Under the pieces are notes generated by a model. That model ran no database searches. It worked only from the letters and a program-made list of their open reading frames with translations, and was not told where the DNA came from. From assembly GCA_903970185.1 (NCBI GenBank), contig CAJCIC010000020.1:62001-126000 (forward strand): a DNA stretch of 64,000 nt. The letters are read 5' to 3'. Below, piece by piece: positions 1 to 64,000 of this stretch. The stretch comes from Gammaproteobacteria bacterium (GTDB lineage: Bacteria > Pseudomonadota > Gammaproteobacteria > Burkholderiales > Burkholderiaceae_D). The first letter of the stretch is position 1. Every line of letters begins with the position of its first letter. Position numbers and translations under genes: made by a program.

Positions 1-7
1 CGACCCC

Positions 8-1522
8 ATGAAAAAATTCATCCTTGCCGCCGCAGCCGCAGCTGTACTTGCCGCCTGTGATAAGGGAGCACCGCCGGCGCCAGACAGTGCATCGGTGAGC
101 GCGGCCCCTGCAGTTGACAGTACGACCGCGGCGGCACCTCAACCCGCACCGATGGCAGCCGCCCCGGCAGCCGCACCCTACCCCGCCCCGGCGCCGGCGC
201 CCTATGCTGCACCGGCCCCTGCGCCTGCCGTCGTGGCGCAGAACAGCACCGACGAATTCGACGGCGACGAGGACTACGAACCGCCCGCACCGCAACCGGT
301 CGTTAGCGTCTATGAAGACTACGCGACCAGCCAGCCGCCACCCGTTGCGGTACGCTGGGCGCCGCCGCCGATGCTCGTCGAGCCACCGCCGCCGCAACCC
401 GCCCCGAACTACTACTGGACCGGTGGCTATTGGTCCTGGCAGGGTCAGTGGGTGTGGTCGCACGGTCGCTGGGCGCCGCCACCCCAGCCCGGCTACCTGT
501 TTCGACCGCCCTATTATGAAAACCGTGACGGCGCGGTCATTTTCGTCAACGGCTACTGGTCACCGCCGTCGGTTGCGTTCGTTCCCCCGGCGATCGGCAT
601 TTCGATCGGATTTGGTGCCATCGGCATCGGTGTCGTTGCAGGTATCGCGCCGATCGGGCCGCCCGGAATATTTGTGCCGCCTCCGCCAGGATCGCGCTTT
701 GGCCTCATCGTTCCCGCGCCTTATGGCACCAATCCGCAAGTCGTCATCGGTGCGCCGCCGGTCATCAATACGGGCATGCGCATCACCAACGTCACGAACA
801 ACACGACGATTAACAACACCACGATCAACAACGTGACCAACGTGCGCAATGTCACCATCGTGGCACCGGCGAGCGCAACGGCCACGCACCAGGCCATCTC
901 TTCGACCGTTCCCGCGCAAGCCCAGCTGGCTGCTGCGCAGCGACCCGTGGTACGCGCCGTGGCGCCCGTGCCCACATCGACAAAACCAATCCCGGCTTAC
1001 CGTGGCGGCACGCCGCCCGCGCTGCCTGCGCCGCAAACCGTAAAACCGATCGTGCCGCCGCAATTGGCCCAGGCCCGCGCCGCCCAGCGCCCGGGCCCTG
1101 CGGCTGTAGCGCCTGCAGCCCGTCCGGCACCAGCCACACCCGCTGCTCGTCCTGCAACGCCGGCGGCTCGCCCGTCAACCCCAGCCGCCGCAGCGCGGCC
1201 GCAAGCCTTGCCCGAACGTGCTGAAGCCAAGCCTGCACCGAAAGCAGAGACGCCCGCTGCGCGTCCGGCGCCAGCGGCCCGTCCTGAAGCGCGGCCGGTT
1301 CCTGCGCCCAAGCCCGAAGCCAAGCCCGAGCAACAGGCTCGACCGGCACCTGCTGCCCGGCCAGCGCCTGCGCCCAAGGCCGAGCCCAAGGCCGAGTCGG
1401 AGCACCGTCCCGCTCCCAAACCCGCGCCCGCGCCTCATCCGGCTGAAAAACCAGCCGCAGAAAGGCCGGCTGCGCCAAAAAAACCCAACGAGCCCGAGAA
1501 GAAGGAAAACCCACGCGAATGA
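8..1522 (+). CDS. Proline/alanine-rich YXWGXW-like lipoprotein
   Basis: This is probably an envelope lipoprotein of unknown function. The N-terminus has a Lys-Lys pair, an Ala-rich hydrophobic stretch and the lipobox LAAC with the acylated Cys at residue 17, which fixes the start. Residues about 134-155 carry aromatic Trp/Tyr-Gly repeats (TGGYWSW, GQWVWSHGRW) that recall YXWGXW-repeat proteins. A hydrophobic Gly/Ile/Pro segment follows at about 195-240 and an Asn/Thr-rich stretch at about 256-285. From about residue 330 to the end the chain is low-complexity Ala/Pro with Lys, Arg and Glu, which is likely disordered and may span periplasm or peptidoglycan. The coding sequence is extremely G+C rich, so long antisense frames opposite it are artefacts. 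The product is inferred only from composition and motif layout. Confidence 0.8.
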   Translation: MKKFILAAAAAAVLAACDKGAPPAPDSASVSAAPAVDSTTAAAPQPAPMAAAPAAAPYPAPAPAPYAAPAPAPAVVAQNSTDEFDGDEDYEPPAPQPVVSVYEDYATSQPPPVAVRWAPPPMLVEPPPPQPAPNYYWTGGYWSWQGQWVWSHGRWAPPPQPGYLFRPPYYENRDGAVIFVNGYWSPPSVAFVPPAIGISIGFGAIGIGVVAGIAPIGPPGIFVPPPPGSRFGLIVPAPYGTNPQVVIGAPPVINTGMRITNVTNNTTINNTTINNVTNVRNVTIVAPASATATHQAISSTVPAQAQLAAAQRPVVRAVAPVPTSTKPIPAYRGGTPPALPAPQTVKPIVPPQLAQARAAQRPGPAAVAPAARPAPATPAARPATPAARPSTPAAAARPQALPERAEAKPAPKAETPAARPAPAARPEARPVPAPKPEAKPEQQARPAPAARPAPAPKAEPKAESEHRPAPKPAPAPHPAEKPAAERPAAPKKPNEPEKKENPRE

Positions 1523-1541
1523 CACTTCCCGTCTGATAAAC

Positions 1542-1566
1542 ACAACGGCCACTCTGTGGCCGTTGT
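1542..1566 (+). terminator. Hairpin terminator after the lipoprotein gene
   Basis: A perfect 11-base inverted repeat (ACAACGGCCAC / GTGGCCGTTGT) with a 3-base loop starts 19 bases after the stop codon. The downstream tail is only moderately T-rich, so it may be a weak intrinsic terminator or an mRNA-stabilising hairpin. Confidence 0.6.
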
Positions 1567-1620
1567 CGTTCTGCACGCAACAGCCTATCGTGCGGCTACG
1601 TCGAATTTCGAAAAGATCCT

Positions 1621-1887
1621 GTGAAAAAAACTGACCTTGAAAAAGCCAAGGCACTCAAACTGATGGGCAACCTCAAGGCGCGCGTTCCTGCGCGCTTTGG
1701 CAACCCAGGCGAAGTGCAAAGCCGGCGTGAGCGCCGCGCCGAAGAGCAAAAACTCGGACTCATCCCGTTTGCCGTGAAGCTCGACCAGACCCTGGTGCAA
1801 AGCGTGCGCGATCTGGCCAAAGCGAAAAGCACGAGCGTCGATGCTGTCGTTGGCGAGTTGCTGCAAAGCGCCCTCGAAAAGGTCTAG
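1621..1887 (+). CDS. Small conserved hypothetical protein, 88 aa
   Basis: This short, charged, probably cytoplasmic protein starts at GTG and has no membrane segment. The first half is rich in Lys and Arg (KARVPARFGNP, SRRERRAEEQK). The second half (FAVKLDQTLVQSVRDLAKAKSTSVDAVV) looks like a beta strand followed by two helices, reminiscent of a ribbon-helix-helix layout. That resemblance is only visual. It lies three bases upstream of the DUF1415 gene and is very likely cotranscribed with it. I do not recognise a function. Confidence 0.65.
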   Translation: MKKTDLEKAKALKLMGNLKARVPARFGNPGEVQSRRERRAEEQKLGLIPFAVKLDQTLVQSVRDLAKAKSTSVDAVVGELLQSALEKV

Positions 1888-1890
1888 CGC

Positions 1891-2529
1891 GTGAACAACA
1901 TTGCAGTCACATTTTCATATGACCGGGCCGCCGCCGAGCAAGTCGTCCTTAAGACGCGCTCGTGGGTCGAGCGCGCCGTGATCGGTCTTAACCTGTGTCC
2001 ATTTGCCAAGGCGCCCTACGCGCGGCAAGCCATCCGCTATGTCGTCTCGGGCGCGAGCGATGCCGACCGCCTGCTCGACGATCTCGAGTACGAACTGACC
2101 GCGCTCAATCTTGCCGACCCGACGGAAACCGAGACGACGCTTTTGATCCATCCGTTGACGATGACGCGCTTTCTTGACTTCCACTTCTTCCTTAGCGAAG
2201 CCGAAGCCATGCTGGCGCAGCTCGATTTGCGCGGCAAGCTGCAAGTCGCGCCATTCCATCCGCACTTCGAATTTGCCGATACGCGCCAAGACTCGGTCGA
2301 AAATTTTTCCAATCGCTCGCCGTATCCGACCCTGCATCTTCTGCGCGAATCAAGCGTGTCGCGTGCGGTGTCGCTGATTGCCGATCCGGCGGTCATCTAT
2401 CGCAACAATATCGCCACCTTGCGTGAGCTCGGTCATGCCGGCTGCGAAGGCCTCTGGAGCGAACTTTCCGCGGGCAAGAAAGACAGGCCTTGTGGCGATG
2501 CCGAGCAGAAGAATGAGTTGCCGATCTAG
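1891..2529 (+). CDS. DUF1415 family protein
   Basis: The 212-residue protein matches the DUF1415 pattern: an early WVERAVIGLNLCPFAK block with a conserved Cys at about residue 36, the LLIHP motif, and FHPHFEFADT followed by NRSPYPTLHLLRE. Family function is unknown; the conserved Cys, His and Asp residues suggest a metal- or thiol-dependent activity, which is inference. It starts at GTG three bases after the preceding small gene. The C-terminal tail after about residue 185 is polar and probably dispensable. Confidence 0.88.
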   Translation: MNNIAVTFSYDRAAAEQVVLKTRSWVERAVIGLNLCPFAKAPYARQAIRYVVSGASDADRLLDDLEYELTALNLADPTETETTLLIHPLTMTRFLDFHFFLSEAEAMLAQLDLRGKLQVAPFHPHFEFADTRQDSVENFSNRSPYPTLHLLRESSVSRAVSLIADPAVIYRNNIATLRELGHAGCEGLWSELSAGKKDRPCGDAEQKNELPI

Positions 2530-2568
2530 CATTGCTGCGCTGACCGCTTGGCAGCGATCAGGCCAAAT

Positions 2569-3348
2569 GTGAACCAAAAACGAGCGGACAAGGCAGATGG
2601 CGATGCCCGTGCAGGCATTGCGTTTGCGCTTGACCGGGTCGGGCACAGCCGCGGCGGTGTGGCTGTCCTATCGGACCTGACGCTTGCCATCAGGCGCTGC
2701 AAGATGACCGCGGTGATTGGTCCGAGCGGCTCGGGCAAGACCTCCTTGTTAAGGCTCCTGAACCGGCTCGAAGACCCTGTTTCAGGATCGATCGCTCTTT
2801 TTGATCGCGACCTTCGTGCCTACCCCGTACGCGAATTGCGCAGGCGGGTTGCCTTTGTGTTCCAGTCCCCCGTGATGTTCGAAGGAAGCATCGCCGACAA
2901 CCTGCTTGCTGCCTCACGCTTGCGAAAGGCGAATGACACGCCCAAGACGTCGGAGCTTGACCTCTTGCTCGAGAGCGTCGATATCGACCCCTCGATCAAG
3001 GAGCGTGACGCGAGAGGCCTTTCCGGCGGTGAAAAGCAGCGCGTCGCACTCGCCCGTGCGCTGGCCAGCCGGCCCGAAGTGCTGCTCCTTGACGAGCCCA
3101 CGGCCGCGCTCGATGTCGAGAGCGCCGAGCACCTCATGACCATGCTCGCCCGGCTTCGCACGACACAACGCCTGACCATGGTGATGGTCACCCATCGCCT
3201 TGGCGAAGCGCTCGCCGTGGGCGACGACCTGGTCTTGCTTGAAGGCGGCAGTATCGTCGAAGCCGGCAGCGTGGATGAGATGCGGCACGCACCGCGCGCT
3301 GCCCGTACGCGCCAGTTCATGCAATCCGCGCACGAGGCCAGCCCGTGA
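2569..3348 (+). CDS. fetA: ABC transporter ATP-binding protein, FetA type
   Basis: This is the ATPase of a FetAB-like (YbbL/YbbM) exporter, a system linked in E. coli to iron export under oxidative stress. Walker A (GPSGSGKTS, about residues 51-59), the LSGGE signature (about 150), Walker B LLLDEP (about 172) and the switch His in VTHR (about 206) are all present. I prefer the GTG at 2569, which has an AGG a few bases upstream; a TTG at 2548 in the same frame would add seven residues. It overlaps the permease gene by four bases, so the two are translationally coupled. Confidence 0.88.
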   Translation: MNQKRADKADGDARAGIAFALDRVGHSRGGVAVLSDLTLAIRRCKMTAVIGPSGSGKTSLLRLLNRLEDPVSGSIALFDRDLRAYPVRELRRRVAFVFQSPVMFEGSIADNLLAASRLRKANDTPKTSELDLLLESVDIDPSIKERDARGLSGGEKQRVALARALASRPEVLLLDEPTAALDVESAEHLMTMLARLRTTQRLTMVMVTHRLGEALAVGDDLVLLEGGSIVEAGSVDEMRHAPRAARTRQFMQSAHEASP

Positions 3349-4154
3349 CAGGCTCGGGTCCTGTCGATATCGGAGCGCCGAGCCTCGTCCTGGCAGCGGC
3401 CATGATCGCCCTTGCGGCAGCGCTTTCTGCCTGGCAGGAACTGGGTCTGACGAGGACCATCGTCATTGGCGGTTTGCGCGCCACGCTTCAGCTGCTTATC
3501 GTTGCACAGCTGTTGCAGTGGATCTTTCTTTCGAATCGCGCCTATGTCGTGCTGGCAATGCTGCTTGTGATGGTGCTCGTGGCCGGCTTCACGGCAGTGG
3601 GTCGCATCAAGGAGGCGCGAGCCAGGCGTCGTATCGTGGCGCTGATTTCGACCGTGTCGATCCTGCTTGGCTCTGGCGCGACCTTGGCTTATGTCGATCT
3701 TTGCATCATTCCGATTTCGCCTTGGTATGACGCACGCTACCTGATCCCGCTTTTTGGCATGATCGTCGCCAACGCCATGAATGCTGCAGCGCTTGCCGCC
3801 GAGCGCTTGCGCTCGGAGATCGTCGCTCAGGAAGCGGAGATCGAAGCACGCCTGGCACTTGGCGCAAGTAGCGCACAGGCGTGCGCGAGCGCGGTGCGCA
3901 AGGCGCTCGCCGCCGCGATGATCCCCGCGGTCAACGCATTGACGGTGGTCGGAATCGTGTCGCTGCCAGGCATGATGACCGGGCAAATTCTCGCAGGCGC
4001 CGATCCGACGCTTGCCGTGCGCTACCAGATCATCGTGGTCTTCATGCTGACCTGCGCGAGTGCGCTGACGGCGACCTTGCTGGTGTTCTGGTATCGACGC
4101 CAGTTCTTTACCGATGCAGAACAGCTGCGCTATCTCGGCACGTCCGGACCTTGA
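3345..4154 (+). CDS. fetB: ABC transporter permease, FetB (UPF0014) family
   Basis: This is the membrane partner of the preceding ATPase. The 269-residue protein is strongly hydrophobic with about seven transmembrane segments. It carries the UPF0014 landmarks ELGLTRTIVIGGLRAT near residue 30 and RLALGASS...AVRKALAAAMIPAVN...GIVSLPGMMTGQILAGADP around 170-225. In the family this central loop couples to the ATPase. The GTG start overlaps the fetA stop (GTGA). No third component is needed in known FetAB systems. The metal specificity cannot be read from the sequence. Confidence 0.9.
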   Translation: MTGSGPVDIGAPSLVLAAAMIALAAALSAWQELGLTRTIVIGGLRATLQLLIVAQLLQWIFLSNRAYVVLAMLLVMVLVAGFTAVGRIKEARARRRIVALISTVSILLGSGATLAYVDLCIIPISPWYDARYLIPLFGMIVANAMNAAALAAERLRSEIVAQEAEIEARLALGASSAQACASAVRKALAAAMIPAVNALTVVGIVSLPGMMTGQILAGADPTLAVRYQIIVVFMLTCASALTATLLVFWYRRQFFTDAEQLRYLGTSGP

Positions 4155-4220
4155 CGCACCACGACAACGCGCCTGGGCACTACCAAGGGGCGATCATCGC
4201 CTAACCCGCGCCAGTCCTGT

Positions 4221-4294
4221 GGCAGCACTTCGGCATGGACGTTGCTTTTGACGACTCACCGTCAACCTGTCCATGCCGAATGACTCCTGCTGCC
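4221..4294 (+). promoter_or_regulatory. Long hairpin enclosing the start of the MFS gene
   Basis: A perfect 12-base inverted repeat (TTCGGCATGGAC at 4229-4240, GTCCATGCCGAA at 4269-4280) is extended inward by GTTG/CAAC (4241-4244, 4263-4266) and outward by GGCAGCA/TGCTGCC (4221-4227, 4288-4294). In mRNA this would form one long hairpin that buries the ATG at 4280 in its stem. A smaller palindrome GGCGATCATCGCC lies just upstream at 4189-4201. Confidence 0.6.
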
Positions 4295-5557
4295 ACGACC
4301 GAATTGCCTGCCGCTTCCACTCCGACTGAAGTCGAGCGCTGGTTGCAACTGCTCATTGGCCTCGTGTGCATGATGGCGATCTCAAGTCCGCAGTACGTCT
4401 GGACCTTGTTTACCAAATCGCTCACGACCAGTCTTGCTGCCCCGCTCTCGGCGGTGCAGATCACCTTCTCGCTACTGATCGTGCTGCAGACGTGCATGTC
4501 ACCGTTTCAGGGCAGTCTCATCGATCGCTTCGGGCCGCGCCTGATGATCAGCCTGGGCGCAGTCCTGACCGGCTTGAGCTGGGTCCTGTCGTCATTTGCG
4601 AGCTCGCTGACCATGCTCTACCTGACCTACGGCGTGGTCGGCGGCATTGGTACCGGCGCAGTCTACGTCGGTGTCGTCGGGCTGGTCGTCAAGTGGTTCC
4701 CGCTACGGCGCGGTTTTGCTGCGGGCACTGTCGCTGCAGGCTATGGCATGGGCGCCATGCTCACGACCATTCCGATTAGCGCCTCGCTTGCCGCGCGGGG
4801 TCTGAACCAGACGCTGCTGACCTACGGCATCGGCCTTGGCGTCGTCGGCTTTTTGGCCGCGCAGTTCCTGCGCGCACCCCCTGTCGAAGTGGTTTTACTG
4901 CAGCGCGAGGGTCATGCGCGCAGTGAGATTGCGCCGCGCGAAATGTTGAAGTCGCCAGTTTTCTGGCTGATGTTCCTGATGATGACGCTGATGTCGACAT
5001 CAGGTCTGATGGTGACTTCCCAGATGGCGGCCTTTTCGCGTGATTTCGGAGTCGCATCGCTGCTTGTTCTCGGCACTGCGGCGCTTCCTCTGGCCCTGAC
5101 AGTTGATCGCTTCACGAACGGTCTGACACGACCCTTTTTTGGCTTCATCTCCGATCGCATCGGCCGTGAGAACACCATGGCGATAGCCTTTCTGCTTGAA
5201 GGCTTGGCGATGACCGCGTGGCTTTTTGGCCGCTTTGACCCGGTCTTGTTCGTGATGCTCTCGGGCCTGGTGTTTTTCGGCTGGGGCGAGATTTTCTCAC
5301 TGTTCCCATCGACGCTTACCGATACCTTTGGTTCGCGCCACGCCACGGCCAACTACGGCTGCCTCTACATTGCCCAGGGTGTCGGGTCGGTACTGGGCGG
5401 GCCCCTTGCGGCACTCCTGCGCGAACAAAGCGGCAGCTGGATTCCGGTGTTCGGGCTTGCCATCGCCGCCGATGTGATCACGGCGCTTTTGGCCTTGTTC
5501 GTGCTCAAGACGATGCGCCGCCGCTATCTCGAACGCCGTCTGGAGGCGCCGCTCTAG
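4280..5557 (+). CDS. MFS transporter, oxalate/formate antiporter-like
   Basis: This 425-residue, 12-helix carrier of the major facilitator superfamily resembles the oxalate:formate antiporter (OFA) group. The start of helix 1 (SPQYVWTLFTKSL), the loop 2-3 motif (GSLIDRFGPRLMISLGA) and the GYGMGAM helix 5 pattern fit. Its substrate is probably a small carboxylate, by family. The chosen ATG at 4280 lies inside a hairpin; an in-frame ATG at 4235 is also possible, and neither has a good ribosome-binding site. The stop codon overlaps that of the convergent AhpD-like gene by four bases (CTAG). Confidence 0.82.
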   Translation: MTPAATTELPAASTPTEVERWLQLLIGLVCMMAISSPQYVWTLFTKSLTTSLAAPLSAVQITFSLLIVLQTCMSPFQGSLIDRFGPRLMISLGAVLTGLSWVLSSFASSLTMLYLTYGVVGGIGTGAVYVGVVGLVVKWFPLRRGFAAGTVAAGYGMGAMLTTIPISASLAARGLNQTLLTYGIGLGVVGFLAAQFLRAPPVEVVLLQREGHARSEIAPREMLKSPVFWLMFLMMTLMSTSGLMVTSQMAAFSRDFGVASLLVLGTAALPLALTVDRFTNGLTRPFFGFISDRIGRENTMAIAFLLEGLAMTAWLFGRFDPVLFVMLSGLVFFGWGEIFSLFPSTLTDTFGSRHATANYGCLYIAQGVGSVLGGPLAALLREQSGSWIPVFGLAIAADVITALLALFVLKTMRRRYLERRLEAPL

Positions 5558-6150
5558 GCGGGGTTTTTTGCGCGAGGCACGCGCCCCATCAGGAAAAATT
5601 CGTCGTTAGGGCGCATCGAAGTGACGTTGGCAACCCGGTTTGACAGGCCGAAGAATGCGGTAATCGCGGCGATGTCCCAGATGTCCTCGTCATCGAAGCC
5701 ATGCTCGTGCAGCGCCTCGAAGTCTTCCTCTGTGACCTCGGCCGAGCGTTCGCAAACCTTGACCGCGAAGTCGAGCATGGCCATCTGTCGCGGCGTGATA
5801 TCCGCCTTGCGGTGATTGACGGCAATCTGGTCAGCAAGGAGCGGCGCCTTGCCGTAAATGCGCACGAGAGCGCCGTGGGCGACGACGCAATAAAGGCAGC
5901 CGTTGCGGGCACTCGTGGTGGTGACGATCATTTCGCGCTCGGCCTTGGTCAGACTTCCGGTCTCCTTTAGCATCAGGGCGTCGTGGTACGCGAAAAAGGC
6001 GCGAAACTCCGCCGGTCGATGGGAAAGTGCGAGAAATACGTTCGGGATAAAGCCCGCCTTTTCCTGGACCGCAAGCATCATCGCGCGGATATCTTCAGGC
6101 AACTCCTCAAGCTTCGGTACGGGATAGCGGCTGATCGGATGATGGTTCAT
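5554..6150 (-). CDS. AhpD-like peroxidase-related protein
   Basis: This member of the carboxymuconolactone decarboxylase/AhpD superfamily belongs to the peroxidase-related subgroup. The redox motif is visible as CLYC followed by VVAH: Cys85, Cys88 and His92 in a 198-residue chain, consistent with a thiol-based peroxide reductase. The start at 6150 is set by an AGGAG seven bases upstream; an upstream in-frame ATG would place that site inside the gene. It is transcribed convergently with the MFS carrier, sharing the bases CTAG at the two stops. Confidence 0.85.
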   Translation of the reverse strand: MNHHPISRYPVPKLEELPEDIRAMMLAVQEKAGFIPNVFLALSHRPAEFRAFFAYHDALMLKETGSLTKAEREMIVTTTSARNGCLYCVVAHGALVRIYGKAPLLADQIAVNHRKADITPRQMAMLDFAVKVCERSAEVTEEDFEALHEHGFDDEDIWDIAAITAFFGLSNRVANVTSMRPNDEFFLMGRVPRAKNPA

Positions 6151-6210
6151 TGAACAACTCCTTTGGGTATGCACAGCGTGTAGCAGGAAATCGGGCCCGC
6201 TGCGACGGGT

Positions 6211-7341
6211 CTATGCGGCCTCGCGCTGAAATGCCAGCGCCTGACGAAAAACCTGACCCATCGCTGTCACCATGCCCTCCAGGCTGTGATGCAGGATGAC
6301 ATTGTCGCGGGCCGCCTTGGCCAGCGCGCGTGCCAGGTTCGCGTCATCGGCAAGGCGCCTGATGGCCGCGGCAAGCGCAGCCGCATCCTGCTTGGCGACG
6401 ACCAGCGCAGTACTGCCGTCTCTTGCGATCTCGGCAATCGCACCGGCATCGGTCGTGACCACCGGAATGCCGCAGGCCATCGCCTGAAGCAGCGCCTGCG
6501 GCACGCCTTCGTTGGCATAAGACGGCAGTGCGAACGCGTCAAGTGCGTGCAGATAGGGGACGACGTCTTTCTGGTTGCCGGCGAGCTTGACGCAAGCGGC
6601 AAGTCCGAGGGCGTCGATTTGCTCGGTCATGACGCGCAGCTGCGGCCCGTCGCCAACGATGATGAGGGCAAGCGGCTTTTCAAAGCCGCCCCTGTTGATG
6701 CGATCGATTGCCTCGATCAGGAAACGATGGCCTTTCCAGCTGCGCAAGGTTGCAACGATGCCAACGACGAAGGTCTCGGGTGAAAACCCGAGGCGAGCGC
6801 GCGCTGCCGCGCGCTCATTGACATCGGCCACGCGAAAGCGGCTCAGATCGATGCCTGTGGGGATCGAGACAACGCGCTTGGGATCAAGGCCGTTGATGCG
6901 GATCAACTCGTCGCGCAGTGCATTGCCTGTGGTGACGACCATGGTACTCGCGCGACGATAGAGCCAGCGCGTCGAGAAATTGTTCGGAACCGGAGCCGAG
7001 ACGTGGCGCGTTCTGACCAGCGCCGGGCACCGCGGTAGCAGCTCGAGGGCGAGCGCAGTCAGCCACGTGTCAGTCGAGCTGTGCGTGTTGATGACGTCAA
7101 TGGCGGTGCCAAGCGATGCAAGGTGGCGGCGAATGGCAAGGATGCCTGAAAGACTCTTGCGCGCGATCGGCAGCGCGACAATCGGTACGCCAAAGGCTGG
7201 ACCCTCCTCGAAAATGCGCGCTTGCCTTGGGCACAGCACGCACACGTCATGGCCCTGGCCCAGCATGCCGCGCGCCTCGGTCAGGATGCGAATCTCCTGA
7301 CCGCCCCACCCGCAGGAGGATTCGGTATGAACGATCCTCAT
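6211..7341 (-). CDS. Glycosyltransferase family 4 protein
   Basis: A GT-B fold sugar transferase of 376 residues. The N-terminal domain opens with MRIVHTESSCGWGGQE, where the GG loop contacts the acceptor. The C-terminal nucleotide-sugar domain holds LKSW-like motifs (VATLRSWKGH), GDGPQL and the family hallmark A-LPSYANEGVPQALLQAMACGIPVV (E-x7-E variant) near residues 270-295. Its start overlaps the msbA stop as ATGA. In this operon it probably modifies lipopolysaccharide core or another cell-surface glycan; donor and acceptor are unknown. Confidence 0.88.
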   Translation of the reverse strand: MRIVHTESSCGWGGQEIRILTEARGMLGQGHDVCVLCPRQARIFEEGPAFGVPIVALPIARKSLSGILAIRRHLASLGTAIDVINTHSSTDTWLTALALELLPRCPALVRTRHVSAPVPNNFSTRWLYRRASTMVVTTGNALRDELIRINGLDPKRVVSIPTGIDLSRFRVADVNERAAARARLGFSPETFVVGIVATLRSWKGHRFLIEAIDRINRGGFEKPLALIIVGDGPQLRVMTEQIDALGLAACVKLAGNQKDVVPYLHALDAFALPSYANEGVPQALLQAMACGIPVVTTDAGAIAEIARDGSTALVVAKQDAAALAAAIRRLADDANLARALAKAARDNVILHHSLEGMVTAMGQVFRQALAFQREAA

Positions 7342-9191
7342 GCGTTGGTGGAATCGATCAGATCGCCGCTGGCCAGTGCATTTTTTCTCTCGCCTGCAAA
7401 CTGCAGGCGATAAAGCATCGCGTAGACCCCGTCCTTTTGCAGCAGTTGCGCATGGGTTCCGATTTCAACGAGGCGCCCGGCCTCGAGCACGGCAATTCGA
7501 TCGGCGCGCTCGATGGTGGACAAGCGATGGGCAATCACGACCGTCGTGCGGTGCCGCATCAGTTCGTCCAGCGCGTCTTGCACGCGTCGCTCGGATTCCG
7601 AGTCCAGTGCCGAGGTCGCCTCGTCAAGAATCAGGATCGGAGCGTCCTTGAGGATGGCACGGGCGATTGCGAGTCTTTGCCGCTGGCCGCCAGATAAGCG
7701 CACGCCACGCTCGCCGATCATGGTGTCAAAGCCGGCTGGCAACTCTTCGATCAGGTCGAGCAGGTGCGCCGCCTTGGCCGCAGCGCGCAACTCGGCAGCG
7801 CTTGCAGCCCGCGTGCCGCCATAGGCGATGTTCGCTCCTATGGTGTCATTAAAGAGCACGACATCCTGACTGACGAGCGCAATCTGCGCACGCAAACTGG
7901 CGATGCGAATGTCTTCGATGGGCAGGTTATCGACCAGGATCTGGCCGCCGCTGGCGTGGTAAAAGCGTGGGATGAGATGCGCAAGGGTGGTCTTGCCACC
8001 GCCTGAGCCGCCTACCACGGCTAGCATTTCGCCGGGCGCAATCACCAGGCTCAGGCCCGAAAGGGCGTCGCGGCTGGCATTCGGATAGCGCATCGAGACA
8101 TCACGAAACTCGATTTCGCCTCGCGCACGCGTGATCTCGATCGTGCCCTGGTCATCTTCTGCGGGCTCGTCCATCAGACTGAACACCCCCTCCGCTGCGG
8201 CGAGCCCGCGCTCAAGCGGACCACTGATGTCGGCGAGCTGTTTCAGGGGCGCGAGCAGGCCGAGCATGGCGGCCATGAAGGAAATGAAGTCACCCGCGGT
8301 CATCTCGTGATTGCGCGCAAGCCTGAGGGCGAAGAACACCACTCCGGAAAATGCGATCGCCGTCAGGAGCTGCGTCACGGGCACCGTGCCAGAGCTCGTG
8401 ACCGTGATGCGCATCGAATTTCCACGCAGCCGGTCGATGGTGCGCTGGAAGACACTCTTGGCTTCTTTCTCGCCGCCATAGATCTTCACGACCTTCTGGC
8501 AATCAATGGTTTCCTGCACGACCCGCGTCAACTCGCCGGTCATATTCATGTTGTCGCGCGAGAGCTGGCGCATGCGCCTTGAAAAACGTCTGACCACGAT
8601 GGTTACAAGCGGCATCAAGACCAGCGAGAAAAGCGTCAGGCGCCAGTTGATCGTGATGAGCACGATCAAAAGAAACAGCGTCGCAAAGCCGTTGCGCACG
8701 ACATTGGTCAGAACACTGGTTGCCGTACCCATCACATTGGAGGCTTCGAAAACGATGCGCGAGACGATTTTCGACGAGGCATTGGCATCGAAAAAATCTG
8801 TGGGCAAGCTCACCATGCGCTCGAACATCCTGCGCCGCAGTTCCGCGAGCACGCGATTGCCGACGTAGGCCATCGCATAGGAGTTGATGAAGGTGAAGGT
8901 GCCACGCATGAGGAACAGCACGACGATGGCCAGCGGATAAAACCAGATCGGATGTTCGGTGTGGCCAGAAAAGCCCTGGTCGGTCAGGGGCTTGAGCAGC
9001 TTGGCAAAGAGCGCATCGGTCGTCGATGCGATGATCGAGCACAGCGTTCCCGCGAGAAAAATGGCCCAGTAAGGCCTAACGAAGCCCATCAGCCGCGAAT
9101 AGATATCAAGGCTTGGCAGGTGGGCGTCAGGGGCCAACGCCTTCGGCGTCGCGGCGCTTGCGCTTGCGGTTTGGACGGGCTGCTGTTCCAT
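7338..9191 (-). CDS. msbA: Lipid A ABC exporter MsbA
   Basis: A half-size ABC exporter (617 residues) that flips lipid A-core across the inner membrane. The first about 340 residues form six transmembrane segments; the ATPase domain carries Walker A GGSGGGKT (about 393), the VSQD Q-loop, the signature LSGGQRQR (about 497), Walker B LILDEA (about 517) and the IAHR switch. The N-terminal 25 residues are a polar Ala/Pro extension. Length and domain order match MsbA, and the flanking glycosyltransferases support a lipopolysaccharide role. It ends in a 4-base overlap with the next glycosyltransferase. Confidence 0.93.
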   Translation of the reverse strand: MEQQPVQTASASAATPKALAPDAHLPSLDIYSRLMGFVRPYWAIFLAGTLCSIIASTTDALFAKLLKPLTDQGFSGHTEHPIWFYPLAIVVLFLMRGTFTFINSYAMAYVGNRVLAELRRRMFERMVSLPTDFFDANASSKIVSRIVFEASNVMGTATSVLTNVVRNGFATLFLLIVLITINWRLTLFSLVLMPLVTIVVRRFSRRMRQLSRDNMNMTGELTRVVQETIDCQKVVKIYGGEKEAKSVFQRTIDRLRGNSMRITVTSSGTVPVTQLLTAIAFSGVVFFALRLARNHEMTAGDFISFMAAMLGLLAPLKQLADISGPLERGLAAAEGVFSLMDEPAEDDQGTIEITRARGEIEFRDVSMRYPNASRDALSGLSLVIAPGEMLAVVGGSGGGKTTLAHLIPRFYHASGGQILVDNLPIEDIRIASLRAQIALVSQDVVLFNDTIGANIAYGGTRAASAAELRAAAKAAHLLDLIEELPAGFDTMIGERGVRLSGGQRQRLAIARAILKDAPILILDEATSALDSESERRVQDALDELMRHRTTVVIAHRLSTIERADRIAVLEAGRLVEIGTHAQLLQKDGVYAMLYRLQFAGERKNALASGDLIDSTNA

Positions 9192-9257
9192 CAGATTGCG
9201 CCAAGTGCTGCCTGGCGCATCGCTAAACGCCCGATTTTACCACCCGCAGGCGCCCGG

Positions 9258-10427
9258 TCAGTGGCCGGGAAGGAGCTGGCGATAGAGCGCAAGGAGGCGC
9301 TCGCCCATGACGCCAAGGTCAAATTCCTCGGCGGTCTTGCGCGCTGCGGCGCGCATGGCATCGCGCGCGCGCGCATCGAGATCGGCAAAACGCGAGATAT
9401 GAGATGCCATGGGCTCCTCGTCAAGCGGCTCGCAAAGCCAGCCGTTGACGCCTTCGACGATGACCTCGCGTGCGCCACAGGCGCTTGTCGTTAGCACCGG
9501 CAAGCCAGAGGCGAGGGCCTCGAGCACTGCATTCGGAAAAGGATCGTAGAGCGTTGGCAGAATGAACGCATCGGCCATGGCGTAGTACGGAACGACATCG
9601 GATTGGACACCGACAAAGCGGCAGCGACTGGCAATGCCAAGCGCGCGGGCCTTTGCCTCGTAGCGCCGCTTGTGCCTGTCATCGCCAACGACCACGAGCA
9701 TCGACGTGCCGCCAGCGCGAGCGAGAGCGACTAGCGCTGCCAGAAGTCCCTTGCGCGCAAACCCGGAGCCCACGAAAAGCCAAACGCGCGCATCCTCTGC
9801 AATGGCAAGCCTTGCGCGCAGGTGCCGGCGCAAGGCTTCGCCGTGGCCGGGCTGAAAGCGCTTCAAGTCGACGCCGTTATAGATGACGTGAAGTTTGTTC
9901 GCATCGATCGCAAAGCGCGCCCGGATTTCGTCTCGCACCATCACCGAGTTGCAAATCACGGCTCTGAGCCGCGGGTGCTCGAACATGGCCTTCTCGACGC
10001 GGCACAAGTAGCGATGATGCGCGCTCAGAAAGACGCCAAGGCGGGACCAGGGCGATTGCACGCTGCGGCGCTTCTCCAGCCACACGGCATGCACGCCGTC
10101 GCCCGCCCGATAGACCTCGACGCCGGCAATTCGCTCATGGCTTTGCACCAGGTCGAAGGCGCTTTGGCGCAAGCACTGCCTGACGGCGCGGGCAAACCCG
10201 GCATCGCGCCAGGTTGCGCCAAGGTAGAAGGGATCACAGCGCGCCCAGGTAAAGTTCGCCGACCTCTGAACGCCGTCCCAGCGCCTTGCAAGCACCGTGA
10301 CTTTCAGACCGGCGCTGATCAGGGTACCAAGTGCGAGGTTGACGAAGTGCTCGGCGCCGCCCGTCGGTTGATATCGTGCCCGCACGATGGCAAGACGCAG
10401 GCCGCTGCCGTCAAGATCAGATCGCAT
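9258..10427 (-). CDS. Glycosyltransferase family 4, WaaG-like
   Basis: A 389-residue GT-B glycosyltransferase with features of the lipopolysaccharide core glucosyltransferase WaaG: N-terminal LAIVRARYQPTGGAE, central YNGVDL, FVGSGFARKGL before the donor domain, and the terminal ILPTLYDPFPNAVLEALASGLPV motif. The ATG at 10427 begins 11 bases before the stop of the upstream GT9 gene, which is usual for coupled genes; longer upstream starts would run far into that gene. It probably adds a hexose to the core oligosaccharide, by analogy and context. Confidence 0.87.
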   Translation of the reverse strand: MRSDLDGSGLRLAIVRARYQPTGGAEHFVNLALGTLISAGLKVTVLARRWDGVQRSANFTWARCDPFYLGATWRDAGFARAVRQCLRQSAFDLVQSHERIAGVEVYRAGDGVHAVWLEKRRSVQSPWSRLGVFLSAHHRYLCRVEKAMFEHPRLRAVICNSVMVRDEIRARFAIDANKLHVIYNGVDLKRFQPGHGEALRRHLRARLAIAEDARVWLFVGSGFARKGLLAALVALARAGGTSMLVVVGDDRHKRRYEAKARALGIASRCRFVGVQSDVVPYYAMADAFILPTLYDPFPNAVLEALASGLPVLTTSACGAREVIVEGVNGWLCEPLDEEPMASHISRFADLDARARDAMRAAARKTAEEFDLGVMGERLLALYRQLLPGH

Positions 10428-11589
10428 TGAGCGGATCGGATTCCTCGATGACTTCATCAAAAGCCTTGAGCACGCGGCTAAGCGGCAGCTGCACCAGGCA
10501 CTGACTGACCTTGCTGCCACCGCAGCCGTCCTGGCCGCAAGGCCTGCAGGTGAATTCGCTCATGGTGACGACACGATAGACGAGGGATCCGTCGCCGCGC
10601 CACGGTCCCCAGTTATCTTCGCCTGACGGCCCGAATAACGCCACGGTGGGCGTGCCCATCGCCGCTGCGATATGCATCGGCGCGGAATCGATGCCAATGA
10701 ATGCGCGCGCGCCGCCGATGATCGCAGCAAGGCGATTCAGCGTGCCTGGCACGTTGGCCAGGACGAGATCGGCCACAGGGGATAAAGCGCTGGCCAGCAC
10801 CGCTGCTGCGATCTCGGTGACCATGGCTTGCTCGCGCTCGCCCGGACCGCAACTCAGGATCACGACGAAACCGCGCTTCAGAAGCGCCTTGATGAGGTCG
10901 GCATTTTTTTCGACTGGCCAGCACTTGAACATCCAGCGGCTCGTCGGCTGCACGACGACGTAGGGTCTTGTCACCGCGTTTTGGGCGAGAAATGCAGCCG
11001 CCTGGTCACGGGCTTTTGCATCGGGGACGAGCTTTAATGCGGGCGGCACGTCGATCCCCAGGCCCAGGCGCCGCAACGCGTCGCAGTGCTGCTCGACAAC
11101 ATGTCGTGACAGCAGGGGATTGCCCGAGGAAACACTCGATGCATTGATATAGAAGTGACTGAACGAACCGCGCCAGAAGCGATCGGCACGGCGCAGTCTG
11201 GGCGCAATCGAAACCGGCGTTCGCAGCCATCGCGACAGCCACGCACCGCGCTTGTGATCGCTCAGATGAATGAGAAGATCGTAGTTTCTGGCCCTGACCT
11301 TGCGCATGAAGCGCCATTCATTGGCCATCTTGGAGAGCGACGAGTGGCCTGCATTGCCCTTCTGAACCGTGAAGATCTCGCGAATGTCGGAGTTATTTTC
11401 AAGCAGCGCGCGCGTCTCGGCATACACCAGCACGTCAATCTCGACGCCGGCAATGGCCGCGCGCAAGCTTGCGTAGATCGGCGAAGTCAGCAACACGTCG
11501 CCGTGGTGGCGCAGCATCACGACGATGACGCGCCTCACCCGGCCCAGATCGATTGCATCGTCAGGACGAGCCAAGAGCGTGGCCGTCAC
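10417..11589 (-). CDS. Glycosyltransferase family 9, heptosyltransferase-like (WaaQ type)
   Basis: A 390-residue ADP-heptose:LPS heptosyltransferase-like enzyme. The N-terminal HHGDVLLTSPI block and the C-terminal GIDSAPMHIAAAMGTPTVALFGPSGEDNW block are diagnostic of family 9, and the VVQPTSRWMFKCW segment is typical of the WaaQ (heptosyltransferase III) branch. A Cys-rich tail (TCRPCGQDGCGGSKVSQCL) is also usual there. I take the GTG at 11589, whose GTGA overlaps the dnaE stop; an in-frame ATG at 11634 would overlap dnaE by 49 bases. It acts at the cytoplasmic face of the inner membrane. Confidence 0.88.
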   Translation of the reverse strand: MTATLLARPDDAIDLGRVRRVIVVMLRHHGDVLLTSPIYASLRAAIAGVEIDVLVYAETRALLENNSDIREIFTVQKGNAGHSSLSKMANEWRFMRKVRARNYDLLIHLSDHKRGAWLSRWLRTPVSIAPRLRRADRFWRGSFSHFYINASSVSSGNPLLSRHVVEQHCDALRRLGLGIDVPPALKLVPDAKARDQAAAFLAQNAVTRPYVVVQPTSRWMFKCWPVEKNADLIKALLKRGFVVILSCGPGEREQAMVTEIAAAVLASALSPVADLVLANVPGTLNRLAAIIGGARAFIGIDSAPMHIAAAMGTPTVALFGPSGEDNWGPWRGDGSLVYRVVTMSEFTCRPCGQDGCGGSKVSQCLVQLPLSRVLKAFDEVIEESDPLNAI

Positions 11590-14500
11590 GAGCTTCCCGG
11601 ATAGGTGAATTCGACATTCTCGGGCAAGAGCCATTCGGCCAGATGGCCACTTAACTGCTCGGTCGGCAAGACGCGCCAGGCATCGCCTAGCGTCACCTCG
11701 CATTGCGCCTTGCCATTGTGGTAGGCGATGGTCACCGGGCAGCCGCTCGCCTCGGCATCCCCTGCTGGCAGGCGATGCGGGGCCAGCAGCTCGATCAAGC
11801 GGCGCGCATCGGACTTGCCGTTCATCGAAAGCTTGAGCGCGCGCGCGAACTGCGCGCGCGCCAGTGCGAGATCGAAAATCTTGTCTGCCGTCATGCGCAG
11901 CCCGCCGCTGAAATCGTCGTTTCGAATCACGCCCTGGACGATCACCAGTTCATCTTCGCGCAAGCGTGCGCGGTGCTTCTCGGCGAGTTCGCTAAAGATC
12001 ATCACTTCAAGCTGCGCGGAGCCATCGTCAAGCGACACGATCAGCATCTTGCCACGTCGTGTCATCTGCGGCCTGACGGCAGTGACAACGCCTGCGGCCA
12101 TCTGCGGCTCGCGCGCCGCAGCAAGCGAGATCAGGGGCGTGCGCGAAAAGCGTCTCACTTCATGCTCGAAGGCCGTGAACAGGTGGCCCGAGAAATAGAA
12201 TCCGAGCGCGGCCTTCTCCTCGGTCAGCCGTTCCTTGTCGGTGAAAGGACGCACCTTGACGAGATCGAAATCGGCTTTTCCTGAAGTGCCTTCATCGAAC
12301 ATGTCAAACAGGCTGACCTGGTTGAGGTTGGCCTCGGCGTGTTCGGCGGCATCGATTGCGCGCCCGACCGACGCAAGCAGGCTCGAGCGATCGGTCTCGA
12401 TCGCGTCAAACGCGCCCGCGCGAATCAGTCCCTCGATCGCGCGGCGATTGACAAGACGTTTGTCGATGCGGCGGCAAAAGTCGTAAAGGTCGGTAAACGG
12501 GCCACTTGCTCGCGCCAGAACGAGCGCCTCAATGGCACTGCTTCCGGTTCCCTTGACGGCACCCAGGCCATAACGGATGGCGCGCGCCTTGCCGGTTTGG
12601 TCGGTTCTGATCGGCGTGAAATGATATTCCGAGTGGTTGATGTCAGGCGGCAAGACGGCAAGCGCAAGCGAACGCTTGGCATCTTCGATCAGGACTTTGA
12701 CCTTGTCGGTATCGTCAAGCGCAGCAGAAAGGTTGGCCGCCATGAATTCGGCGGGAAAGTGGACCTTGAGCCAGCCGGTCTGATAGGCCAGGAGCGCGTA
12801 CGCGGCAGCGTGCGACTTGTTAAAGCCGTAGCCGGCAAACTTCTCCATCAAATCGAAGATCACGTCGGCCTTGGCGCCGGTGAGCCCGTTGGCTGTCGCG
12901 CCAGCGCTGAAAATGGCCCGGTGCGTCGCCATCTCGTCGGGTTTTTTCTTGCCCATGGCACGCCGCAGGAGGTCGGCCGCGCCAAGTGAATAGCCGCCGA
13001 TGATCTGTGCCATCTGCATCACCTGCTCCTGATAGACCATGATGCCGTAGGTCTCTTCGAGCACCGGCCTGACACGCGGGTCCGGATATTCGAAGCGTTC
13101 GCCCTTGCGCCTCGCGATGAAGTCAGGAATCAGATCCATCGGCCCTGGCCGATACAGCGCAACCAGCGCGATGATGTCCTCAAAGCGATCGGGCTTGGCG
13201 TCCTTCAACATGGTTTGCATGCCGCGGCTTTCCAGCTGGAAGACAGCAACCGTCTCGGCGCGCTGCAACAGCTTGTAGACGGCAGCGTCATCAAGCGCAA
13301 TCGCACCCAGATCGAACCTGGCGAATTCCGGATAGAGCCTGCGCACATGGCGTGTCGCCCAATTGAGGATGGTAAGCGTGGTCAGTCCGAGAAAGTCGAA
13401 TTTGACGAGGCCCGCGGCCTCGACGTCATCCTTGTCGTACTGGCTGACGATATTTTCCGATCCGGGTTGGGTATAAAGCGGCGAATAGTCGGTGAGCTTG
13501 CCCGGGGCGATCAGTACGCCGCCCGCGTGCATGCCAACGTTGCGCGTCAAACCCTCCACCGCTTCGGCAAGCTCAAGCAGTTCCCGCACTTCGTCTTCGC
13601 GCGATTCGCGTTCGGCAAGCAGCGGCTCCTCGCGCCTCGCATCGGCAATGGTCACAAGGCGGCCCGGCTTGAACGGAATCAGCTTGGCGATGCCATCGAC
13701 GAAATTGAACGGCAGGTCAAGCACGCGGCCAATGTCGCGCACGGCCGCCTTGGCCGCCATGGTGCCAAAGGTTGCAATCTGCGCGACCGACTCGGCGCCG
13801 TATTTGTGCCGCACGTAGTCGATGACGCGATCACGTCCGACCTGACAAAAATCGATGTCGAAGTCGGGCATCGACACGCGGTCGGGATTGAGAAAGCGCT
13901 CAAACAGCAGGTTGTAGGCCAGCGGGTCAAGGTCGGTGATGCCGAGGCAATAGGCCACGAGCGACCCCGCGCCGGAACCCCGGCCAGGGCCAACCGGCAC
14001 ATCGTTGTTGCGGGCCCAGCCGATGAAATCGGCGACGATCAGGAAGTAGCCCGGAAAACCCATGCCAACGATGGTGTCGGTCTCAAAAGCCAGCCGTGTC
14101 TCGTATCGCTCGCGAACCGATTCGCGCAACGCGGCATCGGGATAAAGCTGCTCAAGTCTGCGCGCAAGGCCAGCCTTTGCCTGCAGCGCCAGGTAGGCGT
14201 CGATGCCCTCGCCGTGTGGCGTCGGAAAAGGTGGCAGATGAGCCCGACCGAGTTCCAGCGTGAGATTGCAGCGCTTGGCGATCTCCACCGAATTTTCAAT
14301 TGCGCTTGGCAAGTCGGCAAACGCCGCTAGCATCTCGTCTTGCGAACGGAAGTACTGCTCTGGCGTGTGGCGCCTGATGCGGCGCGGGTTTCCCAGGATC
14401 TCGCCCTCGGCGATACACACGCGCGCCTCATGCGCGCGGTACTCCTCGGCCAGCGTAAACTGCACCGGGTGGGTGGCTACCACCGGAAGCTTCAGCCGTG

Positions 14501-15074
14501 CGGCAAGCGCGGTTGCGCTTGCGATGTAGGATTCGGCCTGCGCCTGTCCGTAGCGCTGCAGCTCGATGTAAAAACGTCCCGGGAAAAGCGCGGCAAGCCG
14601 CAGCGCCAGGCGATCGGCAAGGTCGTTCTGACCGTTGCCCAATGCCTCGCCGATTTCGCCGGCTTGGGCCCCGGAGAGCGCAATCAAGCCTTCGGTGCCG
14701 AGGCTTTCGAACCACTCCAATCGCACTTCCGGATGCCCGCGCGACTGATTCTCAAGCCAGGCTTTGGAGATCAGGTTGCAAAGTCGCAGATAGCCCGCCC
14801 GATTCTGGACGAGAAGCAGCATGCGCGAGGGCCGGTCAGCCGCGCCACTGCGTTTGCCGCCCTCGATCCAGACGTCGCAGCCCGCGATCGGCTTGATGCC
14901 GTTGCTGCGCGCTGCGCGGTAGAACTTGATCAGGCCAAAAAGATTGCCGAGATCGGTCAAGGCCAGCGCGCCCTGGCCATCTAGAGCGGCCTTCTCGACG
15001 ACCCGGTCAAGACGCACCATGCCATCCGAGATCGAATACTCGGAATGCATGCGAAGATGCACAAAACGGGTCAA
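11586..15074 (-). CDS. dnaE: DNA polymerase III alpha subunit
   Basis: The replicative polymerase catalytic subunit, 1162 residues, which matches the normal length of DnaE1. The N-terminal PHP domain begins FVHLRMHSEYSISDG. The catalytic Asp pair lies in PDFDIDF at about residues 401-407, with the third acidic position further on in the palm. The GPGRGSGAGSLVAYCLGITD segment upstream, the helix-hairpin-helix region and the C-terminal OB fold (LIVSLDDGSAQLEVMIF) follow in order. It heads an unbroken minus-strand series with the lipopolysaccharide genes and is joined to the GT9 gene by a 4-base overlap. Confidence 0.97.
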   Translation of the reverse strand: MTRFVHLRMHSEYSISDGMVRLDRVVEKAALDGQGALALTDLGNLFGLIKFYRAARSNGIKPIAGCDVWIEGGKRSGAADRPSRMLLLVQNRAGYLRLCNLISKAWLENQSRGHPEVRLEWFESLGTEGLIALSGAQAGEIGEALGNGQNDLADRLALRLAALFPGRFYIELQRYGQAQAESYIASATALAARLKLPVVATHPVQFTLAEEYRAHEARVCIAEGEILGNPRRIRRHTPEQYFRSQDEMLAAFADLPSAIENSVEIAKRCNLTLELGRAHLPPFPTPHGEGIDAYLALQAKAGLARRLEQLYPDAALRESVRERYETRLAFETDTIVGMGFPGYFLIVADFIGWARNNDVPVGPGRGSGAGSLVAYCLGITDLDPLAYNLLFERFLNPDRVSMPDFDIDFCQVGRDRVIDYVRHKYGAESVAQIATFGTMAAKAAVRDIGRVLDLPFNFVDGIAKLIPFKPGRLVTIADARREEPLLAERESREDEVRELLELAEAVEGLTRNVGMHAGGVLIAPGKLTDYSPLYTQPGSENIVSQYDKDDVEAAGLVKFDFLGLTTLTILNWATRHVRRLYPEFARFDLGAIALDDAAVYKLLQRAETVAVFQLESRGMQTMLKDAKPDRFEDIIALVALYRPGPMDLIPDFIARRKGERFEYPDPRVRPVLEETYGIMVYQEQVMQMAQIIGGYSLGAADLLRRAMGKKKPDEMATHRAIFSAGATANGLTGAKADVIFDLMEKFAGYGFNKSHAAAYALLAYQTGWLKVHFPAEFMAANLSAALDDTDKVKVLIEDAKRSLALAVLPPDINHSEYHFTPIRTDQTGKARAIRYGLGAVKGTGSSAIEALVLARASGPFTDLYDFCRRIDKRLVNRRAIEGLIRAGAFDAIETDRSSLLASVGRAIDAAEHAEANLNQVSLFDMFDEGTSGKADFDLVKVRPFTDKERLTEEKAALGFYFSGHLFTAFEHEVRRFSRTPLISLAAAREPQMAAGVVTAVRPQMTRRGKMLIVSLDDGSAQLEVMIFSELAEKHRARLREDELVIVQGVIRNDDFSGGLRMTADKIFDLALARAQFARALKLSMNGKSDARRLIELLAPHRLPAGDAEASGCPVTIAYHNGKAQCEVTLGDAWRVLPTEQLSGHLAEWLLPENVEFTYPGSS

Positions 15075-15503
15075 GGGGGGTGCCGTGTGGAATTGCCAGT
15101 CGCCATTTTAACGGCTCCCGCATCGAATACCGCGTCCGGATGACGAATGCGTCGATCTGTTGCGCAACTCGCCTGCGCACGCGTGTGAGAAGACGCGCTC
15201 TCAATCGCGCCGCAAGGCCTCGTCGTCAATCGCAAGGATGACAGCGTAGCGAGCAGCGCTTGCATTTTTCCTGATGCCTCTTTACAATCGTGAACAAACA
15301 TTCAGCAACCCGGTGCTCGACTGACCCGGTGCAGTCATCCCGAAGCGGCAATCCGATACGGGTTGGTTCCCCGATGTTCCATGCTGGAGCGGCGTGGCGC
15401 AGCTTGTCCCAGTGCGCCACAGAATCGATGGGCCAGGACGCAGAGCACCGCGCCGTTCGCATCCTCTTCTCTTTCGCCCGCGGCGCGAGCCATCGCGAAG
15501 GAG
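15075..15503. other. Divergent intergenic region between dnaE and trhO
   Basis: About 430 bases without a convincing gene. The left part should carry the dnaE promoter, which I could not place with confidence. The right part holds a good sigma-70-like promoter for trhO (15260-15288), a long predicted leader with an 8-base perfect stem (GTGGCGCA 15394-15401, TGCGCCAC 15413-15420) and a 5-base stem GACTG/CAGTC around 15320-15337. Confidence 0.6.
15260..15288 (+). promoter_or_regulatory. Predicted promoter of trhO
   Basis: TTGCAT at 15260-15265 and TACAAT at 15283-15288 are separated by 17 bases. The -10 matches five of six consensus bases; the -35 matches mainly in its TTG. A transcript from here would have a leader of about 210 bases. 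Confidence 0.45.
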
Positions 15504-16403
15504 ATGGAAGTCAAAAACAAGCGCATGGACATCGTCAACATTGCCGCCTATCGTTTCGTGCCCCTGCCCGATCCTGCGCTGTTGCGCGAACCGCTCAAGA
15601 CACTATGCAAGGCGTTGGGCCTGAAAGGCACGATTCTCCTTGCGCCCGAGGGCGTTAATTTCTTTCTTGCGGGCAGCGCGCCTGCAATCGACGATTTCGT
15701 TTGCCGTCTCGAGGGCGACGAACGCTTTGCACCACTATTCAAGGACATTCCGATCAAGCGCAGCGTCTCCGCCGAGCAGCCGTTTCGACGCATGCTGGTG
15801 CGCATCAAAAAGGAAATCATCACGATGCGCGAACCGGCGCTTGCACCATCGCTGGGTCGCGCCCCTGCGGTGTCGGCGCGAACGCTCGCGCGCTGGCTTG
15901 ATCAAGGCGAAGACGACAGCGGCAAGCCGATCCTGCTCCTTGACACACGCAATGCGTTCGAAGTCGACCTCGGGACGTTTGACCATTCAGTCAGGCTCGA
16001 TATCGCGCGCTTTAGCGACTTTCCCGGCGCCTTTCGCAATGCCCTGGCGACGGGCGCAATCAACCCCGGCGGCCAACATATCGTCACTTTTTGCACCGGC
16101 GGCATCCGCTGCGAGAAGGCCGCGCTGTTTCTGGCAAAAGAAGGCGCCGCGGACGTATCGCAGCTCGATGGCGGCATCCTCAAATACTTCGAAGAGGTCG
16201 GCTCGTCGCACTGGCACGGCGAGTGTTTCGTGTTCGACGACCGCGTCGCGCTCAATGCCGAACTCCTGCCCACGAACACGGTCCAGTGCTACGCCTGCCG
16301 CGCCGTGGTCACACCCGCCGAGCAGGCCGATCGGCGCTATCAACGCGGTGTCTCCTGTCCGCACTGCGCAAAGGCCGAAGCGGTCAGCCTGGAAGCGACT
16401 TAG
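15504..16403 (+). CDS. trhO: tRNA uridine(34) hydroxylase TrhO (YceA), rhodanese-like
   Basis: TrhO forms 5-hydroxyuridine at the wobble position of a set of tRNAs, using oxygen. The 299-residue protein has an N-terminal ferredoxin-like domain (NIAAYRFVPL, KGTILLAPEGVNFFLAG) and a rhodanese domain with the catalytic loop CTGGIRCEKA, nucleophile Cys197. A Cys-rich C-terminus (CYACRAVV, CPHC) is typical of this family. An ATG at 15525 is an alternative start; 15504 is directly preceded by AAGGAG, which is unusually close. The last 20 bases overlap the convergent diguanylate cyclase gene. Confidence 0.9.
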   Translation: MEVKNKRMDIVNIAAYRFVPLPDPALLREPLKTLCKALGLKGTILLAPEGVNFFLAGSAPAIDDFVCRLEGDERFAPLFKDIPIKRSVSAEQPFRRMLVRIKKEIITMREPALAPSLGRAPAVSARTLARWLDQGEDDSGKPILLLDTRNAFEVDLGTFDHSVRLDIARFSDFPGAFRNALATGAINPGGQHIVTFCTGGIRCEKAALFLAKEGAADVSQLDGGILKYFEEVGSSHWHGECFVFDDRVALNAELLPTNTVQCYACRAVVTPAEQADRRYQRGVSCPHCAKAEAVSLEAT

Positions 16404-19122
16404 AGCGGGTCAGCGAGCGCATCGACGGCTCAGCAATCCTGAAGGTATTCTTGCCGGCGCCCTTTGCCGCGTACATTGCGAAGTCCGCTGCATGCATGAG
16501 GCCAACCACGCCATCGGCGCTGTCCGGGAAAATCGCGATGCCGACACTGGTATTGACCGACACCATGCTGTCGTTGATCTGCATCGGCTCGCCGACCTGC
16601 TCAATCACACGTCGTGCGGTCTGCTCAAGATCGGTGGACCCTGCGAACTGATGCAGCACAATCACGAATTCGTCGCCGCCAAGCCGCGCCACGGTATCGA
16701 GCTGGCGCACGTTGCGGGTCAGCCGCTCGGCAATCTGCTTGAGCACTTCGTCACCGGCATGGTGACCGAACTCGTCGTTGATCGCCTTGAAGCCGTCCAG
16801 ATCGAGCATGAGCAGCGCAAGCCGTCCCGACTCGCGACGCACGCGGGCCAGTGACTGCTCGAATCGGTCCTGCAGCAGCCTGCGGTTGGGAAGGCCGGTG
16901 AGTTCATCGTGATTCGCTGAATACCAGCTTTGCTGCTCCTGCGCCTTGCGATCGGAGATGTCGGCAAAAACCCAGATGTTGAGCACACCGATATCGTCCA
17001 TCTCGATGGAACGGCCGGTGACGGCGACCCAGAGTGCACGGCCGTTCGAATGCGTCAGGCTTTGTTCCACCTTGATCACGGCGCGATGCTCGTCGAGCTG
17101 CTTTTCGACTTGCTCCCACATCGCCGGCTCGGCGAAATACTGGCCAAGTGGGCGCGTGACCAATTCGCCAATGGTCACGCCGATAAGATCAGCGAAGGCC
17201 TGGTTGACCCGATAGATACGGCCATCGCGCACGAGCACGATGCCTTCGCCTGCGGCATCGAAAATCAGCCGCTGCAGGCGCGTTGCATCCTGGAAGGCAC
17301 GCTCACGACGCTTGACGTGCGTGATGTCAGTCGTGATCCCCATCACACCCTCGATCTTGCCTTCGCTATCGAAAAGCGGCACGGCATTGATACTGACAAA
17401 AATGCGCCTCTTGCTCTTCGTCATGTGCACCAGTTCAACGTTTCTGACTGTTGCACCCTTGAGCACCGGCTCGAACATCGCGCGCACCTCGGGCGACATG
17501 GCCTCGGGGGCGATGCACTCATAGACATGGTGCCCGACCATCTGGTGCGGCTCGAAGCCGTAGAGGTCACGCGCACCGCGATCGTTAACGAAGGTGGTAA
17601 TGCCATCAGGATCGCAGCGCCAGATGCAGGTATTGGAGGCGTCAACCAGGCCGCGATGAAAGATCTCGCTGGCCTTGAGCTGTTCCTGGATCTGGTTCAT
17701 CGCCGTGGTGTCCGTGATCGAGCCGGTCAGGCGGTCGACGCCGCCTGCCACGCCCGAAACGGCAATCGCCGTCTCACGCAGCCAGATCGTGTCCAGCCCG
17801 ACGCGCACGCGATATTGCACGTCAAACGGCACGCCCTGGGTGAGCGTCAGCATGCGTTCTTCGTCGACGCGGCCGCGATCGTCAGGGTGGATCATCTCGT
17901 GATGAAAGAACACCCGTTGTGGCAATGGCTCGACCGAGCTCAGATCAAAGCCCAGAAGGCTGCGAAAGCGCCTTGAATAAAAGAAGCGGTTGCCGACCAG
18001 ATCGGCGTCCCATACGCCGGACTGCAAGGCATCGAGCGCGAGCCGCAAACGCTCGCGACTGACCGAGAGTTCACGCTCTGTCGACAGCCTAAGCGTGATG
18101 TCCTCGAGCACCGTGACAATCGGCGAGGCCGGGTCGGCTGGATCGACAAGCCCCGCGTTGACTTCGACGGCAAGCACGCTATTGTCCTTGCGACGGCGCT
18201 TTTGCACGCGCGCCGAGGCATTCCTGCCCTCAAGAATGTCACGGACCAAGGCCTCGTTTTGGGCGTGCTCCTCTGCCGACAGGGCGAGCATTTCGGCAGG
18301 CTTGCCAATCAGCTCCTCGCGGCTGTAGCCAAGCATTGCAGTAATCCGCTCATTGCAGTCCTGGATTACGCCGCCGTCTGTCACCACCACACCCACCGTC
18401 AAGGTATCCAGGAGCGTGCGTTGTTCAGCCGCCGAGGCTTCTTCAACCATGCGTTCGTAGAGGCTTAGCCGATAGCGTTTCGCGCTGAGCATGTTCGCCG
18501 TGAGGCCAATTCCTGCCAGAAGGAGCCACAAAAAAAGCAGTGTGCTAGCGCCCGCGGCATTGCTCGTGGCATAGGCCACGGTCTGGCCAAGAACGATGGG
18601 AACCAGATAGTAGGGACCGGCGAGCCTGCTCTGGCCAAACGCAGGAATGCCGGCAAACGCCACGGTCGTCACGATCGTTGCAAGCAGGTAGGAGGTGGCT
18701 GGCGCTGCGCCCGTCTCAAACCAGGACAGACCGCCCCAGGCCATGCCCTCAAACAGCGCAGCCAGCGCAAGACTGCGTTCCCAGGCGGGCGAAGGCTGGT
18801 GCTTGTTGCGCGCGCGCATCCACCGCACATAGACCGCTGCGCGAGCGAAAAGGGCAACGCCGATGACTGCCAGCCAGCCCCGGATGAGCGCCACCGGCGC
18901 CAAAGGCCACAGCAGATGAAGCGCGGCACCGGCCGCGCCGACATCGATCCAGAGCACAAGGCCACCTAGCCGCGTCATGCTTTGCAACAACTCCGAGCGG
19001 ATGCGGTAGCCTAGGCTGCCGTCGCCTGCCGGCGGGAGCCTCAATGAAGACTTTGCATTTAAACCTGTCATATCCTCGACGACCTGGCCGTGCGCCCGCA
19101 GACGGATCGATGCAGTCAGCAT
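16384..19122 (-). CDS. Membrane-bound diguanylate cyclase with four PAS domains
   Basis: This sensor makes cyclic di-GMP from two GTP. About six transmembrane segments (roughly residues 45-220) are followed by four consecutive PAS/PAC-type sensor domains (approximately 235-345, 360-480, 490-605, 620-735) and a C-terminal GGDEF domain. The active-site motif is an intact GGDEF, and five residues upstream RQLD fits the product-inhibition I-site RxxD, so it should be active and feedback-controlled. No EAL or HD-GYP domain is present. The start is uncertain: ATGs at 19164, 19122 and 19071 are all in frame, and none has a well-spaced ribosome-binding site. PAS ligands cannot be told. Confidence 0.9.
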   Translation of the reverse strand: MLTASIRLRAHGQVVEDMTGLNAKSSLRLPPAGDGSLGYRIRSELLQSMTRLGGLVLWIDVGAAGAALHLLWPLAPVALIRGWLAVIGVALFARAAVYVRWMRARNKHQPSPAWERSLALAALFEGMAWGGLSWFETGAAPATSYLLATIVTTVAFAGIPAFGQSRLAGPYYLVPIVLGQTVAYATSNAAGASTLLFLWLLLAGIGLTANMLSAKRYRLSLYERMVEEASAAEQRTLLDTLTVGVVVTDGGVIQDCNERITAMLGYSREELIGKPAEMLALSAEEHAQNEALVRDILEGRNASARVQKRRRKDNSVLAVEVNAGLVDPADPASPIVTVLEDITLRLSTERELSVSRERLRLALDALQSGVWDADLVGNRFFYSRRFRSLLGFDLSSVEPLPQRVFFHHEMIHPDDRGRVDEERMLTLTQGVPFDVQYRVRVGLDTIWLRETAIAVSGVAGGVDRLTGSITDTTAMNQIQEQLKASEIFHRGLVDASNTCIWRCDPDGITTFVNDRGARDLYGFEPHQMVGHHVYECIAPEAMSPEVRAMFEPVLKGATVRNVELVHMTKSKRRIFVSINAVPLFDSEGKIEGVMGITTDITHVKRRERAFQDATRLQRLIFDAAGEGIVLVRDGRIYRVNQAFADLIGVTIGELVTRPLGQYFAEPAMWEQVEKQLDEHRAVIKVEQSLTHSNGRALWVAVTGRSIEMDDIGVLNIWVFADISDRKAQEQQSWYSANHDELTGLPNRRLLQDRFEQSLARVRRESGRLALLMLDLDGFKAINDEFGHHAGDEVLKQIAERLTRNVRQLDTVARLGGDEFVIVLHQFAGSTDLEQTARRVIEQVGEPMQINDSMVSVNTSVGIAIFPDSADGVVGLMHAADFAMYAAKGAGKNTFRIAEPSMRSLTRSKSLPG

Positions 19123-19227
19123 CCCGAGGGACGACCCCCTCCCGGCAAAAAGCCACCCCCACAATATAGTGCAACAGCTTTAAGACCAGCCATCGTGCAT
19201 AGTTCACATTGCGTAACGGGGGATTCT

Positions 19228-20154
19228 GTGCTTGCCAGAACCGGGACTGCGCCAACGCGCAACTATGTCGGCCGCTTCGCACCGACGCCAAGCGGGCCAT
19301 TGCACTTCGGCTCCCTCGTCGCTGCGATGGCAAGCTGGCTTGATGCCAGAAACGCCGCAGGCACCTGGCTCGTCAGAATCGAGGACCTCGACACCCCGCG
19401 CAACGTCCCGGGCGCGGCGGAGGACATCCTGCGATCACTGCTTGCATTTGGCATGGAGGCCGATGGCGAAATCGTCTGGCAAAGCCGACGCCTGGCCTTC
19501 TATGACGAGGCGCTTGCGACCCTGGCTTTGGCATCGCTCACGTTCTTTTGCACCTGCACCCGCAAGGAGATTGCCGATTCGCAGCTGCCTGGCGCCAAGA
19601 GCGCGTTGATCTACCCGGGCACCTGCAGAACGCGGCCTGGCCAAGACCAGGGCGCATTGCGCATCGCGGTGCCTGCCGGTGAAATCTGCTTTGTCGATCG
19701 CTGCCATGGGCGCCAGTGCCAGGATCTGGCCATTGACGTCGGCGACTTCGTCTTGCGGCGCGCTGACGGCATCATCACGTACCAGCTTGCGGTTGTCGTC
19801 GACGACGCCGCACAGGGCATCACCCACGTTGTGCGCGGGGCCGACTTGATCGACTCGACGCCGCGCCAGATCTTCTTGCAGCGAGCACTCGGGCTCGCCA
19901 CACCCGACTACCTGCATGTGCCTGTCGTCGTCAATGGGCGAGGAGAAAAACTCAGCAAGCAGACCGGAGCGGTCGCTCTTGACTCAGAGGATGCCATCGC
20001 CCTGCTCGCCCGCGCCGCGTGCCATTTGCGGCTTGGCACGATCAAAGCCGCGACGCTGGCTGGCTTCTGGCGCGAGGCGCTTTTGCGCTACAGTGACCTT
20101 GAACCCGCCGCCTTGGTGTCGCATCCAGCCCCATGCCCGTCAATCACGAGTTAG
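19228..20154 (+). CDS. gluQ: Glutamyl-Q tRNA(Asp) synthetase
   Basis: GluQ attaches glutamate to queuosine at the wobble position of tRNA-Asp. The 308-residue chain is the shortened catalytic part of glutamyl-tRNA synthetase with no anticodon-binding domain. The HIGH-like element is PSGPLHFGS, the KMSKS-like element is GEKLSKQ, and the zinc site is Cys108, Cys110, Tyr129 and Cys133 (FCTC...YPGTC). I choose the GTG at 19228, preceded by a purine-rich GGGGGA about five bases upstream; longer frames lack a good start. The stop overlaps the next gene by 22 bases. Confidence 0.93.
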   Translation: MLARTGTAPTRNYVGRFAPTPSGPLHFGSLVAAMASWLDARNAAGTWLVRIEDLDTPRNVPGAAEDILRSLLAFGMEADGEIVWQSRRLAFYDEALATLALASLTFFCTCTRKEIADSQLPGAKSALIYPGTCRTRPGQDQGALRIAVPAGEICFVDRCHGRQCQDLAIDVGDFVLRRADGIITYQLAVVVDDAAQGITHVVRGADLIDSTPRQIFLQRALGLATPDYLHVPVVVNGRGEKLSKQTGAVALDSEDAIALLARAACHLRLGTIKAATLAGFWREALLRYSDLEPAALVSHPAPCPSITS

Positions 20155-20546
20155 CCTCGATTCTTGCGTCAACCCAACGCATTGCCCTCGTTGGCGCGTC
20201 GCCCGACCCGTCGCGCGACAGCCATCGGGTGATGGCCTATCTGTTGCGAGCGGGCTTTGAGGTCACGCCGGTGAATCCGACGATTGACAGCGTCCTCGGC
20301 AAGAAATCCTTTGCAAACCTGAAAGACGTGCCAACGCCGATTGATACGGTCGTGTGTTTCAGGCGCAGCGAGGAGATCGAGCCGATCGCACGTGACGCGG
20401 TCGCCATCGGTGCCAGAAATCTCTGGATGCAACTGGGCGTGGTCAATGACCACGCGCGCCAGATTGCGACCGAAGGTGGCCTGAAGGTGGTGATGAACCG
20501 CTGCATCATGGTCGATCACGCCCAGGCACAGCGCACGAACCGCTAG
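20133..20546 (+). CDS. CoA-binding protein, YccU family
   Basis: A 137-residue single-domain Rossmann protein like E. coli YccU. The nucleotide-binding loop is IALVGASPDPSRDSHRV; the later VVCFRRSEEIEPIARDAV and WMQLGVVNDHA...MNRCIMVDHA blocks are those of the CoA-binding domain also found in succinyl-CoA synthetase alpha. Cellular role is unknown. It starts inside the gluQ gene (22-base overlap), so it is likely cotranslated with it. Its stop overlaps the stop of the convergent rhlE by four bases (CTAG). Confidence 0.9.
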   Translation: MPVNHELASILASTQRIALVGASPDPSRDSHRVMAYLLRAGFEVTPVNPTIDSVLGKKSFANLKDVPTPIDTVVCFRRSEEIEPIARDAVAIGARNLWMQLGVVNDHARQIATEGGLKVVMNRCIMVDHAQAQRTNR

Positions 20547-22009
20547 GCGGTCTCGGTCTTGGCCCGCTTGCCACCGAGCAAGGCGGCTACTGCAGGTCGT
20601 TTTTCGGCTGCTCGCGCAAGCCCTGGCTGGGCTTGCTGCGGCTGAACCTTTACAGATGCCGCAGCGTCGTCCTGGGGCTGGTAGGGCTTCATGAACCATT
20701 CGTCCACCGGTGCTACGGTGCGCTCGCTCGGACGCCTTTGCACCGGCTCTGCCCGGCCGCGCTCGGCTGACGGCTCGCGCGCGCTGCGTTCACGATGACG
20801 CACCCGCTCAGGATCGAAACCCTCGAGATCCTTGCGCACGATGGGTGTCTTGGTCAATTTCTCGATATCCTGCAGATAGCGCTCTTCCTCGCGCGCCATG
20901 AGCGAAATTGCATCACCTGAGGCACCGGCACGGCCGGTGCGGCCAATGCGGTGCACGTAGTCTTCCGGTGAATGCGGCAGGTCGTAATTGATCACACAGG
21001 GAAGCTCGACGATATCCAGCCCGCGCGCAGCAACATCGGTCGCGACCAGAACCTCGACCTCGCCGCGCTTGAAAGCCTCAAGCGCGACCATCCGTTCCTT
21101 TTGCGACTTGTCGCCGTGAATCGCATCGGCCTTGATGCCTTCGCGCTGCAGTTCGCGCGCAAGGCGCGAGGTGCCAATCTTGGTATTGGAGAAGACCAGG
21201 ACCTGTTTCAGGTTTCTCTGGCGAATGATGAAAGCCACCGCAGCGCGCTTGGATTCGCTCGGTACCGCATAGACGATCTGGCTGACATTGTCGGCGGTGG
21301 CATTGCGCCTTGCCACTTCGATGAGCGCGGGATCCTGCATGAACGACTGCGCGAGCCTCTTGATTTCGGTCGAAAACGTCGCCGAAAACATCAGATTCTG
21401 GCGCTGCTTGGGCAAGAGATTGATGATGCGCTGAAGGTCGGGCAAAAAGCCCATGTCAAGCATCCGGTCGGCCTCGTCAAGGACCAGAATCTGTGTCTGC
21501 GACAAATTCAGGGTCTTTTGCTGGACGTGGTCGAGTAGCCGGCCAGGGGTTGCAATCAGGATTTCGACCCCGGCACGCAGGGCCGCGGTTTGCGGCGCCA
21601 TGTCCATGCCACCAAACACCACCGTCGAGCGCAAGGCCGTATGGCGGGAGTAACTCGCGACGTTCTCGGCAACCTGATCGGCGAGCTCACGCGTGGGTGT
21701 CAGGATCAGGGCACGCACCGGATGGCGCGCAGGCGAGGTGCTGGTGCTTGCAAGCGGCAGGAGCTTTTGGATGATCGGCAAGGCGAAACCTGCGGTCTTG
21801 CCGGTTCCGGTTTGCGCTGCCCCCATCACATCTCGCCCCATCAGGACCACGGGGATGGCCTGCGCCTGGATCGGGGTGGGGGTGGTGTAGCCTTGCTCGC
21901 TTAAGGCCCGCAAAACATCGGCATGGAGGCCGAAGTCGGAAAACTGGATTGTAGGGTTCACAAAGGGTTGGAGCGGAAATGCGCCAAGCGCACAGGACGG
22001 AAGACTCAC
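20543..22009 (-). CDS. rhlE: DEAD-box ATP-dependent RNA helicase RhlE
   Basis: A 488-residue RNA helicase involved in ribosome assembly or RNA decay. Ordered motifs are visible: the Q motif around PTPIQAQAIP, motif I AQTGTGKT, PTRELA, TPGRLLD, motif II DEAD, motif III SAT, and motif VI HRIGRTGR. After about residue 385 comes a basic, disordered tail (rich in Arg, Glu, Pro, Ala), normal for RhlE. A GTG at 21961 is an alternative start. A promoter with a -10 GATAAT lies upstream at 22052-22057. Confidence 0.93.
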   Translation of the reverse strand: MSLPSCALGAFPLQPFVNPTIQFSDFGLHADVLRALSEQGYTTPTPIQAQAIPVVLMGRDVMGAAQTGTGKTAGFALPIIQKLLPLASTSTSPARHPVRALILTPTRELADQVAENVASYSRHTALRSTVVFGGMDMAPQTAALRAGVEILIATPGRLLDHVQQKTLNLSQTQILVLDEADRMLDMGFLPDLQRIINLLPKQRQNLMFSATFSTEIKRLAQSFMQDPALIEVARRNATADNVSQIVYAVPSESKRAAVAFIIRQRNLKQVLVFSNTKIGTSRLARELQREGIKADAIHGDKSQKERMVALEAFKRGEVEVLVATDVAARGLDIVELPCVINYDLPHSPEDYVHRIGRTGRAGASGDAISLMAREEERYLQDIEKLTKTPIVRKDLEGFDPERVRHRERSAREPSAERGRAEPVQRRPSERTVAPVDEWFMKPYQPQDDAAASVKVQPQQAQPGLARAAEKRPAVAALLGGKRAKTETA

Positions 22010-22051
22010 CGCCAGGCGGCTTGCGCCGCATACCGACGTGCCAAAACATCA

Positions 22052-22081
22052 ATTATCGCAGGTCTGGGGCCTTGGCGCCAA
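22052..22081 (-). promoter_or_regulatory. Predicted rhlE promoter with palindromic -35 region
   Basis: On the minus strand TTGGCG (22076-22081) and GATAAT (22052-22057) are 18 bases apart. The -35 is part of the perfect palindrome TTGGCGCCAA (22072-22081), itself flanked by TGGGGCC/GGCCCCA at 22065-22071 and 22098-22104, so a dyad-binding regulator could act here. Confidence 0.45.
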
Positions 22082-22110
22082 GAAAATGCAATTTGCTGGC
22101 CCCAAGCGAC

Positions 22111-23442
22111 CTACGAAATCGACCGGAGAATCTCGCCAAGCATCGAGAAGATTTGGTCGATCTGCGATTTTTCAATGATGAGCGGCGGCGAAAGCGCAAT
22201 CGTCTCCCCGGTATAGCGCACCATCAGTCCCGCATCGAATGCGCGCCGAAAGACCTCTGCCGCCCGTGCGCCCGGGGTTTTGGCCCTCGGTTCGAGCTCG
22301 ATTGCGCCAATCAGGCCCAGATTTCGCAGATCGACGACCCATGGCGCCCCTTCAAGCCGGTGCAGCGCCTCTTCCCAGTAGGGAGCGAGATTTCTGGCGT
22401 TTTCGAGCAGTTTCGCCTCGCGGTACTCGTCAAGCGTCGCCATCGCCGCGGCGCAGGCGAGCGGATGGCCGGAGTAGGTGTAGCCGTGAAACAGCTCGAT
22501 GCCGCCAGCTGGTGCATGGCTGCCGCTCATGAAGGCCTCGTAAATGTGCTCCTTGACGAGCACCGCACCCATCGGCACGGCGCCGTTCGAAAGACCCTTG
22601 GCCGTCGCGATGATATCCGGCTCGACGTTGAAGAAATCGGTGGCAAATGGCGTACCGAGACGCCCGTAGCCTGTGATCACCTCGTCAAAAATCAGAAGAA
22701 TGCCGTGCCGATCGCAGATCGCGCGCAAGCGCTCGAGGTAGCCCTTAGGCGGCACCAGCACACCGGTTGATCCGGCAACCGGCTCGACGATCACCGCGGC
22801 GATCGTCGAGGCGTCGTGCAGGGTGACGATGCGCTCGAGTTCATCGGCCAACTCGGCCCCGTGCTCGGGCTGCCCGCGCGAGAACGCGTTGCGCTTCAAG
22901 TCATGCGTATGCGGCATGTGATCAACGCCTGACAGCAGCGGGCCGAAGTACTTGCGGTTGCTGACGATTCCGCCCACCGAAATGCCGCCAAAGCCGACCC
23001 CGTGATAGCCGCGCTCGCGACCGATGAGACGCGTGCGCGCGGCGTCGCCGCGCACGCGGTGGTAGGCAAGCGCCATCTTCAGGGCGGTATCAACCGATTC
23101 GGAGCCGGAATTGGTGTAGAAAACCTTGTCAAAGCGATGGTTGGCAAATTCGATCAGACGCGAAGCAAGCGTGAACGCGCTCGGATGCCCCATCTGGAAC
23201 GAAGGCGCGTAATCGAGTTCGTCCACCACCTGCCTGATCGCCGCGACGATCCTTGGCACGCAGTGGCCCGCATTGACGCACCAAAGACCCGCCGTGCCAT
23301 CGAGAATCTGGCGGCCATCGACAGATTGGTAGTACATGCCCGATGCGGAGCGCAAAAGGCGCGGCGAGGCCTTGAAATCCTTGTTGGCCGTAAACGGCAT
23401 CCAGAAGGCAGAAAGATCGAGGTTGGCGTCGGAGAGGTTCAT
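22111..23442 (-). CDS. Class III omega-amino acid:pyruvate aminotransferase
   Basis: A PLP-dependent aminotransferase of 443 residues close to beta-alanine/omega-amino acid:pyruvate transaminases. The PLP-binding Lys is Lys282 in ATAKGLSNG, the cofactor Asp is Asp253 in FDEV, and SGSE...YHG and PVAGSTGVLVPP match the family. The N-terminal LSAFWMPFTANKDFKASPR segment is typical of this subgroup. Start at the ATG at 23442; a longer frame adds an implausible N-terminus. No dehydrogenase partner is adjacent, so its physiological substrate (beta-alanine, GABA or a diamine) remains open. Confidence 0.9.
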   Translation of the reverse strand: MNLSDANLDLSAFWMPFTANKDFKASPRLLRSASGMYYQSVDGRQILDGTAGLWCVNAGHCVPRIVAAIRQVVDELDYAPSFQMGHPSAFTLASRLIEFANHRFDKVFYTNSGSESVDTALKMALAYHRVRGDAARTRLIGRERGYHGVGFGGISVGGIVSNRKYFGPLLSGVDHMPHTHDLKRNAFSRGQPEHGAELADELERIVTLHDASTIAAVIVEPVAGSTGVLVPPKGYLERLRAICDRHGILLIFDEVITGYGRLGTPFATDFFNVEPDIIATAKGLSNGAVPMGAVLVKEHIYEAFMSGSHAPAGGIELFHGYTYSGHPLACAAAMATLDEYREAKLLENARNLAPYWEEALHRLEGAPWVVDLRNLGLIGAIELEPRAKTPGARAAEVFRRAFDAGLMVRYTGETIALSPPLIIEKSQIDQIFSMLGEILRSIS

Positions 23443-23507
23443 GACAGGCGAAATGCGAAGAGAAAACGAACAGTGTGGCGACTTCAACAGCGATGTGCAA
23501 CCGGCCC

Positions 23508-23729
23508 TCAGTCGTCAGTCCATACGAAAAGTGCAACCGACAAACCGATACCGACAAGCCACATCAGCCAGGTGTTATCGAGGATGAAATAGGGATATAC
23601 GCACAAGGCGATGCCAAGTCCGAGCGCACGCGGCTTCTTCTGCTTTTTTCCGTAGAAGAATGCGGCAGTGCCAATGACCCCGAAAAGAATCGCCGCGAAG
23701 ATGATCGAAGGCGACGGCAAGTCAAGCAT
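23508..23729 (-). CDS. Small two-helix membrane protein
   Basis: A 73-residue inner-membrane protein with helix 1 at about residues 9-26 (IIFAAILFGVIGTAAFFYG), a basic cytoplasmic loop (KKQKKPR) and one or two helices between about 35 and 70 (GIALCVYPYFILDNTWLMW). The pattern and Tyr-Pro-Tyr-Phe motif are conserved in small uncharacterised proteobacterial proteins. It sits 65 bases upstream of the aminotransferase start in the same direction, so cotranscription is possible. No function can be assigned. Confidence 0.75.
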   Translation of the reverse strand: MLDLPSPSIIFAAILFGVIGTAAFFYGKKQKKPRALGLGIALCVYPYFILDNTWLMWLVGIGLSVALFVWTDD

Positions 23730-23892
23730 GAAAGGACCAAATTCGTGCGCTGCAACAGCGAATCACAAAATCACTCTGTGTGTGTCACAAGGCAAACAAT
23801 TGTAAAGGACCCGAGTTCTGGGTGTTTCCGCGCTTGAAATTTCCTGCGCAAGCAACGATCATTCGGGCCATTGAAGTCCTCTTGCACGGAAT

Positions 23893-24189
23893 ATGAAGGA
23901 TACATTCGAAGTCGAGTTCGGGCCGTGGATCGTCGCATCGCTGGATGAGACCGGCAGCCCCGTGTCAAATGGGGCGGGAGTTCATTTTCAGGTTCGCTTT
24001 GCAGGTGAGACGATTGCCAGCACGGTCAGCCGCCAGGCCCTCGAAGCACTTGAACTAGGTCCAGTCGATGATCTGGTTGCAGCCTATCGCGCCCACCGCG
24101 TGCAAATCGACGAAGTCGCGCTGAATCTCGTCGCCATGGGCTTTCGCTCACCACGGGTTGTCGTGCGCCTGCACCACGTCGCCCACTGA
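23893..24189 (+). CDS. DUF1488-like small protein (paralog 1 of 3)
   Basis: A 98-residue cytoplasmic protein of unknown function. It shares a clear core with the two genes at 49191 and 49477: V-x-F near the start, VSRQAL (V-[ST]-R-[EQ]-x-L), AYRAHRVQID ([YF]-x-x-HR), then a helix with A-x-x-L and MGFRSPRVVVRLHH. The layout resembles DUF1488/YrdB proteins, though that is a remote match by eye. It stands alone here, ended by a terminator at 24200-24229, and is convergent with the GIY-YIG-like gene. Confidence 0.78.
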   Translation: MKDTFEVEFGPWIVASLDETGSPVSNGAGVHFQVRFAGETIASTVSRQALEALELGPVDDLVAAYRAHRVQIDEVALNLVAMGFRSPRVVVRLHHVAH

Positions 24190-24199
24190 CGACCCGCAG

Positions 24200-24229
24200 G
24201 GCTACGCCTGCCACACGGCGTAGCCTTTT
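24200..24229 (+). terminator. Intrinsic terminator made from the end of the convergent gene
   Basis: GGCTACGC (24200-24207) pairs perfectly with GCGTAGCC (24218-24225), followed by TTTT. It terminates the plus-strand DUF1488-like gene. The hairpin bases are at the same time the last codons and stop of the minus-strand gene ending at 24202; there is no T-run in that direction. Confidence 0.75.
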
Positions 24230-24531
24230 CCCCGCAGATCGAGGGCGAGTTCGACTTCCATCTCGCACGCGACGCGATAGGGCATCGGGTTGAACACCGC
24301 ATACAGTTGCGGCAACAGCCGCAGGCCAAATTCAAAAACATAGCGGTTCGACTGAATTCCGGCCTTGTGGCGATCGAAGCGCAAATCCGGATCAAGGCCC
24401 GTCATGCCAACATAAAGGCACGGCATGCCGTACACGTGCCCCGGATTGGCCATCCTGAAGCGGACATCGTCGAGCACCCTGGCATCGAGTTCGACGACGT
24501 AGACGTGGTGGCGGGCGCGTTGAAAGTTCAC
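24202..24531 (-). CDS. GIY-YIG-like domain protein
   Basis: A protein of about 109 residues with a GIY-YIG-type core: HHVYVVELD (first strand, Y-V-V), PCLYVGMTG (second strand, YVG-M-T), then DPDLRFDRHKAG with the conserved helix Arg and His, and a C-terminal Glu in MEVELALDL. Family members are nucleases or related to them, but this small subgroup (with RLLPQLY and NPMPY motifs) has no known substrate. The GTG at 24531 is the best start before the domain; there is no clear ribosome-binding site, so the true start may differ. Confidence 0.7.
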   Translation of the reverse strand: MNFQRARHHVYVVELDARVLDDVRFRMANPGHVYGMPCLYVGMTGLDPDLRFDRHKAGIQSNRYVFEFGLRLLPQLYAVFNPMPYRVACEMEVELALDLRGKGYAVWQA

Positions 24532-24846
24532 TGGCTTTGCAGGGATCGCGCGTAAACACGAACTTTGGTGCGGAACTGTTGCGGGATAGCTACAAACGGC
24601 AACTGCGTGCCCTTGCACCCCAAATCGGCCCCGCAGCACCCGGGAAAGGCTCGCGCTGCCGCGGCGCAGCAAGCGATTTTCTACGCCTGCCGCAGGTCAA
24701 TCCGATTGCGAAATTGTCGCGGCGATGTTCTGCGCGGCGAGCGCGTTGCCGCAGAGGGCATCGCGACAACCCAATGGCACTTCGTCGGTCACGCTGGATC
24801 GCACCACGTGCAAGGCGAAGGCAACTTCCAAGGCCAAAAGCCTGAT
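24532..24846. other. 315-base intergenic stretch without a recognisable gene
   Basis: No frame here gives a recognisable protein on either strand and no tRNA or strong terminator was found. It should contain the promoter of the GIY-YIG-like gene and the 3' region of the VOC gene. Confidence 0.5.
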
Positions 24847-25281
24847 TCACTTGGCGAATAACGATTCCATGCGAGCAAACGCCTTGAACTCGAGCGCATT
24901 TCCACTTGGATCGAGAAAAAACATGGTCGCCTGCTCGCCAACTTCGCCTTTGAAGCGGATATGCGGCTCGATGATGAAATCGACGTGGGCGCCACGCAGT
25001 TTGTCGGCGGCCTCTTGCCACTGCTGCATCGACAGCACCACGCCAAAATGGCGCACGGGCACGGCGTCACCATCGACTGCACTGCTCGCGCGATGTCCGA
25101 CCTCATCTGGCGACAGATGCGCAACAATCTGATGGCCGAAAAAATTGAAGTCGACCCAGTCCGGCGCGCTGCGGCCTTCGGGACAACCCAGAAGGTCGCC
25201 ATAGAACTCGCGCGCAGCAGAAATGCTGTGCACCGGAAAAGCAAGATGAAAGGGCGGCAGCGCGTGGGTCGAGCCGTTCAT
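24847..25281 (-). CDS. VOC superfamily (glyoxalase/dioxygenase-like) protein
   Basis: A 144-residue protein of two beta-alpha-beta-beta-beta modules. [22 protein letters not shown] begins the first module with the usual metal-ligand His, [11 protein letters not shown] the second, and [15 protein letters not shown] supplies the second-half Glu. This arrangement is found in a widespread uncharacterised Glo_EDI_BRP_like subgroup. The ATG at 25281 has a GAGGA upstream at good distance; a slightly longer start would include it. The substrate is unknown. Confidence 0.85.
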
Positions 25282-25438
25282 GGCGATGTTCCTCAAAAAA
25301 GGCAGCTGTGATCATTTTATCGCGGCTCGCGCCTCGCGGCAGCTTCAAGGAAAGCCACGAATGTTGCTTCAACAAGAGAATAGACTTACGGCGGCGCATG
25401 ACGCCTGGCGCTGACTCCCCGTCAAAACCCCTTTTCCC

Positions 25439-26041
25439 GTGGCCGAATTCAACCTTCCCTATTCTGAAGCCGCAGACCGCAACAAGGATCCCATCCTGGG
25501 TGTGCTTGCCGAGCATTTTGCGGATCGCAAAGACGTGCTTGAAATTGGCAGCGGCACGGCCCAGCACGCCGTTCATTTCGCGTCGCGATTGCCGCATCTC
25601 GTGTGGCACTGCTCCGATGTTTCGGAAAATCTCTACTCGATCGAGCAACGGCTTTCACAATCCGCGCTGCCCAACCTGGCCGGTGCGATCGAATTCGATA
25701 TTGCAGGCGCATGGCCAATTCGACAATACAGCGCCGTCTTCACGGCCAACTCCCTGCACATCATGTCCTGGAACAACGTCGAGCGACTGTTTGAAGGCCT
25801 GCCTCGACTGTTGCACCGCGATGGCAAATTCATAGTCTACGGCCCGTTCAATGAGCACGGCCGATACACGTCTGAAAGCAATCGGCTGTTCGATTTGCAG
25901 CTAAAGCAAGTGCATCCCGAGCGGGGTCTGCGTGCAATCGAGGACGTCATGGCGCTTGCCCGTTGTGCCGGACTTGGCCTGCTTGCCGACCGGGTCATGC
26001 CCGCAAACAACCGCTGCCTCGTGTGGCAGTCAATGCGCTGA
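25439..26041 (+). CDS. DUF938 class I SAM-dependent methyltransferase
   Basis: A 200-residue methyltransferase-fold protein of the DUF938 family. The opening NLPYSEAADRNKDPIL and the SAM loop VLEIGSGTAQHAVHFA are diagnostic, followed by FDIAG (acidic strand 4 region) and NSLHIMSW. It starts at GTG immediately upstream of the conserved N-terminus. Family members are widespread in proteobacteria with undefined acceptors. Confidence 0.9.
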   Translation: MAEFNLPYSEAADRNKDPILGVLAEHFADRKDVLEIGSGTAQHAVHFASRLPHLVWHCSDVSENLYSIEQRLSQSALPNLAGAIEFDIAGAWPIRQYSAVFTANSLHIMSWNNVERLFEGLPRLLHRDGKFIVYGPFNEHGRYTSESNRLFDLQLKQVHPERGLRAIEDVMALARCAGLGLLADRVMPANNRCLVWQSMR

Positions 26042-26152
26042 GGACATGATGACCTTGGGCTATCCCCGGGGTCTCGGAATCCGGTCTGTGGCTGGCAAAC
26101 GAGCGGCCGCTGAACCACTGACGCCTTTCATAGCTCGTTGGTGCATCCTGGA

Positions 26153-26977
26153 TCACGGCTGGTGATTCGGCACGATGGCGAGCGCCGCGGCTTCCTCCGC
26201 ACAGTCGCGCGACGGTTTCCTGCCTTCGGCACGCGCCGCTCGGATCTCAGCTTTAGCCGCAGTCAAGTCAGCAGTGAACGCGGGCTCATCATGCAAGCGT
26301 GCGACGACTGCCGCTGCCAGCAGACCGCCTGCTTCGGTGTCACTTAACCAATGCGCGTTGCATACCACGCGGCTTTGCAAATACGCCCTGCCGCGCCCGA
26401 GGATCGCCTCGGCCTCATCGGGTGCGGCTTCTGACAAGACCAGCGCCCAGCTCCAGCCAATCGTGCTGTGAGCAGACGGATAGGATCCACTGGTGCGCAG
26501 ATCGTTTTCCTCCTTGGGCTGGCACGTCGCCCCGCGCACGACGACAAAGGGGCGTGGTCGTTTGTAATGATCTTTGGCCAGACGCGTCGACGCCCCAGCG
26601 TCGCTGCGCATGCGCTCGAGCAAGGTGTAGAGCCTTGGCGTCGCCTCCGCACTGATGTTCACCCCAACTGCGCAGGAGAACGTCCCCGCCGCCTGGGGGA
26701 AGTCAAGATCGGCGTCGAGCGCAGCAAGCGCCCAGCGTGGGCCGTGGCGATAAGCATTGTCGGCAGCTTCTTCCGCGTCATCACGAGCCTGTGTCGCCGA
26801 GTGAGGACCAGGAGCCGGCGGCAGCAACGCGAGACTGTCAGGCAACGCCTCGGGTGAGAGATAGCCAGGCGGCGCAGTTTGCCGGGCTTCAGGCGCAACC
26901 GGGCTTTGCGCCTTGGCAGCCGGTGATAGTGTCGTGGCCAGAATGAGAAGGCAGGTGGCGAGACATCGGTTAAACAT
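26153..26977 (-). CDS. Secreted class A acid phosphatase (PAP2 family)
   Basis: A periplasmic nonspecific acid phosphatase of 274 residues. A signal peptide (residues 1 to about 23, ending AAKAQ) directs export. The PAP2 phosphatase signature is complete: KDHYKRPRP, GSYPSAHS and SRVVCNAHWLSD, which supply the phosphate-binding Lys/Arg, the Ser-His, and the nucleophile His with its Asp. PSAHS instead of the common PSGHT is a minor change. The ATG at 26977 is preferred because the signal peptide begins there. Transcription is away from the small DMT transporter gene. Confidence 0.9.
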   Translation of the reverse strand: MFNRCLATCLLILATTLSPAAKAQSPVAPEARQTAPPGYLSPEALPDSLALLPPAPGPHSATQARDDAEEAADNAYRHGPRWALAALDADLDFPQAAGTFSCAVGVNISAEATPRLYTLLERMRSDAGASTRLAKDHYKRPRPFVVVRGATCQPKEENDLRTSGSYPSAHSTIGWSWALVLSEAAPDEAEAILGRGRAYLQSRVVCNAHWLSDTEAGGLLAAAVVARLHDEPAFTADLTAAKAEIRAARAEGRKPSRDCAEEAAALAIVPNHQP

Positions 26978-27317
26978 GGCGTTGAATCCGAAAGCGTGGT
27001 ACAGGTCCAGAATCATATCTCCGCACGGCGGGCGTGCGCGGGCCTAGGTCTTTCAACTCGTCCATGGCGAAGCGCTGTACCGGCCGCCTGGTTCTTCATC
27101 GATCACGAGCGGGCAACTTTCGCGAACCCCGGCGCAATTTCCAAAGGATCAGTATCCTTCTCGGTCGGCTTCGAAAATGCTCTCGGGAAAGACGACGGAT
27201 TCAGAAGCAGCGGGTGCACTGCAGAGCTCTAAACTTTCCTTGCGTCAAGACGCCGTGAAGTAAACCGATGGCGAGCAGCATTGCGCGCATGTGTGATCAA
27301 TATACTTGGGGGAAACT
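26978..27317. other. Divergent intergenic region, 340 bases
   Basis: No gene is evident. A 6-base inverted repeat AAGGAT/ATCCTT with a 4-base loop lies near 27140-27155 but has no T-run. A TATACT at 27301-27306 could be a -10 element for the small permease, though it lies only 12 bases from the GTG start. Confidence 0.45.
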
Positions 27318-27677
27318 GTGGAAGTCCTGCTTAAAACTCTGCAACATGTTCCCGCACTACTCCTTCTGTTGATCGCGACCACCCTTGAGGCGAGCGGAGA
27401 CGCAATCATTCGCCTGGCGATCCATGACTCAAGCGGGACGCTGCGCGTTGTTTTCTTCGTTGGTGGGGCTGCACTCCTGTTCGGCTATGGCACCTTCTTG
27501 AATCTCGCTCCCCTTGAGTTCGGTCAAGTCGTCGGTTTGTACATCGCAACTCTGTTTGTCGTCTGGCAAGTGATCAACTACTTCTTCTTCGAGACTACTC
27601 CTAGCCTGCCAACGTTGGTCGGCGGTTTTCTGATCGTCGCAGGCGGGGCAATCGTCACGTTTTGGAAGCCCGCATGA
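27318..27677 (+). CDS. Small four-helix DMT/EamA-like membrane protein
   Basis: A 119-residue inner-membrane protein with four predicted transmembrane helices (about 10-28, 40-57, 62-82, 95-116). Size and topology are like small multidrug resistance or half-EamA transporters of the drug/metabolite superfamily, which work as dimers. An acidic residue in helix 1 (TTLEASGDAI) is in the position where SMR proteins bind cations, which supports the idea but does not prove it. The GTG at 27318 is preceded by GGGGGA four bases upstream. Substrate unknown. Confidence 0.72.
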   Translation: MEVLLKTLQHVPALLLLLIATTLEASGDAIIRLAIHDSSGTLRVVFFVGGAALLFGYGTFLNLAPLEFGQVVGLYIATLFVVWQVINYFFFETTPSLPTLVGGFLIVAGGAIVTFWKPA

Positions 27678-27830
27678 GTCAAAGCGCCGTGCTTTCGCAA
27701 GGTCGTCACTTCCATCCGGAGTCGAAAGGGAGCAAGGCCGTGGCAGCACGCTCAAGGCGGCAGGCGGCACGCGGCGACATTCAGTCGTGGGATAAAGATC
27801 GCTCTTTAGCGGACATCGTGGCAGGTGAGA

Positions 27831-28616
27831 ATGGCTGATCGTTTCGAAGGGTTCGATGCGCAGTCGGTCCGCGGCGAATGGAACATGGCCGCTGATGCAT
27901 ACGCCGCAGCGCAAGCCTCCGGTCGTGACTATTACCGCTTGGATTTCTTTGGTCCGGCACAGATTGCCCTATGTGGTGAAGTACGCGGCCTGAAGATTCT
28001 CGATGTTGGCTGTGGAACCGGGTATTTCGCACGCGAGATGGCGCGTCGGGGTGCTTTCGTCACTGGGGTCGACTTGTCGCCGGGCATGCTCGCCCACGCG
28101 CTGGAACTGGAAGCCACCGCGCAATTCGGTATTCGATACCTGACCGGCGATGCCGCGCGGCTGAAAGAGTACTTTGACGGCGATTGCTTTGACATGGTGA
28201 CGTCGTGTCTCGCGCTGCAGGACATGCCGGACATTCCCGCTGCGCTTCGATCGATCCACGACGTGCTGGTACCGGGCGGCCGACTTGTGGCTTCAATCAC
28301 GCACCCGTGCAGCGACACTCCGTTTAGAAAATGGGCCAAAGACGGCTCAGGGACGAAGCGATGGCTCTGTATCGACCGATACTTTGAGCGTGGGCCCGTG
28401 AAGTACCTTTGGAAAGACTGGTTGTACGAGTTTACGACTTCTGCATACCACGCGACTCTCGCGGACTGGTTCGGCTGGCTGCTGGATGCCGGGTTCGCTC
28501 TGCGATCGATCCATGAGCCAACACCTGCTGCTGCGGCCGTCAAAGCCCATCCGGACCTCGAGGATGCCAGCCGGGTTCCGTACTTCCTCATGTTTGACCT
28601 GGAGCGAACCCAATAG
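27831..28616 (+). CDS. Class I SAM-dependent methyltransferase
   Basis: A 261-residue small-molecule methyltransferase of the UbiE/Methyltransf_11 type. Motif I is LKILDVGCGTGYFARE, the adenosine-contacting Asp is in VTGVDLSPGM, motif II gives DMVTSCLALQDMPD, and LVPGGRLVASITHPC is motif III. The acceptor is not evident. It begins at the ATG at 27831 after a purine-rich AGGTGAG. It follows the DMT permease by about 150 bases. Confidence 0.86.
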   Translation: MADRFEGFDAQSVRGEWNMAADAYAAAQASGRDYYRLDFFGPAQIALCGEVRGLKILDVGCGTGYFAREMARRGAFVTGVDLSPGMLAHALELEATAQFGIRYLTGDAARLKEYFDGDCFDMVTSCLALQDMPDIPAALRSIHDVLVPGGRLVASITHPCSDTPFRKWAKDGSGTKRWLCIDRYFERGPVKYLWKDWLYEFTTSAYHATLADWFGWLLDAGFALRSIHEPTPAAAAVKAHPDLEDASRVPYFLMFDLERTQ

Positions 28617-28856
28617 CGATGATTGACGAGGTTTTCGGCTCGAACGCCAATTTGGGGACGCGCAGGGCTGGCGTCGCCCGCAATCCGCCTGCGAGTTGCG
28701 AGGGCCTTGGCATCGGTGCGCGAAGTATGCGTCCGAGTATTTGGCAGCAGCGGCACGAATTGCGTCTGGTCGCAGCGCGAACGTGATTCCAATTTCACGT
28801 TCTTGTCGCGCTCAGGCAAATGCCGCGTAGTAAGACGTTCGCAACCGCTTGAATTT

Positions 28857-28933
28857 TGGTGGGCCGTGCTGGGCTCGAACCAGCGACCAAGAGGTTATGA
28901 GCCCCCTGCTCTTACCAACTGAGCTAACGGCCC
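28857..28933 (-). tRNA. tRNA with CAU anticodon, probably tRNA-Ile2
   Basis: A full cloverleaf of 77 bases including an encoded CCA. The acceptor stem GGGCCGT/ACGGCCC pairs completely, the D arm reads AGCTCAGTTGGTAAGAGC, and the anticodon CAT is at 28897-28899. The T arm is GCTGGTTCGAGCCCAGC. C4-G69 and C5-G68 in the acceptor stem, and the variable region TTGGTCG, are as in E. coli ileX tRNA, whose C34 is converted to lysidine by TilS. Elongator Met tRNA is the alternative. It lies downstream of rpoD beyond its terminator. Confidence 0.93.
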
Positions 28934-28949
28934 GACGTGCGGAAGATTC

Positions 28950-28977
28950 AAAAAAAGAGCCTCTTGCGAGGCTCTTT
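28950..28977 (-). terminator. rpoD intrinsic terminator
   Basis: AAAGAGCCTC (28977-28968 on the minus strand) pairs with GAGGCTCTTT across a GCAA tetraloop, and the 3' arm runs into a continuous T tract ending at 28950. It separates rpoD from the tRNA gene. Confidence 0.88.
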
Positions 28978-28986
28978 CAGATCGCC

Positions 28987-31467
<2,481 letters not shown>

Positions 31468-31670
31468 ATAGGTCCTTGCGAATTGCGTTCAATGAGCGAT
31501 GACAACGAAAAGCCTTGCCTAATCCATAGGCAGTCCGGCGCTGCGCTTTTGCGGATGGATCTCCAGGCACATGGCGAAGCGTCTCAAACGGCCTCTTCAT
31601 GCGGGATCCGAAACTGATCACTACGGCAGCACCCGGGTCTATTCGCCCGGGTTGGAGCGGTAAACCATAA

Positions 31671-31699
31671 ATTATAGCATGGAGCCGCTAGAATTCCAG
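31671..31699 (-). promoter_or_regulatory. Predicted promoter between dnaG and rpoD
   Basis: The minus strand reads TATAAT (31671-31676), a perfect -10, with CTGGAA (31694-31699) 17 bases upstream as a weak -35. The leader to the rpoD start is about 200 bases. A 7-base inverted repeat ACCCGGG/CCCGGGT at about 31631-31652 lies within this leader. Confidence 0.55.
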
Positions 31700-31757
31700 T
31701 CCTTTCTATGCCGCCAAACCATTAAGAAACCACGCCAAATCAAGCGCTTGGGCCGTG

Positions 31758-33557
31758 CTACTGAAGTGGGGACGCGGGCGGGTTAATCAAGGCGCGGGAA
31801 CTACGCAGAGCCTGCTGCTCTTGCAGCAACTGGCGGTATCGGCTGGCGGCGTTAGCGTCAGGCGTGCCCTGGCGGGCAAGCGCCTCAAGTTCGTTCTTGA
31901 TATCCGTTTCCCGCAATTTGCGGCTGGCCAGTGCGAGCTCGGCCAAGGCGCCTTCGGGTGCGATGTCCTGCGCGACGAGGAGCTGGGCGATGCGCTCGGA
32001 GAAAAGCTCCGCCTCGGGCAAGGCGGCCAAAGCGTGACTGAGGGTGGCAAGCGTTGCATCCGGTCCGACTTTCTCGCAGACCTCGACCAGGATGCCGAGC
32101 TCGGGCAGGGGGTGGCTCATGAGCAGCGCACGCGTTTCCGCGTCGATTTGCCGGGCCAGCGCCGGTTGCGTCAGGAGCATGCGCATGACCTGATCCTCAA
32201 GCGGGGTCGGTCGCGAGCGTCGAGACGCAGCGGTTGGGCGCCGTCTCAGAGGACCTGCCACCTCAAGCGCTGCGAGCTCGCTGATTTCATCTTCAGTGGT
32301 GTGCGTCAGGCGCGCAAGTTCGCGCACGATCTGCAGCCGCAAGACGCCTGCTGGCAACTGTGCGAGAAGCGGTTTGGCCTGATGGATTGCGTGGGCGCGA
32401 CCCTCGGCCGTTGCCAGCGCCTCGTTGGCCACGACTTCTTGCAGCAGGAAAGCCGAAAGCGGCAGGGCACGATCGATCGCCTCGCGAAATCCGGCTTCAC
32501 CAAATTCGCGGATGTACGTGTCCGGATCGTGTTCGCTCGGCAGAAAGAGAAAGTTGAACGCCTTGTCGTCAGCCGCAAACGGCAGACTTGCCTCGAGCGC
32601 GCGCCAGGCGGCTTTGCGCCCGGCAACATCGCCATCAAAACTGAACACGATCCTGTCGGTGTTGCGCACGAGCTTTTGCACATGGTTGGCCGTGCACGCC
32701 GTGCCAAGTGTGGCAACCGCATTGGGCACGCCCAACTGCGCCAGGGCGACGACATCCATATAGCCTTCGACCACAATCACAAAACCCGCCTCGCGAATCG
32801 CGCGACGCGCCTCAAACAGGCCGTAGAGCTCGTAGCCCTTCTGGAACAGCGGCGTTTCAGGCGAATTCAAGTATTTCGGCTCGCCCTTGTCGAGGATGCG
32901 ACCGCCAAAACCGATGGTCTGCCCCTTTGCGTTTCGGATCGGGAACATGATGCGATCGCGAAATCGGTCGTAGCGCTTGTGCTTGCCGTCCTCGTCGCGA
33001 TCCACCACAAGGCCAGCCTCGGTCAGGGCGGCATTGCGATAATCCTCGAACGCATGTTCAAGGCTTGTCCAGCCATCGGGCGCATAGCCTAAGGCAAAGC
33101 GCGCTGCAATCTGACCGGTCAGACCGCGCCCCTTGAGGTAGTCGATAGCGCGCGTCGATTTGCGCAACTCGGCCTTGTAGTAATCCGACGCGATCGCCAT
33201 GACCTCGGCAAGACCGGTGCTTGCAGCAAAAGATGGCGCAGCGGCGCCCGCGCGTTCGGCGCGAGGCTCATCGGGCACGACCATGCCTACGCCCTGGGCG
33301 AGATCGTGGACCGCCTCGGGAAAGGTCATGCCCGAGTACTCCATCAGAAAGCCAATGGCAGTGCCGTGCGCGCCGCAGCCGAAACAGTGGAAAAACTGCT
33401 TGGTCGGACTGACCGTGAACGACCCGGATTTTTCGTTATGGAACGGGCAAAGCCCGATCAGATTGGCGCCGCCCTTGCGCAGCTTGACGTATTGTCCGAC
33501 GACGTCAACGATGTCAACGCGAGACAACAAGTCCGAAATGAAGGAAGCAGGAATCAT
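31758..33557 (-). CDS. dnaG: DNA primase
   Basis: DnaG makes the RNA primers of replication. In the 599-residue chain the N-terminal zinc ribbon is Cys37, His40, Cys58 and Cys61 (CPFH, CFGC). The TOPRIM active site is seen as VIVVEGYMDV (catalytic Glu) and FSFDGDVAG (Asp pair). The C-terminal third is the helicase-binding domain. An Arg/Ala/Pro linker separates the two. It lies between yqeY and rpoD in the classical macromolecular-synthesis order and starts at ATG 33557. Confidence 0.97.
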   Translation of the reverse strand: MIPASFISDLLSRVDIVDVVGQYVKLRKGGANLIGLCPFHNEKSGSFTVSPTKQFFHCFGCGAHGTAIGFLMEYSGMTFPEAVHDLAQGVGMVVPDEPRAERAGAAAPSFAASTGLAEVMAIASDYYKAELRKSTRAIDYLKGRGLTGQIAARFALGYAPDGWTSLEHAFEDYRNAALTEAGLVVDRDEDGKHKRYDRFRDRIMFPIRNAKGQTIGFGGRILDKGEPKYLNSPETPLFQKGYELYGLFEARRAIREAGFVIVVEGYMDVVALAQLGVPNAVATLGTACTANHVQKLVRNTDRIVFSFDGDVAGRKAAWRALEASLPFAADDKAFNFLFLPSEHDPDTYIREFGEAGFREAIDRALPLSAFLLQEVVANEALATAEGRAHAIHQAKPLLAQLPAGVLRLQIVRELARLTHTTEDEISELAALEVAGPLRRRPTAASRRSRPTPLEDQVMRMLLTQPALARQIDAETRALLMSHPLPELGILVEVCEKVGPDATLATLSHALAALPEAELFSERIAQLLVAQDIAPEGALAELALASRKLRETDIKNELEALARQGTPDANAASRYRQLLQEQQALRSSRALINPPASPLQ

Positions 33558-33617
33558 CAGCGCTCAATCGCACCTGGCCGGCAAACACGCCCTGGCCAGC
33601 GCAACACGATGCTCTAG

Positions 33618-33644
33618 AAAAAGATCCGCCGCAAGGCGCCTTTT
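33618..33644 (-). terminator. Possible terminator between yqeY and dnaG
   Basis: On the minus strand AAAAG-CGCC pairs with GGCG-CTTTT around a TTGC loop with internal mismatches, ending in five Ts just after the yqeY stop. It could attenuate transcription into dnaG. Confidence 0.42.
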
Positions 33645-33648
33645 GCTG

Positions 33649-34110
33649 CTAGCCGGCAAGAAGCGTCTTCACGCGCTGCGCCACCTGCGTCATGTCGGCG
33701 CGCCCGGCGAGATTCGGCTTTAGGCGACCCATGACCTTGCCCATGGCCTGCGGCCCGGTGGCGCCTTCGGCATGAATGGCGGCACGGATTTCCCTGTCGA
33801 TGTCTTCCACGCTCAGTTGCGCCGGCAGATAAGCCGAGAGAATGACGACTTCGGCTTCTTCCTTTTCGACAAGATCGAGACGGTTCGCAGCACGAAACTG
33901 GCTGATCGAATCCTTGCGCTGTTTGATCAACTTGTCGACTAAGGCCAGCACATCGGCATCGCTTAGGGTGATGCGCTCGTCAACCTCACGCTGCTTGATT
34001 GCGGCGGTCAACATGCGGATCGTCGTCAGCCGCGCGGAATCCTTGGCGCGCATGGCGGCTTTGACATCCTCTTGGATACGCGCGAGAAGTGCAGAAGGCG
34101 TGGAACTCAT
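33649..34110 (-). CDS. GatB/YqeY domain-containing protein
   Basis: A 153-residue protein of the YqeY family, which is the stand-alone form of the tail domain of the amidotransferase subunit GatB. The sequence shows the family landmarks QEDVKAAMRAKDSARLTTIRML, EAEVVILSAYLPAQLS and GPQAMGKVMGRLKP. A tRNA-related role is inferred from the homology only. It occupies the position between rpsU and dnaG found in many proteobacteria. Confidence 0.93.
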   Translation of the reverse strand: MSSTPSALLARIQEDVKAAMRAKDSARLTTIRMLTAAIKQREVDERITLSDADVLALVDKLIKQRKDSISQFRAANRLDLVEKEEAEVVILSAYLPAQLSVEDIDREIRAAIHAEGATGPQAMGKVMGRLKPNLAGRADMTQVAQRVKTLLAG

Positions 34111-34297
34111 CGGGTCTTCTTTATCGATTGCAGCCTGTCATTTTAAGCGAGTCCGGCGGCGGCGAGCGCTCACATCGCGCAGCTTCGCAGATCGGGTGCA
34201 AGACCGACTTGTTCAAGACTGTCCACCGGCAGTACACCGCTTTTTCACCGCTTTTGCACAGCTTGTCCACAGTCGCGCCTGAGCTGCCTGCCCAGAA

Positions 34298-34331
34298 ACA
34301 AAAAACCCGCAGGAGACACGCTGCGGGTTTT
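34298..34331 (-). terminator. Terminator after rpsU
   Basis: AAACCCGCAG (34303-34312) pairs with CTGCGGGTTT (34321-34330) over an 8-base loop. Read on the minus strand the stem ends in a T-rich run; on the plus strand it also ends in T4, so it could work both ways. Confidence 0.85.
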
Positions 34332-34363
34332 ATCGGGGGGCCGACGTTTGCAGCAGTCGCGCC

Positions 34364-34576
34364 CTAGTACATCTTCTTTGGCAGCATTTGGCTGCGCAGG
34401 CGCTTATAGTGGCGCTTGACCGCGGCGGCCAGCTTGCGCTTGCGCTCTGCAGTGGGCTTTTCGTAGAATTCACGCGCGCGCAACTCGGTCAGAAGGCCGG
34501 TTTTCTCCATGGTGCGCTTAAAGCGGCGCAGCGCAACCTCGAACGGCTCGTTTTCTTTGACGCGGACTGTTGGCAT
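34364..34576 (-). CDS. rpsU: 30S ribosomal protein S21
   Basis: The 70-residue S21 protein of the small ribosomal subunit, complete from [13 protein letters not shown] to the basic C-terminus. [11 protein letters not shown] and the Lys/Arg-rich helices are standard. The ATG at 34576 is the conserved start; a longer open frame upstream is not coding. The tsaD gene that often lies beside rpsU is absent here. Confidence 0.97.
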
Positions 34577-34708
34577 CGGTAAATCGCTTGGGCGAAAGGT
34601 AGAAAGCCTTGGAGTATATCCGATGTCCGCATTGCGTGCCAAGCCCAAAAGCCCACCGCATCCCGTAGGTGTCTGATTTGTTGCGGTTTTGAGCGCGTAG
34701 CGGGCATT

Positions 34709-35911
34709 CTAGAGGGCCTCGCCAGCGACGAACCCGGACGACCAGGCCCACTGGAAGTTGTAGCCGCCAAGCCAGCCCGTGACGTCGACCACTTCGCCGA
34801 TGAAAAAAAGGCCGGGATGGTCACGACTTGAGAGGGTGTCGGCGTCAAGTTCGCAGGTCGCCACGCCCCCGCGCGTCACTTCGGCCTTCTGGAATCCTTC
34901 CGAGCCCGAAGGCACGATGCGCCAGTCCTTTAAGCCGGCTGCAATCAATGCCAGGGCGCGGTTGCCGACTTCGGCGATCTTGCGCTCGGCGAGCGCGGCA
35001 ATTTCCGGCCCCTGGGCATTGAGCCACTCGTGCGCGAGACGCCTTGGCAACCATTGCGCGAGCACGGTTGCAAGCGTCTGCCGGGTTTGATCCTTCTGTC
35101 GCTTGAGTTCGGCCAGAAGATCAATGGCCGGGGCGAAATCGATGCTGATGTCCTGACCCGGTGTCCAAAACGTCGAAATCTGCAGCACGGCGGGCCCGGA
35201 AATGCCGCGATGGGTAAACAGCAGGTCTTCAAGAAAAGTCTGCGTCGAGCCGCCGGTGCCAATGCGCACGGGAGCTGCGATGCCGGCGAGCTCGGCAAAG
35301 GGCCGCCATGTGTCTTGCGGGAACTTCAGCGGCACAAGTGCCGCGCGCGGCTCGATCACGCGCAAGCCGAACTGGCGCGCGATGCGATAGCCAAAATCGC
35401 TCGCGCCGATCTTCGGAATCGACAGGCCTCCCGTGGCGATCACGACCTTCTTCGCGTCGATGCGGCCGCGCGTGGTTTCAAGTCGATAGCCGCAATCGCC
35501 GCGAACGATCGAAGACACGCTGGCCGGATAAACCAGTTCCACCGCACCCGCCCTGCACTCGGCCAGCAACATGCGGATAATCGCCTCGCTCGATTCATCA
35601 CAGAAAAGCTGGCCCTTGTGCTTCTCGTGAAAGGCGATCCTGTGGCGCTTGATCAGCCGGATGAAGTCAGCCACGCCAAAGCGCCTAAGCGCTGCCTCGC
35701 AAAAGGCGGGGTCCTCCGAGACGAAGTTGTGTGCTGCCACATCGCGATTGGTGAAGTTGCAGCGCCCGCCACCTGAAATGCGAATCTTCTCGGCCAGACG
35801 CGCGCTGTGTTCGAAGAGCACGACGCGTTTGCCGCGGCGACCCGCAACGGCAGCGCACCAAAGGCCTGCAGCACCACCGCCAACGATCGCCGCGTCGACT
35901 TCTGTCAACAT
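34709..35911 (-). CDS. FAD-dependent oxidoreductase, HI0933/YhiN family
   Basis: A 400-residue flavoprotein. The N-terminal dinucleotide-binding motif is AAIVGGGAAGLWCA with the acidic end at VVLFE, followed by the family signature KIRISGGGRCNFTN. KVVIATGGLSIPKIGASDFGY and the C-terminal LFFIGEVVDVTGWLGGYNFQWAWSSG region complete the HI0933 pattern. Related BaiN enzymes reduce steroid double bonds, but for most members the substrate is unknown. It is the last gene of the ridA-recG-FAH operon. Confidence 0.92.
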   Translation of the reverse strand: MLTEVDAAIVGGGAAGLWCAAVAGRRGKRVVLFEHSARLAEKIRISGGGRCNFTNRDVAAHNFVSEDPAFCEAALRRFGVADFIRLIKRHRIAFHEKHKGQLFCDESSEAIIRMLLAECRAGAVELVYPASVSSIVRGDCGYRLETTRGRIDAKKVVIATGGLSIPKIGASDFGYRIARQFGLRVIEPRAALVPLKFPQDTWRPFAELAGIAAPVRIGTGGSTQTFLEDLLFTHRGISGPAVLQISTFWTPGQDISIDFAPAIDLLAELKRQKDQTRQTLATVLAQWLPRRLAHEWLNAQGPEIAALAERKIAEVGNRALALIAAGLKDWRIVPSGSEGFQKAEVTRGGVATCELDADTLSSRDHPGLFFIGEVVDVTGWLGGYNFQWAWSSGFVAGEAL

Positions 35912-35926
35912 CGGCGAGCGCCTAGA

Positions 35927-36769
35927 TCAGCTGGCAACGATGCGCTGCCGCTGCTTGCCAAGTCCCTCGATACCCAGCGTCACGACATCACCGACGGCAA
36001 GAAAGCGCGGCGGCTTCTTGCCCATGCCAACGCCTGGCGGCGTGCCCGTGGCAATCACATCGCCTGGGCGCAGCGTCATGTAGTGACTGCAATAGCTAAC
36101 GATCTGGCGACAATCAAAGACCATCGTCGACGTCGAGCCGCGCTGCATCGCCTCGCCATTGACGTCAAGCCACAGCGAGAGCTTTTGCGGGTCGGCGATC
36201 TCGTCGGCAGTGACAAGGTACGGTCCGATCGGTCCGAACGTGTCGCAGCCCTTGCCCTTGTCCCACTGCGAGCCACGCTCAAGCTGGAACTGGCGCTCGG
36301 ATACGTCGTTGATGAGGACGTAGCCCGCGACGTGGCGCATTGCGCGCTCGAGCGGCACGTAACGCGCCTGGCTGCCAATGACAATGCCAAGCTCGACCTC
36401 CCAGTCGAGCTTGGTCGAATGCGGCGGCATCTTGACGTCATCGTTGGGGCCATTGATCGAGGTCGTGGCCTTCAAGAACATGATCGGCTCCTTGGGCACC
36501 GGCATGTTCGACTCGGCGGCGTGATCGGCGTAGTTAAGACCAATGCCGATGAATTTGGAAATGCCAACGAAGGGAACGCCAAGGCGCGGCTCGCCACTCA
36601 CGCGCGGCAATGAACGCAAATCGAGTGCTGCCAGCCTGCGCTGGCCTTCAGGCGAAAACACCGACACGTCGATGTCCTCGACCAGCGAGGACAGATCGCG
36701 CAGGCCGCCGCCGGCATCGATCGCACCAGGCTTCTCGTACCCCTCCTTACCATAGCGAACTAGCTTCAC
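35927..36769 (-). CDS. Fumarylacetoacetate hydrolase family protein
   Basis: A 280-residue FAH-fold enzyme acting on beta-diketo acids or enols. The metal-binding acidic residues are in LDWEVELGIVIG and DVSERQFQ, and IGIGLNYADHA plus IATGTPPGVGMG are typical. Closest types are ureidoglycolate lyase-like or 2-hydroxyhepta-2,4-diene-1,7-dioate isomerase-like members; the real substrate is not determined. It begins with GTG at 36769, with AGGAG six bases upstream, nine bases after the recG stop. Confidence 0.9.
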   Translation of the reverse strand: MKLVRYGKEGYEKPGAIDAGGGLRDLSSLVEDIDVSVFSPEGQRRLAALDLRSLPRVSGEPRLGVPFVGISKFIGIGLNYADHAAESNMPVPKEPIMFLKATTSINGPNDDVKMPPHSTKLDWEVELGIVIGSQARYVPLERAMRHVAGYVLINDVSERQFQLERGSQWDKGKGCDTFGPIGPYLVTADEIADPQKLSLWLDVNGEAMQRGSTSTMVFDCRQIVSYCSHYMTLRPGDVIATGTPPGVGMGKKPPRFLAVGDVVTLGIEGLGKQRQRIVAS

Positions 36770-36778
36770 TTGTGTCTC

Positions 36779-38875
36779 CTATGCCTTGAGATATTCGGCG
36801 CGATCGCCCAACCAGCGATGCAGGTGACGCTCGACCGGCCCGCTAGTGTCGCGCAAAAGCTCGAGCGCCGCATCTCGTGCCTGTTCAAGCAGCGACTGGT
36901 CGTGCAAAAGGTCGGCAAAGCGCAACAGCGCCACCCCCGACTGGCGCTGGCCAAGGAACTCACCCGGGCCCCGCAGTTCCAGATCGCGCCTTGCAAGCTC
37001 AAAGCCATCGGCGCTCTCCTTGATGATGCGCAGGCGTTCCTTGGCCAGGTTCGAAAGAGGTGCCTGATACATCAGGATGCAGGTCGAGGCGTCCCGGCCG
37101 CGGCCGATCCGACCGCGCAATTGATGCATCTGGGAGAGGCCGAAACGCTCGGCATGCTCGATCACCATCAGGCTTGCGTTTGGCACGTCAACGCCGACTT
37201 CGATCACGGTCGTGGCAACCAGTACATCGATCGACCCGGCGTAGAACCCCTCCATCACCTGTGCCTTGTCGGCAGATGAGAGTCTGCCATGGCAAAGGCC
37301 GATTGAAAGCTCGGGCAGCGCCTTTCGCAACGCCTCGAAGGTCTCGACTGCGGTCTTGAGTTCGAGCGTTTCGCTCTCTTCGATGAGCGGGCACACCCAG
37401 TAGGCCTGGCCGCCGGCCTTGACCGTCTGTGCAACGCCCGCAACCACCTGTTCACGACGACTGCTTGCAAACAGTTTGGTCGTGATCGGTTGCCGTCCAG
37501 GAGGCAATTCGTCGATCGTCGAGACTTCGAGATCGGCAAAATAGGTCATGGCAAGCGTGCGCGGAATCGGTGTTGCCGACATCATCAACTGGTGCGGCTC
37601 ACGCGCGCCACCCTTGCCACCCAGTGCCAGTCGCTGGTCGACACCGAAGCGGTGCTGTTCGTCGACGATGGCAAGTCCGAGCTGGCGAAATCCAATGCTT
37701 TCCTGAATCAGCGCGTGCGTACCGATGACGAGCTGTGCACGGCCGTCTTCGATGGCGCAAAGGGCGGTGCTACGCTCTGACTTCTTGATCCTGCCGGTGA
37801 GCCAGACGACGTGAATGCCAAGCGCCGAAAGCCATTCGGAAATCTTGGCGAAATGCTGCTCGGCAAGAATTTCAGTGGGTGCCATGAGCGCGGCCTGCGT
37901 GCCGTTTTCAATCGCGCGCAACGCCGCCAGTGCGGCGATGATGGTCTTGCCGCTGCCGACATCGCCTTGCAGGAGCCGCTGCATCGGATAGGACGCCGAG
38001 AGATCGGATGCGATTTCGCTCCACACCCGCTTTTGCGCGCCGGTCAGCGTGAACGGCAACATGCGCAGCAAGGCATCGGTCAATTTGCCACGCGCAGTCA
38101 GCGCTATCGCCTGCCGTGACCTTCTGAGCAGCCGCGCGCGCTGCAACGACAGCTGCTGCGCGAGCAACTCGTCGAACTTGACGCGCCGCCATGCCGGATG
38201 ACGGCGCTCCAGCAAATCCTCAATGTCGGCGTCCGCGCTCGGGTTGTGCAGGGTTCTGACAGCGCGCTCGAACGTCCACAGGTCAAGTTTGCTGACGAGT
38301 TCGGCAGGCAACGTATCGGCAAGATCGGCACTTGCCAGCGCCCGCTTGATCGCGGCGCGCAACAGCGTCTGGGAGACGCCTTCGCTTGCGGGATAGACCG
38401 GCGTGAGGCGATCCGGCAACGCTTCGCCGGGCCTGATCACGTTGTAGCGCGGGTGAATCATTTCGCGCACCAGAATGCCGCCGCGCAACTCGCCCCTGAC
38501 CCGGAGCAGCTGGCCGGGCTCGAAGTGCTTCACCTGGCTGCCGTAGAAATGCAGAAAACGCAGCGTCAGTGACCCGCTCTGATCCTCGACTTCGACGATC
38601 AGCTGGCGCCTGCCACGGTACTGGATCTCGCTTTTCACGACGCGCACTTCGACCTGGCCGCTCTCGCCAGGCTGCAAGTCGGCGATGCGCACAATGTGCG
38701 TTTCGTCTTCGTAGCGCAGCGGCAGGTGCAATACGCAATCGATCGCCCGCCGCAAGCCCATGCGCGCGAGCCTGGCGATGGTCGAGTCGTCACCCGCCTC
38801 TTTTGGCGTCGTGGCCTTTTTTCTGGCGGTCTTTTTGGCCACCTTCCCGGCCGCCCGCACCGGCGCGGCTCGCAT
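36779..38875 (-). CDS. recG: ATP-dependent DNA helicase RecG
   Basis: RecG remodels stalled forks and Holliday junctions. At 698 residues it has normal length. The N-terminal wedge domain carries the OB fold (about residues 60-190). Helicase motif I is LLQGDVGSGKT, motif II is the DEQH box in DEQHRFGVDQR, MSATPIPRTLA is motif III, and HQLRGRIGRGRD is motif VI. A basic Ala/Lys-rich N-terminal extension precedes the wedge. It is nine bases downstream of ridA and nine bases upstream of the FAH gene. Confidence 0.96.
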   Translation of the reverse strand: MRAAPVRAAGKVAKKTARKKATTPKEAGDDSTIARLARMGLRRAIDCVLHLPLRYEDETHIVRIADLQPGESGQVEVRVVKSEIQYRGRRQLIVEVEDQSGSLTLRFLHFYGSQVKHFEPGQLLRVRGELRGGILVREMIHPRYNVIRPGEALPDRLTPVYPASEGVSQTLLRAAIKRALASADLADTLPAELVSKLDLWTFERAVRTLHNPSADADIEDLLERRHPAWRRVKFDELLAQQLSLQRARLLRRSRQAIALTARGKLTDALLRMLPFTLTGAQKRVWSEIASDLSASYPMQRLLQGDVGSGKTIIAALAALRAIENGTQAALMAPTEILAEQHFAKISEWLSALGIHVVWLTGRIKKSERSTALCAIEDGRAQLVIGTHALIQESIGFRQLGLAIVDEQHRFGVDQRLALGGKGGAREPHQLMMSATPIPRTLAMTYFADLEVSTIDELPPGRQPITTKLFASSRREQVVAGVAQTVKAGGQAYWVCPLIEESETLELKTAVETFEALRKALPELSIGLCHGRLSSADKAQVMEGFYAGSIDVLVATTVIEVGVDVPNASLMVIEHAERFGLSQMHQLRGRIGRGRDASTCILMYQAPLSNLAKERLRIIKESADGFELARRDLELRGPGEFLGQRQSGVALLRFADLLHDQSLLEQARDAALELLRDTSGPVERHLHRWLGDRAEYLKA

Positions 38876-38883
38876 GCCCGTAC

Positions 38884-39264
38884 TCAGAGCGCAAGAAGCG
38901 CTTCGATTTCGAACTGGGCACCGCGTGGCAGGCTTGCGACGCCCACCGTCGAGCGTGCCGGATAGGGTTCTGACAAGAGTTCCTGCATGATCGAGTTGAC
39001 CCGCGCGAAGTGGCCAAGATCAGTCAGAAAGAGTGTGACCTTGACGAGCTGGGCGAAGCTGCCGCCGGCGGCTTCTGCAACCGCCTGCAGATTGTGGAAG
39101 GCCTGGCGCACCTCGGCATCAAAGCCGCCACTGACGAGCTCGCCCGTCAGGGGATCAAGGCCGATCTGCCCGGACGTGAAGACCAGTGACCCTGACGCCA
39201 CGGCCTGGGAGTAAGGCCCGATCGCTGCGGGTGCCTTCTGGGTAGAAACGATGCGTTTGTCCAT
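38884..39264 (-). CDS. ridA: RidA family enamine/imine deaminase
   Basis: A 126-residue RidA protein that hydrolyses reactive enamines and imines such as 2-aminoacrylate. IGPYSQAV, FTSGQIGLDPLTGELV, the Asn-Leu helix HNLQAVAEAAGGS and YPARSTVGVASLPRGAQFEIEALLAL are present, including the Arg that binds the carboxylate and the terminal Glu. The ATG at 39264 is six bases after AAGGA; the ATG at 39270 directly touches it, so it is less likely. First gene of the operon with recG. Confidence 0.94.
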   Translation of the reverse strand: MDKRIVSTQKAPAAIGPYSQAVASGSLVFTSGQIGLDPLTGELVSGGFDAEVRQAFHNLQAVAEAAGGSFAQLVKVTLFLTDLGHFARVNSIMQELLSEPYPARSTVGVASLPRGAQFEIEALLAL

Positions 39265-39432
39265 GCACATTCCTTGCGCGAGCGCGCCTTGATGATCCGG
39301 GCTAGTGTATCCGAGCTTGGTGCACGTCCCGGCTTGAAAGCTTTACCCAAAAGCGTATCATCCGACCCTTCGCTGCGGCGCAACAATGCTTAACTCCCCC
39401 GCTCCCTGTCGCGGCCATCGCGCCCATTCATC

Positions 39433-41391
39433 ATGACCCGTGATCGCGTTCGCGAGCTTCTCCTGGGCCGTGCCCTCGACCCCCTAAAGATCGAGACGCG
39501 CCATTCATTGGCGCTTGTCGCCTTTCTCGCCTGGGTCGGCCTTGGCGCCGACGGCCTGTCGTCTTCGGCCTATGGCCCGGAGGAGGCCTTCAAGGCGCTT
39601 GGCGTGCATACCCACTTCGGTCTGTACCTTGCGCTCGCAACGGCGATCACGGTTTTCATCATTTCGCTTGGCTATAACCAGATCATCGAACTCTTTCCGA
39701 CGGGCGGAGGCGGCTATCGCGTCGCGACTTCGCTCATCGGGCCCTACGCGGGCCTGACGGCCGGCGCGGCCTTGATCGTCGACTACGTCCTGACCATCGC
39801 GATTTCGATCGCAAGCGGCGTCGATGCGCTTTTCAGCCTGGTTCCTGTCGGACTGCAGCCCTACAAGCTCTCGGTCGAAGTCGTCGTCACCGTGATATTG
39901 ATCTACATGAATCTGAGGGGCACGAAGGAGTCGATCAAGTTCCTCCTGCCGATTTTCATGGGCTTTGTCATCACCCATTTCCTGATCATCGTGTATGGCA
40001 TCGCCTTCCACGCCGAGGGCCTGCCGGAATTGGTGCCCGACACTTTGCGCGAGACGCAAAGACTCGCCAGCGACACCAGCTGGATTTTCGTCGCGGCGCT
40101 GTTCCTTAAGGCCTACTCGCTTGGCGGGGGCACCTACACCGGCATCGAAGCCGTCTCCAACAATGTCCAGTCGCTCGTCGAGCCGCGCGTGCATACCGGC
40201 AAACTGACCATGCTCTATATGGCCGCGAGCCTTGCCTTCACGGCGGGCGGCATCATTCTTCTTTACCTCCTCTGGCACGTGCATCCGCAAGCCGGGCAGA
40301 CACTCAACGCGGTGGTCTTTCGCGACGTACTGGCAAGCACAGCAGCCCCAGACAGCGTCTCGACGATCGTGCTTTCGGCGACGCTTGCCTTTGAAGCCGG
40401 ACTGCTTCTTGTCGCCGCCAATACCGGCCTTCTCGGCGGTCCTTCGGTGCTCGCCAATATGGCCGTGGATTCCTGGGTGCCCCACAAATTCCGCTACCTG
40501 TCGACGCGTCTGGTGACGGAGAACGGCATCATGCTGATGGGCGCTTTCGCGCTTGCCATCCTGCTTTGGAGTCGCGGCCAGGTCGATCTTCTGGTCGTGC
40601 TTTATTCGATCAACGTTTTCCTGACGTTTTCTCTCTCGCTTGCAGGTCTTTGCATCTACTGGGTGCGCCATCGACGCGACGACAGGCGCTGGTGGTACCG
40701 CCTGATCCTCTCCGGCATCGGCTTTCTTCTCACCATCGGCATTCTTTGCGTGACGGTGATTGCCAAGTTCTATGAAGGCGGCTGGATCACCGTCATGATC
40801 ACAAGTGTGGTGATCGCGATTTGCATCCTCATTCGCAACCACTACCGCGCTACCAAGGACAAGATTCGCGCCGTCGACCAGGTGTTTTCCAACCAGCCGC
40901 ATGGCGACGCCAAGACCCATCCCGAGCCCGACCAGGCGTTGCCAACGGCCGCATTCATCGTAGGCTCAAGCAGAGGCGGCGGCCTGCATGCCTGGCTTTG
41001 GGTACAGCGCATGTTTCCCGAGCATTTCAAGAATTTCGTTTTCATTAACGCCAGAACTGTCGATGCGCACGCCTACGGCGGCAACGAGTCGATCGACATG
41101 ATGCGCGCCGACGCCACAGTGTCGCTGGAATACTTCGTGGACTTTTGCCACAGCCACGGACTGGCTGCGACGTCTTACCTTGGCTTTGGTACCGACGCCG
41201 TCGACGAAGTCAGCCGCATATGCGAGCGCGTGGTCGAGGATTTCCCCAACGCCATCTTTTTTACCAGCAAGCTCATCACGGAACGCGAGAACCTGTTCTC
41301 CCGCATGCTGCACAATCAGGCGACAACCGCCCTGCAACGCAGGCTGCACCTCAACGGCATGCAGATGGTGATCCTGCCGATGAAAATTTGA
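39433..41391 (+). CDS. APC superfamily permease, KimA-like
   Basis: A 652-residue membrane transporter with about 12 helices and a soluble C-terminal part of about 170 residues. The strongest resemblance by eye is to the Bacillus potassium importer KimA: GADGLSSSAYGPEE near residue 37-50, FPTGGGGYRVATS, GLTAGAALIVDYVLTIAISIASG and IYMNLRGTKES. It could therefore transport potassium, but amino acid permeases share the fold. The C-terminus has an alpha/beta look (AAFIVGSSRGGGLHAWLW). The cyclase gene starts 30 bases downstream, suggesting an operon. Confidence 0.85.
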   Translation: MTRDRVRELLLGRALDPLKIETRHSLALVAFLAWVGLGADGLSSSAYGPEEAFKALGVHTHFGLYLALATAITVFIISLGYNQIIELFPTGGGGYRVATSLIGPYAGLTAGAALIVDYVLTIAISIASGVDALFSLVPVGLQPYKLSVEVVVTVILIYMNLRGTKESIKFLLPIFMGFVITHFLIIVYGIAFHAEGLPELVPDTLRETQRLASDTSWIFVAALFLKAYSLGGGTYTGIEAVSNNVQSLVEPRVHTGKLTMLYMAASLAFTAGGIILLYLLWHVHPQAGQTLNAVVFRDVLASTAAPDSVSTIVLSATLAFEAGLLLVAANTGLLGGPSVLANMAVDSWVPHKFRYLSTRLVTENGIMLMGAFALAILLWSRGQVDLLVVLYSINVFLTFSLSLAGLCIYWVRHRRDDRRWWYRLILSGIGFLLTIGILCVTVIAKFYEGGWITVMITSVVIAICILIRNHYRATKDKIRAVDQVFSNQPHGDAKTHPEPDQALPTAAFIVGSSRGGGLHAWLWVQRMFPEHFKNFVFINARTVDAHAYGGNESIDMMRADATVSLEYFVDFCHSHGLAATSYLGFGTDAVDEVSRICERVVEDFPNAIFFTSKLITERENLFSRMLHNQATTALQRRLHLNGMQMVILPMKI

Positions 41392-41421
41392 CAACAGAAC
41401 TAGAGCAGGGGCATCCAGGTT

Positions 41422-43362
41422 TTGATAAGACACGTTTTCGTGTTGTTGGCGTTGTTGATGAGTGCTCCGGCCGTGTCCTGGTCGGCGGACGGCGTGGTGG
41501 TGCTTGACGGTCGCTCGACCGTTGTGAACCCAACGAGTCCAGGTGCTGTCGTTCTCGATAGTTCTCCCGATTCAAGTTACGCAGAAGCACTTGATTGGGC
41601 ACTCAACAAACCTCCGATTTCAGCGGGACCGCAACAATGCAGCGAAGCGGGATGCTGGCTTTCGTTTCAAATCGAGAATGCATCAGCGAAGTCGCAGGAT
41701 CTCAATTTGGACAATGGCTCGGACCTGTGTGAAATCTGGGTGATACGGCCAGATCGCAGTGTTGAGGCGCTACGACCCATAGGCCCTTATGGGGTCCAGC
41801 TCTCCATGAGCGGCGATCCTGCTACCCATTTCATGCTTGGCGCGAATCAACGCGTGACCCTACTCGTGCACATATCGCTCGGGCCAGTCTTCGGCTGGTC
41901 TTCTTCTTCCAACATTGGAATCGCGCCTGCTGCATTGGCGCAAAACTCTCAGAAGTTGGCAACGCTGGTCGATGGCATCTTGCTTGGCGGTCTTGTGGTG
42001 CTTGGTTTGTACAATCTGCTGGTTGGCCTTTTGACCGCCGACCGAAGCTACTTCTGGTATTCCCTGTACCTTTTCCTGATGGCCGTAAGTTCGACCAGCG
42101 CGGGTGGTGGCAACCTGATCTCGTACGTATTCGCGCCCAGGAATCCGCTTGTCGGGGTGACGCTCGATCAACTTGCGGGCGGTCTAATGTGGATCGCATT
42201 GGTCGGATTCAGCCGCAGATTCCTCGACACCAAGCGCTCGCTTCCCCGCTACGACATGCTCTGGAATATCCCAGTGATCATTCTGGTTGCGAGCCTTTTG
42301 CTCGGATTCATGAATGTCCACGTCTGGAATGTGATCGCCTATCTTGGCGATTGCCTGCCTGCCCCGCTCGGGATCGTCGCTGCCTGGCTGCGACTGCGAC
42401 AGGGAAACCGCTCAGCAAGGTGGTTCCTCATCGCACAAGTGATTCTGGGCCTCGGCATCTTGCTACAGACGGGTTTTGACTTCGATCTTTTGGACCTTCA
42501 AAGAGGGCTGTGGTTTGACTTGCTGACCGCGCACACGGCTTGGCTTGCCTCTCTCGTCGAGGCCGTCCTTTTCTCCTTTGCGCTAGCCGACCGTATCAGG
42601 TCCCTGACTCAGACGGTCGCAGGTCAGACCATTCTTCATCTGCGGGAAAAAGAGACGCTGATCAGCCGACAAAAGGAGGAACTGATCCTTGAGGTGGAAG
42701 AGCGTACACGCGAGCTGCAACAGGAAAAACACAAATCCGATCAGCTATTACTGAGTGTGCTTCCTGCCGAGGTCGCTGAGGAACTGAAAGCGTGCGGCGA
42801 GTCTCGGCCTCGGCGCTACGACGATGTCTCGATACTCTTTACGGATTTTCGCAACTTCACCACCACCGTATCGGCTCTGCCGGCAGAGCGATTGGTAGCC
42901 GAACTGAACGAGATTTTTCAGGTGTTCGACACGATTCTCGTCAAGCACGCGGTCGAGAAGATCAAGACGATTGGCGACTCGTACATGGTGGCATCCGGCC
43001 TGCCGCAGGTGGTACCCGATCATGCGATGCGGTGCGTGGCTGCGGCATTGGACATGCTTTCGTTCATGCAGCAACGCAACCTCACCTCCGCGATCAAGTG
43101 GGGCATGCGCGCCGGAATTCATTCCGGCCCGGTGGTCGCCGGCATTGTCGGCAAAACCAAGTTCGCCTTCGATGTGTTCGGCGACACCGTCAACATTGCA
43201 AGCCGGATGGAAAGCAACAGCGAGCCTGGCCGACTCAATGTCTCGGCCTACACTTATCACCTTGTCCGAGATCATTTTTTGGGAGAATACCGAGGCAAGG
43301 TTGAGGTCAAAGGCAAGGGAGAGATTGACATGTATTTCATCGAGCACAACGCTGCCGCATGA
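41422..43362 (+). CDS. Receptor-type class III adenylyl cyclase (7TMR-DISM)
   Basis: A membrane receptor cyclase of 646 residues making cAMP. A signal peptide (to about 22) precedes a periplasmic 7TMR-DISMED2-like beta domain (about 30-175), seven transmembrane helices (about 185-395), a coiled-coil signalling helix (about 400-440) and the cyclase domain. Metal-binding Asp475 (FTDF) and Asp519 (IKTIGDSY) are present, as are adenine-selecting Lys515 and Asp584 (FDVFGDTVN), Asn591 and Arg595, so ATP rather than GTP is expected as substrate. The start is TTG at 41422, with weak support. Confidence 0.9.
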   Translation: MIRHVFVLLALLMSAPAVSWSADGVVVLDGRSTVVNPTSPGAVVLDSSPDSSYAEALDWALNKPPISAGPQQCSEAGCWLSFQIENASAKSQDLNLDNGSDLCEIWVIRPDRSVEALRPIGPYGVQLSMSGDPATHFMLGANQRVTLLVHISLGPVFGWSSSSNIGIAPAALAQNSQKLATLVDGILLGGLVVLGLYNLLVGLLTADRSYFWYSLYLFLMAVSSTSAGGGNLISYVFAPRNPLVGVTLDQLAGGLMWIALVGFSRRFLDTKRSLPRYDMLWNIPVIILVASLLLGFMNVHVWNVIAYLGDCLPAPLGIVAAWLRLRQGNRSARWFLIAQVILGLGILLQTGFDFDLLDLQRGLWFDLLTAHTAWLASLVEAVLFSFALADRIRSLTQTVAGQTILHLREKETLISRQKEELILEVEERTRELQQEKHKSDQLLLSVLPAEVAEELKACGESRPRRYDDVSILFTDFRNFTTTVSALPAERLVAELNEIFQVFDTILVKHAVEKIKTIGDSYMVASGLPQVVPDHAMRCVAAALDMLSFMQQRNLTSAIKWGMRAGIHSGPVVAGIVGKTKFAFDVFGDTVNIASRMESNSEPGRLNVSAYTYHLVRDHFLGEYRGKVEVKGKGEIDMYFIEHNAAA

Positions 43363-43448
43363 CGGCGCCCGCGAACCAGCAGCACTTTGTCAGCAGCATC
43401 GACAATGCCTTTGAGCTAGTCGACCAGGCAATGGATCGAGAACATTGA
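43359..43448 (+). CDS. Possible 29-residue ORF overlapping the cyclase stop
   Basis: The cyclase ends in ATGA, and the ATG opens a frame of 29 residues rich in acidic and helical residues (NAFELVDQAMDREH at the end). It may be a real small protein translated by coupling, or the remnant of a longer gene. Below it the sequence becomes AT-rich (18 of 60 bases G+C at 43441-43500). Confidence 0.3.
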   Translation: MTAPANQQHFVSSIDNAFELVDQAMDREH

Positions 43449-43578
43449 AGTACCATCACATTTCCAATCTATTCTTTAATTTCTGTTAATGCTGCCTATT
43501 GGCCAGAAGCGGATGACTACGAAGGTGCGTCAAAGCGATCGGTGATTGCATGGCATCGATATCTTGGGAGATTGATTG

Positions 43579-44175
43579 GTGAAGATATTCGGGCACATTC
43601 CATTTCTGGCACTCATGATAATCAGCGTGCCGTGCATGGCCACTGAAATTGATGACGTCGGCGCCCTCGCTCGAGATCACGAGGCTTTGATCGTGACTGC
43701 ATTGAATTCACGCGCGATGGATTCGTCATTGTCCCAGATGGAACGTGCTCGCGCGGTGGAGGCTAACTTACTGAGCACGCGCCCCCATGGCCCGGGTAGC
43801 ATGTTTCAGGGCGCGCCGTGGGCGAAGGTCTCCTCAGTTCATCAAACTGGGACTTGTTTTGGTGTATGCGTAGGTATTGGTAGTGGCGCCGATCCAAAAC
43901 AAAGCGGTTTTGAGTTCACTCTTTTTCCGGATGAGAAAGGTTGGAGTGTCGGGCAAGTCGACCTAGTGTTCGACGGCCTGATTTCGGCCGCACAATTGAT
44001 GTCCTATCTAAGTGGTGACGCTGACTCAAAGATCGACCTTGTCGGCTTCGTCCTGCACGATACACTTCATAGTTGCTTTGCTTATTACTTCGCTGATCCT
44101 CGCGGTGAGCATTTTCAACCAGCGGGTGGCCCTTTCGGATGCTTGGAAGACACCCTTCGCCGGCGACCTGAATGA
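43579..44175 (+). CDS. Unknown exported protein, Cys-containing
   Basis: A 198-residue protein with a signal peptide (MKIFGHIPFLALMIISVPCMATE, cleavage near ATE). I do not recognise a family. After the signal come a helical region (about 25-65), a beta-rich centre and Cys pairs TCFGVCVG (about 93-98), HSCFAYYF and GPFGCLED near the end, which could form disulphides in the periplasm. GTG at 43579 has GGGAG nine bases upstream. It is not obviously paired with the membrane protein gene that faces it. Confidence 0.6.
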   Translation: MKIFGHIPFLALMIISVPCMATEIDDVGALARDHEALIVTALNSRAMDSSLSQMERARAVEANLLSTRPHGPGSMFQGAPWAKVSSVHQTGTCFGVCVGIGSGADPKQSGFEFTLFPDEKGWSVGQVDLVFDGLISAAQLMSYLSGDADSKIDLVGFVLHDTLHSCFAYYFADPRGEHFQPAGGPFGCLEDTLRRRPE

Positions 44176-44315
44176 CGGCTCAGCCAGCCGCGAAGGTCTG
44201 TTCAGCGTCAACTCAGGTCGACTGATGATGCAGAATGGCTGAAGTGGCGCTGTCGGCCAACAACGGAAGTGTCGCAAGCTCCTCCAACCCTCCTAAGCAG
44301 ACGCTTCGCCCGACG

Positions 44316-44912
44316 CTATTCGCTTACCGAGGCGCGAAGGCGAACTACATCTTTTCGATACGCCTCGGCAAGCTGCCCGTCCCTTCGCCATCTCCAAGGC
44401 AGCCCAAGCCCGATGCCAAACCCCAGAGACTGTGCGATGTGCAATCCCACACCCAAGAGCAGGATGACCAAGGCATCAGACTTGGGCTGATAGGTAACGA
44501 GCGCGAGCTGCGGAATGATAAAGAAGAGCGAAATGACGACCGAGGCGACAACAAGACGGGGAATCGAACCGTAACCCCTGAACGCCATCGAGAAGATCAA
44601 AGGCGCTCCGATCAGAGCGATGCCGAGGCAAGTCAAATAACTGAAGATCGCCATCGGGACGGCGATCTGGAGGAAGGCGCGCCGAGACATGTCGCCGGGC
44701 TCGAGCACCTGCTGCACCAAGGCAGGGAACAGAAATAGTAAAGCTACCGCAGTTAACGCGCCGACATACCCAGGTAGGAGCCGCCATATCGGAATTACCG
44801 ACGATCTACCATGCATCCAGTACAGAAAATAAGTTGATGCGGCAATGAGGCAACCCAGAATGCACAGGCTTGGCACATTCAGTAGTAATCCGAACATCCA
44901 TAACGTTTCCAT
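44316..44912 (-). CDS. Unknown multi-helix membrane protein
   Basis: About 198 residues with five predicted transmembrane segments (near 6-24, 43-61, 80-104, 115-137 and 148-170). No conserved motif is recognised; the C-terminus is basic (PWRWRRDGQ). Start is uncertain: ATG at 44912 is preferred, with an earlier ATG at 44939. It lies among accessory genes with lower G+C. Function unknown. Confidence 0.55.
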   Translation of the reverse strand: METLWMFGLLLNVPSLCILGCLIAASTYFLYWMHGRSSVIPIWRLLPGYVGALTAVALLFLFPALVQQVLEPGDMSRRAFLQIAVPMAIFSYLTCLGIALIGAPLIFSMAFRGYGSIPRLVVASVVISLFFIIPQLALVTYQPKSDALVILLLGVGLHIAQSLGFGIGLGLPWRWRRDGQLAEAYRKDVVRLRASVSE

Positions 44913-45096
44913 TCGAAGAAACAATACGCAGATGATCAAGGGTGGTCAAGCTGCATGCGCAATCCCCAGCCCGGAGCCGTGTGAGGTCAACACGACACCA
45001 AGCGTGTGGGAAGATTTGACCGTCGTGAGTCGGCCAATTTGGGACATCGATGGGTTGCGACAGAAAGCCGTCGCTGGGAACGCTCCAACGGGCGCC

Positions 45097-45360
45097 TTAT
45101 GACGGGTCGAGTACTTCGCGCAAAACCTTTCGCAGGGTAGCCACAGTAAGTGGCTTGTCCTTCGCCGTCTTATTTGCATTGACGACCGCATCTCTGAGCA
45201 CGGCGTTGACCATGGTTTGATAACCAATTCCCTCGGCTTCTGCACGAGCGCGAAAGTATTCAATCAAGTCACGATCAAGCATGATCGTGATTCGGGTCTT
45301 GCCCGGTGATTTGATGATCGCCCCGCGTTTCGCTTTGCTGAAATCATATTCATTACGCAT
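45097..45360 (-). CDS. brnA: BrnA-type antitoxin
   Basis: An 87-residue antitoxin. The C-terminal half (TRITIMLDRDLIEYFRARAEAEGIGYQTMVNAVLRDAV) is a ribbon-helix-helix DNA-binding fold typical of BrnA/CopG antitoxins, and the N-terminal FSKAKRGAI matches the BrnA family. It should neutralise BrnT and repress its own promoter. It overlaps the toxin gene by eight bases and follows it, the order known for brnTA. Confidence 0.85.
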   Translation of the reverse strand: MRNEYDFSKAKRGAIIKSPGKTRITIMLDRDLIEYFRARAEAEGIGYQTMVNAVLRDAVVNANKTAKDKPLTVATLRKVLREVLDPS

Positions 45361-45619
45361 GGTATCGAGCGGCTTCGCCGGGGCTGGCTTTGCGTGCGGA
45401 GATTAAACGCGTCCGCTGATCGCGCTGGGTGTGAACCACGATAATCAATCTCCCCAGTGAGTCCATACCCAAAGTGATTTGCCGTTGCTCAAAGCGCGAA
45501 TCAGGGTCTTCGACGGTAAGCGCATTGGGGTCGCGGAGTGCTTGCTCCGCGTGCGAGAAGCTCACCCCGTGCTTGCGCAAATTGCTCAGCGCCTTGACCG
45601 GATCGAATTCGATTGACAT
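45353..45619 (-). CDS. brnT: BrnT-type ribonuclease toxin
   Basis: An 88-residue toxin of the BrnT/RelE-like family. MSIEFDPVKALSNLRKHGVSF is the diagnostic N-terminus with conserved Lys/Asn-Lys-His; the later strand and RLISARKAS end are also standard, with Arg and His residues for RNA cleavage. The ATG at 45619 is five bases after the predicted -10, implying a leaderless message. The longer open frame upstream lacks family sequence. Confidence 0.88.
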   Translation of the reverse strand: MSIEFDPVKALSNLRKHGVSFSHAEQALRDPNALTVEDPDSRFEQRQITLGMDSLGRLIIVVHTQRDQRTRLISARKASPGEAARYHA

Positions 45620-45624
45620 TGGCG

Positions 45625-45652
45625 AGTATACGCATGCTATGCATATACGCAA
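45625..45652 (-). promoter_or_regulatory. brnTA promoter and operator
   Basis: Minus-strand TTGCGT (45647-45652) and TATACT (45625-45630) are 16 bases apart. The spacer carries GCAT-GCT-ATGC (45632-45642), and the plus strand shows TATACGC twice (45627-45633, 45644-45650). These dyad and tandem repeats overlap the promoter as expected for autorepression by BrnT-BrnA. Confidence 0.62.
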
Positions 45653-46111
45653 GTGGCAGACTGCGCAACCGCAGCGCGGTCCGCGGTCCCGCGTGTAAAT
45701 GCGCGTCGGAACATCGGCCCTGGTTTTGCTAGAAAATCTGAGGTGCGTGCCTGTCCCAAGTGTCCGCTTTCTAATCCCAGCGACATTCCGCTTTGGGTCG
45801 GGAGCGGATGTCCAGCGCAATTCAGGAGTCCGTCAGATGCAGCGAGGGCGTCAAGTCTCTTTTCGATGCAAAACGGTGCATTTGCGCCACGGTTTTGACG
45901 GCGAAATGAAAAGATGTTTCGAGCGCCATGAAGATAAGAGCCATGACCGGCGCCCTCCGAGGCTGCGAGACGAGGTTTTCTTGGAAACCCTCATGGACTC
46001 TCAGTCTCCAGCCGATCAATCAGGATATTCTGCCGATGAAGATCTGAGCCGGCTTGGCGCGAGCCAGAAAGCGGGCAGCAACGCCTTGGGGCCGCCCCTG
46101 TCCGCAACGTT
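45653..46111. other. 459-base region without a convincing gene
   Basis: The plus strand has an open frame of 138 codons (45699-46115) and the minus strand one that extends brnT upstream, but neither gives recognisable or compositionally credible protein. No tRNA or terminator was recognised. It may be debris from rearrangement at the edge of the accessory stretch. Confidence 0.45.
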
Positions 46112-48406
46112 CTAGCGACAGCGGGCGTGCAAGAGCTTCTCGAGCGCCCGTACCGGGCGCTTGTCGCCAAACAGGGCTTCGCGTCGGCTCGCGATACGCT
46201 GGCGGATCTCTTCACGATAGCCGAGGTCTCTGACAAGCCTGACGGCCAGGTCCACATACCCCTCGTTGGTCGCGGCAACCAGTTCGTCAAGACCAATGCC
46301 TTTCAGAATGCCGCTTGCGAGCCGGCCGCGCATGAAAAGCCCTTCGCGCGTCACAATAGGCAAACCCGCTTCGATGGCCTGCATCGCGGTGTTAAATCCC
46401 GAAAAGCCGATGGTGTCGAGAAACACGTCGCTTTGCCGCATCAGTGCGTAGAATTTCGGCCGGGAAAGCCAGGGCGCGAAGACGACGAAATCGTCCATGG
46501 GCAACCCCGCAGCCGAAAACGCCACGCGCAGGCGTCTGGCGAGCTGCTCTGACGCTTGTGCATCCGGCTTGTAATTGAAAAAAACCAGTTGGCAGGAGCC
46601 AAGCCGCCTTGCGATCTCGACCCAGACGCCGTCGCATTCGGGCGCGTACTTGAATGGAGCGCCAGGACAAAGAAGAACCGGCTGCGCCTGAGCAATGCCG
46701 AAGTCGCCAAGAGCCACCTGGTCGTGCTCGACGGCAAGCGGGCTGTAGCAGCAGCCAAGACCCGGCAGCGGTACCAGTTCTTCGGTGTAATACTGATGCG
46801 AGTGCGGTGTTTCAAAGGCCTCAGCCGACAAATAAACATCGATGGTCGCAAGACCGGTGGTCTCAGGGTGTCCCCACGCCGCGAGCTGCAGCGGCGCAAG
46901 CCGCAAGGCCGCGAGCTTTCCGGTCATGACGTCCATGCCAACATCCGGATAAATCAGAGCTTCGATGTCCAGATTTCTGATCGCCTTGCACCACGCGACG
47001 AGCGGATGAGCGCCTGCCATGAACGACGTTGCAGCCGCGCGCGCGATCGAGGTTTCTTCATCTTCTTTCGCCCCAAGAGCGAAAACATGCAATTCGAATT
47101 GCGTCCGGTCAAGCTGCAAGACCCAGCCCTTGAGCAGGGCAATCCAGACCGAGTGGTCGCAAAAATACTGGCTGACCACGCCGATCCTGATGCGACCTGC
47201 GCGTGGCCTCGCGGCGGATGCAATGGCCTGGCGGAGTTGCCAGTCTGCCATGAGGCGCACGCACAGCTCGCCATAGCGCGCAAGCAGCGAGCGATTGTCG
47301 CGCTCCTGGTAGGCGAGATAAAACGGTTGCAGCGTACCTACGACCTCGACGCCTTGCGAAATGCGCGAGGCGCGATCAAACCAAGCGTCAAGCAAGGCGA
47401 GTTCGCGGTCAAAATGCTCGCGGGCAACAGCGACTTGCGCCGCGGTCTCGAAGATCGGCGGAATCTGCGACATGGCAAAGCCCCAACGCGCCGCCACCGA
47501 CTCGGCATCGATGCGACTTGCCGCTGCAAACAGGGCCAGCGTATCTGACTCGCCGCTCATGCCACGCATGGCGTAGCCGGCAACCAGAAGCGGCAGCGCA
47601 TCGCTTGCATCCAGCTCGCTTGCGCGCCTTGCGTGGGCTAACGCCAGGCTACGGTCATTTTCCAGCAGCGCCGCCCGCGCAGCCTCGGTATGTGCACGCG
47701 ATAGCTCCGGCGCGAGGCGCAACACCTGAGCGCTTGCGGCGCGCGCGCCTGGGCCGTCCTCCATGGCATTGCAGATGATCGCGCGATGAAGCCAGGCGCT
47801 GACGTTTTGCGGCTCGATCTGAAGACACTCGCCAAGCGCGACGAGCGCTTCCTCGTAGCGCATCTGCTCCTCGAAAACGAGGGCCAAAAAGAGGTGCAAC
47901 TGGGCCGAGGCCGGATTTCTTGCGAGCGCAGCGCGAATCAGCGCGAGCGCGCGCGCTGGATCGTTTTTCGTCAGAAGCGGCAAGACCTTCTCGAGCGCTG
48001 GAACGAAGTCAGGCTCGAGCGCTAGGCACGCCTCATAGGCGCTTGCCGCGTTCTCGGCGTGTTCGCTGGCCCCCTCGGCAAGACCACGCAGAAAGAGCGG
48101 ATCGACTCGATCAGGCCTTAGGACATGGGCGCGCTCAAGAAGCGCGATGGACTCCGCTGCCCGCGCCGTGTCAAGAAGGACAAGCCCCAGACCGAGAAGC
48201 GCCGGGTAGAAATCAGGATCAAGAGCAAGCGCCTGGCGATAGCGCAGCTCGGCCACTTCGAGATCGCCCTGGCTGCGCAGCGCGTTGGCTTCGTTTTGCA
48301 TCACCTCGAGGTGATCGCCTCGGTCTGCAGGGGTCTCCTTAGGGTCGTTGCTCAACGCGTGGGCGCTGTCCTCTTTGCCGATGAGGCTCTTGAACCAGGC
48401 TTTCAT
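46112..48406 (-). CDS. TPR-containing GT41 glycosyltransferase (O-GlcNAc transferase-like)
   Basis: A 764-residue protein with an N-terminal superhelix of tetratricopeptide repeats (about residues 35-330, e.g. AELRYRQALALDPDFYPALLGLG) and a C-terminal GT41 domain like SPINDLY/OGT. Family blocks include GVVSQYFCDHSVW, LQLAAWGHPETTGLATIDVYLS, a CPGAPFKYAPECDGVW segment and LDTIGFSGFNTAMQAIEAGLPIV, followed by a basic C-terminus. It probably adds a sugar to proteins or glycoproteins in the cytoplasm. The ATG at 48406 is chosen; GTG at 48415 is possible. The target is unknown. Confidence 0.87.
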   Translation of the reverse strand: MKAWFKSLIGKEDSAHALSNDPKETPADRGDHLEVMQNEANALRSQGDLEVAELRYRQALALDPDFYPALLGLGLVLLDTARAAESIALLERAHVLRPDRVDPLFLRGLAEGASEHAENAASAYEACLALEPDFVPALEKVLPLLTKNDPARALALIRAALARNPASAQLHLFLALVFEEQMRYEEALVALGECLQIEPQNVSAWLHRAIICNAMEDGPGARAASAQVLRLAPELSRAHTEAARAALLENDRSLALAHARRASELDASDALPLLVAGYAMRGMSGESDTLALFAAASRIDAESVAARWGFAMSQIPPIFETAAQVAVAREHFDRELALLDAWFDRASRISQGVEVVGTLQPFYLAYQERDNRSLLARYGELCVRLMADWQLRQAIASAARPRAGRIRIGVVSQYFCDHSVWIALLKGWVLQLDRTQFELHVFALGAKEDEETSIARAAATSFMAGAHPLVAWCKAIRNLDIEALIYPDVGMDVMTGKLAALRLAPLQLAAWGHPETTGLATIDVYLSAEAFETPHSHQYYTEELVPLPGLGCCYSPLAVEHDQVALGDFGIAQAQPVLLCPGAPFKYAPECDGVWVEIARRLGSCQLVFFNYKPDAQASEQLARRLRVAFSAAGLPMDDFVVFAPWLSRPKFYALMRQSDVFLDTIGFSGFNTAMQAIEAGLPIVTREGLFMRGRLASGILKGIGLDELVAATNEGYVDLAVRLVRDLGYREEIRQRIASRREALFGDKRPVRALEKLLHARCR

Positions 48407-48493
48407 TGACGCCACGGGCGTGACGAAAACGTCTTGCGCCCATCGTTGATTGCCGCTAGCACGGCTGGCTGCGAATGCGCAAAGCGGCCGGGG

Positions 48494-49021
48494 TCAATTC
48501 GCCACCAGCGCTCGTGCAGCCGAAGAAGGCGCCGCTATCACGCGTGCCATGCAAAGCGCGTCCAGATACACGCCGTCACGCAGGGCGAACTGGCGGAAAA
48601 GCCCCTCCTGAACAAAACCATGCCTTTCGTAGAGCGAGATGGCGCGCTGGTTGTCGACAAATACCGTCAGCTCGAGCCGCGTCAAGGCCATCCAGTTGTC
48701 GGCGAGCTCGATCACCGCGGCAAGCAGCGCGGAGCCGACCCCTTTGCCCTGCCATCTGGCAACCACCGAAAGGCCCAGACTCGCCGCATGGATGCGGCGC
48801 CTCGCGGCTTCCGGATGAAGGCCGATGTTGCCTGCCATTTCGCCGTCAACCTCGGCGACCAATAGAACGTTGGCATTGTTAGCGCTCGCCCGCTCACGCC
48901 AGGTCTCAAGCGAAGGGTAAGGCAGCTGCAAGGTGCCGCTGTAGACGCTTGGTTCGAGATAGGTCTGATACAAGGCCTCGGCGTCGGCTGCGACCACGCG
49001 GCGGATTTTGACGTTGTACAT
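48494..49021 (-). CDS. GNAT acetyltransferase, YhhY/AaaT-like
   Basis: A 175-residue N-acetyltransferase close to E. coli YhhY, an L-amino acid acetyltransferase. Matching blocks include IRRVVAADAEALYQTY, GTLQLPYPS, the acetyl-CoA loop WQGKGVGSALL, DNW..L.R.ELTVFVDN and LYERHGFVQEG with the end YLDALCMARV. The start is ATG 49021; the long upstream open frame runs across the divergent promoter region and is not coding. Its 3' end lies 87 bases from the GT41 start in the same direction. Confidence 0.9.
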   Translation of the reverse strand: MYNVKIRRVVAADAEALYQTYLEPSVYSGTLQLPYPSLETWRERASANNANVLLVAEVDGEMAGNIGLHPEAARRRIHAASLGLSVVARWQGKGVGSALLAAVIELADNWMALTRLELTVFVDNQRAISLYERHGFVQEGLFRQFALRDGVYLDALCMARVIAAPSSAARALVAN

Positions 49022-49109
49022 GTTCGGTGTCGGCCTTCGAAAGGTTGATTGTGCCCAGACGCACAGTACCCGGCAAGCGCACGATTTTGCGGTCAACCCC
49101 TGTGTTGCC

Positions 49110-49119
49110 GTTTGCAAAC
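49110..49119. promoter_or_regulatory. Palindrome GTTTGCAAAC in a divergent promoter region
   Basis: A perfect 10-base palindrome in AT-richer sequence between the acetyltransferase and the DUF1488-like pair. It could be an operator for either gene; no promoter was assigned. Confidence 0.3.
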
Positions 49120-49190
49120 AATCGTCAATTTGTACGCCTGCCACTTCCCATAAGGCATGGCCGCGGCGATGATCGGTCAAGGGAGATCTG

Positions 49191-49472
49191 ATGTCTACGC
49201 TCGCACTTACGCCCGATCGCGAAACCGGTTCAGCCGCAAGACTTAGCGGGAGTGACGTCGCCTTCAGTGTCGACAGCGACGCTGGCCGCTTCGAATGCCG
49301 CGTGACGCGGGAAGTGCTGTTGGGCTTTGACCTTACGGCGAGCGACACCAGCGACTGGGTGGAAATTTACCTCTGCCACCGCGAGCGCGTTGATGCGGTG
49401 GCAAGAATGTTGATTGCGCACGGCTTGCGCGGCTCGCACCTGACCGTTTGCGCCCACCATTTCATGGACTGA
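49191..49472 (+). CDS. DUF1488-like small protein (paralog 2 of 3)
   Basis: A 93-residue protein sharing the paralog core: DVAFSV, FECRVTREVL, YLCHRERVDAVARMLIAHGLRGSHLTVCAHHF. Compared with the others, the HR, the RE-x-L and the final HH are all kept. GGGAGA lies about five bases before the ATG. The next paralog starts four bases after the stop, so the two form a bicistron, perhaps making a heteromer. Function unknown. Confidence 0.78.
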   Translation: MSTLALTPDRETGSAARLSGSDVAFSVDSDAGRFECRVTREVLLGFDLTASDTSDWVEIYLCHRERVDAVARMLIAHGLRGSHLTVCAHHFMD

Positions 49473-49476
49473 TGAC

Positions 49477-49818
49477 GTGAACTCCCCAGAAAAGCGCACA
49501 ACCCATGGCGAAATGCTGCTGCGCCACTGCGAGCCTTTCGCAACGCCGCGCGGCGTCGTCTTCGAGATCCCGTTTCACACCGACTGGCTGCAATGCCTGG
49601 TCACGCGCGAGGCCTTGCAGGCGGTCGATATCCTGCGCACGACGCAGTTTGACTACGTCGGGGCATTTCGGCGCCACCGGCGCTTGATCGAAGCGCGTGC
49701 CCTGCTTCTAAGTGCAATGGGATTGCGCGGCTCGAGGCTCGTCGTCAGGCTGCATCACCTCGCCGAAGCCGAACTTTTGAAGGCGGTCAAGCGCCCCAGA
49801 AACGACGCGGCGCTCTAA
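49477..49818 (+). CDS. DUF1488-like small protein (paralog 3 of 3)
   Basis: A 113-residue protein with GVVFEI, LQCLVTREAL, AFRRHRRLIEARALLLSAMGLRGSRLVVRLHHL, near identical in the last motif to paralog 1 (VVRLHH). It has an extra charged N-terminus and a basic tail (KAVKRPRNDA). It starts with GTG, and its TAA overlaps the stop of the convergent AAA+ gene by four bases (CTAA). Confidence 0.78.
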   Translation: MNSPEKRTTHGEMLLRHCEPFATPRGVVFEIPFHTDWLQCLVTREALQAVDILRTTQFDYVGAFRRHRRLIEARALLLSAMGLRGSRLVVRLHHLAEAELLKAVKRPRNDAAL

Positions 49819-50798
49819 AAACCGATCCTCTGGCGCTTGGCGGTGCGATCGATTTCGACATCGGCTGCGGCAATCGCGTCGCGGCCAGCAAGGCGCGCGT
49901 TGCCAAACCCCGCCGTCAAGACCCGGCGCATTTCGCGCGGAGCAAGCCTTGCGACTCTCTCTAGCGTGTCCTTGCCGAGGGTCTCCGGAAAGCGCGCGCC
50001 CCAGGAGTGGCCTTCGCGGACCTCGGCATAGATCGTCTGTGCGATACGGCATGCCCCCTCGAAGTCGGGTTCGGCAATCTGATAGACGTTCATGCGGTTC
50101 AGAATCGGCTCCGGAATATATCTCGCGTCGTTGGCTGTCGCGATCCATACGACGTCACCGGCATCGATCGGAACCTCGGCGAATTCATCGATGAATTCGC
50201 GCGCGGTGTCCTGCTCCAGCAACGAATAGAGGGCGCCAAGCGGATCGTACTGGGTGTCACCGCCGGCCTTGTCGATCTCGTCGACCACCATCACCGGATT
50301 GGCGTAATCGCCATGAACCAGCGTTTCGAAGACCTTGCCCGGCTTGGCATTTTTCCACTGCGATGAGGCGCCGGAGAGGACCCAGCCCGCGGTCAGGCTC
50401 GACATGCCAACAAAGCCATAGCCCGTACCGAGCATCTTTGCGAGCCGGCGCGCAAAATGCGTCTTGCCAATGCCTGGGCCACCCAAAAGCAGGATCGGCG
50501 CAAGTTCGAGGCGATCATCGCTTTCGGTACAAAGTGCAAGTTGTCGACGAATATCGTCAAGGGGTTCGCTGAAATTGGGCAGCTCGTCGTAGAGCTGGTC
50601 CATCTCCGGCAAAGCCGAAGGTTTTACCGAAAAGCGCAGGCCGCCGGCCTTGAGCATCTTTTCGTACATGGTACGAAGCGCTTCGCTTGCGCTCTCGGAA
50701 AGATCGGCCAGCGCGTTCTCGACATCACGCGGTGCGTAGACCTGCTTGAACGCGGCAACCGTAATCGCACTGGTCCCGCCCGCGCCCGACGCATCCAT
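49815..50798 (-). CDS. Stand-alone Lon-like AAA+ ATPase
   Basis: A 327-residue AAA+ protein. Walker A is GGPGIGKTHFAR, Walker B VMVVDEIDKAG, sensor 1 VWIATANDARYIP with Arg-finger-like NRM, and sensor 2 LAPREMRR. The stretch DPLGALYSLLEQDTAREF...EVPID is like the Lon ATPase module, but there is no Lon N-domain and no Ser-Lys protease domain. It is therefore more probably a remodelling ATPase than a protease. The ATG at 50798 follows GGAGGGAG; the longer frame reads through that site. Substrates unknown. Confidence 0.87.
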   Translation of the reverse strand: MDASGAGGTSAITVAAFKQVYAPRDVENALADLSESASEALRTMYEKMLKAGGLRFSVKPSALPEMDQLYDELPNFSEPLDDIRRQLALCTESDDRLELAPILLLGGPGIGKTHFARRLAKMLGTGYGFVGMSSLTAGWVLSGASSQWKNAKPGKVFETLVHGDYANPVMVVDEIDKAGGDTQYDPLGALYSLLEQDTAREFIDEFAEVPIDAGDVVWIATANDARYIPEPILNRMNVYQIAEPDFEGACRIAQTIYAEVREGHSWGARFPETLGKDTLERVARLAPREMRRVLTAGFGNARLAGRDAIAAADVEIDRTAKRQRIGF

Positions 50799-50882
50799 AA
50801 GACGACTCCCTCCTGCAAGCCCGATGATCGATCTCAAGCAATCAGCGTGCCATTACGCTCGGAAGTCCCAGGGCGCGACGCT

Positions 50883-52352
50883 TTAGCTAGCGGGCGTCGT
50901 GCCCATCGCGAGCGGATGGTCCTGCTGACTGATATCCCAGCCTCCGCCCAAGGCTTTCACCAACTGTACGTTATAAACGACCCGTTCGGAAAGTAGGTTG
51001 ACCTGCTGGCGCTGATTGGTCAAAAGCGTTGTCTCTGCCGTGATGACGTCGGTATAGGCGACAGTACCGGCCTTGTAGCGGTTGATTTCGAGATTGACCG
51101 CCTGTTGCGCCAATCGGACAGCTTCCGTCTGATAACCATATTCGTTTTCAAGAACACGCAGCCCGACCAGGCTGTCCTCGACACTTTGGAACGCCGAAAG
51201 CACGGTCTGGCGGTAGTTGGCGACAGTCGCATCGTAGTTCGCGCGTGCCGCAGCGAGTTGCCCGGAACGCGAGCCGCCATCAAAAATCGTCTGTGCCAGC
51301 GTTGCACCAAGCGACCAGTAACGCGCCGGTGCACTGAAGAGCGCAATCATTCCCGGGGTATTCAAGGTATTTACGCCTCTTTCGGCGCTCAGATTGACGA
51401 CCGGAAAGAACGCGGCCGTGGCAACGCCGATCTGGGCATTGGCAGCGGCCATCTGCCTTTCTGCGACGGCAATGTCCGGACGTCGCTCAAGCAGTTGCGA
51501 CGGCACCGCGACGGGCGCCGGTGGCACGAGCAGCGACTCGGTCAGCGGATCGTCAGCAATCGTCAAGGCCGAAGGCGGCATGCCGACCAGAACGGCAATG
51601 GCGTGTTCGAGCTGCCCGCGCTGAACGCCGACGTCAATGGCTTGCGCCTGGGTGCTGACCAATTGTGTCTGCGCCTGGACAACGTCAGAGAGCTGGGCAA
51701 CGCCGACCTTGTACTGGTTTTGCGTCAAGGTCAGTGCTTTCTGGTACTGCACGATGGTCTCGTCTAGGAGCTTGCGCGTGGCATCGACGCCGCGCAGCTG
51801 AAAGTAGTCGATGGCCAGTTCTGACTGCAGGCTCAAAAGCGTGTTGGCAAGGGTGTCGCCGCTCGCCGCAGCGCTCGCTTCGCTGGCCTCGACATTGCGC
51901 GAGACCGTGCCCCAAAGATCGGGCTCCCACGACGCGTCAAGCGTGAGCGCGCGCGGGCTGGTGGTGTGGTTTGGGCCCTGTCCCTGGCCGACGCGCTCGC
52001 CACTGGCGCCCAGAGAGAGCTGCGGGAAATAGGCAGCGCGTGCGACCTGCACCAATGCGCGCTCTTGCCGGTAGGTGGCGATCGCCTGCAGCAGCGTTTG
52101 ATTGGAACTCACGACCTTGAGCTCGAGTTCATCGAGCTTTGCATCACCGTAGCGCTTCCACCAGTCTGTTGGCGGATGACCATCGGCAGGGGTCGCGACA
52201 ACCCATCCTGCGGCCTCCTTGTAGGCTTCCGCTTCGGGCGCACCGGGCCTGACGTAATCCGGACCCGAGCAGGCACTGAGCACGACCATGGCCCAAAGCG
52301 CGGCGCCTGCCGCAGCACGCGGCGCGGCAGCCGATCGGGCGTTGCGTTTCAT
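50883..52352 (-). CDS. Outer membrane efflux lipoprotein, NodT/OprM family
   Basis: A 489-residue TolC-like channel subunit for RND or ABC efflux. The signal ends in the lipobox LSAC with Cys28. GPDYVRPGAPE, WWKRYGDAKLDELE, the two repeated OEP domains with YQKALTLTQNQYKVGVAQLSDV and the second-half NRYKAGTVAYTDVITAE are hallmark. No pump or membrane-fusion protein gene is adjacent, so it must pair with a pump encoded elsewhere. It ends 84 bases before the AAA+ gene start, in the same direction. Confidence 0.92.
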   Translation of the reverse strand: MKRNARSAAAPRAAAGAALWAMVVLSACSGPDYVRPGAPEAEAYKEAAGWVVATPADGHPPTDWWKRYGDAKLDELELKVVSSNQTLLQAIATYRQERALVQVARAAYFPQLSLGASGERVGQGQGPNHTTSPRALTLDASWEPDLWGTVSRNVEASEASAAASGDTLANTLLSLQSELAIDYFQLRGVDATRKLLDETIVQYQKALTLTQNQYKVGVAQLSDVVQAQTQLVSTQAQAIDVGVQRGQLEHAIAVLVGMPPSALTIADDPLTESLLVPPAPVAVPSQLLERRPDIAVAERQMAAANAQIGVATAAFFPVVNLSAERGVNTLNTPGMIALFSAPARYWSLGATLAQTIFDGGSRSGQLAAARANYDATVANYRQTVLSAFQSVEDSLVGLRVLENEYGYQTEAVRLAQQAVNLEINRYKAGTVAYTDVITAETTLLTNQRQQVNLLSERVVYNVQLVKALGGGWDISQQDHPLAMGTTPAS

Positions 52353-52514
52353 GGGGCGACCTCTTCTGAGACACCCGACCCGTCGGCGGGGCGCTTTCTC
52401 ATGCGACGCGCGCGCAAGCGGGCGAGGTCAGGATACAGTTGGATCACAGGCAAAGTGTACCGCGTCAACCAAGAGCACATGAAACGCCGTGCAACGACCG
52501 GCTTGAGTTCGAGG

Positions 52515-53294
52515 CTAGCGGCCAACGAACAGTGCCGCGCGCTTGTCGCGAAAAGCGGCAACCCCCTCCTTGAAGTCGGCGCTGCGGCCGAGCTGCTTTT
52601 GCAACTCGCGCTCGACGTCCAGCTGTTCTGCCAGCGACCTGTGGGCAGCGCCATACAGTGCCGACTTGGTCGCGGCCAGCGCTCGTGTCGGTGCCTTGGC
52701 GAGGCGGTCAATCAGCGCGCTTGCGGCGCTCTCCAGTTCCGCATCGGGATAGGCGCGCCAGATCAGACCGATGCGCTCGGCTTCGCTGGCATGGACCTCT
52801 TCACCCAGCATGGCAAGGCCTAGCGCGCGCGCAATGCCGATGCGCTCCGGCAGGAAATAGGTCGCGCCGGCGTCGGGCAGCAGTCCGATGCGGGCAAAGG
52901 CAAGAACAAAACGCGCACTTTGCGCGGCGAGCGTGAAATCGGCAGCCAGTGCAAGGCTTGCCCCGGCGCCTGCAGCTACGCCATTGACGATCGAGACAAC
53001 GGGCATCGGCAAGGCCCGAATGCGCTTGATGAGCGGATTGTAGTGCCGCTCGAGCACGAGCCCGATGTCATCTCCCTGAGGCAGCCCGGACGCGAGGTCG
53101 GCGCCCGCACAAAAGCCGCGTCCGGCGCCGGTCAAGGCGAGCGCGCGCAATGCGTCGCTGCGCTCGACCTGGTCAAGAACCCGGGCCAATTCATCCAACA
53201 GCGTCAAATCGAGCGCGTTCAAGCGATCCGGCCGGTTCAGCGTGATGCGCGCGACATCGCCATCAATGGCAAAAAGCAGACTGCTAGACGTCAT
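52515..53294 (-). CDS. Enoyl-CoA hydratase/isomerase family protein
   Basis: A 259-residue crotonase-fold enzyme. ITLNRPDRLNALD opens the fold, GRGFCAGADL holds the first oxyanion-hole residue, and GVAAGAGASLALAADF with GLLPDAGATYFLP the second half; the Asp in PDAGAT matches PaaG-type isomerase/hydratases with a single acidic residue. The ATG at 53294 overlaps the end of the nat gene by 11 bases. Likely in fatty or aromatic acid oxidation. Confidence 0.9.
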   Translation of the reverse strand: MTSSSLLFAIDGDVARITLNRPDRLNALDLTLLDELARVLDQVERSDALRALALTGAGRGFCAGADLASGLPQGDDIGLVLERHYNPLIKRIRALPMPVVSIVNGVAAGAGASLALAADFTLAAQSARFVLAFARIGLLPDAGATYFLPERIGIARALGLAMLGEEVHASEAERIGLIWRAYPDAELESAASALIDRLAKAPTRALAATKSALYGAAHRSLAEQLDVERELQKQLGRSADFKEGVAAFRDKRAALFVGR

Positions 53295-54114
53295 GATCGG
53301 GTTCCTTCGGTTCGGCCGTGTCGGGGCCTGAAGTGATTGCCAGAGCCGCCGGGCGCGGCGCCAAGATACCAAACATCTCCCAAAGCGCGCGGTCGGCCTC
53401 CTCGGCGCTGTCGAACTCCTGCTCGACGCTTGAGCCATCGGCCGCAGTCTCGATCAGGCGCCGGTCGACGAGCGTGACGCGGCCATCGACGCGCGCCAGC
53501 GAGACGATGCGTCGCTGGGTGAAGGTCGATTCGGGTGACGTCTGATGATAGGTGCACATCTCATCGAATTCCTCGATGCTGCGCGCAGCCAGAGTGAATC
53601 GGTAGCAAGGCCTGAACTCAGCCTCGCCTTCACGCATCTGCAGGACAAAAAAACCCTCTTCCTGGACCAGGCGGAAGGCACGGTACTCGCTCTCCTCGAC
53701 GATGTTCGACGGCCGAAGCGGCAGCGGGTTGATGAAGCTGTCTCCAAAGCCGACGTCGGCGATCATCGCGCCATCGAGGTCAACGCGCAAAAGGAGATGG
53801 GAAAAATCCGGACCGTAGGCGCCTTTTGCGGGCGAATACACCTGTGCTGATAGCAGGCTGACCTGAAATCCCATGCTCTTTAAGGCCCAGGCGAGAAGGC
53901 CGTTGAGTTCGTAGCAGAATCCGCCGCGCCTGGCTTCGACGATTTTCCAGTAATGGGCGACATCGCTTAAGTAAATCGGCTCGTCCCAACCGATCGAGAG
54001 GTTCTCAAAGGGCACGGTAAACAGGTGCGCACGATGCATCTGCCGCAATACCTGATGGCTTGGCGTGCGCGGCCCGCTGTAGCCGATGCGGGCGAGATAG
54101 CGATCGAGATCCAT
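53284..54114 (-). CDS. nat: Arylamine N-acetyltransferase
   Basis: NAT transfers acetyl or other acyl groups from CoA to arylamines. The triad is complete: Cys67 (RRGGFCYELN), His106 (FSHLLLRV) and Asp120 (DVGFGD) in 276 residues. The N-terminus LDRYLARIGYSGP and PFENLSI are family-typical. The C-terminus has an extra Pro-rich tail of about 25 residues. It overlaps the enoyl-CoA hydratase gene and is divergent from the thioesterase. Confidence 0.93.
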   Translation of the reverse strand: MDLDRYLARIGYSGPRTPSHQVLRQMHRAHLFTVPFENLSIGWDEPIYLSDVAHYWKIVEARRGGFCYELNGLLAWALKSMGFQVSLLSAQVYSPAKGAYGPDFSHLLLRVDLDGAMIADVGFGDSFINPLPLRPSNIVEESEYRAFRLVQEEGFFVLQMREGEAEFRPCYRFTLAARSIEEFDEMCTYHQTSPESTFTQRRIVSLARVDGRVTLVDRRLIETAADGSSVEQEFDSAEEADRALWEMFGILAPRPAALAITSGPDTAEPKEPDHDV

Positions 54115-54194
54115 GGCGTCGACGCGGCTTCTCGCGCCGCGATGAGCGGTGAATTCGCCGATAATAGCGCGTTGAGATGCTTATCTGACGAATC

Positions 54195-55052
54195 ATGTCA
54201 TCGCCGCCAACCCAGCCCATGCCTCATGAGGGCGTCAACACGCCACCCCGCGCGCCGCTGGATGATGCCCTTGGACTTGAACGCGTTGACGAGCGACAGT
54301 ATCGACTCGCCACAAGCGAGACCTACTGGAATCTGACCGGACCTTTTGGCGGTTGGGTGTTTGCCGCCGGCGCCAAGGCCATTTTGCTTGACGACAGCGT
54401 CGAAGGCGAGCCGGTCGAAGCCCATGCGCGCTTCATTGCAGCGCCAAAGGAAGGCGTCATCGACATCCGCGTCATGCGCCTGAGCCAGGGGCGCAGCGTC
54501 GGCTTCTGGCGGGCCGAAATCTGGCAGGAGCAAAAGGGTGCGCCACGCCTTTGTGCCGAAGTCTCGATGCTCTTCGCCGCTCACCGCACGACCATCGATG
54601 TCGTCACGGCGCGGCCACCGGTCGTGCCCGCGCCTGAGGCGTTGCGCGCCGTCAACACGCCAATGGCCAGGCTGCGCTGGCTTGGCGTCTACGACTTGCG
54701 CTATGTCAGTGGCGCGCCCTTTGCCCCAGCCGATCCGCCAAGCATGGAAAGCGTTTTCTGGGCACGCGAACGCGTCGCGCGCAAGCCCGACTGGCTCGGG
54801 CTCATCGCTCTTGCCGATATCGTTGCGCCAAGAAGCTTCGCCTTGCAGCCGGCACGCATGCCGTCTGCGACCGTATCGATGTCGGTCTATTTCACCGCAA
54901 CCTCAAGCGAGCTGGCAGCAATGGCCAGCGGCTGGATGCTGCTCGCGGTCAACGGCCATGCCGCCCGGCGCGGTTTTTTCGACCATGCGCTGTCGATCTG
55001 GCAAGAAGACCGGCTGCTTCTGACAAGCACGCAGATGGCCTGGTTCGCCTAG
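54195..55052 (+). CDS. Acyl-CoA thioesterase family protein (double hotdog)
   Basis: A 285-residue TesB-like double-hotdog thioesterase. The first hotdog has TYWNLTGPFGGWVFAAGAKA, HARFIAAP and GRSVGFWRAEIWQ; the second ends SATVSMSVYFTA...FDHALSIWQEDRLLLTSTQMAW. Such enzymes release free acids from acyl-CoA. Together with the enoyl-CoA hydratase and NAT nearby, it suggests a locus handling CoA esters. Start at ATG 54195. Confidence 0.85.
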   Translation: MSSPPTQPMPHEGVNTPPRAPLDDALGLERVDERQYRLATSETYWNLTGPFGGWVFAAGAKAILLDDSVEGEPVEAHARFIAAPKEGVIDIRVMRLSQGRSVGFWRAEIWQEQKGAPRLCAEVSMLFAAHRTTIDVVTARPPVVPAPEALRAVNTPMARLRWLGVYDLRYVSGAPFAPADPPSMESVFWARERVARKPDWLGLIALADIVAPRSFALQPARMPSATVSMSVYFTATSSELAAMASGWMLLAVNGHAARRGFFDHALSIWQEDRLLLTSTQMAWFA

Positions 55053-55059
55053 GCCGTAA

Positions 55060-56244
55060 CTACGGTTGCGGCGCGTCAAGCAGGGTTGAAATGGCGACCC
55101 ACTTGCCATTGGCGATCTGCGACACGCGCACTTTGTGACTGCCGATGCGATCCGCTGCAGTGACGTGAAACTCGGGGCTGCCGAACATGTCGCGCGGGAA
55201 AGTGCTGTTCTCAAGCGCCGCGTTAAACGACGACACGCTTAGCACCGGGCCAGCGCGCGCCGCAGCCTTGGCGAACAGGTCGACGATCACCCAGCCGTAC
55301 ACGGCATAGACCGACGGTTCTTCGGCGAATTTGCTGCGATAGGTGGCGGTCCAGTCACGCACGAGCTTGGAGGCATCGTCAGGGTACGGCTGCGAGACCG
55401 TATTTACGGCGTAGACACCTTCGACCGCCTTGCCGCCGAGTTGATGCATCAGATTCGAGTACAGCGTCGCGGTGCCAACGAAGTCCGCGGCCACGCCGAT
55501 GCGCCGTGATTCGGTGATGACGCCAACGGCATCGGCCACGGTACTGCCAAATACGACGAGCTCGCACGAACTGCCGCGAAGCTTCGCGGCGATGGCCGGG
55601 AAATCGGCCGCGCCATGGGCAAACTCGACGTGCTCGCTTGCAGCGCCTTCACTTCTTGCTGCGCTGTCGGTCGCGTGCATGACCTCATTGCCAAAATCGC
55701 CATCTTCAACCACCGAGCAAATCCGCGAATAACGGTGACGCGAGAAGAGATAGGGCAGTGCCGTGCGCAACTGCTCAGAGGCCGAGAGCATGAACGCGAC
55801 CTTCAGACGGTCGGGCGGATCGTAGGTTGCGCGCGAACTCGCGATCGGCAAGAAACTGATGACATTGCGCTTGAGCAGGACCGGGATGACGCCACGGTTG
55901 GCCGGCGCACCCACGGTTGCGAGCAAGGCGAAGATCTGGTCATGATCGATCAGCCGCTCAAGTGCAAGGACTGCAAGGCGGTCATCGGATGCGCTGTCTT
56001 CGATGTCGAGCTTGAGCATGCGGCCGTTGACGCCGCCTTCGCGATTGATCTCGGCCACGCGCAATTGCATGCCGTGCTTGACCTGTACACCGTAAGGTGC
56101 CATCGGCCCGGATAGATCGAGAATGGACCCGAGCGAAATTTCGGTCGCTGTAACGCCAGGTGTTGCCTCGGCGTGCGCAAGCGCGAGCCCGCGCGTAAAC
56201 AAAATCAAGGCATAGACGGCAAGGCGAAGACGCAAAGCGGCCAT
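55060..56244 (-). CDS. LivK-type ABC substrate-binding protein
   Basis: A 394-residue periplasmic binding protein of the branched-chain amino acid type. The signal ends near AHA at about 25. EISLGSILDLSGPMAPYG, VNGRMLKLDIEDS, ALLATVGAPAN and VYAVNTVSQPYPDD are typical of peripla_BP_6. No Liv permease or ATPase is next to it. It ends seven bases from the thioesterase stop and is convergent with it. Ligand unknown; aromatic or branched acids are possible by family. Confidence 0.87.
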   Translation of the reverse strand: MAALRLRLAVYALILFTRGLALAHAEATPGVTATEISLGSILDLSGPMAPYGVQVKHGMQLRVAEINREGGVNGRMLKLDIEDSASDDRLAVLALERLIDHDQIFALLATVGAPANRGVIPVLLKRNVISFLPIASSRATYDPPDRLKVAFMLSASEQLRTALPYLFSRHRYSRICSVVEDGDFGNEVMHATDSAARSEGAASEHVEFAHGAADFPAIAAKLRGSSCELVVFGSTVADAVGVITESRRIGVAADFVGTATLYSNLMHQLGGKAVEGVYAVNTVSQPYPDDASKLVRDWTATYRSKFAEEPSVYAVYGWVIVDLFAKAAARAGPVLSVSSFNAALENSTFPRDMFGSPEFHVTAADRIGSHKVRVSQIANGKWVAISTLLDAPQP

Positions 56245-56368
56245 CCCGGGTGAAGACGTGACAGCGCTTCATTAAAGCGGGCACCTCCAAGGCTCACAAT
56301 CAGGGTATGCCCGCATCGCCTCGCCACCGCGGTGCAACATGCAACACGTCCATGTTCACCTGTACCGT

Positions 56369-57325
56369 CTACTGTTTGCTGCGGCTCGATATCCACGCGA
56401 AGAGGCCTTGCGCGTTCAGTTCGATATCCATCTCCATCAGCGCCAGCGCCTCGTTGGCACTGACTCCCCAGGGCTGCATCGACGCTTCGCTTGCGACCAG
56501 ATGTGCCACGCCTTCGCGCAGGATCGGCATCGCCACCGATTCCGGTGCACCCTTGGGAATTGCATCAGCAAGCATGGCGTGCGCATCGACCAGGCGCAAC
56601 AGATCCGAGGCGAGCCGTGGCAGGTCAGTGACACGGCCGTAGTGCGTGAGGTAGGCCGCGGCTGGCGAGAGTGCCATGAGGCGATTGATCGAGGCATGAA
56701 ATGCAAGCGGGTCGAACTGGATCGGCGTCGTCGCGGGAAATACGAAGGCACGGCCGTCGCAGTCAAGTTCACGATAGGACAGGCCAAACATGTCGCCGGT
56801 AAAGAGACTGTTGCTGCTGACATCGAAAATGCAATTGTGATGGCGTGCGTGTCCGGGCGTGTCGTAGAAGACCAGCGTGCGCGAAGCCAGATCGATCGAG
56901 TCGCCGTCATTGGCCACGAGCACACGCTCTTTCGGCACGGGCAGAATATTGCCATGCGTGCGCTCGGTCTCCTGCGCGCCATAGACTGCGATCGTGCCTG
57001 CGATGAGCTGGGTCGGATCGATCATGTGGCGCGCGCCGCGCGGATGGACGACGAGCCTGGCATTGGGTAGCGCAGCCATCAGTTGGCCCGCGCCACCGGC
57101 GTGATCCAGATGCACGTGGGTCAGGATGACGTAGTCGACGGCGTCGCGCCCGATACCCTTCTTCTCAAGCGTATCAAGCACGGTCGGGATTGAATGGTTG
57201 GTACCGGTATCGATGATCGCAGCCCTGCCCTTTTCAATCATCAAATGAATCGCGTCGAGCTTCGGCCTGACGTAGCCGGAGTCGATCGCGCAAATGCCAT
57301 CTGGATATTCTGTGAGCGGATTCAT
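56369..57325 (-). CDS. Metallo-beta-lactamase fold hydrolase
   Basis: A 318-residue MBL-fold hydrolase. The metal motif is HVHLDH, followed by further His and Asp ligands (DTPGHARHH, FTGDMFG) and the terminal THYGR. The C-terminal 80 residues are helical. These proteins act on esters, lactones or sulphates; the specificity is unknown. It follows the ABC permease gene in the same direction. ATG 57325 is preferred to 57331. Confidence 0.85.
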   Translation of the reverse strand: MNPLTEYPDGICAIDSGYVRPKLDAIHLMIEKGRAAIIDTGTNHSIPTVLDTLEKKGIGRDAVDYVILTHVHLDHAGGAGQLMAALPNARLVVHPRGARHMIDPTQLIAGTIAVYGAQETERTHGNILPVPKERVLVANDGDSIDLASRTLVFYDTPGHARHHNCIFDVSSNSLFTGDMFGLSYRELDCDGRAFVFPATTPIQFDPLAFHASINRLMALSPAAAYLTHYGRVTDLPRLASDLLRLVDAHAMLADAIPKGAPESVAMPILREGVAHLVASEASMQPWGVSANEALALMEMDIELNAQGLFAWISSRSKQ

Positions 57326-57352
57326 GAACACGAGGTGGGCAACGGGCCAGGA

Positions 57353-58021
57353 CTATGATGCCGTGCTTAGGGCAAGGTGCAACTCAAGGCGCTTGGCGAA
57401 AAGCGTGGCAGGCCAGAGCACGACGAAATAGGCGATGGCGACAAGGGTATAGGCCTCGAGCGGGCGGTAGGTCTCATGCGCTACGGTCTGTCCCTGGTAG
57501 AGCAGGTCGGGAACAGCGAGGATCGACAGCAGCGACGTGTTCTTGAGCTGGATAATCGACTGATTGACAAGCGCAGGCAGCATGCGCTTGCACGCCTGCG
57601 GCAGTACGACCGAGCCCATGACCTGCGCCGGACTCATGCCAAGCGCGCGTGCCGCGTGCTTCTGGCCGATGTCGATCGAGACGATGCCGGCGCGAACAAT
57701 CTCCGAATAAAACGCGCCGCCGTAGAGCGCGAGCGTGAGCACCGCTGCGCTCGCGGGCGTCATCTCGATGCCCGAGACGATCGGCAAGGCGTAATAAAAC
57801 CAGATCAGCTGCACCAGGACGGGTGTGCAGCGAAACAGCTCGACATAGGCTCTGACCACGCCGCGCAGCCACGCCTGCGACGACAGGCCGGCAAAGGCTG
57901 CAAGAACGCCGACCATCAGGCCCAAAGCGACGCACAAAAGCGTGTAGCCCAGCGTGTATTCGAGGCCGATCAGAAACAGGTGGCGATACGCCAGAAGCGA
58001 CGCGAAATCCCACTTGTACAC
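57353..58021 (-). CDS. Polar amino acid ABC transporter permease
   Basis: A 222-residue permease of the HisMQ/GlnP family, with about five transmembrane helices. The EAA loop GQKHAARALGMSPAQVMGSVVLPQA contacts the ATPase. The N-terminal YTLGYTLLCVALGL and TPVLVQLIWFYYALP are typical. It is 16 bases downstream of the binding protein gene. No ATPase gene is nearby in this window, so the complex probably uses one from elsewhere. Confidence 0.91.
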   Translation of the reverse strand: MYKWDFASLLAYRHLFLIGLEYTLGYTLLCVALGLMVGVLAAFAGLSSQAWLRGVVRAYVELFRCTPVLVQLIWFYYALPIVSGIEMTPASAAVLTLALYGGAFYSEIVRAGIVSIDIGQKHAARALGMSPAQVMGSVVLPQACKRMLPALVNQSIIQLKNTSLLSILAVPDLLYQGQTVAHETYRPLEAYTLVAIAYFVVLWPATLFAKRLELHLALSTAS

Positions 58022-58037
58022 GACGTTCCCTCACGTC

Positions 58038-58877
58038 CTAGAAGCTGACACCCTGGGGAATCTCGCCCGCCTGAACGCCAACCAGCTTCTCGAGGTTGGC
58101 CATGACCACCGATTTCACCCGGCCGTCGGCGCGCGCCTTGGCAATCCACTGATTGACATAGTTCTGCCAGCTCTTGTCGCTCTCCTTGCGAAAGCCGATG
58201 TTGGTCGTGGTCGACTGCACCGGCAACGGCACAACGATGTGTCCAATTGACGGGTTCTTCTTTAACACCGGCAAGGCCAGGATGATGACCAGGACCTGCG
58301 CGTCGGCCCGCCCCGACTGCAGGGCAAGCGTTGCCGTCGGCGCGTTGTCAAAACGCAGGATGGTCGCATTCGGGCAGGTTCGCGTGATCATCTGGTCATG
58401 CGAGGAGCCGTTATCGACTGCGACCTTGAAGTCGGCACGATTGAGCGACTCCCACGTCAACGCGGTGAAGTCCGGCTTGGCGAGCAGCACGAAGGCGTTG
58501 TTGAAAAGAGGATCCGAAAAATCGACCACAAGGGCGCGCTGGGGCGTCGGATTGAGACCGAAAAACAGGTCGATCTTGTCGGATTCCAGATCGAGCACGG
58601 CATTGCCCCAGGTCGTTTCATGAATTTCGAGGGAGACCTTAAGCGATGCCGCAAGGTCCTTGCCGAAATCGATCATGAATCCCTGCCACTCGCCTGTCGC
58701 CGGATCCTTGACGTAATAGGGCGCCTGACCGGGTACTGCTCCCATGCGCAAGACCTTGGTACGGTTCACGCGTGCGAACGCCGATTCGGGCTCGCTTTGC
58801 GCAAATACGGAAGAGCCTGCGGTGACAAGGCCGCTGGCGCAAGCCGCGGCGGTAACAAATCGACGACGATCGACCAT
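58038..58877 (-). CDS. Amino acid ABC substrate-binding protein, Tat-type signal
   Basis: A 279-residue periplasmic binding protein (SBP_bac_3). The N-terminus MVDRRRFVTAAACASG has the twin-Arg motif and Ala-rich core of a Tat or Tat-like signal. The mature part has TGEWQGFMIDFGKDLAASLKV, DLFFGLNPTPQRALVVDFSDP and VAVDNGSSHDQMI. ATG 58877 is preferred; an ATG at 58949 would make the 16-base palindrome coding. It heads the unit with the permease. Confidence 0.88.
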   Translation of the reverse strand: MVDRRRFVTAAACASGLVTAGSSVFAQSEPESAFARVNRTKVLRMGAVPGQAPYYVKDPATGEWQGFMIDFGKDLAASLKVSLEIHETTWGNAVLDLESDKIDLFFGLNPTPQRALVVDFSDPLFNNAFVLLAKPDFTALTWESLNRADFKVAVDNGSSHDQMITRTCPNATILRFDNAPTATLALQSGRADAQVLVIILALPVLKKNPSIGHIVVPLPVQSTTTNIGFRKESDKSWQNYVNQWIAKARADGRVKSVVMANLEKLVGVQAGEIPQGVSF

Positions 58878-58923
58878 TTTTTTGTCCAGATAAGAGTTGC
58901 TGCGTGACAGGGCAAGCGCCAGC

Positions 58924-58939
58924 CTCAGTTTAAACTGAG
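58924..58939. promoter_or_regulatory. Perfect 16-base palindrome between divergent units
   Basis: CTCAGTTTAAACTGAG is a perfect inverted repeat centred between the binding-protein start (58877) and the SDR start (58971), AT-rich in G+C-rich surroundings. It is well placed for a homodimeric regulator of both units. Confidence 0.6.
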
Positions 58940-58970
58940 TCTTTGCCATCGCGCCTGAACCGACGCCCTG

Positions 58971-59780
58971 ATGCCTTCAGACCTGACTGCCGCCAAGGGG
59001 CCGCCCGAGGGCGCCCCCCTGGCGCACCCCCGCGTCGTCCTCATTACCGGCGCCGGCTCGGGCATTGGTGCAGCACTGGCCCGCCGCCTGGCCGCAGACG
59101 GGCAGCACCTGATGCTGCATGCGCGCAGTCTCGAAGGCGAATCGGGCGGGCGCCTTCAGGCCGTGCGCGAACAATGCCTGAAACTGGGTGCACCAGCCTG
59201 CGCCGAAATCGGCTGCGAACTCGGTGGCGAAGAGGCCACGCGGCAGCTCGTTGAAGCCACCCTCGAGCGCTTCGGCCGCATCGACCAGGTGGTATCAAAT
59301 GCAGGCTATGCGCAGCAGCGCGGGCTTGCCGAGTCGAGCTGGGATGACCTCGCGCGCGCCTTTGCGGTGATGCCGATGACTTTTGCCAGCCTGATTCGGC
59401 TGGCAAGCCCGGTCATGGCCCGCTCGAGTTCGCCCCGTTTTGTAGGGGTCAGCTCGTTTGTCGCCCACCGCTTCGATACCGATACACCGTTTCCGGCCAC
59501 GGCCGCGGCCAAGGCGGCGATGGAAGCCATCGCCAGAAGCGCTGCGGCCGAACTCGCGCCAAGGGGCATCACGGTCAATTGTGTTGCCCCTGGCTATACA
59601 CGCAAGGACCGCCCGTCCACCAATCAGAAGGCGTGGGCCAAGGCGGTGCGCGAGACGCCGCTCGGACGCATTGCCACGCCGGAAAAAATCGCAGAAGCCA
59701 TCCGCTTTCTGTTGAGCGACGCGGCCACCGACATCACCGGCGAGGTGATCCACGTCGACGGCGGCCTGACCCTGCTTTGA
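58971..59780 (+). CDS. Short-chain dehydrogenase/reductase-like protein lacking the catalytic Tyr
   Basis: A 269-residue SDR fold. The cofactor loop TGAGSGIGAALARRLA and NAG are good, and GVSSF supplies the catalytic Ser, but the usual YxxxK is TAAAK, so the Tyr is replaced by Thr while the Lys remains. ITVNCVAPGYT and DGGLTLL end the fold as usual. It may be a reductase with altered chemistry, or a nonenzymatic protein. It is translationally coupled to the amidase by a TTGA overlap. Confidence 0.85.
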   Translation: MPSDLTAAKGPPEGAPLAHPRVVLITGAGSGIGAALARRLAADGQHLMLHARSLEGESGGRLQAVREQCLKLGAPACAEIGCELGGEEATRQLVEATLERFGRIDQVVSNAGYAQQRGLAESSWDDLARAFAVMPMTFASLIRLASPVMARSSSPRFVGVSSFVAHRFDTDTPFPATAAAKAAMEAIARSAAAELAPRGITVNCVAPGYTRKDRPSTNQKAWAKAVRETPLGRIATPEKIAEAIRFLLSDAATDITGEVIHVDGGLTLL

Positions 59781-61180
59781 GCATCATCGATTCTTCGGCC
59801 GTCGATCTTCTGGCGCTGCTTGATCGCCGGGAAATTTCAAGCGTCGAGCTCCTTCACGCCTTCAGTGAGCGCATCGACGCAGTCAACCCCGTCTTGAACG
59901 CGATCGTCACGCTCGATCTCGAAGGCGCGCGCAGGAGCGCAGCTGCAATCGATAGCAAGCGTGTGCGCGGCGAGCCTTTGGGTGCCTTGGCCGGACTGCC
60001 GATCGCCATCAAGGATCTCGAGGCGGTCTGCGGCATGCGTACGACGCAAGGCTCGCCGCTTTATCGCGACTGGGTTCCCGACTACGACAGCGCCATGGTC
60101 GAGCGCCTAAGACGCGCTGACGTGGTCATTCTGGGCAAGACCAACGTGCCTGAATTCGGGCTGGGCTCGCACACCTTCAATAGCGTATTTGGCGCGACCC
60201 GAAATCCCTGGAATACCCAGCTGTCAGCGGGCGGCTCCTCTGGCGGTGCCGCTGCCGCCGTCGCCAGCGGCATGCTGCCGTTTGCAGACGGCTCCGATTT
60301 TGGCGGCAGCCTCAGGAATCCGGCGAGCTTTAACAATCTCTTGGGGTTACGCACGAGCCCGGGCAGGATCGCGCGCTTTCCCGCTCACGACGGCTTTGCC
60401 GGGCACTCGGTGTTGGGCCCGATCGCGCGCACGGCCGGCGATGCCGCGCTGCTGCTTGCCGCGATGCAAGGCGCAGACGCGCGCGACCCGCTCTCGCTTG
60501 CAATGCCGGCAAAGCCCCGGCACGGGCAACTCGCGCGCGATTTTCGCGGCGTTCGCATCGCCTATAGCGAAACACTGGGTGGACTGCCGATCGAGAAGGA
60601 AGTCATCGAAGCCACGCGCCTGGCCTTGCCAAGGCTCGAGGCGATCGGTTGCGTGATCGAAGAAGCCGAACCGGATCTGGTGGATGCCGACGGCACGTTC
60701 GAGACCCTGCGCGCGCTTGGCCTGGCAAGCCAGTACGGCCCGATGCTCAAGAGCCAGCGCCATCAGTTCAAGGACAGCGCCGTCTGGAACATCGAATCCG
60801 GCCTGTCTCTTTCGGTCGCTGCGATCGCCCAGGCGATCGCGAACAGAACGCGCCTTTACCAGAGCATGCGGCGCTTTCTTCAGACTTATGAGTTTCTGGT
60901 TGCCCCGGTCGCGCAAGTGCTGCCCTTTCCGATCGAATGGACGTATCCGCAGGAGATTGGCGATGCGCCCATGGAGCACTATCTGGCCTGGATGCGGTCG
61001 TGCACGCGCATTTCGATCACGGCACATCCGGCCATGTCGATCCCGGGTGGTTTCTCATCGCGGGGACTTCCCGTGGGCCTGCAGGTGGTTGGGCGCTGGC
61101 ACGACGAATGGTCGCTCCTGCAACTTGCGCACGCGATGGAATCGGCAGGCGATGTTGCCTTGCGCCGGCCGCCGATCTAG
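59777..61180 (+). CDS. Amidase signature family enzyme
   Basis: A 467-residue amidase. The Ser-Ser-Lys triad is visible as Lys79 (IAIKDLE), cis-Ser154/155 (GGSSGG) and nucleophile Ser178 (GSDFGGSLR). GLPVGLQVVGRW near the C-terminus is typical. A TTG at 59777 overlapping the SDR stop is the best start because the N-terminus IIDSSAVDLLALLDRREISSVELL then fits the family; a GTG or ATG is not available near. The amide substrate is unknown, possibly an amino acid or acyl amide, by context. Confidence 0.9.
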   Translation: MSIIDSSAVDLLALLDRREISSVELLHAFSERIDAVNPVLNAIVTLDLEGARRSAAAIDSKRVRGEPLGALAGLPIAIKDLEAVCGMRTTQGSPLYRDWVPDYDSAMVERLRRADVVILGKTNVPEFGLGSHTFNSVFGATRNPWNTQLSAGGSSGGAAAAVASGMLPFADGSDFGGSLRNPASFNNLLGLRTSPGRIARFPAHDGFAGHSVLGPIARTAGDAALLLAAMQGADARDPLSLAMPAKPRHGQLARDFRGVRIAYSETLGGLPIEKEVIEATRLALPRLEAIGCVIEEAEPDLVDADGTFETLRALGLASQYGPMLKSQRHQFKDSAVWNIESGLSLSVAAIAQAIANRTRLYQSMRRFLQTYEFLVAPVAQVLPFPIEWTYPQEIGDAPMEHYLAWMRSCTRISITAHPAMSIPGGFSSRGLPVGLQVVGRWHDEWSLLQLAHAMESAGDVALRRPPI

Positions 61181-61190
61181 CGGCGTTGTG

Positions 61191-61487
61191 TCACCAGCGA
61201 ACCCACCATCCCTGGTAGAAGCGGCGGCCGTCGACTTCTTCAAAGCCCGAGAGCATCATGGCGCGTTCGCCAAAGGCGAGCAGTTCGATGTCGTGCAACT
61301 CGGGCAAGCGGCGCGAGTCACGCACGCGCTCGATCGGCTGCAATGCCGCTACGCGCGAGGCGCGACGCAAGCCATCGATCGTCGCCAGATAGACATTCAG
61401 TCGCCCCTCGTGCGCAGGCTGCTGCTCGAGTTGGTTCACCGCGATCGGTGCTCCCCGAGTGTGGGTCAGGATGACGGTGACCAGCAT
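61191..61487 (-). CDS. Small conserved hypothetical protein, 98 aa
   Basis: A 98-residue protein with no signal or membrane segment. The C-terminal block LSGFEEVDGRRFYQGWWVRW is of a type seen in small proteobacterial hypothetical proteins. The middle has Arg-rich helices. It is convergent with the amidase, with 10 bases between stops. Function not recognised. Confidence 0.7.
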   Translation of the reverse strand: MLVTVILTHTRGAPIAVNQLEQQPAHEGRLNVYLATIDGLRRASRVAALQPIERVRDSRRLPELHDIELLAFGERAMMLSGFEEVDGRRFYQGWWVRW

Positions 61488-61510
61488 CGGTGGGGCGGGC
61501 CAAGCTGCGT

Positions 61511-61539
61511 TGAATAGGGAACAAATATTCCCTTATTCA
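61511..61539. promoter_or_regulatory. AT-rich inverted repeat upstream of the small gene
   Basis: TGAATAGGGAA and TTCCCTTATTCA are inverted copies with one bulged base and a 6-base spacer. Located in the divergent region before the 98-residue protein, it may be an operator. Confidence 0.4.
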
Positions 61540-61682
61540 CGCGGCACTGTCAATTCGACGGCGAAAGCGCGAGTGTCAACCAGCGTGAACGACACGCGAC
61601 ATCTGCGCTTTCGCCCTTGTGTGTTCTGCCGGCTCGGTGCATTGTAGCGATATCGCCATCACATCAAGCTTTTGGGCGACGC

Positions 61683-61702
61683 TCTTCGAGTCATCTCGAA
61701 GA
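61683..61702. repeat. Inverted repeat TCTTCGAG/CTCGAAGA
   Basis: A perfect 8-base inverted repeat with a 4-base loop TCAT, 60 bases upstream of the lipoprotein gene. It lacks a T-run, so it is more likely a protein-binding site or leader hairpin. Confidence 0.35.
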
Positions 61703-61762
61703 TACGACGATGTGGCACATATCCAGACACGGGCACTAGACAGCCGTATTGAGGAGATTGGC

Positions 61763-62137
61763 ATGCACTGCATTTTTCGACCGCTCGCGGCACTTTTCTT
61801 TGCGCTGGCTTTGGCCGGATGCTCGACGATCCAGTCGCTAAACCCGTTTCACCACGATGCTCCCGAGCAGATTGCCTCGCCTTCGGTACCGGCGACGGCC
61901 TACGGCGCACAGCAGCCGATGGGGTATTCCGAGCACGCAGCGGCGATGGCCGGAATCACGGAATTGCACTACGAAGTCGAGTCCGAGCACATTGCGCGCG
62001 ACGCTTCCTGCGGTACCGGCACGGTCGCGCTGCTCCTGGAGAAGGGCCCGGGCTATGAGACCTACTCGGTGCCTTGCGGCGCCACGCGGGTGATGCTCAT
62101 CCGCTGCGAATTCAGCTACTGCCGCACCATGCAATAG
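61763..62137 (+). CDS. Small lipoprotein
   Basis: A 124-residue lipoprotein: signal peptide with lipobox LAGC (Cys20). The rest is beta-rich with three Cys in the mature C-terminal part (ASCGTG, SVPCGATR, RCEFSYCRTM) that might form disulphides. The GAGGAG about six bases before the ATG fixes the start. No family recognised. A long stable hairpin follows at 62138-62171. Confidence 0.82.
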   Translation: MHCIFRPLAALFFALALAGCSTIQSLNPFHHDAPEQIASPSVPATAYGAQQPMGYSEHAAAMAGITELHYEVESEHIARDASCGTGTVALLLEKGPGYETYSVPCGATRVMLIRCEFSYCRTMQ

Positions 62138-62171
62138 GCCGCCTCGCAGGGCGAAACGAGCGCCAGGCGGC
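62138..62171 (+). terminator. Hairpin after the lipoprotein gene
   Basis: GCCGCCT (62138-62144) pairs with AGGCGGC (62165-62171), with an inner GGCG/CGCC. It starts directly after the stop codon; without a T tract it may be a weak or Rho-assisted terminator. Confidence 0.4.
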
Positions 62172-62233
62172 GATCACCCCGGATTCCAATTCGGAGGTAC
62201 AGTGCTGGCAACCAAAGCCGCCTGAAAGACGCC

Positions 62234-63448
62234 ATGCAACGCCTTGACTCCCATCCTTCCGGACGACATTTCCTCGGCATACCCGGACCGAGCCCTGTCC
62301 CTGACCGGATTTTGCGTGCCATCAGCTATCCGACCATCGATCACCGCGGGCCGGAATTTGCCGAACTCGGAAAGAAGGTGCTGGACGGCGTGCGCGGTCT
62401 TTTCGGCACCACCCAGCCGGTCATCATCTATCCGGCATCAGGCACTGGCGCCTGGGAAGCGGCGATGGTCAATACGCTTAGTGCAGGTGACCGGGTCCTG
62501 ATGTATGAGACCGGCCAGTTCGCAGCCCTTTGGCAGGCGCTTGCCCGAAAGCTCGGGCTCGAGCCGGAAGTTCTTGGCGGCGGCATCCGCGGCTGGCGCA
62601 TGGGCGTTAACGCCGATGCGATCGAAGCGCGCCTGAGCCAAGATCGTGACCACCTCATCAAGGCGGTGTGCATCGTTCACAACGAAACGTCGACCGGGGC
62701 CATGTCGGACGTGGCATCGGTAAGGCGCGCAATGGACGCTGCCAGCCACCCTGCACTGCTGCTGGTCGACACCATTTCAGGGCTTGGTTGCGCCCCCTAT
62801 CTGCACGATGCCTGGGGTGTTGACGTCTCCATCGCCGGGTCGCAAAAAGGCATGATGCTGCCGCCTGGGCTTGGCTTTAACGCGATCTCGCCAAAGGCCC
62901 GCGCAGCTGCGGCCAAGGCGACCCTGCCGCGCGCCTACTGGGCATGGGACGAGATGCTGGCGTTCAATCCATCTGGCTACTTTCCCTCTACGCCAAACAC
63001 CAATCTTCTCTACGGCTTGAGCGAAGTCATCGACATGATGAACGAGGAGGGCCTGCCTGCCATCTTCGATCGCCACGAGCGCCTGGCTCGCGCGTGTCGG
63101 GCAGCCGTCGCCGCCTGGGGACTCGAATTGCAATGTCTGGATGAGAGAGCCTACTCGCCGGTGCTAAGCGCCGTCGTCATGCCCGAGGGCATCGATGCGG
63201 ACGAGGTACGAAAAACCATACTTGAACGCTTTGACCTGTCCCTTGGCGCGGGTCTTGGGCAGATCAAGGGACGCGTGTTTCGCATCGGCCATCTGGGCGA
63301 TTGCAACGACCTCACGCTGATGGCGGAACTGGCAGGCTGCGAGATGGGAATGCAGCTTTGCGGCGTGCGCCTGCAAGGCTCGGGCGTGCTCGCTGCAATG
63401 TCGAGTCTTCGTGCCGTGAACACTGCAGAGCACCGCCAAGCAGCGTGA
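62234..63448 (+). CDS. Class V aminotransferase, serine-glyoxylate type
   Basis: A 404-residue PLP enzyme resembling serine:glyoxylate aminotransferases of the serine cycle. FLGIPGPSPVPDRI starts the fold, YPASGTGAWEAA binds the phosphate, HNETSTGAMSDV and VDTISGLGCAPY surround the cofactor Asp, and the PLP Lys is in GSQKGMMLPPG. C-terminal TLMAELAGCEMGM is also typical. It converts glyoxylate to glycine or a similar oxo acid. It overlaps the MFS gene by 4 bases (GTGA). Confidence 0.9.
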   Translation: MQRLDSHPSGRHFLGIPGPSPVPDRILRAISYPTIDHRGPEFAELGKKVLDGVRGLFGTTQPVIIYPASGTGAWEAAMVNTLSAGDRVLMYETGQFAALWQALARKLGLEPEVLGGGIRGWRMGVNADAIEARLSQDRDHLIKAVCIVHNETSTGAMSDVASVRRAMDAASHPALLLVDTISGLGCAPYLHDAWGVDVSIAGSQKGMMLPPGLGFNAISPKARAAAAKATLPRAYWAWDEMLAFNPSGYFPSTPNTNLLYGLSEVIDMMNEEGLPAIFDRHERLARACRAAVAAWGLELQCLDERAYSPVLSAVVMPEGIDADEVRKTILERFDLSLGAGLGQIKGRVFRIGHLGDCNDLTLMAELAGCEMGMQLCGVRLQGSGVLAAMSSLRAVNTAEHRQAA

Positions 63449-64000
63449 AAAGACTCAGCGCGAGTCACGTCGTGCTGCTTTTGCTTTGCCTGATGTATGC
63501 GATCACTTACATGGATCGCGTCAATGTCAGTACCGCGGCTGACGGCTTCGCGCGCGAACTGCATTTCTCAAAGACCGAGATCGGGGCGGTATTTTCTGCG
63601 TTCGCGTATCCGTACCTGATCTTCCAGGTGGCAGGCGGCTGGGTCAGCGACCGCTTTGGCGCCCGCCGCACGCTACTGGTGTGCTCGCTGCTCTGGGCGA
63701 TCGCGACGATTCTCACCGGGCTTGCCGGCGGCCTCTTGTCGATGCTCGCTGCACGCGTACTGCTCGGGCTTGGCGAAGGAGCGACCTTTCCCGCCTCGAC
63801 ATCGGCGATGGCCCGCTGGTTTTCTCCGGCCAAGCGCGGCTTCGCCCAAGGCATCACACATGCTGCCGCGCGCATCGGCAACGCCGTGACCCCTGGCGCC
63901 GTCGTTGTGGTCATGGCGCGCTTTGGCTGGCGCGCAGCGTTCTTCGCGCTTGGCGGCCTGAGCCTGGTCTGGGTCTTCGCCTGGATGCTGACGTTTCACG
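63445..64000 (+). CDS. MFS transporter, ACS family (cut by window end)
   Basis: The N-terminal 185 residues of a 12-helix carrier of the anion:cation symporter group (glucarate, tartrate and similar acids). The helix 1 motif YMDRVNVSTAADGFARE and loop VSDRFGARRTLL are typical; five to six helices are visible before the edge. Start at GTG coupled to the aminotransferase, so both may serve organic acid or glyoxylate metabolism. The rest lies beyond the window. Confidence 0.88.
   Translation, partial: MKRLSASHVVLLLLCLMYAITYMDRVNVSTAADGFARELHFSKTEIGAVFSAFAYPYLIFQVAGGWVSDRFGARRTLLVCSLLWAIATILTGLAGGLLSMLAARVLLGLGEGATFPASTSAMARWFSPAKRGFAQGITHAAARIGNAVTPGAVVVVMARFGWRAAFFALGGLSLVWVFAWMLTFH

Follow-up and report, generated by a model that had tools for sequence, protein, structure and literature searches.

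A hairpin at the start codon of an oxalate/formate antiporter homologue may be built on a sigma-54 promoter and may silence read-through RNA

A long hairpin spans the beginning of a gene for an oxalate/formate antiporter homologue in the 64,000-nucleotide stretch of DNA analyzed here (the window). We propose, with a probability of about one in two, that transcription from a sigma-54 promoter starts inside this hairpin and that RNA reading through from upstream is locked by it. According to this model, the inverted repeat would have the -24 and -12 elements of the transporter gene's promoter as its 5' arm and inner loop. The mRNA from this promoter would begin near position 4257, carry the 3' arm only, and leave the ATG at 4280 open. 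RNA running in from the fetAB-like genes would carry both arms and fold into the hairpin, and its translation start would be blocked. The transporter would not be made unless a sigma-54 activator fired the promoter. We give slightly less than an even chance to the insulation part of the model, in which the read-through message is silenced and the promoter-made message is not; silencing would then be the selected function of the hairpin. Sigma-54 promoters are known to have almost no basal activity. If the model is true, the hairpin would close the last leak of such a promoter by silencing read-through RNA, and the fold-back trick of transposons would be at work in an ordinary gene.

The gene lies on the plus strand at 4280 to 5557, with ATG 4280 as its likely start, and encodes a major facilitator superfamily (MFS) protein that matches MFS_1 and the TIGR04259 equivalog (429 bits; cut-off, 335). 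The TIGR04259 match begins at 4337, and constraint on the N-terminal codons is low. We found no oxalyl-CoA decarboxylase above the TIGR03254 cut-off in this genome, which is 93% complete (C77:4327-5925, which is L187; C63:18550-20184, which is L188). Thus, the substrate of the carrier may not be oxalate. The nearest upstream gene, in the same direction at 3345 to 4154, encodes a UPF0014/FetB-like permease whose match to FetB TIGR00245 is below the cut-off for that model. It is preceded on the same strand by a gene for an ABC ATP-binding protein (2548 to 3348; domain match), the probable partner of the permease.

The DNA does contain the inverted repeat. The initial annotation had described a 12-base perfect inverted repeat extended at both ends, and all of it is present: from 4219 to 4296 on the plus strand there are three nested pairs of arms, with 9 bp outside, 12 bp in the middle, and 6 bp at the tip. 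The main arms, TTCGGCATGGAC (4229 to 4240, including the -24 element) and GTCCATGCCGAA (4269 to 4280), form a perfect repeat with a 28-nt spacer and were found both by inverted-repeat search and by folding. The same search gave the perfect outer pair, GTGGCAGCA (4219 to 4227) and TGCTGCCAC (4288 to 4296, within codons 3 to 6). Folding and dyad analysis gave the apical pair, TTGACG (4248 to 4253) and CGTCAA (4260 to 4265). As described earlier, one ATG lies in each main arm: the final base of the 3' arm is the A of ATG 4280, and ATG 4235, in frame with ATG 4280, is in the 5' arm.

The 12-bp repeat is not exceptional by itself, as there are three perfect repeats of at least 12 bp with spacers of up to ~80 nt in the 64-kb window. 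Nesting of arms this long (12 plus 9 bp or more) occurred in none of 40 Markov windows and at a single place in the real one. The predicted RNA fold of 4215 to 4300 has an energy of -43.4 kcal/mol (z, -7.4). The fold over the ATG is also strong when 4180 to 4340 is folded (z, -4.5), and z is -8.6 for the hand-placed segment 4210 to 4299. In an unplaced grid of 2,131 segments of 90 nt, the best segment over the hairpin ranked second by z (-5.4); with hand placement at 4210, the hairpin ranked first. We rejected raw fold energy as evidence for the hairpin; it is ordinary (rank 938 of 3,192) in this G+C-rich DNA.

We found that the 5' arm is very probably the sigma-54 promoter of the transporter gene, as judged from its sequence and that of its orthologs. 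The promoter, CGGCATGGACGTTGCT, lies on the plus strand at 4231 to 4246, within the 5' arm and inner loop of the hairpin. It matches 10 of the 12 bases of the sigma-54 consensus, TGGCACG-N4-TTGCW; its first base is off consensus, with C for T. The -24 GG is at 4232 to 4233 and the -12 GC at 4244 to 4245, which gives the GG-N10-GC spacing. ATG 4235 belongs to the -24 element, and we rejected it as a start codon, since it falls within the promoter. From the geometry of sigma-54 promoters we infer that transcription starts at 4257 or 4258, 12 to 13 nt past the C of the -12 GC.

We searched for the consensus in the 300 nt that precede the conserved core in 110 distinct regions, with GG and GC fixed and a threshold of at least 10/12; duplicates, regions shorter than 250 nt, and matches beginning after residue 30 had been removed. 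Sites were found on the forward strand in 53 of the 88 distinct ortholog regions (our own included) and on the reverse strand in none. The 22 more distant homologues had one forward and one reverse site. All 24 further family loci (L160 to L183, some of which duplicate earlier ones) scored at least 10. When our own region was shuffled, 9/12 was reached in about 10% of cases. The closest relative compared, L012 (69% identity), carries the site CGGCATGGGGATTGCT, with 50 nt from GG to ATG against 48 nt here. On this sequence evidence, the scan indicates that control by sigma-54 is widespread in the transporter family.

The genome encodes two RpoN-type (Sigma54_DBD) proteins (C131:1010-1477, L158; C51:27504-27974, L159) and has five strong Sigma54_activat matches. 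A strict motif search found no activator gene next to the transporter gene, and a looser motif found only L150 to L154 (fetched as activators), L067 (the locus of a distant homologue), and L187. By motif, no genes for enhancer-binding proteins were seen near close orthologs. We noted by eye a perfect palindrome, GGCGAT-C-ATCGCC (GGCGATCATCGCC), at 4189 to 4201, ~62 nt upstream of the predicted start, as a candidate regulator site. The site resembles known sigma-54 (RpoN) promoters in its GG-N10-GC spacing, its conservation in orthologs, and the presence of rpoN. It differs from them in that the promoter elements double as a hairpin arm. A literature search pairing sigma-54 (RpoN) with oxalate or the antiporter found no report of such control among the papers listed. 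The Geobacter sulfurreducens gene GSU2490, named an oxalate-formate antiporter, is of RpoD type in the validation table of PMC2725144, and the excerpt of PMC8305402 mentions oxalate and not the oxalate/formate antiporter.

To compare the two kinds of RNA, we predicted the cost of opening positions -12 to +10 around ATG 4280. It was 19.3 kcal/mol for RNA from 4155 and 4.9 kcal/mol for RNA from 4254, 4257, or 4258. The difference in opening cost between long and short RNA, 15.5 for ATG 4280, exceeds that at any of the 43 starts of called genes in the window (maximum, 10.8) and in any of the 31 other orthologs tested (maximum, 8.6). The comparison covered 43 of 44 called genes and 32 of 54 ortholog rows, namely, those with at most 70 nt from transcription start to ATG and enough upstream sequence. 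The list of called genes took ATG 4235 as the transporter's start, for which the difference is -3.5. The native 5' end (RNA from 4257) is predicted to be unusually open, as none of 200 shuffles folds less well. We could recognize no ribosome-binding site in the native mRNA, and no AGGAGG-like site precedes ATG 4280 or ATG 4235; the initial annotation had stated that neither ATG has a good ribosome-binding site. By these predictions the native mRNA is open at the ATG and the read-through RNA is closed. The occlusion of the start codon proposed earlier is thus retained, by prediction, for read-through RNA with both arms and not for the native mRNA.

The hairpin was not seen in the other orthologs. 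We compared pairing and dyads in 54 ortholog rows (one of them, L011, with a score of 9, was a manual addition). For the pairing of the promoter with the start region, the mean z was -0.08 over the 53 orthologs other than our own, against -6.2 for our own, and L012 had no lock effect (-0.9 kcal/mol). The structure is absent from orthologs more distant than the genus. We rejected the hairpin as a conserved ortholog feature; other perfect repeats near ortholog starts sit elsewhere and differ. Because no ortholog counterpart, second copy, or Rfam match of the hairpin was found, a neutral origin or a role at the DNA level may apply. A neutral quasi-palindrome would have the promoter as its 5' arm and a 3' arm that arose by template switching or drift in an unconstrained leader, with no selected role. 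That the hairpin was not seen in other orthologs and that the N-terminal codons are under low constraint (the family model starts at 4337) both favor such an origin. However, the arms match perfectly across 12 and 9 bp, the three nested pairs share one center, and decay would be expected if the repeat were old. We consider a neutral origin unlikely.

All three dyads have their centers within 2.5 nt of 4257. This suits the insulation design but would also suit a DNA-binding site. An operator, with the dyad on +1 binding a repressor or another regulator of the sigma-54 promoter, is plausible at this place, as 13 of the 54 ortholog promoters have a different palindrome there, TTTATG-N4-CATAAA. 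However, 21 perfectly matched bases per arm, at unequal offsets (1 and 7 nt), are more than a dimer site needs, and it is the start codon that is covered. An operator therefore seems quite unlikely to be what the hairpin is. The TTTATG-N4-CATAAA palindrome is centered at +12 to +16 from the predicted start and occurs mainly in Herbaspirillum (L010, L042, L070, L074, L075, L076, L080, L081, L082, L084, L085, L087, and L128). It lies just downstream of the sigma-54 site and probably serves as a repressor operator.

The insulation model calls for RNA from upstream. Between the stop codon of the fetB-like gene (4154) and the hairpin, we found nothing that resembles a terminator. Read-through RNA is thus plausible; we infer its existence from this arrangement, with the fetB-like permease gene as a possible source, and it would be the sole RNA to carry the whole hairpin. 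The same arrangement could be read differently: the hairpin, ~65 nt beyond the point where the upstream reading frame stops and not separated from it by an intrinsic terminator, might mainly be the protected 3' end of a fetAB-like mRNA after Rho-dependent termination. Yet it has no T-run, and it covers the promoter and start codon of another gene. Protection of a 3' end, which would be compatible with insulation, is improbable as the main role.

The earlier suggestion that the oxlT mRNA itself carries a hairpin gated by a ligand or protein draws on the strong fold over the ATG. Because the 5' arm would be a promoter conserved upstream of the gene family, the native transcript is expected to start near 4257, without the 5' arm, and a gated switch in the native mRNA is unlikely on that account. 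The 5' end of this mRNA folds less well than any of 200 shuffles, a search of Rfam with 3900 to 4600 gave no match up to an E value of 5, and orthologs lack the hairpin. The initial annotation had itself named a transcript start downstream of 4240 as evidence against gating, and the start near 4257 is one, by prediction only. We regard gating as very improbable.

We also searched for copies of the hairpin and found no second one in its own genome. Searches of 392 family genomes and of plasmid and phage collections gave no full-length match. Partial matches with an E value of 0.01 or better occurred in 65 of the 392 family genomes (our own included) and were mostly 23 nt long, at 4256 to 4278. 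We rejected this recurrent match as a hairpin copy: it is a chance likeness to a conserved coding string of lepA in the 10 loci that we read, the protein being one that we take to be LepA by its sequence. Insertion of a palindromic mobile element at the gene start was also suggested earlier. In its favor, the inverted repeat is perfect and was not seen in relatives. As far as these collections go, it can be given almost no credence, as there is no second genomic copy and no full match elsewhere and the 5' arm would be an ancestral promoter.

The fold-back of read-through RNA has a precedent in transposons. In the transposase genes of IS10 and IS50, fold-back inhibition of read-through transcripts protects from outside transcription. 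As in those elements, the inverted repeat here lies around the gene's own promoter, and transcripts from outside hide the start while those made from the promoter do not, which here is predicted. Unlike in those elements, the gene is a chromosomal transporter gene with a sigma-54 promoter, and the hairpin, a single copy in the searches above, does not look like part of a transposable element. In IS200 tnpA, a stem-loop in the 5' UTR hides the element's own ribosome-binding site, according to the excerpt of PMC12594629. There, too, it is a 5' inverted repeat that conceals the translation start; however, in that account the element's own 5' UTR carries the hairpin, whereas the native leader here would lack the 5' arm. 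A literature search for a read-through lock found no host gene of such design among the papers listed, and PMC8450116 concerns an IS, as far as its excerpt goes. Only tentatively do we suggest that this is a host gene whose own sigma-54 promoter is the arm of a lock centered on +1, so that activator-driven transcripts alone would be translated and all read-through would be silent.

Elsewhere in the window, an 11-bp inverted repeat at 61560 to 61615 lies directly upstream of the open reading frame at 61619 to 62137, which has the largest start-opening difference of the 43 called genes (10.8 kcal/mol). On the minus strand, a sigma-54 site, TGGCACGCTGATTGCT, at 50837 to 50852 is found shortly upstream of a minus-strand open reading frame that has, by eye, a Walker A motif and an AGGAGG-like site.
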